This document shows positions 1 to 24,705 of a stretch of DNA of 24,705 nucleotides, in pieces. The translations under genes and the position numbers were made by a program. A model generated the notes under the pieces. It was not told the origin of the DNA and searched no databases. It worked only from the letters and a program-made list of their open reading frames with translations. The first letter of the stretch is position 1. Each line of letters opens with the position of its first letter. This DNA is from a virus: positions 1 through 24,705 of IMG/VR virus record IMGVR_UViG_3300025132_000280, one strand, 5' to 3'.

Positions 1-6
1 AACAAA

Positions 7-13
7 CTATTTA
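7..13 (+). promoter_or_regulatory. Putative late promoter L1
   Basis: The element AACTATTTA (core CTATTTA) lies 22 bases before the start codon of the first gene. The same core, in the same position relative to a start codon, recurs before the neck, sheath, tube and tape-measure genes. The short spacing would leave only a leader with the ribosome binding site (AAAGGA here), as with T4 late promoters. The sequence differs from the T4 late consensus TATAAATA. Promoter function is inferred from recurrence and position. Confidence 0.5.
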
Positions 14-34
14 ATAACAAAAGGATTTAAAACC

Positions 35-439
35 ATGGGAACAGCAAGAACACCATTCAACGCCGCTCGGTGGCTTACAAAAAATTACAGTTCTAGTCAA
101 ACTGTTGGCGTGAACCACAGCGGCTATTGTCTTTTTATCACCGCAGATACAGCCGCAGTAACTTTAGATGTTAACTACTTCATGAAAGGTTGCTATATGA
201 AAATCATCTTAACAGATCAATCTTCGCATGACCTAACGGTTTCATTAGGTGCAATGGAAGGCGTAGCGATCTATGACAATAGTGGAGTCGACATCTTGCC
301 TCTTGGTGATAATGGAGAAACAAAACTGATCCTTCCATCCGGAGCAACCGCTGGATCTTATATCGATCTCATTTGTGATGGTGAAAAATGGTATGTACAA
401 GCAATGACCCACGGTGTAGCGTGGACACAAGCAGTTTAA
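35..439 (+). CDS. Small beta-rich probable virion protein
   Basis: A 134-residue protein of unknown function. It starts behind an AAAGGA ribosome binding site and the putative late promoter L1, and is followed 15 bases later by another small gene. The sequence alternates short hydrophobic and polar stretches, contains many Thr, Ser and Gly residues, and ends with the segment DGEKWYVQA. That pattern is common in the beta-sandwich or jelly-roll domains of phage head-decoration and fibre proteins. I see no signal peptide, membrane segment or catalytic motif. Its place upstream of the neck genes in the late module supports a structural role. A head decoration or fibre-associated protein is my best guess, from composition and context only. 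Confidence 0.6.
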   Translation: MGTARTPFNAARWLTKNYSSSQTVGVNHSGYCLFITADTAAVTLDVNYFMKGCYMKIILTDQSSHDLTVSLGAMEGVAIYDNSGVDILPLGDNGETKLILPSGATAGSYIDLICDGEKWYVQAMTHGVAWTQAV

Positions 440-454
440 AATTAGGAGAATAAC

Positions 455-733
455 ATGGCTAGTAATAGAAAAAAAATGATGAGAAGAATCATCCGAGAGC
501 GAGCACTTGCAGCAAAGCAAGCACTTAGCGAAACTGTCGAAGAAGCAGTAGAGAAAGCTGCTGATATCGCAGAAGAAGTAAAAGAAGTTGTTGAAGAAAT
601 TGCCGAAGAGGTAAAAGCAACAGCTGAAGATATTGTTGAAGAGACTAAAGAAGCTGTCGAAGAAGTAAAAGAGAAGAAGACAGCAAGAAAAACAACACGA
701 AAAAAGACCTCACGTAAAACCACAAAGAAATAA
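455..733 (+). CDS. Charged helical protein with Lys/Thr/Arg tail
   Basis: A 92-residue protein, start set by TTAGGAG eight bases upstream of ATG. It has three parts. Residues 1-22 are basic (RKKMMRR, RERA). Residues about 23-74 form a nearly uninterrupted Glu/Ala/Val/Lys helix with a repeated pattern of EE-V or A-EE and V/I positions, suggesting a long amphipathic helix or coiled coil. Residues 75-92 are a Lys/Thr/Arg tail resembling histone-H1-like tails. It has no Cys, Trp or Pro. It ends just before an intrinsic terminator and is probably co-transcribed with the gene before it. A nucleic-acid-binding or internal-head role is possible, but a scaffold-like coiled-coil role fits as well. Low complexity makes homology inference unreliable. 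Confidence 0.65.
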   Translation: MASNRKKMMRRIIRERALAAKQALSETVEEAVEKAADIAEEVKEVVEEIAEEVKATAEDIVEETKEAVEEVKEKKTARKTTRKKTSRKTTKK

Positions 734-762
734 TTTAAGTTAGTTTCATTTTAACCTCCTCT

Positions 763-799
763 CCCTCGGGCACATTACGCTCGGGGGTTTCTTTTTTCT
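763..799 (+). terminator. Intrinsic terminator after the small late genes
   Basis: A nine-pair stem CCCTCGGGC (763-771) with GCTCGGGGG (779-787), including two G-T pairs, closes a seven-base loop and is followed by TTTCTTTTTTCTT. It separates the first two small genes from the neck operon, and putative late promoter L2 begins five bases after the T-rich tract. Confidence 0.85.
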
Positions 800-803
800 T
801 GAA

Positions 804-810
804 CTATTTA
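804..810 (+). promoter_or_regulatory. Putative late promoter L2
   Basis: GAACTATTTA sits immediately behind the intrinsic terminator and 20 bases before the gp13-like start codon, with an ACGGAGGG ribosome binding site between. A promoter is expected here because upstream transcription should stop at the terminator. The core is identical to the elements at 7, 3385, 6126 and 8328. Confidence 0.6.
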
Positions 811-829
811 TTACGACGGAGGGTTCCAT

Positions 830-2071
830 ATGTCATTTCCAGATTTAACGCCTACTTCAACGGTGTCCGCAATTACTTTACCCGAGACTTCGAGCGATGT
901 CGATGTCGATATAACGAGCTCGTTAGCTGTTGGGTTTTACACAGATGCAGCCTTTATTCTTGGGGCCAAAGCGCAAGTCGCATACACATACAAACGATTG
1001 GGCGGGGATGTACTAGACATTGAAATCACAGCCAAGAACGTTTATAATCACTACGAGGAAGCGTGTTTAGAGTACTCCTATATCGTGAACCTTCATCAAG
1101 CTAGAAACGCCTTAGGGAGCGCCCTAGGAGGCCCTACGGGGTCATTTGACCATAAAGGTACAGTGACTGGTACAGATGACGTCGCATTGAAATATCCTAA
1201 GTTTCAGTTTGACTATGCATTCAGAAATGCAGACAAGTTTTCATCCGAAGCATTAGTCGGAGGGACAGAACCTTTGTACTCTGCATCCTTTGATGTCGTA
1301 GCTGGGCAACAAGACTATGATTTACAAAAGATTGTCTCAGATGCACAGACGGGGTCTCCATGGGATGGTATGGGCAATAAGAGGATTAAGATCAGACAGG
1401 TGTATTACATTTCACCTCGACAAATGTGGAGATTCTACGGCTATTACGGCGGACTTAATGTAGTAGGAGACTTCCACAATTACGGTCAGTATGCAGATGA
1501 CTCAACTTTTAACGTTATTCCTCCATGGCAAAACAAAGCGCAAGCAGTTGCATACGAAGATCACCTTTATACGAGAACATCACACTATTCATATGAAATA
1601 AACGATAACAAGTTGAGAATCTATCCAAACCCAGACACTATCTCTTTCGACAGCATGTGGTTCCGCTTCACAGTAGAAATGGGTAACACAGCATTCTCAG
1701 GATCTTATGACGATGGTGTCGATGGCGTAAACAATATGAACACAATGCCAATGGAAAACATTCCATTTGATAAGATTAACTCAATTGGTCAACAATGGAT
1801 TCGTCGCTTTGCCCTAGCTCTATCGAAAGAGACCCTTGGACAAGTTCGAGGCAAATTTGGAGGATCAATACCGATTCCCGGAGACAATGTATCTCTGAAT
1901 GCGTCAGACCTTCTTAGTCAATCCGCAGCGGAACAGACTGCACTAAGAGAAGAGCTTAACAAGCAACTCGATGAGATGCTATATGCTAAGCTTGCCGAGA
2001 CAGACAAGGGAATGGTTGATAATATGGACGCAATTGTTCAGAAAGTTCCTTTAAAAATCTTTGTGGGGTAA
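830..2071 (+). CDS. 13: Neck protein, gp13-like
   Basis: A 413-residue protein, start fixed by ACGGAGGG upstream of ATG. The C-terminal part (about residues 316-380) has the pattern seen in T4-type gp13 neck proteins as I recall them: WIRRFALALSKETLGQVRGK, then IPIPGDNVSLNA and a long charged helix. The N-terminal part contains a helical segment (VYNHYEEACLEYSYIV). It is directly followed by gp14-like and gp15-like genes, the T4 order. Known role: gp13 and gp14 complete the neck on the filled head so the tail can attach. At 413 residues it is longer than T4 gp13 (about 309), mainly in the middle. The call rests on the remembered C-terminal motif and synteny. Confidence 0.8.
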   Translation: MSFPDLTPTSTVSAITLPETSSDVDVDITSSLAVGFYTDAAFILGAKAQVAYTYKRLGGDVLDIEITAKNVYNHYEEACLEYSYIVNLHQARNALGSALGGPTGSFDHKGTVTGTDDVALKYPKFQFDYAFRNADKFSSEALVGGTEPLYSASFDVVAGQQDYDLQKIVSDAQTGSPWDGMGNKRIKIRQVYYISPRQMWRFYGYYGGLNVVGDFHNYGQYADDSTFNVIPPWQNKAQAVAYEDHLYTRTSHYSYEINDNKLRIYPNPDTISFDSMWFRFTVEMGNTAFSGSYDDGVDGVNNMNTMPMENIPFDKINSIGQQWIRRFALALSKETLGQVRGKFGGSIPIPGDNVSLNASDLLSQSAAEQTALREELNKQLDEMLYAKLAETDKGMVDNMDAIVQKVPLKIFVG

Positions 2072-2075
2072 ATAA

Positions 2076-2561
2076 ATGTCTAAATGGGAAAGACCATCAT
2101 CGCCACCTGCCCCTCTGTTCCTCGGAGAGAAAGAAAAGAATCTTGTCAAGCAGGTAAATGACGAAATTATCGAGAGAGTTGTCGGTCAACAAGTACTTTA
2201 CTTTCCGATCGATGTGGATTCGACAGATTTTCACCCTATTTATGGAGAAGCAATCGAAAAAAACTTCTTGCATCCTATTAGAGTCTTCGCTTTAGTTGAG
2301 TATCAAGGGGTCGAGACCTCCGACATGGAGAATATTGCTCTCGACAAAGCAACAAAGATCAAGGTCAACTTCCACAAGAGAAGATTAACAGAAGATCAGA
2401 ACTTGTTTGTTAGAGAGGGAGATTTTGTAAGGTTTGGAGAGATCTTTTATGAGATTGTGAAACTCATCGAACCAAAAATCCTATTCGGACAACCTGAATC
2501 TCGATTTGAAATTGGCGCTGAGTGTATAAGAGCAAGAGATGGACTATTCAATGCCGGCTAA
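2076..2561 (+). CDS. 14: Neck protein, gp14-like
   Basis: A 161-residue protein starting four bases after the gp13-like stop. The ribosome binding site is weak (GGGG further upstream), so translation may be coupled. The segment from about residue 36 (VVGQQVLYFPID) through HPIYGEA and the aromatic-rich middle resembles T4-type gp14 neck/head-completion proteins. The second half is beta-rich with IRVFALVEYQ and FVRFGEIFYEIVKL. No membrane segment is present. Known role of the family: with gp13, it forms the collar that joins head and tail. Its 3' end overlaps the start of the gp15-like gene by 23 bases. Identification is from sequence pattern plus synteny. Confidence 0.78.
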   Translation: MSKWERPSSPPAPLFLGEKEKNLVKQVNDEIIERVVGQQVLYFPIDVDSTDFHPIYGEAIEKNFLHPIRVFALVEYQGVETSDMENIALDKATKIKVNFHKRRLTEDQNLFVREGDFVRFGEIFYEIVKLIEPKILFGQPESRFEIGAECIRARDGLFNAG

Positions 2562-3366
2562 CAATGAAATTTCACACCCCTCCACACTAGAAAATATAGA
2601 TACTGCTATCTATCGATTTATAAACGATACATTAGACCCTCACACCATTACAAATGCAGGTAAAGAGAAGGTCAATGTTCTATGGATGGGAACTGAGAGA
2701 ACATTTCAGATCAAAAACAACAAAGAGTTGAGAGATAAAGTTGGCAAGCTTCGTTTACCTTTAATAACAGTCACTAGATCAAGTGTTTCTAGAGATGACT
2801 CGTTTAAGGGATCAATGCAAGCAGCATACCTCGGAGATGATGAAAGAATCACTATTCGTCGAGTCATTAAACAAGATAAAACCCAAAACTTTCAGAACGC
2901 TTCTAGGAAACGCTCGGAAAAGGGTGATGATACAGGGCCTGTTTCAACGAAAAAGATTGTCTACGAGACAATTTCGATCCCAAAGCCAACCTATTTGACC
3001 TGTATGTTCGAGGTCAATATTAGAACAGAATATCAACAACAAATGAACCATCTTCTTCCATTGTTCATGAATAGCAAGAAAAACTACTTCATCGTAGAGA
3101 ACAATGGCTATCAGTACGAAGCGTTTATTCAAGACGATTATGGCTTGAATAGCAATCAAGCGAACCTCGGCTCAGATGAGCGAATGTTTAGCGCAAAAGT
3201 GCAAATTAAAGTCCTCGGATACATCAACGGCGGAGCGCTAGAAAGTAGTGAGCCAGTTGTGAAAAGAGAGGAGTCAATCGTCGAAGTTAAGATCTCAAGA
3301 GAACGCGTCATCATCGGAGATGATAAGCCTTGGGACAAGAACGGTGAGAAATACCGAGATTTATGA
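2539..3366 (+). CDS. 15: Tail completion/sheath stabilizer, gp15-like
   Basis: A 275-residue protein, almost the size of T4 gp15 (272). The family signature is clear in the middle: ETISIPKPTYLTCMFEVNIRTEYQQQMNHLLPLF (split here: ETISIPKPTY, then LTCMFEVNIRTEYQQQMN, then HLLPLF), followed by FIVENNGYQYEAFIQDDY. Known role: gp15 caps the finished tail, stabilizes the contracted and extended sheath, and binds the neck. I use ATG 2539, which has AAGAG about six bases upstream. ATG 2551 is possible but lacks a ribosome binding site. The gene overlaps gp14 by 23 bases, suggesting translational coupling. It ends about 60 bases before the sheath gene. Confidence 0.87.
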   Translation: MDYSMPANNEISHPSTLENIDTAIYRFINDTLDPHTITNAGKEKVNVLWMGTERTFQIKNNKELRDKVGKLRLPLITVTRSSVSRDDSFKGSMQAAYLGDDERITIRRVIKQDKTQNFQNASRKRSEKGDDTGPVSTKKIVYETISIPKPTYLTCMFEVNIRTEYQQQMNHLLPLFMNSKKNYFIVENNGYQYEAFIQDDYGLNSNQANLGSDERMFSAKVQIKVLGYINGGALESSEPVVKREESIVEVKISRERVIIGDDKPWDKNGEKYRDL

Positions 3367-3384
3367 CTTTGGCGTTTCAAACAA

Positions 3385-3391
3385 CTATTTA
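3385..3391 (+). promoter_or_regulatory. Putative late promoter L3 (sheath)
   Basis: CAACTATTTAATAA matches L1 over eleven consecutive bases (AACTATTTAATAA shared core region) and lies in the 59-base gap between the gp15-like and sheath genes. It is 35 bases before the ATG, the longest spacing in the set; an AAAGGAG ribosome binding site lies between. Confidence 0.58.
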
Positions 3392-3425
3392 ATAAGAAAT
3401 GAATATCTAAAAAGGAGAATCTTTA

Positions 3426-6119
3426 ATGCCTACCAAGTTTGACTTTTTGTCTCCAGGAATTGAACTGCGAGAAATCGACCAATCGACTGTCGCACCTGTC
3501 CCTGAGAATGACGGAATCCTTCTAATCGGACGAGCCAAGAAAGGCCCCGCGATGAAGCCAATCAAAATTACTTCAACCCAGAACTTTCACGACATCTTTG
3601 GAACTCCAATGGATGGCGTTAAACGAAACGATCCTTGGCGCGAAGGAAACACTGGAGCAGGTGGATGGGGTGCTTATGCCGCTGAAGCTTATCTTGCTGC
3701 TGGTGTTGGTCCCGTTAAGTACATCCGACTTGCTGGTGAAGAAGAGAGTATAAACACTGCTGGTTGGAGTATTACTCAAGCAGACTTCCGAAGTGGTGTT
3801 CTAGCGGCTGCAAGCGACGTTAATGGAGCTCTTGGTATTTTCGTAGGAGAAAACGACGCTGCCGGGGGCGCACACAACGCAGTTTTGGCCGGTATTCTTT
3901 ATGTTGATGGTGCACAATTTGGACTCTACGGTACCGGCCGAGATGGCACAGTCATCCCATCAAGTGCTCCCAGAAGTGCATTCGCTATAGCGGGTGTGTC
4001 CGGTGGATTTACCGGAATATTGGACGCTGGTGGTACTGATATAGAAGACTTCACATTCAACTTTACTGTTGGAGATCAAAACTTTATCAGAAACGTTTTC
4101 AATACAGATCCTACACTTTTCTCAACTGGTGCTGGGCCAAAAAACCTTAAATACTTCTTGGGAGAAACTTTTGAATACAACGTATCTCGACTTGACGCAA
4201 CCAATGGTCTCTATGCCTTTGTAGCACCTATTGAAGAAGCAACTCCTAAGTTTACAGATCACAAATTGAAGATCTCTCCAGCCAAAACTGGTTGGTTTAT
4301 TGGTGCGAGTGACAAGCCATTGTTTAGATTGGCTGCTTTGGACGAAGGAAGTGACTTCCACAAGAACTACGTTGCTAGAATCAAAGACCTCCGTGAGGCA
4401 TCTACTAGTAACCTTGATGCGACTTTCTCGATCGAGATTGCCGAAATTGGAGCACGACCTAACGAATACGTCGAGAAGTTCTCAAACTTGACTTTGAATA
4501 GCGATTCTCCAAACTACATCTCAAAGAAGATTGGAGATGTTTCAACATCATGGAACTCGACAAAAGGAAAGAATGTTACAACTGGTATTTACCAAAATGT
4601 ATCCGACTTGGTGCGCATCGAAGTCGCATCGGGAATCAACAGATCAGACTTGCCTGTTGGCTTCACTGGCCCTGCTCAGATTGCTGATATGTTGATCCTC
4701 CAGGCGGATAACACTAGAACCCTAACTGACGCCGCGTACTTTTGTGGTATGGATGTATTGCCCAACAGTAGCACTAATGCCTTAAGTCTTGAAGACTTAA
4801 AGAGTGGAGACGAAGTGACCGTTACTTACCCAACTCATGGGCTAACAGTAGAAAACTCCTATATCCGTGGCGGCAACTATCCAGCAACAGCTTTGTTTGG
4901 ATTGTCCTATGACGCTCAACAAGGTCGCGAAGATTATGCCGACATCGGATTTAGAAAAGCAGATTACGATCCTCACTTGGATGCAGGTGCTGCTGTAGCA
5001 GGTGCTGCTTACAAATTTACATTGGAGAGCGTAAGAGCAGCTGCAGGATTGTACTACTATGACTCAACATATACCGCCGGTGTTATCTCAACATTGATTG
5101 CTGCTGGTGTTAAACAGTTTGTTGCTCCATTTTTTGGTGGAACTGACGGTGTGGACATCTTGTTGGACAACCCATTCAACGAGACAGAACTTACCTCTTC
5201 TGGATATGCTCAGTATTCAATGGAATCAGCCTTATCTATGGTTGCAGACCGTGACATTATCCGATACGACTTGATCGCTATCCCAGGTGTTACAACTTCA
5301 GCAATCATCCAAGACTTGATTCTTCAAACAGAAAATCGCGGAGACGCTTTGGCTATCATCGACCTCAATGGTATCGATCAAAGTGCTGCCGACACAGGTG
5401 CTGGTGCAGCTGCTGGATCTATCAGTAGTGTAGTTACAGCTGCCGACGGTGGAGTATTCGCATCATCGTATGCTGCTACCTACTATCCAAACATCCGCCT
5501 CAAGGATGTATCAAACGGAAATGGAAGTATCTTGATGGCTCCTCCATCAATCGCTGGTATTGGAGCAATCGCTAGTTCAGAAGGAAAAAGCCAACCATGG
5601 TTCGCTCCTGCTGGTTTCAATCGTGGAGGACTTTCTCCTCTTGGTGGACCTGGTGGTCCGGGTACAGTTGGAACACTCGAGCATTTGAATAAGGCAGATA
5701 GAGATACTCTTTACAATGTCAACATCAACCCAATCGCTCGTTTTCCTGCGACCGGAGACACAGTTATCTTTGGACAAAAAACTCTACAAAACTCTGCTTC
5801 TGCTTTGGATCGCATCAACGTTCGTCGTATGATGATCTACTTGAAGAAAAAAGTTGGAGATATCGCAGACACAATCTTGTTCGAACAAAGTGTTAGCTCG
5901 ACATTTGATAAATTCAAAGGAAGAGTTGAGCCAATCTTGGTTGGACTTAAGAATGAGTTTGGTGTTTCAGAGTACAAGATTATTCTTGATGAAACAACAA
6001 CCACACCTGATCTTCAAGATCGAAACATCATGTACGCAAAAGTATTTGTTAAGCCTGCTAAGGCTATCGAGTTCATCGCAATTGACTTTGTTATCACACA
6101 AAGCGGCGTCGAATTTTAA
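3426..6119 (+). CDS. 18: Tail sheath protein, gp18-like, enlarged
   Basis: An 897-residue contractile sheath subunit. The N-terminus (PGIELREIDQSTVAPVP, then GILLIGRAKKGPA) is typical of gp18. The C-terminal part (about residues 755-897) carries the conserved sheath fold: NINPIARFP, then TVIFGQKTLQ, then LDRINVRRMMIYLKK, and a final AIEFIAIDFVITQSG. A Gly/Pro-rich loop lies near residues 733-748. Known role: sheath subunits polymerize around the tube from the baseplate and contract on infection. It is about 240 residues longer than T4 gp18 (659), the extra being central and presumably surface-exposed. It has its own putative late promoter and a strong AAAGGAG site, consistent with a high-copy protein. 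Confidence 0.96.
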   Translation: MPTKFDFLSPGIELREIDQSTVAPVPENDGILLIGRAKKGPAMKPIKITSTQNFHDIFGTPMDGVKRNDPWREGNTGAGGWGAYAAEAYLAAGVGPVKYIRLAGEEESINTAGWSITQADFRSGVLAAASDVNGALGIFVGENDAAGGAHNAVLAGILYVDGAQFGLYGTGRDGTVIPSSAPRSAFAIAGVSGGFTGILDAGGTDIEDFTFNFTVGDQNFIRNVFNTDPTLFSTGAGPKNLKYFLGETFEYNVSRLDATNGLYAFVAPIEEATPKFTDHKLKISPAKTGWFIGASDKPLFRLAALDEGSDFHKNYVARIKDLREASTSNLDATFSIEIAEIGARPNEYVEKFSNLTLNSDSPNYISKKIGDVSTSWNSTKGKNVTTGIYQNVSDLVRIEVASGINRSDLPVGFTGPAQIADMLILQADNTRTLTDAAYFCGMDVLPNSSTNALSLEDLKSGDEVTVTYPTHGLTVENSYIRGGNYPATALFGLSYDAQQGREDYADIGFRKADYDPHLDAGAAVAGAAYKFTLESVRAAAGLYYYDSTYTAGVISTLIAAGVKQFVAPFFGGTDGVDILLDNPFNETELTSSGYAQYSMESALSMVADRDIIRYDLIAIPGVTTSAIIQDLILQTENRGDALAIIDLNGIDQSAADTGAGAAAGSISSVVTAADGGVFASSYAATYYPNIRLKDVSNGNGSILMAPPSIAGIGAIASSEGKSQPWFAPAGFNRGGLSPLGGPGGPGTVGTLEHLNKADRDTLYNVNINPIARFPATGDTVIFGQKTLQNSASALDRINVRRMMIYLKKKVGDIADTILFEQSVSSTFDKFKGRVEPILVGLKNEFGVSEYKIILDETTTTPDLQDRNIMYAKVFVKPAKAIEFIAIDFVITQSGVEF

Positions 6120-6125
6120 TAAGCA

Positions 6126-6132
6126 CTATTTA
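6126..6132 (+). promoter_or_regulatory. Putative late promoter L4 (tail tube)
   Basis: GCACTATTTA lies between the sheath and tube genes, 24 bases before the tube ATG, with a CAGGAG ribosome binding site in between. It deviates from the other copies only upstream of the CTATTTA core. Confidence 0.52.
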
Positions 6133-6155
6133 CAGTAAACAGGAGATTTTACATC

Positions 6156-6764
6156 ATGGCTTTTTGGACAGAAAACACAACAGAACCTAAGAGAAACTTT
6201 CGTTGGCGCGTAAGAATGGCGAACTTAACAGGTGGAGCGCTCGGACAACTTCCCGGTGCAGACAGCGACGTGGTATGGTGGGCTAAGACAGTTGATACAC
6301 CTAGCTACAGCGTTACAGACGTTACTCACTCATTTTTCGATAACGAATATAAGTTTCCCGGACGAGTTCAATGGCAAGATGTTAACATGACCTTAGTTGA
6401 TCCTATTTCTCCAAATGCGGTTTACATTACAAATCAAATCATCCTATCTTCTGGTTATTCTATCAAAGGAAATGACGCTATCAATATGACCAACAACCGC
6501 AAACCAACCTCTATTACAAAGAGTGCAGCGAACCTTGCTGTAGGTAACGTCTTTTTGGACATCTTCAGTGGAACAGGTGATATTGTAGAATCTTGGGAAA
6601 TGAAGAATCCGTTTATAACCAGTGTGAAGTTCTCTACTCTTGACTACACCAATGACGATATGAGAACAATTGACTTGACTTGGAAGTATGACTTTGCTAC
6701 ATGTCTTAGTAACGATAGCTCTGGGTCTCCTTATGCTGGTGGTTCACAATTCGATTTGACCTAA
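6156..6764 (+). CDS. 19: Tail tube protein, gp19-like (copy 1)
   Basis: A 202-residue tail tube subunit. The start is set by AGGAG and ATG. It has the gp19 pattern: an N-terminal FRWRVRM strand, WWAKTVDTPSYSV, then the FFDNEYKFPGRVQW segment where tubes carry their conserved loop, and later a C-terminal VESWEMKNPFITSVKFSTLDYTNDD (split: VESWEMKNPFIT, SVKFSTLDYTNDD) followed by IDLTWKYDFA. Known role: hexameric rings stack on the baseplate to form the inner tube for DNA passage. It is longer than T4 gp19 (163). A second, shorter paralogue follows 14 bases downstream. This longer copy, next to the sheath gene and behind its own promoter element, is the likelier main tube protein. Confidence 0.92.
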   Translation: MAFWTENTTEPKRNFRWRVRMANLTGGALGQLPGADSDVVWWAKTVDTPSYSVTDVTHSFFDNEYKFPGRVQWQDVNMTLVDPISPNAVYITNQIILSSGYSIKGNDAINMTNNRKPTSITKSAANLAVGNVFLDIFSGTGDIVESWEMKNPFITSVKFSTLDYTNDDMRTIDLTWKYDFATCLSNDSSGSPYAGGSQFDLT

Positions 6765-6778
6765 TAGCGAGGTTCTAA

Positions 6779-7288
6779 ATGTTTTGGAACGAGGCAGGTA
6801 TAGATCCGAGAAGATCCTATAGATTTCGTCTAGGTTCCACCGATGGATTGATCCTTAGTAGTACAGGTCAATCCCCTATATGGTGGAATGCGAAGAAAGT
6901 TGATAAACCATCATTCTCGGTTTCCAGCAATAAGTATCGACTGATTAATCATGAGATCAATATGCCCGGCATCATTTCATGGAACCCAATCACAATTGAA
7001 GTTGCAGATATCGGAGACACAGTAAAGACCTTGCTTGATCAATTAAAAGATTTTGGCTACTCACCAAAAAACTTGGCTGATGACAAAGGGTTATCAAAAT
7101 CCAATGGATCGAGTCACATAGGTGATATCCGCATCCAACAATTTGATGGTGCAGGCAAAATCATTGAGACTTGGAAACTTGAAGGCGCTTACATCACAGA
7201 ATTAAGATTCGGCAACCTTGACTATACATCTGATGAAATCATCAACCTTAATATGACGATTACTTACGACTATGCTTACTTAGACTAA
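6779..7288 (+). CDS. Tail tube paralogue, gp19-like (copy 2)
   Basis: A 169-residue paralogue of the preceding tube protein, with a GAGG ribosome binding site close to ATG. Corresponding blocks are RRSYRFRL, IWWNAKKVDKPSFSV, INHEINMPGIISWNPI and, near the end, IIETWKLEGAYITELRFGNLDYTSDE (split: IIETWKLEGAYIT, ELRFGNLDYTSDE), then NLNMTITYDYAYLD. Shared order and spacing show a common origin, but the two have diverged widely. It may be a second tube component at one end of the tail (initiator or terminator ring), or a co-assembling tube subunit. The sequence does not decide between these. It lies between copy 1 and the gp26-like gene. Confidence 0.85.
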   Translation: MFWNEAGIDPRRSYRFRLGSTDGLILSSTGQSPIWWNAKKVDKPSFSVSSNKYRLINHEINMPGIISWNPITIEVADIGDTVKTLLDQLKDFGYSPKNLADDKGLSKSNGSSHIGDIRIQQFDGAGKIIETWKLEGAYITELRFGNLDYTSDEIINLNMTITYDYAYLD

Positions 7289-7298
7289 TGGAGGTTAA

Positions 7299-8132
7299 AT
7301 GAGCAGAAATTCAGACCGGCTAGGAACAAACAACCAGCCAGAAACAGGTGAGGCACCACCACAAATGTTCAACCCACTTAGCTTCACAGCCCCAACAGAG
7401 TTTGTGGACCTACCATCAAAGGGAGTTGGGTACCCCAAAGACCACCCGCTTCATAACAAAGAGTCAATCGAAATCCGATACATGACCGCGAAGGATGAAG
7501 ACACACTTTCAAACCAATCTTTGATCAGAAAGGGAGTTGCCCTTGAGAGGTTGCTTGAAAACATCATCATAGAGGACGATATTGAGGCTCTGACGCTTCT
7601 TATTGCTGATCGCAATGCGATACTTATCCAAGCTCGTGGAACGGCTTACGGGTTCGATTACGAGGCTCGTGTTAACTGTCCCAAATGCGATACATCAAAC
7701 TCAATGATGTTCGATCTTCGAAGTCCAAAGGTAACTGGTGGGATTCAACCCGATCAAGATATCGTAAGACTTTCTGATAGCGGTGTGTTCACAACGCAAC
7801 TTCCATTCTCAAAGTTCAACATCGACTTCAGACTTGCGAATGGTATTGAGGAAAGCAAGATTGCTCAAGTGTTGATCAACGACAAGAAAGAATTCTCTGT
7901 ATCCGATCAATATAAAGAAATGATTTTGTCAATCGAAGGACATTCAGACAAAGAAATCATCAGTCAGTTTGTTGACAACATGCCCATGGCTGACTCTGTT
8001 CATTTGAAGATGTGCCTTAAGCATGCGACACCATCCGTTGATATATCGGAGACTCTCGTATGCAAAAATTGTTCTCACGAACAGGAGGTTCAGGTTCCAT
8101 TCGGAACCGACTTTTTTTGGCCTAACACCTAA
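7299..8132 (+). CDS. 26: gp26-like baseplate/tail-assembly protein, zinc motif
   Basis: A 277-residue protein behind a strong GGAGG site. Residues 29-80 (FTAPTEFVDLPSKGVGYP, then IEIRYMTAKDEDTL, then IRKGVALERLL) match the beginning of the T4 gp26 baseplate family, as does its position between tube and tape measure. Two CxxC pairs, C127/C130 (CPKC) and C255/C258 (CKNC), look like the halves of a zinc ribbon. The family is required for hub assembly, and a tape-measure-chaperone role has been suggested. The gene ends in a run of seven T followed by TGG CCT AAC ACC TAA. The frame of the next gene is open through that run (see the frameshift finding). Confidence 0.8.
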   Translation: MSRNSDRLGTNNQPETGEAPPQMFNPLSFTAPTEFVDLPSKGVGYPKDHPLHNKESIEIRYMTAKDEDTLSNQSLIRKGVALERLLENIIIEDDIEALTLLIADRNAILIQARGTAYGFDYEARVNCPKCDTSNSMMFDLRSPKVTGGIQPDQDIVRLSDSGVFTTQLPFSKFNIDFRLANGIEESKIAQVLINDKKEFSVSDQYKEMILSIEGHSDKEIISQFVDNMPMADSVHLKMCLKHATPSVDISETLVCKNCSHEQEVQVPFGTDFFWPNT

Positions 8133-8136
8133 GGCA

Positions 8137-8301
8137 ATGGAAGGCATCTATGAAGGGTTCTTTATTCTGAAACATTTCGGTGGATGGTCCTTCACAGAGA
8201 TCCACTCATTACCCATCGGATTGAGAACTTGGTTCATCGAAAGATTGAAGAAACAGTTCGAAGACGAAGCAAATGAGATGAAGAAAGCCCAGAAGCGATA
8301 A
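8137..8301 (+). CDS. Tiny gp51-like tail-assembly protein
   Basis: A 54-residue protein read from ATG 8137. The segment GGWSFTEIHSLPIGLRTWFI, then a charged tail ERLKKQFEDEANEMKK, is like the short proteins that follow gp26 in other T4-type phages and precede the tape measure. The N-terminal helix is aromatic (YEGFFILKHF). The upstream AAGG is only two bases from the ATG, a poor ribosome binding site, so it may be translated by coupling to, or by frameshifting from, the gp26-like gene. The same frame is open back to at least 8023, which would add an Arg-rich stretch with no homology-like character, so I reject that longer start. The stop lies in the loop of the downstream terminator. Confidence 0.7.
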   Translation: MEGIYEGFFILKHFGGWSFTEIHSLPIGLRTWFIERLKKQFEDEANEMKKAQKR

Positions 8302-8320
8302 ACACGCTCTGGGTTTTATT
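8288..8320 (+). terminator. Intrinsic terminator before the tape-measure gene
   Basis: CCCAGA-A-GCG pairs with CGC-TCTGGG (nine pairs, one bulged A) around a seven-base loop, followed by TTTTATT. The stop codon of the gp51-like gene lies in the loop. A putative late promoter begins eight bases after this T tract, the same arrangement as at 763-810. Confidence 0.75.
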
Positions 8321-8327
8321 GCGTGAA

Positions 8328-8334
8328 CTATTTA
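8328..8334 (+). promoter_or_regulatory. Putative late promoter L5 (tape measure)
   Basis: GAACTATTTA follows directly on the intrinsic terminator and lies 23 bases before the tape-measure ATG, with GAGGG as ribosome binding site. It is the second case in which this element sits exactly where a promoter is needed after a terminator. Confidence 0.6.
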
Positions 8335-8356
8335 GGTTATTAATGAGGGATTGTAG

Positions 8357-10699
8357 ATGTCGAATGATGAAGGAACACCAGTTGGTCCAAACGATAAGTC
8401 AGTTGAGAATGCTGCGGAAAACAAAAAGACTGCCGAGGCGACTGCTGCGGCAACGGCTGAACAAGTTAAATTTCAAAAACAATTAGCTGATCTTTTAAAC
8501 AAACAGGTAGATGAGTCTCAAAAATATTATGAAACTCTCCAAAGAACAGCCGAAACTCTAAACGACATGACCGCTGCTAGAGAAAATGAAACTAAATTGA
8601 TAGAAGCGCAGATGAGAGAGAAGGTTGCTGGAGACGAAGCCAGAATGATGGCTCTAGAGGCATACCTTAAGGCAGCAAAAGCCGGCGAAGAAACATCAAT
8701 CGGAAACATGGAGATGTTATCAGACTTCTCAGACGAACTTTTACAAAAAAACGCTAAAATCTTGAAACAAAACCAACAAGCTGTTGATGGACAGAGGAAA
8801 TACGGATCTGATCAAAAGAAAATAATCGCCGACATGGCTGGTGCAATTGGACTTAATGATAAGTACGCTGATACAACCTTAAGTAAGATCTACAAAGGGC
8901 TAGAGGTCGTTGCGAAAGGCGGAGAAGAGGCCGAAGAATACATGAAAGCCATGATGGACAACATCAAAGAAACATTTAATGTTAAGAACCTAGCATTGAA
9001 TGTATTCAATGCAATCAAAGAAAATTCAATCGAAGTATTCAAATCATTCGATAAGGCCCAAGCAGCACTCGCAGCAACAACAGGTCAAGGTCAAGAGTTT
9101 AACGACACACTGTATGAAGTTGGACGCCAAGGAAACCTTTTTGGTGTATCAATGGAGAAAGCAGGGGCTGCAATTGGAGTGCTTGTTAATGAAACGTCAA
9201 ATTTCACCACCCTCTCTAAATCACTGCAAGCGAACATTGGCTTGAGTGTAGCAAAGATGGAACAACTTGGAGTATCCACAGCAGATTCTGCTAAGATCTT
9301 TCAAAACTTCAACCAAGGACTTGGGATCACCGCCAGCGAATCTATAGAGATGCAAAAAGAACTAGCAATGGCTGGAGTATCCATTGGAATCAGCGCTTCG
9401 AAGATAACAAAAGACTTTAACGCATCGTTGTCAACCCTAATGGTCTATGGTCGAGAGTCCATTGACGTATTCAAAGGTATTGCTGCTGCAGCAAAGGCTG
9501 CTGGTGTGGAAACTTCCACTCTTTTAGGAATTGCTAGCAAGTTTGACACATTCGCTGGTGCCGCAGAGGGAGCAGGTAAGCTAAACGCACTACTTGGAAC
9601 CCAACTGTCCACGACAGAGCTGCTTATGGCGACAGAAGATGAGCGTATTCGCATGCTTGTCGAGTCAGTGCAATCACAAGGCGTTGCTTTCCAAGATATG
9701 GATCGTTTTACCCAAAAAGCCATCGCAAACGCTGCCGGTATTTCAGACATGTCCGAGGCTAATCGAATTTTTGGAATGTCTTTAAGTGCTTATGATGAGA
9801 ATCAAAGAAAACTACAAGCATCTGCTGATGTACAAAAAAAGTTTGATGATGCTGTTGCGAAAACTATACCCGTTATGGAGCAATTTAAGTTACTCGGAGC
9901 GGAAATCGTTGTTGCTCTAGAACCATTTTTAGACATACTTGGATCAGTCGCTGAAACACTAACCACCTTCTTCAAAGAAATGGATACTGGTACAAAAGAG
10001 GGTCTAGCTACATTCCTAACTGTCCTTTCTGGTATTGTAATGATTACGCCGGTCATAAAAGGGTTCTTAGGGGTCCTTAAATTCTTCGGACCAACTGTCG
10101 CCGCAGCCGATAAGGTAACTAAGAAATCAGGAAAAGGTTTCGCAAGATTTGGAAAGTTCGTGGGGAAAGGGCTTGCGAATGCTGGTAAAGGATTGGTATC
10201 TTTTGGTGCTGGGCTGGTAGCCACTATGGCTCCAATCGTCGCATTCGTTGCAGTTGCAGCACTATTAGCAGCAGCCATCGCAGGGATTGGATATGCCTTC
10301 TCTGCTGTTATCGATAGCGGGGCGAAATTTTATGATATGATGTTTGGAGTCTCAGATGGAGAGGCAAAAGTAAAAGAATTTGAAGCTCGAGCAGCAGAAG
10401 CTATGGCCACGATTGTGTCATCAAATCATGAAGGAGCGCTCTCTTCTATCAAAGCGATGGTTAGCGAAGTCAACAAGATGGGACAAGATGTCAAAATAAG
10501 CTCAACGATTGAAAACCTTGCTCTAGTTACAGCAGGAAAAGCAACAAACATCACAGGACAACGAGTCGCAGCTAGCACAACAAACGTAACAGCAAATGTT
10601 CAAAATTTCTTCGAGGGGCTTCAAATGAAATTAATGATTGACGATACGACAGCGCTCAACGCACATATCGCTTCTGTATCAAATGGAGATAAAGCATAA
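8357..10699 (+). CDS. 29: Tail tape measure protein, gp29-like
   Basis: A 780-residue protein with tape-measure features. The N-terminal 110 residues are Ala/Glu/Lys-rich coiled coil, and long helices continue through the middle. The C-terminal third has two hydrophobic stretches, about residues 552-575 (FLTVLSGIVMITPVIKGFLG) and 614-653 (with VAFVAVAALLAAAIAGIGYA), as found in tape measures that insert into the host membrane. It sits between the small assembly genes and the tube-initiator-like gene, the canonical place. Known role: it sets tail length and is ejected before DNA. At about 0.15 nm per residue, 780 residues predict a tail near 117 nm; T4 gp29 has 590 residues. It shares TAATG with the next gene. 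Confidence 0.88.
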   Translation: MSNDEGTPVGPNDKSVENAAENKKTAEATAAATAEQVKFQKQLADLLNKQVDESQKYYETLQRTAETLNDMTAARENETKLIEAQMREKVAGDEARMMALEAYLKAAKAGEETSIGNMEMLSDFSDELLQKNAKILKQNQQAVDGQRKYGSDQKKIIADMAGAIGLNDKYADTTLSKIYKGLEVVAKGGEEAEEYMKAMMDNIKETFNVKNLALNVFNAIKENSIEVFKSFDKAQAALAATTGQGQEFNDTLYEVGRQGNLFGVSMEKAGAAIGVLVNETSNFTTLSKSLQANIGLSVAKMEQLGVSTADSAKIFQNFNQGLGITASESIEMQKELAMAGVSIGISASKITKDFNASLSTLMVYGRESIDVFKGIAAAAKAAGVETSTLLGIASKFDTFAGAAEGAGKLNALLGTQLSTTELLMATEDERIRMLVESVQSQGVAFQDMDRFTQKAIANAAGISDMSEANRIFGMSLSAYDENQRKLQASADVQKKFDDAVAKTIPVMEQFKLLGAEIVVALEPFLDILGSVAETLTTFFKEMDTGTKEGLATFLTVLSGIVMITPVIKGFLGVLKFFGPTVAAADKVTKKSGKGFARFGKFVGKGLANAGKGLVSFGAGLVATMAPIVAFVAVAALLAAAIAGIGYAFSAVIDSGAKFYDMMFGVSDGEAKVKEFEARAAEAMATIVSSNHEGALSSIKAMVSEVNKMGQDVKISSTIENLALVTAGKATNITGQRVAASTTNVTANVQNFFEGLQMKLMIDDTTALNAHIASVSNGDKA

Positions 10700-11334
10700 T
10701 GAGTCTTAAATCAAACTATGAATCTCAAAAAGAGGCGATTTTGCAAATAAGATCCGCTCAAGGTGGCGACACCATTAAGTTCCCAGCGTTCTTAACGTCT
10801 TTCACAAACTCTTTCACGTCAAATTGGAGCGAAGAGCAAGTGTACGGAAGGATTGATCCCATTGGTACATTCCAAGGAACAAAAAGATCCATCAATATTG
10901 GATTCGACATTATTGCTTATGACGACATGGCTGCTAAAATTAATATTTTAAACATCAACGCAGTATCAGCAATGTTGTACCCCTCATATAGCGATGTTAG
11001 TGGTGGAGATTTTGAACGTGGAAAAGACAAAAGTGGAAAACCAATTATAACGACGAACGGCAATGCTCTTGTCTTATCGAAAGCTCCGTTAGTTGAAATA
11101 AAGTTTGGCAACCTACTGCAAGATGGATCGGGAAAAGACAACTTTCTCCTAGGATGGATTGGGACATGGTCGGCAAACCCAGTATTAGATATGGGTATGT
11201 ACACCCCAAGACCCGGAGTTTTTTATCCCAAAGTTTATAATGCGACACTTGATTTCACACCTCAGCACAGAGGAGACCTCGCTTTTAATTCGACCAGCAA
11301 AACAAAAGCCAAATTCCCATACGACGGAGGATAA
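10699..11334 (+). CDS. Tail-tube initiator/baseplate junction protein (gp48/gp54-like)
   Basis: A 211-residue protein whose ATG shares a base with the tape-measure stop (TAATG). The motif FPAFLTSFTNSFTSNWSEEQ, then VYGRIDPIGTFQGTKRSINI, is typical of the tube-like proteins that join baseplate and tube in many contractile-tailed phages. The C-terminus is beta-rich with FTPQHRGDLAF. T4 gp48 and gp54 do this job and have gp19-like folds. Position between tape measure and LysM baseplate protein fits. I cannot tell whether it corresponds to gp48 or gp54; only one such gene is present here, unless the second gp19 copy (6779-7288) plays the other part. Confidence 0.72.
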   Translation: MSLKSNYESQKEAILQIRSAQGGDTIKFPAFLTSFTNSFTSNWSEEQVYGRIDPIGTFQGTKRSINIGFDIIAYDDMAAKINILNINAVSAMLYPSYSDVSGGDFERGKDKSGKPIITTNGNALVLSKAPLVEIKFGNLLQDGSGKDNFLLGWIGTWSANPVLDMGMYTPRPGVFYPKVYNATLDFTPQHRGDLAFNSTSKTKAKFPYDGG

Positions 11335-11336
11335 TA

Positions 11337-11669
11337 ATGTCTAGATATGATTCACGAAACAAAGGTATTAACCGAAACGAACAATGGGAGAAGACCCTCG
11401 AAGATCGAGGAGTCGAAGAGATCGAACAATATACGACCCCAAGGTTCAAAAAGCTAACAGAAGAAGACTTGCAAAGAGTTAGAACAAAAGACTACCTCTG
11501 GAAGAGTGGCGACAGGCTCTGGAGATTAGCTTCTAGAGAGTTCGGAGACCCTCGCCTATGGTGGGTCATAGCAAAATTAAACAACAAGCCTACAGACGCC
11601 TTGTTCACTGCAGGAGACATTGTGAAGATACCATTGAACTTAGGAATTGCACTTGAGGTGTTGGGATGA
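11337..11669 (+). CDS. 53: LysM-domain baseplate protein, gp53-like
   Basis: A 110-residue protein with an ACGGAGG site upstream. Residues about 49-107 form a LysM-like domain: DYLWKSGDRLWRLASREFGD, then PRLWWVIAKLNNKP, then TAGDIVKIPLNL. This spacing (W-x-x-GD, then GDPRLWWVIA-LN, then GD-IxIP) is shared with gp53-type baseplate wedge proteins and their relatives in contractile injection systems, where it acts in protein-protein contact rather than peptidoglycan digestion. It is shorter than T4 gp53 (196 residues), having only a short charged N-terminus in front of the domain. ATGA overlaps the following gene, suggesting coupled translation. Confidence 0.85.
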   Translation: MSRYDSRNKGINRNEQWEKTLEDRGVEEIEQYTTPRFKKLTEEDLQRVRTKDYLWKSGDRLWRLASREFGDPRLWWVIAKLNNKPTDALFTAGDIVKIPLNLGIALEVLG

Positions 11670-14600
11670 GTGTAAGTACTGTAGGAGAAATAGTTAGAAT
11701 CTTTAAGCCAACAGAGAGCGTTAGTATGGTAGAACATCCTGTAGATGGAGTTCCGCAGGAGATTACTGTTTATACTTATGATAATGGCGGTAGTATAAAT
11801 TATTTGAATAGAACGATTCATAAGGTAGCCAAAGAAAGAAGTTTTAAAGATGAAGATGCATTCATTGCTGGTGTTAATCAATATTTGGACGATCAATTAG
11901 CAACCACTGTCGTCTTTGGTGATAATAAATTCAATGAATTGATATCGAGAATAACTCCAGAGGAATCTTTTAAAAGTCGTTACATCTCCTCCTTGATAGT
12001 TAGATCTTACTCGAATACATTTAAATTTAAATCAATTAGTGGCGAAATGATTACGCTTGGCCTAAATGCTGAAAACAATGAAAAAGCTACAGACTACATC
12101 ATCAAAGCTGTTGAAGAAGATAAAATAAAAGAGCGCCTTGGGCTTTCTGGTGTAATTGATTTTGTAATCAGTAGTGACTTCTCTTACTCAAAAGTTGCGG
12201 TTCGCGTAGCGAATCAAGTTCAAAAGATGATAAATAACTTGGATAATATAGAAGTCGCAGTAAACAGTGAAGATTCCACGTTGTTTGCGCTCGTTAAGAC
12301 CGAAGAGAAGGGTCAATTTTACTACAAAGTCCATCAAGATTACTCTCAAACCAAGGGGCTCAAGATAGACGTAAGAGCTTTACCAGGTGATTTAGATACA
12401 TCAATTGAGATACCTCAGTGGAAAGAGTTTTTTAGCACTCCTCCACCTGGTATCACCGGCATCTCTGAGGCGGTAGTACAGTTCCCAGATGTATTTGAAA
12501 GCGAAGAAGCTAAAAATGTTTTAAGAAATGACTCTTCTTTGAAAGACAAAGATATTCGCACTTATGATTTTTTAAACTTTAAAGAACAGCCCGCGACGGT
12601 TTATGGCGAATTTTTTGATTGGTCGAGAGACTCAAAGGCACCTGATGAGTTGATCGAAATAAGACTTAAAAACAAATACGCTGAGTTCATCTTGGCTGTG
12701 ATGCGGGATTACAGAGACGACGAGCAACTTAAAAATACAATAGGCGGAATATACGTCCAACGCGGAATGTTCGATAACGTATTCAACAAGCAAATTTATC
12801 ATAGTATTGCTGTCGATAAAGAAGTCAATAGAAGACTTTTGGAATTTGCAAAACTAGCTGAACTTTCTAGAAACTTGGATTTAGATAAAGGAGAAGAGTT
12901 ATCACCAGAAGATCTTATTGAAGCTGAGGTCGCTGGTGCAAAAGGGTTTATTGCTTCAGTTGTTGATGATCCTCCTCCTATTAATTCAGAAAATCTTGAA
13001 AACAGACAAAAGTTTTTTAAACAGTGCGCCCTGATGTTGAATATGCCAACTCTGCGAAACACATATCAAGAAAAACTAAACGAACAATACAGTGGAACCG
13101 TTCCTTACCATGGTAGATTCACTACGCTTCGGTCTCCAAGTGGGAATCAAGAATCCATGTTGTCAAGTTTGGTATCTTCTGCACAGGAGCAGAAATTATT
13201 TGAACTAGAGGGGCACAAGATATCGCGTTTGGTTCCTAAAATAAGATTATTCAAAGTATTCACCATTGGCGGGAAAGAAAAGGAAGTGGAGTTCATATTT
13301 GATCGAACAAGTCACATTGATCGACCTGCTGGTCCTAGGAAAACTAGTGCTACTAAATTTATGGACATCGATTTTGACAAAGGTGCTGGTGTTGGTTTGA
13401 AGAATTTCTCATTTGAATTCAACGGAACAAACCCTGCGGAGGCACGGAACGATATTACTGCCTCTTTATCGCTGTTCTTTCAGTCGTTCTCTGATTTTAC
13501 TAGATTCAGAAAGGGGCGAGGTGAAAAGGACGAATATAGATTTGTAGACCTCGTGATCCAGCCTACACCTGATGAACAAGGTAAAGTCAACGGAATTGAT
13601 GTACAATCAGATCGACAATACGAACCGCAATTCTACAGAATTAGAGCAGAGGTGGGATATGTAGTGCCGACAGATATCGACGAAACAGGAATCAACGGAT
13701 TTACATCCGCAGAGCGAGATGCTATACGTATATCGAACAAATCATTTTTCTTAAACATGGTGGATCATGATATAAGCTTCGGAAAAGATGGGTCAGTTGA
13801 AATAAAAATTTCTTATCGTGCTTACTTAGAGTCTCTATTGAAGCATCCGCGACTAGACGCTCTTGCTTCTCCGGAATTAATCAACAAACGAATTCAAAAT
13901 GCTCAAACACTTACAACTCAATTGAATAATAAGAAATGCAGCGTAGAACAAATTAAAGAACTTCAGACTTCATTGGCGGGACAAGAAGTCGTATTGATTA
14001 AAAAGTCACTATCATCAATCATCACTAGGTTAAAAGATAGAAAGGTGATATACAATATTAAAATAAACAAGAATCACAAACAAGACTTCATCAACAAAGG
14101 TTATTTTGTTGAGTGCGATCTAGAAACAGGAGTTGAAGATGGTTCCGATGGTGTCGACGTAAAGCTGGTATTAAGTTCTGATCTTCCTGAGAGTTCAAAG
14201 GATTTTGACTTCATGGACTCCGCCAACAGATCTATCCAGTTTTTCTACTTCGGAGACCTACTCTATACCATATTAGACTGTGTTTACGCTAATGGTGGGA
14301 CTTATAGACCTGGTACGGGTTTTGAAAGGAGTTCTATTGTATTAGGTTCTTTCGAATTTGAGCCGTTTCAAACCGTGAACATTGCAGACAACGTCTACAA
14401 TATAGCGGATATTCCCATATCTGTCGACTTCTTTTCTCGATGGTTTGTTGATAACGTAGTCAGTCAAAAAAGCACTAGAAAAACATTTCCAGTCATGAAC
14501 TTCATTAGAAGCTTGTCAAACCACCTCATTAAACCAGCTCTCATAGAAAATTGTGTAAATAGAAAGCTAGAGACTCGCCTGAGATTTCAAACAACTCAAA

Positions 14601-15517
14601 TCACAGCAGATAGTGCAAAGGGCGTAAACCCTTTGGAGGGCACATATACTTTAAATCCTGGTGGGAGGAGTTCAGTGTCCATGGACGTTTCTAATTTAAG
14701 AACAGCAGGAATCATACCGTTCAGAGGTGGTCCGATAAACGATGCGGACTCTAATTACAAAAACTTCCACACATTTATCGTCCTCAATGCACTCGGATCT
14801 ACACTAAGTTATTCGGGCAACGGGTCATACAAAGAAGATATAAACAACGGAAAGTTCCACGTACACGTTGGTCAAAACGCTGGTTTGGTTAAGACATTGT
14901 CTTTATCCAAATCAGACCAGCAATATATCAGAGAGGCTAGATTCTTCCAGAATGGAATAGATGGACTCTTGCAGCTCTCCGCTGTCTACGTTGCGAACAT
15001 TGAAATGTTTGGTAACACATTGTTCTATCCGGGAATGGAAATATTTTTCAACCCTTACGGCATTGGTGGGCCCAGTTTTGACCCTCGAAAGAAAAATTCA
15101 ATGGCTAACAAACTAGGTATCGGTGGTTATCACACAATAACCTCGGTGAAGTCAAGCATATCCCCGGGTAAATTTACCACTTCCATTTCTGCTCAGCAAT
15201 ATTATTCTGGTGATGGGACTGGAAATCCGAATATTGTCAAGAAAAGAAACGCAGCAAAAAAAGCAACATCAATCGAAAGTTATGTTCCGGCAAATCCCGG
15301 GAGCAAAGAGGACTACGAAGTGTGCAAGAATGTAATATTAAATGCTCAAAACTATAAATACACAACTGAATCGGCAGCACCGCCGATAGAAGAGTCTAGA
15401 GTCGAAGATACGGAAGAACTCCCATTTGCGACAGAACCACTAAGCGACCCATTTGGAACATCAGACAATGAATTTGAAGCAACAAGTGGTGAACTTGGAG
15501 AAAGTATCGATGAGTAA
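11666..15517 (+). CDS. Large baseplate/hub-like virion protein
   Basis: A 1283-residue protein, the largest in the window, coupled to the LysM gene by ATGA. The central part (about residues 540-740) has the order TKFMDIDFDKGAGVGLKNFS, then LSLFFQSFSDFTRFRKGR, then KDGSVEIKISYRAYLESLLK. The C-terminal part has a compact segment LFYPGMEIFFNPYGIGG, then LGIGGYHTITSVKSSIS, then FTTSISAQQYYSGDG, as in baseplate-hub proteins where a tube-like domain ends in a beta-barrel. The last 60 residues are acidic. I see no lysozyme or protease motif. Position after tape measure, initiator and LysM genes suggests a baseplate hub or spike carrier, but I do not recognise an exact T4 counterpart. Confidence 0.72.
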   Translation: MSVSTVGEIVRIFKPTESVSMVEHPVDGVPQEITVYTYDNGGSINYLNRTIHKVAKERSFKDEDAFIAGVNQYLDDQLATTVVFGDNKFNELISRITPEESFKSRYISSLIVRSYSNTFKFKSISGEMITLGLNAENNEKATDYIIKAVEEDKIKERLGLSGVIDFVISSDFSYSKVAVRVANQVQKMINNLDNIEVAVNSEDSTLFALVKTEEKGQFYYKVHQDYSQTKGLKIDVRALPGDLDTSIEIPQWKEFFSTPPPGITGISEAVVQFPDVFESEEAKNVLRNDSSLKDKDIRTYDFLNFKEQPATVYGEFFDWSRDSKAPDELIEIRLKNKYAEFILAVMRDYRDDEQLKNTIGGIYVQRGMFDNVFNKQIYHSIAVDKEVNRRLLEFAKLAELSRNLDLDKGEELSPEDLIEAEVAGAKGFIASVVDDPPPINSENLENRQKFFKQCALMLNMPTLRNTYQEKLNEQYSGTVPYHGRFTTLRSPSGNQESMLSSLVSSAQEQKLFELEGHKISRLVPKIRLFKVFTIGGKEKEVEFIFDRTSHIDRPAGPRKTSATKFMDIDFDKGAGVGLKNFSFEFNGTNPAEARNDITASLSLFFQSFSDFTRFRKGRGEKDEYRFVDLVIQPTPDEQGKVNGIDVQSDRQYEPQFYRIRAEVGYVVPTDIDETGINGFTSAERDAIRISNKSFFLNMVDHDISFGKDGSVEIKISYRAYLESLLKHPRLDALASPELINKRIQNAQTLTTQLNNKKCSVEQIKELQTSLAGQEVVLIKKSLSSIITRLKDRKVIYNIKINKNHKQDFINKGYFVECDLETGVEDGSDGVDVKLVLSSDLPESSKDFDFMDSANRSIQFFYFGDLLYTILDCVYANGGTYRPGTGFERSSIVLGSFEFEPFQTVNIADNVYNIADIPISVDFFSRWFVDNVVSQKSTRKTFPVMNFIRSLSNHLIKPALIENCVNRKLETRLRFQTTQITADSAKGVNPLEGTYTLNPGGRSSVSMDVSNLRTAGIIPFRGGPINDADSNYKNFHTFIVLNALGSTLSYSGNGSYKEDINNGKFHVHVGQNAGLVKTLSLSKSDQQYIREARFFQNGIDGLLQLSAVYVANIEMFGNTLFYPGMEIFFNPYGIGGPSFDPRKKNSMANKLGIGGYHTITSVKSSISPGKFTTSISAQQYYSGDGTGNPNIVKKRNAAKKATSIESYVPANPGSKEDYEVCKNVILNAQNYKYTTESAAPPIEESRVEDTEELPFATEPLSDPFGTSDNEFEATSGELGESIDE

Positions 15518-16679
15518 ATTTAACGGCAAAAATAGCTTAAAAACTAGTAGGTTAGCATTCGAAAGAGCGAAATATAAACTTGAAGCTTTTGAGGAAGACC
15601 ACCCTCACGTTTATGACTTTGGCTTTGCAGAAAGGACGTTCTATGGACGAGTCAATAGGATGTTGGAACCTGTTGTAGTTAAAGAAGAATTTCTTAAAGA
15701 GATCACTTCCGCTGGTCAAGAAGTGAGTGCGCATCGAGCTCTCAATTTCGTAGTAGACCAGTTCGCAGATATGGAGCTACACTTCTCAAAGGCATGTCGC
15801 CTAGGTGTAATACCAACGGATGATCCCATCTTATCTTCTCTACAGGTCAAGAAGGCTTATGAAAACCCTCTAGAGGGATTTAAGAGAACATCAGAGTCTG
15901 CTATGAGCAAGGTGCTAAATGGATTTATCACAGCCAATAAGGAGAAAATAAATAACTTTAGTGACTTCATGACCTTGTTTAGCAATCACTATCTCAACAC
16001 AGACATCGTAGAGACTGTGGTACTATCTGATTATATGAAGTCGATCAACTCAAGTATCTTCCAGTCCGGAATGGCTTTAGACATAGCTGGTTTGGACTTT
16101 TCTGATGATTCTGCTAAAGAAGATCAGATGCTTAACTCACCAGCGTTCAATTACTATATCAATATGGCAAAACAATACGGATTTAGGGTAAGCGAAAACA
16201 ATCCTGGTCTCCTGTTGTCTGATTTAAGTTCACCAGTTACAGCCAAGTACAGATCCAAGTATCTACTAACAACAGTTCAATCAGTATTTGACAAACAATA
16301 TGAAAAGACTATATTCCAAGACTTAGAACTACTAGAAAAATTATTAGTGAATACATATAATTCCTATGTTAACATTAATCCATATAATACTGAATATAAA
16401 ACATGTAACAATAAAACTATATCTTCTATTAATAATATCAAATATATATCTAATATAGAATATAATAATATAATAATAATATATATAAATATGCGAAACT
16501 TTTTTGAGGGTTCTCCATTATCCCCATCCTCTCGGAAACAAATTTCTCAGACTGCTTTGAACATCGCAAAACACGACAAAACAAAGACACTGCTGTACAT
16601 CGAAGACCAATTTAAGTCTTTCTATAACCAAAAACGTGGCTCTCTCACTTATTTTCAAAAAATAACTAAAAATACTTGA
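15510..16679 (+). CDS. Unknown probable virion protein with AT-rich insertion
   Basis: A 389-residue protein starting at ATG 15510, which overlaps the end of the hub-like gene; GGAG lies nine bases upstream. Residues 1-275 are an ordinary mixed helical protein (for example RTFYGRVNRMLEPVV, then HRALNFVVDQFADMELHF). Residues about 277-328 are Asn/Ile/Tyr-rich and encoded by DNA with very few G or C bases. Residues 328-389 return to normal composition (SPLSPSSRKQISQTALNIAK). No known domain is recognised. Tight coupling to the baseplate genes suggests a virion role. The stop codon TGA lies inside the -35 box of the first early promoter, so this gene marks the end of the late module. Confidence 0.65.
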   Translation: MSKFNGKNSLKTSRLAFERAKYKLEAFEEDHPHVYDFGFAERTFYGRVNRMLEPVVVKEEFLKEITSAGQEVSAHRALNFVVDQFADMELHFSKACRLGVIPTDDPILSSLQVKKAYENPLEGFKRTSESAMSKVLNGFITANKEKINNFSDFMTLFSNHYLNTDIVETVVLSDYMKSINSSIFQSGMALDIAGLDFSDDSAKEDQMLNSPAFNYYINMAKQYGFRVSENNPGLLLSDLSSPVTAKYRSKYLLTTVQSVFDKQYEKTIFQDLELLEKLLVNTYNSYVNINPYNTEYKTCNNKTISSINNIKYISNIEYNNIIIIYINMRNFFEGSPLSPSSRKQISQTALNIAKHDKTKTLLYIEDQFKSFYNQKRGSLTYFQKITKNT

Positions 16680-16704
16680 CAAGCTTCCTCCAATATGTTA
16701 TCTT
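16676..16704 (+). promoter_or_regulatory. Early sigma-70-type promoter E1
   Basis: TTGACA (16676-16681), 17 bases, then TATCTT (16699-16704), with TGT directly before the -10. An A-rich stretch precedes the -35, resembling an UP element. It drives the DNA polymerase operon. It has the weakest -10 of the five promoters of this class. Confidence 0.82.
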
Positions 16705-16752
16705 ACTATTAACCGCTAAACTTATTATAACACATTTCGGAGGACCCTGCAG

Positions 16753-17940
16753 ATGTTTTTTCAACTTTTAGACAATAAAATGGATTGTGCCGGTACATAC
16801 ATTGATGGCCAGTTCATTTGGGAGAATATCCCATCCGGTATTTCCAAGACATGGAGCTACTCAGATCATCTACACGGCAGAGACATTGATTATGCTCAAT
16901 TGCTGGTGGCTGGTAAGTCACTCAGCGCTGTTTGCCCACCCCACCTAACCGAGAGGTGGACCGAAGCAAACAAATTGCTTAAGAGCCATTACGGCGCCAT
17001 ACACACATCCCTAATTAATATTGATGATGTATGCTTTTATGATTTGATTCCACAGAAACACCTTCAGCATTACTTCGATGCGAAGAATGAAATCACCAAA
17101 TGGGTTTTCGAGAATGTCGAGAAGCCTGAACACTACGGCTTGCTGAAGAGAGCCCAAGCCGCAGTCAAAGAGTTGAAGCAACACCCAGTGAACCTCAACT
17201 CTTTCGCAGTCTACGTCAGTGGTGCTGACTGTATGAAGGCGAAACAACTTTATGATCAATTCGGCGAGACCACACCATATGTTGATTACGACATTTTTGG
17301 ATCGGTCACAGGTCGATTGACCACAAAGAAAAATTCATTTCCAATTTTGAATCTCAAGAAGGAACTGAAGAAACATGTTCGACCAAACAACGATGCATTT
17401 TTGGAACTTGATTTCAATGCTGCTGAAGTTCGAACAATGCTATCATTGCAAAACCATGAACAACCAGAGGAGGATATACATGAGTGGAACATCAAAAACA
17501 TTTTTAAACAAGATCTTAGCCGAGAAAAAGCTAAAGAAAAATTATTTGCTTGGCTCTATAATGACGAGTCAAACGCAATCAAATCAAGCTTCTACGATCG
17601 GGAGAGCCTTAGAGAAAGATATTATGACGGAGAAAAGGTTCAAACCCCTTTCGGTAGATCAATCGATGCTCCCTTTCGCAAGGCACTCAACTACCTATTG
17701 CAATCGAGTTCCTCGGACAACACCCTTGACCGATTTTGCAAAGTTTCTAACTTTCTTAAGTCAACGAGATCCCATGTTGCTTTCTTTGTTCATGATAGCG
17801 TTATCATCGACCTACACAAAGATGACCGGAGAATGATTCCGGAACTTGTGGAGATGTTCTCAGACACAAGACTTGGGAAGTTCAAAGTAAACTGTTCCAT
17901 TGGGAAGAACCTTGGAACGATGAGAAAATTTTCATGGTAG
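16753..17940 (+). CDS. Compact family-A DNA polymerase, no exonuclease domain
   Basis: A 395-residue DNA polymerase catalytic part, start set by CGGAGG nine bases before ATG. The family-A motifs are present: TGRL at 186-189; motif A LELDFNAAEVR with catalytic D220; an O-helix with R257, K261, F265 and Y269 at exact Klenow spacing; the Q317 region ALNYLLQSS; and motif C FFVHDSVII with D348. Motif C reads HDS instead of the usual HDE, but the two catalytic Asp residues are kept. There is no recognizable 3'-5' exonuclease domain: only about 180 residues precede the motifs. Rhodothermus phage RM378, another distant T4 relative, has polymerase and exonuclease on separate genes, so a separate exonuclease may lie outside this window. 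ATGG overlaps the next gene. Confidence 0.92.
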   Translation: MFFQLLDNKMDCAGTYIDGQFIWENIPSGISKTWSYSDHLHGRDIDYAQLLVAGKSLSAVCPPHLTERWTEANKLLKSHYGAIHTSLINIDDVCFYDLIPQKHLQHYFDAKNEITKWVFENVEKPEHYGLLKRAQAAVKELKQHPVNLNSFAVYVSGADCMKAKQLYDQFGETTPYVDYDIFGSVTGRLTTKKNSFPILNLKKELKKHVRPNNDAFLELDFNAAEVRTMLSLQNHEQPEEDIHEWNIKNIFKQDLSREKAKEKLFAWLYNDESNAIKSSFYDRESLRERYYDGEKVQTPFGRSIDAPFRKALNYLLQSSSSDNTLDRFCKVSNFLKSTRSHVAFFVHDSVIIDLHKDDRRMIPELVEMFSDTRLGKFKVNCSIGKNLGTMRKFSW

Positions 17941-18137
17941 GAGACCTTGTAGTTCTTAAGGAATGTCAAACCACTGGTTATGAAGATGGGATGATCGGCC
18001 TGATCGTGAAGGTTGAGCCCCTTGGGGCACTATATACTATATACTGGATCTTAATGTCGGACGGCATCGAGGTTCCAATGTGGGATAGTGAATTCGAGGT
18101 TATAGATGGAGACGGGAGATTTAGTAATAGTAGTTGA
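17934..18137 (+). CDS. Small GDLV protein, first of three paralogues
   Basis: A 67-residue protein whose ATG overlaps the polymerase stop, with no good ribosome binding site, so probably coupled. The start MVGDLVVL, then MIGLIVKVEPLG, then GIEVPMWDSEFEVI gives an all-beta pattern like small SH3- or KOW-like barrels. The two following genes have the same plan: GDLV near the N-terminus, a Gly-Ile/Val turn and strand, and a Val-Pro or Ile-Pro near the C-terminus. Function unknown. Confidence 0.7.
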   Translation: MVGDLVVLKECQTTGYEDGMIGLIVKVEPLGALYTIYWILMSDGIEVPMWDSEFEVIDGDGRFSNSS

Positions 18138-18324
18138 ATCTCTTCCGGATTGGCACTGGTTAACATACACAACAGGTCACATAGGAATATTTATGAAAGT
18201 AAGAGGTACAACGATAGGTGCAACTGACCCCGTTTGTGAAGTGTTCTTCATTCACACCGAAGAGATATATCCAGTACCATACAGTTTCCTAAGAACCCTG
18301 GGTGCAGTAAATGAAGGCCGGTGA
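18106..18324 (+). CDS. Small GDLV protein, second paralogue
   Basis: A 72-residue protein starting with METGDLVIVVE, overlapping the first paralogue by 32 bases in another frame; GAGG is six bases upstream. It continues GHIGIFMKVRG and EVFFIHTEEIYPVPYSFL, aligning with both neighbours without large gaps except for an insertion after the first strand. Function unknown; small beta-barrel predicted. Confidence 0.72.
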   Translation: METGDLVIVVESLPDWHWLTYTTGHIGIFMKVRGTTIGATDPVCEVFFIHTEEIYPVPYSFLRTLGAVNEGR

Positions 18325-18517
18325 CCTAATCCTGATCGGAAGTTGCCCATGGGATGTTAGATCCATGTTTGGATACAGAAATGGAGACGTCGCAATGGTT
18401 CTAGAAGTATTCCCATATCCATCAGAAATCACCCTACCATCAGTAAGAGTTTTTATTTTTGTCTCAGAAAAAATAGTTACAATACCAATGCTATACGCAG
18501 AAAATTTAGGAGAATAA
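18311..18517 (+). CDS. Small GDLI protein, third paralogue
   Basis: A 68-residue protein beginning MKAGDLILIGS, overlapping its neighbour by 14 bases. It continues with NGDVAMVLEVF and VRVFIFVSEKIVTIPMLY. It ends one base before the start of the tubulin-like gene, whose ribosome binding site (TTAGGAG) lies inside its last codons. Function unknown. Confidence 0.72.
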   Translation: MKAGDLILIGSCPWDVRSMFGYRNGDVAMVLEVFPYPSEITLPSVRVFIFVSEKIVTIPMLYAENLGE

Positions 18518-18518
18518 A

Positions 18519-19355
18519 ATGATTCTAGTAGGACTAGGAGAAGCAGGAAAGAATATTGCAGAACTTTTCAAACCACACACCAAGAATTACAAAATAATAA
18601 TTCTTGACGAAAACGACGGTCTAGATAAAAAAGATTCCGTCGAACAATATGACGAAGAGTCAATTAAATTTAAACAGAGAGGCCTCAAATCTCACGATGA
18701 AGCGATTTTATTTGTTTGTGGGAGTGGTAAGGTAGCCGGAGCGTCTCTGCGCGTCCTAGAGGCTCTGAAGAACTATAAAACAACTGTCTGCTACATCGTT
18801 CCTGACTTGGAATTCTCTAGCAAGATGGAAAGTCGGAGACACAGAGTCCACTTTGGGGTACTACAGGAGTACACCCGCTCGGGTATGTTACACGAGATGA
18901 TTGTTTTGGACAACAAAACACTTCTAGAGGTCGCTGGACACGGAACAGCATCAAACTACTACGAAAAAGTCAATTTTTTTATTTATAGTACAATTCAAAA
19001 CCTGATGTACATGAAGCATGTTGATCCTGTGTTTGGTAAGTTGCATGAGAAGAAAGAAATCTCAAGAATATCAACCATCGCCGTTGGATCACTTGATGCA
19101 GCTGATGAAAAGTTGATGTATGACCTGCAAAACATTACAGAGTCAACTTATATGATGAATGTAGATGAGGAAGATATGGACAACGATCAAAACCTCATTC
19201 CAACTTGTCAACAAATTGTTCGAGAAAACAAAAACAAGGAACGAGACACTTCATTTGCTATATGGCTAACCGATACCGACAACCACCTCTATTCCATGCA
19301 CTATACCCACTTCATACAAGAAGAAAATAAAAATGCTTCCGGGAGTTCCGAATGA
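18519..19355 (+). CDS. Divergent FtsZ/tubulin-like protein
   Basis: A 278-residue protein with a strong TTAGGAG site. Its order of motifs follows FtsZ and tubulin. An N-terminal strand and Gly-rich turn VGLGEAGKNIAE (4-15) corresponds to the first nucleotide loop. KIIILDEND (25-33) is a second strand with an acidic end. LFVCGSGKVAGASLRVLEAL (64-83) matches the tubulin signature GGGTGSG with helix. TVCYIVPDLEFSSKMESRRH (89-108) then HFGVLQEY matches the strand and helix that follow in FtsZ. MIVLDNKTLLE (127-137) matches the IVIPN-x-x-L segment. The signature loop is degenerate (GSGKVAGA). It lacks a typical T7 loop that I can identify, so GTP hydrolysis is uncertain. It may form phage filaments or bind host FtsZ. 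Confidence 0.68.
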   Translation: MILVGLGEAGKNIAELFKPHTKNYKIIILDENDGLDKKDSVEQYDEESIKFKQRGLKSHDEAILFVCGSGKVAGASLRVLEALKNYKTTVCYIVPDLEFSSKMESRRHRVHFGVLQEYTRSGMLHEMIVLDNKTLLEVAGHGTASNYYEKVNFFIYSTIQNLMYMKHVDPVFGKLHEKKEISRISTIAVGSLDAADEKLMYDLQNITESTYMMNVDEEDMDNDQNLIPTCQQIVRENKNKERDTSFAIWLTDTDNHLYSMHYTHFIQEENKNASGSSE

Positions 19356-19576
19356 TAGTTACTATAGACAGGGAGTTCGCTATGGATAGAATGAAAATTA
19401 AATCTGAAATAAACAAGTTGCTGAGTATTGAAGAAGGCATCCTTCTCAAACTCACATATGAGTCAAGTCATTGTTCCGAAGAGCAACTAAGGTATGTATC
19501 TAAAAAGATTTTTGAAATAAGCGATATGATACTCAGATTAAAGAGGGCATTGCTCGAGTTTGATAATGAAAGGTGA
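19352..19576 (+). CDS. Small helical protein of unknown function
   Basis: A 74-residue protein whose ATG overlaps the tubulin-like gene's stop (ATGATAG), suggesting coupled translation. After a short N-terminal strand (MIVTIDREF) it is predicted all-helical: KIKSEINKLLSIEEGILLKL, then YVSKKIFEISDMILRLKRAL, a possible helical hairpin or coiled coil. Small, coupled and helical, it could be a partner of the tubulin-like protein, but this is only context. An internal ATG at 19383 or 19392 might also serve as start. No homologue recognised. Confidence 0.62.
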   Translation: MIVTIDREFAMDRMKIKSEINKLLSIEEGILLKLTYESSHCSEEQLRYVSKKIFEISDMILRLKRALLEFDNER

Positions 19577-19733
19577 TCAAATTGAAGTCGTAGACCGACT
19601 TGGACAGATTGTTAGAATCATTTTCACTGTCTTCTCTCGAACAACAACTGTGCTCTTTTTTGACGGAACTCGAACAACCGTCGATCTCAACGACTATGTT
19701 TGGGATGAAGAAAAAAAAGTTTGGAAAAAGTAG
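19566..19733 (+). CDS. Short beta-rich protein closing the polymerase operon
   Basis: A 55-residue reading frame, ATG overlapping the previous gene's end by 11 bases. The product begins MKGDQIEVVD, continues with IVRIIFTVF and TTTVLFFDGTRTTVDLNDYV, and ends WDEEKKVWKK. The GD near the N-terminus and the strand pattern recall the GDLV paralogues upstream, but the resemblance is weak. It ends nine bases before promoter E2. Coding status rests on coupling, good length for the gap and protein-like composition. Confidence 0.58.
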   Translation: MKGDQIEVVDRLGQIVRIIFTVFSRTTTVLFFDGTRTTVDLNDYVWDEEKKVWKK

Positions 19734-19742
19734 CCATTTAAC

Positions 19743-19771
19743 TTGACAACCCCTTTTGGATATGTTATAAT
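19743..19771 (+). promoter_or_regulatory. Early sigma-70-type promoter E2
   Basis: TTGACA (19743-19748), 17 bases, then a perfect TATAAT (19766-19771), with TGT before the -10 making an extended -10. It drives the 25-residue peptide and the DUF262-like gene. Confidence 0.92.
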
Positions 19772-19799
19772 AATAGTATAAAGAAAAAGGAGTTACACA

Positions 19800-19877
19800 A
19801 TGGAACTTGTTCTTGGAACTACAATCTTCATATTTGGCTTTACCTGGTTTTGGTATTGGCTTAATGAAAGATTGTAG
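19800..19877 (+). CDS. 25-residue membrane micropeptide
   Basis: A short frame with a consensus AAAGGAG ribosome binding site eight bases before ATG, and first behind promoter E2. The product starts MELVLGTTIFIFGFTWFWYW and ends LNERL: one hydrophobic, aromatic-rich helix of about 18 residues with a charged C-terminus, fitting a single-pass inner-membrane peptide. Strong signals for both transcription and translation support it. It could instead be a leader peptide for the gene downstream. Confidence 0.55.
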   Translation: MELVLGTTIFIFGFTWFWYWLNERL

Positions 19878-19921
19878 AGAAACATTTTATTAAACATAAG
19901 TTTGATAATAAAACCTACTGG

Positions 19922-19946
19922 TGTGATTTAACGTTTATGAATCACA
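19922..19946 (+). other. Inverted repeat before the DUF262-like gene
   Basis: TGTGATT (19922-19928) pairs with AATCACA (19940-19946) around an 11-base AT-rich spacer, in the 110-base gap before the DUF262-like gene. It is 42 bases before the ATG and outside the ribosome binding site. It could be a protein-binding site or an RNA hairpin in the leader. No T tract follows, so it is not a terminator. Confidence 0.4.
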
Positions 19947-19987
19947 TTGGTGTTAATTGCAAATAAAAATTAATTTAGGAGATTATT

Positions 19988-21169
19988 ATGGATTTTAAAG
20001 CAAAGCAATTTATTGACTTCGAGTCACACAAAATATTTATCGACCGTGCCTTTCAAAGAAAAGCATGTTGGGAAGATAAAACATGTAGAGAGTTTATTCT
20101 CTCCGCCAATAAAGGCCGAGCACCTTACCCGATCATTGTAGCCGATGTTTCATCGGGCTTGTCTTATTCTCAAGCCGAAGATGACGCTGTATCTACTGAG
20201 CAATATGAAAAAATTGTAATGTTTAGAAAGGATTGGATCTCGCTTGATGGACAAAATCGCGTCGAAGCATTCAAGCGACTATTCAGTGATGGCTTGGAAA
20301 TTACAGGTGTATTCATTGATGCTGATGGCTGTAGCGTTGGAGTAAAGAACAAAAAATTTAGTGCCCTGCCGCTAAGACTTCAGGATGCTCTTAAGGATTG
20401 TACAATTTCGGTGACTGTTATGAAAAACTGTCTCTATTCAGAACTTCACGACATTTTTGTAAACATCAACTCAGGTGAACCTTTAAATTCGCAAGAGAAA
20501 CGTAATGCTATCAACACTCCAATCTCGTCTATTATTCGAGATCATGCTGATAGGGTTCAAATTTCTGAAATGTTCTCTAAAATGAGCATGTCGACGGCTT
20601 CGTGGTTTAAAAGATCTATTGATGCAGAGTGGGTGGCGATGATGTATATTTGCACTTTGCAAGATTATGAAACAAGCGCACATTCAACAGACATTGACAG
20701 TTTTTATAAGATTGGGAAGGGAAAGTTCTTTAAAGATGTTCCTCAATACTCGAGAGCTGCAAGGTCGAGATTTAGTAAGATAATCAATTTGCTAGCAAAC
20801 GTAGTTAATAACTACAAGCCGCCTAAAAATTCGCTATCCCAACAGGCATTTTGGGGGATGCTACTAGTTTGTGAACACATAATTGATAACAACCTAGAAA
20901 TCAGTGATTACCAGTCTTTGGCTTCGCTGATTGTAGAGATCAATACAAAACTTTCAGTAGAGTCTAGTATACAATTCAGTAGCGATATGACCAAAGCTGA
21001 GAAACTAGGAGATAAACTCCCAAGCAAAGCAAGTTATTACTTTTACATCCGAGGTGTCTGTAAAGACAAGAACCAAAGAAGCCACAGAAGAAAGGCTTTG
21101 ATCCCTGCTGTTACATCATTGGACAAATTTAAAGACTTACTCGACCTCTCAGAAGAAGAAGTAGCCTAA
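19988..21169 (+). CDS. DUF262-like protein (ParB/GmrS-type fold)
   Basis: A 393-residue protein with TTAGGAG before ATG. Residues 19-48 (DRAFQRKACWEDKTCREFIL, then GRAPYPIIVA) and the motif WISLDGQNRVEAFKRLF (about 83-99) match the DUF262/ParB-like fold, in which D-G-Q-x-R is the signature. LHDIFVNINSGEPLNSQEKR (about 153-172) matches the family's second block, where F-x-x-I/L-N-x-G-x-P-L-x-x-x-E-x-x-N is usual. The C-terminal half is helical and unassigned. DUF262 is the N-terminal domain of the GmrSD/BrxU-type modified-DNA restriction enzymes, but no HNH nuclease motif is seen here. It could act on nucleotides or DNA early in infection, possibly against host functions. Terminator follows. 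Confidence 0.8.
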   Translation: MDFKAKQFIDFESHKIFIDRAFQRKACWEDKTCREFILSANKGRAPYPIIVADVSSGLSYSQAEDDAVSTEQYEKIVMFRKDWISLDGQNRVEAFKRLFSDGLEITGVFIDADGCSVGVKNKKFSALPLRLQDALKDCTISVTVMKNCLYSELHDIFVNINSGEPLNSQEKRNAINTPISSIIRDHADRVQISEMFSKMSMSTASWFKRSIDAEWVAMMYICTLQDYETSAHSTDIDSFYKIGKGKFFKDVPQYSRAARSRFSKIINLLANVVNNYKPPKNSLSQQAFWGMLLVCEHIIDNNLEISDYQSLASLIVEINTKLSVESSIQFSSDMTKAEKLGDKLPSKASYYFYIRGVCKDKNQRSHRRKALIPAVTSLDKFKDLLDLSEEEVA

Positions 21170-21180
21170 TAAATGCTCGT

Positions 21181-21216
21181 TTCATGGGAGCAATAAAGTC
21201 TCCCATGAACTTTTTT
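21181..21216 (+). terminator. Intrinsic terminator after DUF262-like gene
   Basis: TTCATGGGAG (21181-21190) pairs perfectly with CTCCCATGAA (21200-21209), ten pairs around a nine-base loop, followed by C and six T. It ends the E2 unit and lies just before promoter E3. Confidence 0.94.
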
Positions 21217-21238
21217 CAAAAAAACTTTATAAAAATAC

Positions 21239-21267
21239 TTGACAAGGTATCAAAACTATGTTATAAT
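21239..21267 (+). promoter_or_regulatory. Early sigma-70-type promoter E3
   Basis: TTGACA (21239-21244), 17 bases, then perfect TATAAT (21262-21267) with TGT before it. The A-rich region just upstream (ending AAAAATAC) is nearly the same as at E1. Confidence 0.93.
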
Positions 21268-21298
21268 ATAATAGTCAAACAACATTCTTGGAGGAATT

Positions 21299-21556
21299 AT
21301 GACAAACACAAATACTATGACCGTATATACTGCAACTTTTACTACTCAACGCGGAGAGCAACGAGTAATGAATTTCATTCGACCATCTGAAGCACCAAAA
21401 GATGTGTTTCCAACTTACTTTCGAACTCGAAACCTGCAGCCGGGCTATGAAACTGTATGGGATATTGATCGTCAACAATACCGAACATTCAATAATAACA
21501 CCGTGATCGGATCTGTTGTTTCAAACAGCCGAAACGTAATGATTGAATTATTCTAA
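21299..21556 (+). CDS. 85-residue SH3-like phage protein (WYL_2/DUF2693-like)
   Basis: An 85-residue protein, single gene between its own promoter and terminator, with a strong GGAGG six bases from ATG. The pattern VYTATFTTQRGEQRVMNFIR, then NLQPGYETVWDIDRQQYRTF, then NNNTVIGSV resembles the small phage family I recall as DUF2693 (WYL_2, Sm/SH3-like beta barrel): a strand, 'G-x-x-R-x-M-x-F-I/V-R', then 'E-x-V-W-D-x-D'. The family has no assigned function. A dedicated strong promoter and ribosome binding site suggest high expression early in infection. Confidence 0.8.
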   Translation: MTNTNTMTVYTATFTTQRGEQRVMNFIRPSEAPKDVFPTYFRTRNLQPGYETVWDIDRQQYRTFNNNTVIGSVVSNSRNVMIELF

Positions 21557-21577
21557 GTACCTTACGTTAGAAAGGCT

Positions 21578-21607
21578 TGCGCCCTGCCTGAAAAGGGCGC
21601 ACTTTTT
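21578..21607 (+). terminator. Intrinsic terminator after 85-residue gene
   Basis: TGCGCCCT (21578-21585) pairs with AGGGCGCA (21594-21601), eight pairs around an eight-base loop, followed by CTTTTT. It closes the E3 unit. Confidence 0.93.
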
Positions 21608-21660
21608 ACAAAAACTCAAAATCCTCGAAATTTTTTTTTGACCTTTTTTTGAGATTCTAC

Positions 21661-21689
21661 TTGACAAACCATTTTGAATATGTTATAAT
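21661..21689 (+). promoter_or_regulatory. Early sigma-70-type promoter E4 (gene 32)
   Basis: TTGACA (21661-21666), 17 bases, then perfect TATAAT (21684-21689) with TGT before it. It drives gene 32 from about 95 bases upstream, giving an unusually long leader for this phage. Confidence 0.93.
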
Positions 21690-21716
21690 ATTATATAACG
21701 AAACGACTTTAAACGG

Positions 21717-21750
21717 GGACGGGATGAAAAACTAGCCTGTCCACCTTAGT
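21717..21750 (+). promoter_or_regulatory. Gene 32 leader hairpin, possible pseudoknot
   Basis: GGACGGG (21717-21723) pairs with CCTGTCC (21736-21742), seven pairs with one G-T. The last loop bases ACTAG (21731-21735) can pair with TTAGT (21746-21750) just after the stem, giving an H-type pseudoknot. It ends about 40 bases before the gene 32 ATG, and the rest of the leader is A-rich and unstructured. T4 gene 32 mRNA has a pseudoknot at about -67 to -40 that nucleates gp32 binding for translational autoregulation, so an analogous role is inferred. The 3-base connecting loop across a 7-pair stem is tight, and only a hairpin may form. Confidence 0.5.
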
Positions 21751-21789
21751 GATAACACACAAAAAAATAACCAAACTTAGGAGTAAATT

Positions 21790-22563
21790 ATGGCTATTAA
21801 TATTGAAGCAATGCGAGCGAAGCTCGAACAATCAAAGAACGGAAAGAAGGCATCTGGTAAGAATTCTACCATGTGGAAGCCCCAAGCTGGAGCACAACAC
21901 ATCCGAATCCTCCCCACAGCAGATGGCGACCCGTTCCGTGAATTCCACTTTCACTACAATGTAGGAAAGAACCCTGGAATCTACTGCAACAAGCGAAATG
22001 ATGGTGGCGAATGCCCTATCTGTGACTTCGCATCAAAACTTTGGCGAGAAGGTACTGAAACTGACGATCAAAACCTCAAAAACGAAGCTAAAAAATTGTT
22101 CGCCCGAAAGCGATACTATTCACCAGTACTGGTTCGTGGAAATGAATCACAAGGTGTAAAAATCTGGGCTTATGGAAAGACCGCATATGAAACTTTGCTG
22201 GGCTACGTGCTTGATCCTGACTATGGAGATATCACCGACCCTCAAACAGGGACAGACATCAAGTTAACTTACACACTTGCATCTGGACCCGGCGCTTTCC
22301 CTAAAACCGGCCTACAACCTCGTCGTCGCCCATCAATCTTGTGCGATGATAGTGTTGGAAACTGTGAGGAGTTACTTGACTCTGTACCAGTTATCGACAA
22401 CCTGTTTGATGTTAAAACAGTTGATGAAGTACGGGCTCTGCTGGATGGTTACCTGTCCTCCGACTCTTCAGCAGAATCCTCGTCTAACGAGACTCAACGT
22501 GGAAAACCTCAAACAGGTCAGGATGTAGACAAAGCTTTCGCAGCGTTCATGAATGATGAATAA
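21790..22563 (+). CDS. 32: Single-stranded DNA-binding protein gp32
   Basis: A 257-residue gp32 with TTAGGAG upstream of ATG. The zinc site is intact: H53-x12-C66-x8-C75-x2-C78 (around YCNKRNDGGECPICDFASKL), matching T4's His-Cys3 arrangement. The N-terminal part has basic residues (KLEQSKNGKKASGKN) for cooperative self-interaction. The core has aromatic strands (FHFHYN, RYYSPVL, IWAYGKTAYETLLGY). The C-terminus is Ser/Asp/Glu-rich and ends in an acidic DKAFAAFMNDE, as expected for the protein-interaction tail. Known role: coats single-stranded DNA in replication, recombination and repair, and represses its own mRNA translation. It is shorter than T4 gp32 (301). A strong terminator follows. 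Confidence 0.97.
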   Translation: MAINIEAMRAKLEQSKNGKKASGKNSTMWKPQAGAQHIRILPTADGDPFREFHFHYNVGKNPGIYCNKRNDGGECPICDFASKLWREGTETDDQNLKNEAKKLFARKRYYSPVLVRGNESQGVKIWAYGKTAYETLLGYVLDPDYGDITDPQTGTDIKLTYTLASGPGAFPKTGLQPRRRPSILCDDSVGNCEELLDSVPVIDNLFDVKTVDEVRALLDGYLSSDSSAESSSNETQRGKPQTGQDVDKAFAAFMNDE

Positions 22564-22592
22564 GTCGTAGACCTCCTGTGTTGTAGGGAATT

Positions 22593-22629
22593 GCCGCCCG
22601 CCCTTGGTTATCAAAAGGGGCGGCTTTTT
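22593..22629 (+). terminator. Intrinsic terminator after gene 32
   Basis: GCCGCCC (22593-22599) pairs with GGGCGGC (22618-22624), followed by TTTTTA. The stem is fully G/C. There is no recognisable promoter between it and the next gene (22645), so OMP, lipoprotein and uvsX depend on read-through, or on a promoter class not recognised here. Confidence 0.93.
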
Positions 22630-22644
22630 ATTAAGGAGACAATA

Positions 22645-23175
22645 ATGTTTAAAAAGATTTTAACATGTATGGCGATGGGTTTAGGCCTATCACTACCAGC
22701 ACAAGCAGATGATCACGCAATCGGCGGAAACAATGAAAACACCGAAATGGAATGGAACCACAGAAAAGGAATGAGACTTGGATGGGTTTATCTAAACAAC
22801 GGAGAAGAACATGAGAGGTTAAAATCCCCACACATGTTTACGATGGGTTATGAAATCCAATCAGTTATGGATGGTGGCTCATGGTTGGACCTACTTTTCA
22901 TTCAAAACGTACTTGTTAGTGGTTTAGACCAAAGCGTCTTGTTACCTTCCGCTAGCAGCTTAGTCGGCTTTGAAATCAACGACACTTTGCAGTTGGCTGT
23001 AGGTGGAAACGTGACTGTTGTAGATCCAGCCAATCAAGGAAATCTTGTTCATTTGGTTGCCGCAGCGGGCGCAACTTTTGATGCGGGAATCTTTAGTGTT
23101 CCAGTACACATCATTTATATTCCAGACATTAATGGCTATTACCGCGTAGCAGCCACAACTGGAGTGAACTGGTAG
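22645..23175 (+). CDS. Secreted outer-membrane-like protein
   Basis: A 176-residue protein starting at ATG 22645 behind AAGGAG; an in-frame ATG at 22591 lies in the terminator and is rejected. The first 21 residues are a good signal peptide: MFKKI, hydrophobic core, then LPAQA before DD. The mature part alternates hydrophobic and polar residues in short strands (for example WLDLLFIQNVLV, LQLAVGGNVTVV, VHLVAAAGATF, VPVHIIYI) and ends VAATTGVNW, an aromatic C-terminus as in outer-membrane beta-barrels. This suggests a small phage-encoded outer-membrane barrel that would change the host surface, for example blocking superinfection. Placement between gp32 and uvsX is unusual. No homologue recognised. 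Confidence 0.78.
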   Translation: MFKKILTCMAMGLGLSLPAQADDHAIGGNNENTEMEWNHRKGMRLGWVYLNNGEEHERLKSPHMFTMGYEIQSVMDGGSWLDLLFIQNVLVSGLDQSVLLPSASSLVGFEINDTLQLAVGGNVTVVDPANQGNLVHLVAAAGATFDAGIFSVPVHIIYIPDINGYYRVAATTGVNW

Positions 23176-23225
23176 ACAACTTAAGTTGTAAAAAACCGCA
23201 GGAAGGCACGGGTCACAGGTGCCTT
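23176..23225 (+). other. Palindrome and hairpin before the lipoprotein gene
   Basis: A perfect 14-base palindrome ACAACTTAAGTTGT (23176-23189) directly follows the OMP stop and is followed by six A. Further on, AAGGCAC (23203-23209) pairs with GTGCCTT (23219-23225) around a nine-base loop, without a clear T tract. They may be a weak terminator, mRNA processing or stability structure, or a protein-binding site. Confidence 0.4.
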
Positions 23226-23253
23226 ATTGATTACTAATGCTATAGGAGCAAAA

Positions 23254-23397
23254 ATGACTACATTACTATTGACACTACTTTTCGCTTGCGGAGAGAAAGA
23301 AGAGGAAACAGATTCAGCAACCGAAGAAGTTGAAGAAGCTGTTGAAGAAACCCCTGAAGAAGAAGCTGAAGATACAGCGGCTTCCGAGGAGGAGTAA
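23254..23397 (+). CDS. Small acidic lipoprotein
   Basis: A 47-residue frame with AGGAG and ATG, ending directly before uvsX. The product begins MTTLLLTLLFACGEKEEE: a hydrophobic signal and a lipobox-like LFAC with the lipidated Cys at position 12. The mature part is almost all Glu, Ala, Thr, Asp and Val, an extended acidic linker with no predicted fold. The signal lacks a positive n-region, so export is likely but not certain. It lies behind the outer-membrane-like protein, with which it may act at the host envelope. The alternative is a purely acidic cytoplasmic peptide. Confidence 0.6.
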   Translation: MTTLLLTLLFACGEKEEETDSATEEVEEAVEETPEEEAEDTAASEEE

Positions 23398-24504
23398 ATG
23401 ACTAAGGCAGGAAAGATCGACATTAACTCGATGAAGAAATTCGTCAACAAAAAAGTTGGGCTAGATATTGCTCATGATTTGAATGAAGACAATCCTACCG
23501 AAGTCAAAGAATGGATTCCAACTGGTTCGCGCTGGTTGGACTCTATTATCTGCCGAGGTCAAATGGCTGGTATTCCCGTCGGGAAGATCACTGAATTAGC
23601 CGGACTGTCTTCGGCCGGTAAGTCTTACATGGCTTGTCAAATAGCCACTCAAGCACAAAAGAAAGGACATTGCGTTGTTTACTTTGATGCAGAGTCGGCA
23701 ATCGATCCAACTTTTCTTACAAGTACTGGTATCGATATCAACAATGACTTCTTGTACATTCAAGCGGTCTCAGTTGAGAAAACATTGGAGACCATTGAGG
23801 ATCTCATGACTGAATATCCAGAAACACAGTTTCTATTTATTTGGGACTCAATCGCAGCGACTTCTTCAGAGAAGGACCTCGAGGGAGACTTCAATCCTCA
23901 ATCGTCAATGGCGGTAAAGCCTCGGATCTTTGCGAAAGCATTCCCGAAACTCACTATCCCATTGGCTAATCAACAATGTACACTGTTGCTTATCAACCAA
24001 CTAAAGACCAACATCGCAGCACAAGGCTGGGAAGCCCTAGTGACTCCGTATGTTGCTCCCGGTGGTAAAGCAATTGAATATTTCTGCTCTCTACGAATTT
24101 GGCTTACAAAACCAAAATCTAAGAAATACTTCATCACTGATGAAAATGGACTCCGCGAAGGATCGTCAGTAAAAGTTAAGATTGAAAAGTCTCGCTTTGG
24201 ATCTGAAGGTCGCACATGTGGATTTCAAATCACATGGGGTAAGAGCGTAGGTATTCAAGATGAAGAATCTTGGTTTGAAGCGTTGAAGTTATCTGGCTCC
24301 CCACGTTTCAAGACTGGTGCATGGAACAAAATGTTTGACCGCAAAGGCAAGGAGTTTAAGTTTCAACGCTCCAGTTGGATCAAAAAGCTTCAAGACAAGG
24401 ACTTCCGAGCATGCGTGTTCGACATCATGGATGAGCAAATCATCAAACTCTTTGAGTCCGAAGGTAAGAACTTTGGTATCGAAGGAGAGTCCGAAGAAGG
24501 TTAA
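23398..24504 (+). CDS. uvsX: UvsX/RecA-type recombinase
   Basis: A 368-residue recombinase; the GAGGAG site lies within the end of the lipoprotein gene and ATG follows its stop directly. Walker A is GLSSAGKS (69-76). The catalytic Glu E99 lies in VYFDAESAID, as in RecA FIDAEHALD. Walker B is FLFIWDSIAA, with D150. A segment LLINQLKTNIAAQGWEALVT matches the region around loop L2, followed by a PGGKAIEYF segment as in RecA. The acidic C-terminus is short. Known role: strand exchange for recombination-dependent replication and repair, working with gp32. UvsY and the Dda-type helicases are not in this window. A terminator follows. Confidence 0.96.
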   Translation: MTKAGKIDINSMKKFVNKKVGLDIAHDLNEDNPTEVKEWIPTGSRWLDSIICRGQMAGIPVGKITELAGLSSAGKSYMACQIATQAQKKGHCVVYFDAESAIDPTFLTSTGIDINNDFLYIQAVSVEKTLETIEDLMTEYPETQFLFIWDSIAATSSEKDLEGDFNPQSSMAVKPRIFAKAFPKLTIPLANQQCTLLLINQLKTNIAAQGWEALVTPYVAPGGKAIEYFCSLRIWLTKPKSKKYFITDENGLREGSSVKVKIEKSRFGSEGRTCGFQITWGKSVGIQDEESWFEALKLSGSPRFKTGAWNKMFDRKGKEFKFQRSSWIKKLQDKDFRACVFDIMDEQIIKLFESEGKNFGIEGESEEG

Positions 24505-24523
24505 ATCCTGAAGGAACTCGTCT

Positions 24524-24553
24524 ACCCCTTCTCTTCGGAGTTGGGGTTTTTTT
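24524..24553 (+). terminator. Intrinsic terminator after uvsX
   Basis: ACCCC (24524-24528) pairs with GGGGT (24543-24547), with CTC (24531-24533) and GAG (24538-24540) stacked inside around a TTCG tetraloop, separated by a T-T internal mismatch. It is followed by seven T. Confidence 0.85.
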
Positions 24554-24564
24554 GTCTTTTCTAC

Positions 24565-24593
24565 TTGACAAACCTCGTAGAAAATGTTAAAAT
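24565..24593 (+). promoter_or_regulatory. Early sigma-70-type promoter E5
   Basis: TTGACA (24565-24570), 17 bases, then TAAAAT (24588-24593) with TGT before it. The -35 region (CTACTTGACAAACC) is identical to E4. Confidence 0.85.
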
Positions 24594-24615
24594 ATTTATA
24601 CATCTTGGAGGATAA

Positions 24616-24705
24616 ATGAAAAACGTTATTATTATTGACGCGTTGAATATGTTTCTACGCTCTTATGTGATTAGCCCTCACTTAAATAAAAAAGGGTGGC
24701 CTGTA
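24616..24705 (+). CDS. FEN-type 5' nuclease (RNase H-like), truncated at window end
   Basis: The first 30 residues of a gene cut by the window end, with GGAGG seven bases before ATG and its own promoter. The product begins MKNVIIIDALNMFLRSYVIS and continues with a Pro, LNKKGW and PV. That strand with its acidic D, then LN-x-F-x-R, then G-x-P, is the start of the FEN/PIN-type 5' nucleases, to which T4 RNase H (rnh) belongs. Known role: removal of RNA primers and flap cutting on the lagging strand. With a polymerase that has no 5' nuclease of its own and gp32 nearby, this fits the phage replisome. Confidence 0.72.
   Translation, partial: MKNVIIIDALNMFLRSYVISPHLNKKGWPV

Follow-up and report, generated by a model that had tools for sequence, protein, structure and literature searches.

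A predicted outer-membrane barrel gene, a uvsX-linked lipoprotein gene and a recurrent pseudoknot in the gp32-uvsX region of T4-like phages

Phage T5 encodes a small lipoprotein, Llp, that acts on the receptor FhuA from the periplasm and jams it (PMC9586334). In the operator of T4 gene 32 mRNA, an A+U-rich stretch connects an H-type pseudoknot to the ribosome site, and a review from 2010 considered the T4-type gene 32 pseudoknot to be possibly the sole viral example in translation autoregulation (PMC3014915).

Here, we analyze a virus record of 24,705 bases (the window, in its full length), which encodes tail sheath, tail tube, baseplate-hub, DNA polymerase-like, gp32 and UvsX proteins. Between gp32 and uvsX it carries a gene for an eight-stranded outer-membrane β-barrel protein, as predicted from its sequence, and a gene for a small acidic lipoprotein, with an H-type pseudoknot between the two. 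The pseudoknot is the strongest unexpected result of the analysis; it is undescribed so far, and the barrel is missing from curated family libraries. A literature search, with most subscription journals outside its reach, returned no relevant report either of an intercistronic phage pseudoknot or of such a phage-encoded barrel. Marine T4-like phages repeatedly insert a bacterial-type outer-membrane protein gene in their core replication operon. With a swappable barrel and a conserved, uvsX-linked lipoprotein both located there, takeover of the envelope may be tied to the programme of replication.

The gp32-uvsX unit and its exchangeable cassette

We hold the anatomy of this region with high confidence. 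The unit begins with a gp32-like single-strand DNA-binding protein gene (21790..22563, + strand; Pfam PF08804, 2e-15; PHROG 1192, 3.5e-30) and ends with a UvsX-like recombinase gene (23398..24504, + strand; Pfam RecA, 2.4e-35; PHROG 97 (UvsX-like), 7e-57). A sigma70-like promoter 5' of gp32, TTGACA-17-TATAAT (21661..21689, + strand), agrees with the consensus at 12 of 12 positions and is the likely source of the cargo-carrying transcript. Early or middle expression of the barrel and the lipoprotein is plausible, because this strong site serving the unit lies upstream of gp32. The left edge of the cargo cassette, 3' of gp32, is marked by a terminator-like GC hairpin with a T-run (22593..22629, + strand), which recurs with changes in relatives; the predicted fold of 22564-22644 has a free energy of -25.2 kcal/mol (z -1.6). 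With this hairpin between gp32 and the barrel gene, the barrel may be weakly expressed or depend on another source of transcript. In the stretch directly after gp32 (22564-22629), CCTCCTGTGTTGTAGGG precedes the hairpin, an arrangement kept with compensating changes in most relatives, and a CCTCC in this stretch could pair with the barrel Shine-Dalgarno sequence in the predicted fold. Elsewhere in the window, the tail sheath protein (3426-6119) is unusually long at 897 aa, and two consecutive tail-tube-like genes occupy 6156-7288.

The barrel gene is part of an exchangeable cassette (22630..23243, + strand). A related locus, L024, aligns with the window at 97% identity over 21300-22629 and at 90% over 23244-24596, while the part between does not align and a different gene of 340 aa replaces 22630-23243. 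Replacement in a close relative, as described for morons, is therefore seen here, and the cassette itself has no promoter-like site and a terminator-like hairpin on its left side only. Of 37 phage loci examined, 13 have the barrel gene in the gp32-uvsX interval, counting those in which it directly follows gp32 at a contig end, and in L154 and L173 it is the sole sizeable gene between the two; in 14 other loci it is no more than about 750 bases away from a tRNA or tmRNA gene. Together with the L024 replacement, these positions mark the barrel gene as a passenger that can be swapped and that prefers one slot. The original prediction had described a barrel with an acidic lipoprotein as not usual among T4-type replication genes, which is inexact in view of the recurrence of the barrel at the gp32-uvsX position.

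The interval from gp32 to uvsX ranges from 85 to 2935 bases in relatives and contains ClpP-like, FKBP-like, ATPase-like, and ParB- or DUF262-like genes, as assigned by reading the sequences. In the window, a GmrSD N-domain/DUF262-like protein is encoded upstream of gp32 (19988-21169; 31.3 bits in Pfam against a cut-off of 33.2), whereas relatives of this protein lie between gp32 and uvsX in L036, L041, L055, L057, L075 and L079, suggesting that cargo moves within the region. FKBP-type prolyl isomerase-like genes recur beside the barrel gene in the gp32-uvsX slot of five loci (L153 5559-5999, L155 1154-1594, L158 626-1066, L177 6593-7030, L181 5105-5536). Additionally, phage tmRNA genes with unusual tag peptides, for example ANNNTHFEAARLAA and ANDDVEIFEDFALAA, occur near the barrel gene (L003 4645-4981, L004 3886-4258, L013 4344-4680, L140 5643-5975, L018 3114-3418), and a 235-kb phage contig encodes directly 3' of it a second barrel-looking protein with a signal peptide and a final MYFW (L005 5563-6090).

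The barrel protein, its relatives and its probable job

Both open reading frames exist as originally predicted, each with a Shine-Dalgarno sequence. That of the barrel (22645..23175, + strand, 176 aa; MFKKILTCMAMGLGLSLPAQA|DDHAIGG...TTGVNW) is preceded by AAGGAG at 22633-22638. Codons 1-21 encode a type I signal peptide by inspection (MFKK, a hydrophobic core and an AxA site), and the mature part starts at codon 22 (22708); the signal peptide is kept in aligned members, and every complete phage member aligned ends in W. AlphaFold2 predicts eight strands (16-29, 42-54, 60-71, 79-90, 94-103, 114-126, 129-139 and 145-154) with a pLDDT of 89.6 and a pTM of 0.79 from 36 sequences, while an alignment of 5 sequences gave a pLDDT of 42.8. 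Foldseek and VIA place the model with OmpA, Ail, OmpW, PagL, OprF and NspA, the VIA Z scores being 15.5 for OmpW, 15.1 for PagL, 15.0 for OprF and 14.8 for NspA. Over the 36 sequences, outward strand positions are hydrophobic (mean hydropathy +1.86) and inward positions polar (-0.56), a contrast biased toward this result by the use of hydropathy to assign facing. Inward positions are also more conserved (entropy 0.69, against 1.25 outward), a difference that played no part in the assignment.

The predicted fold, the in-out pattern, the kept signal peptide and the final W give good reason to infer that the protein is exported and inserted in the outer membrane. The earlier claim of a secreted barrel, for which structure prediction had been set as the test, is thereby supported. 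The barrel matches no Pfam, PHROG, NCBIfam or PDB sequence family; for Pfam OMP_b-brl (PF13505), the window barrel has no match and one of 14 members reaches an E-value of 0.083. Related barrel pairs show dN/dS values of 0.024-0.14, with one pair saturated, and the low dN/dS of the barrel and of the lipoprotein (see below) indicates that neither reading frame is due to chance.

Relatives of the barrel were gathered from IMG/VR; the family comprises the 37 phage loci and copies on the chromosomes of one bacterial order, where 15 of 63 genomes carry it; a 379-genome sample of that phylum added five further genomes, one of them weak. No relative was detected by sequence among 50,697 phage records, and of two bacterial pattern scans the first found none and the second one contig, which belongs to this order. 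Three chromosomal copies had no recognisable phage genes around them when read by eye. A quick tree puts the phage barrels on one side and the chromosomal ones on the other (SH-aLRT 99), with three chromosomal exceptions that group with the phages, namely G079, G284 and G066, the last long-branched and unsure. The first two (G079, L199 8841-9476; G284, L200 9736-10296) may reflect transfer, either phage-to-host or host-to-phage. Large genomes and CNGIDDDCDG proteins suggest that these genomes may be Myxococcota; no 16S rRNA was found in seven genomes examined, and a search for a host link via gp32 in the 63 genomes returned no match and was uninformative. The family nonetheless ties uncultured phages to the order with chromosomal copies, which gives a lead to their hosts.

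Position, family and swapping of the barrel are evident at the sequence level, and we favor, at a probability of roughly 0.4, the reading that a host-derived barrel preserves or reshapes the outer membrane while infection proceeds. Phages would have captured a host-type outer-membrane protein gene, which would be translated at an early or middle stage of infection, probably from the transcript of gp32. A type I signal peptide would direct the product to Sec for export, and its C-terminal ...GVNW would direct it to BAM for insertion as an eight-stranded barrel. Its most likely job, as a phage-made copy of a host barrel, would be to keep or reset outer-membrane permeability or integrity once host gene expression falls. 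As swappable cargo, the barrel gene resembles the tRNA, tmRNA, FKBP-like and ClpP-like genes found nearby or in the same slot in relatives. This reading is favored because the lumen is conserved, selection is purifying and the neighbors in relatives include other host-housekeeping genes. Against it, the inside of eight-stranded barrels is often conserved for packing alone.

Superinfection exclusion is the main alternative, tentative and less probable than not, in which the barrel, and separately the lipoprotein, would mask, replace or jam a host receptor shortly after infection so that related phages cannot adsorb or inject. A surface-type protein and a small lipoprotein encoded in an operon that is likely expressed early would fit such a role, and the porin gene of phage PA-2, which alters the receptor of that phage, is a comparable case. 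The action of T5 Llp on FhuA is a further precedent (PMC9586334). However, the barrel is under strong purifying selection rather than diversifying, and its most conserved residues lie in the lumen and the short loop 72-78; the lipoprotein, for its part, differs from Llp in having one cysteine and no adjoining receptor-binding gene.

The uvsX-linked lipoprotein and the intercistronic pseudoknot

The second reading frame (23254..23397, + strand; Shine-Dalgarno AGGAG at 23244-23248) encodes 47 aa, MTTLLLTLLFA|CGEKEEE..., with the lipobox LFA|C and its cysteine, the only one in the protein, at codon 12. Given the lipobox, the mature product should be a lipid-anchored acidic peptide. Across the family, the start LL...ACG(D/E)KE is constant and the acidic tail variable, for a total of 45 to 77 residues. 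Over 29 distinct sequences, chosen by motif but in agreement with a motif-free extraction, the first 17 codons have a dN/dS of about 0.10, and pairwise differences by codon position (1157/298/2607) are dominated by the third. The lipoprotein-like peptide proposed for the gp32-uvsX unit is supported, with a lipobox cysteine kept in relatives. A Bacteroidota surface-lipoprotein export signal, C-X-K-(D/E)2, was considered and ruled out, as CG(D/E)KE has its lysine at +4 instead of +3, and lysine is absent at +4 in the set that defines the signal (PMC5080379).

The original prediction had treated the lipoprotein and the barrel as a pair, which the search of relatives contradicts. Of 49 loci whose UvsX shares 79% identity or more, 46 have the lipoprotein gene directly 5' of uvsX, nearly all of them without the barrel, and close upstream of uvsX in two more distant loci. 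Among 80 uvsX loci, both genes occur together in just the near-copy of the window, and the remaining gp32-barrel-uvsX intervals showed no lipoprotein of this kind. A functional pair is accordingly rejected: the lipoprotein follows uvsX and the barrel is exchangeable cargo, so that, on gene order, the lipoprotein is linked to uvsX in its own right and is not the partner of the barrel.

We find it unlikely that the 47-aa frame is mainly a leader that couples translation to uvsX, with a product of little importance. In nearly all loci the lipoprotein stop codon adjoins or overlaps the start of uvsX, the final Glu codons provide a purine-rich ribosome site and tail length is highly variable, all of which a leader would explain; yet coupling alone requires neither the kept hydrophobic start and lipobox cysteine nor the dN/dS found over them. 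Nor would it need the second tandem lipoprotein that several relatives encode 5' of the uvsX-linked one. This second small frame lies directly 5' of the first in L062 (2407-2646; for example MRLLLLMLFACGDEE...) and is also present in L039, L054, L069, L071-L073 and L075.

Between the barrel and lipoprotein genes, at 23195..23225 (+ strand), lies an H-type pseudoknot in which stem 1 pairs 23195-23197 with 23211-23213 and stem 2 pairs 23203-23209 with 23219-23225. The loci fetched contain 158 non-redundant copies, and a scan of viral contigs gave at least 119 pseudoknot stretches, placing the element in more than 100 phage contigs. In 44 copies of equal length, 98% of cells pair and 59 cells have both sides changed, against 18.7 in shuffles, a signal abolished by sliding the partners. 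Moreover, among 29 cores kept out of the definition, the outer pair of stem 1 is present in 28 and takes all four Watson-Crick forms. The element matches no Rfam family, and with covariation in two stems it offers a concrete regulatory element to test.

In 132 of the 158 copies, the pseudoknot lies 5-14 bases 3' of the stop codon that ends a frame of 45 codons or longer, the next start codon is mostly 16-31 bases downstream, and the spacer to the ribosome site is 81% AT, compared with 58% for the contigs. For the window copy, the distance to the closest gene stop is 19 bases. Up to three copies occur per gp32-uvsX region, before many different genes; L177, for instance, has pseudoknots at 5947, 6534 and 8065. 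A role in stop-codon read-through was rejected, as the next starts fall in three frames (47/39/34) and just 18 of 120 combine the right frame with an open reading path. A further reading, which we consider doubtful, is that the pseudoknot wires the cargo slot to the state of replication, such that envelope proteins, the barrel and the lipoprotein among them, would be made in step with DNA replication; the element might then be recognised by the terminating ribosome or by a protein of the phage, perhaps the gp32-like one.

Comparison with described systems

The window barrel resembles OmpW, the OprF/OmpA N-domain, NspA and Ail/OmpX in its signal peptide, eight antiparallel strands, alternation and C-terminal aromatic residue (VIA Z 11-15.5), but it shares 6-15% identity with them, belongs to no curated family and is carried as phage cargo. 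Small outer-membrane barrels are also predicted in Vibrio phage nt-1 (R9TIU5) and Synechococcus phage S-CBWM1 (A0A3G1L3F6), which have the same type of fold as the window barrel at 9-10% identity. PagL is likewise similar in fold (Foldseek TM 0.57; VIA Z 15.1, rmsd 2.0 over 121 residues). That the barrel is a PagL- or PagP-like enzyme acting on lipid A or phospholipid, thereby altering the surface or easing lysis, is nevertheless improbable and was set aside: PagL is among the best fold matches and His42, Asp61, His115, His134 and Asp140 (mature numbering) are conserved, but a common fold does not imply function, the conserved polar residues point mostly into the lumen by alternation, and Leu-Val follows His115 in place of the His-x-Ser that forms the catalytic motif of PagL.

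Like T5 Llp and Cor, the window lipoprotein is small, phage-encoded and equipped with a signal peptide and a lipobox, here LLFAC. Llp is a fair analogy for how it might act (PMC9586334). Llp, however, is encoded beside the receptor-binding protein gene and has a disulphide, whereas the window lipoprotein precedes uvsX and, with its single cysteine, would have none; its mature part is acidic and of low complexity, unlike Llp and Cor. The window pseudoknot, finally, shares the layout of the T4 gene 32 operator, in which A+U-rich sequence separates an H-type pseudoknot from the ribosome site. The T4 pseudoknot is single and upstream of gene 32, while that of the window lies downstream of gp32, between cargo cistrons and just after a stop; if coupling to replication were true, these elements would amount to the T4 gene 32 operator in distributed form.
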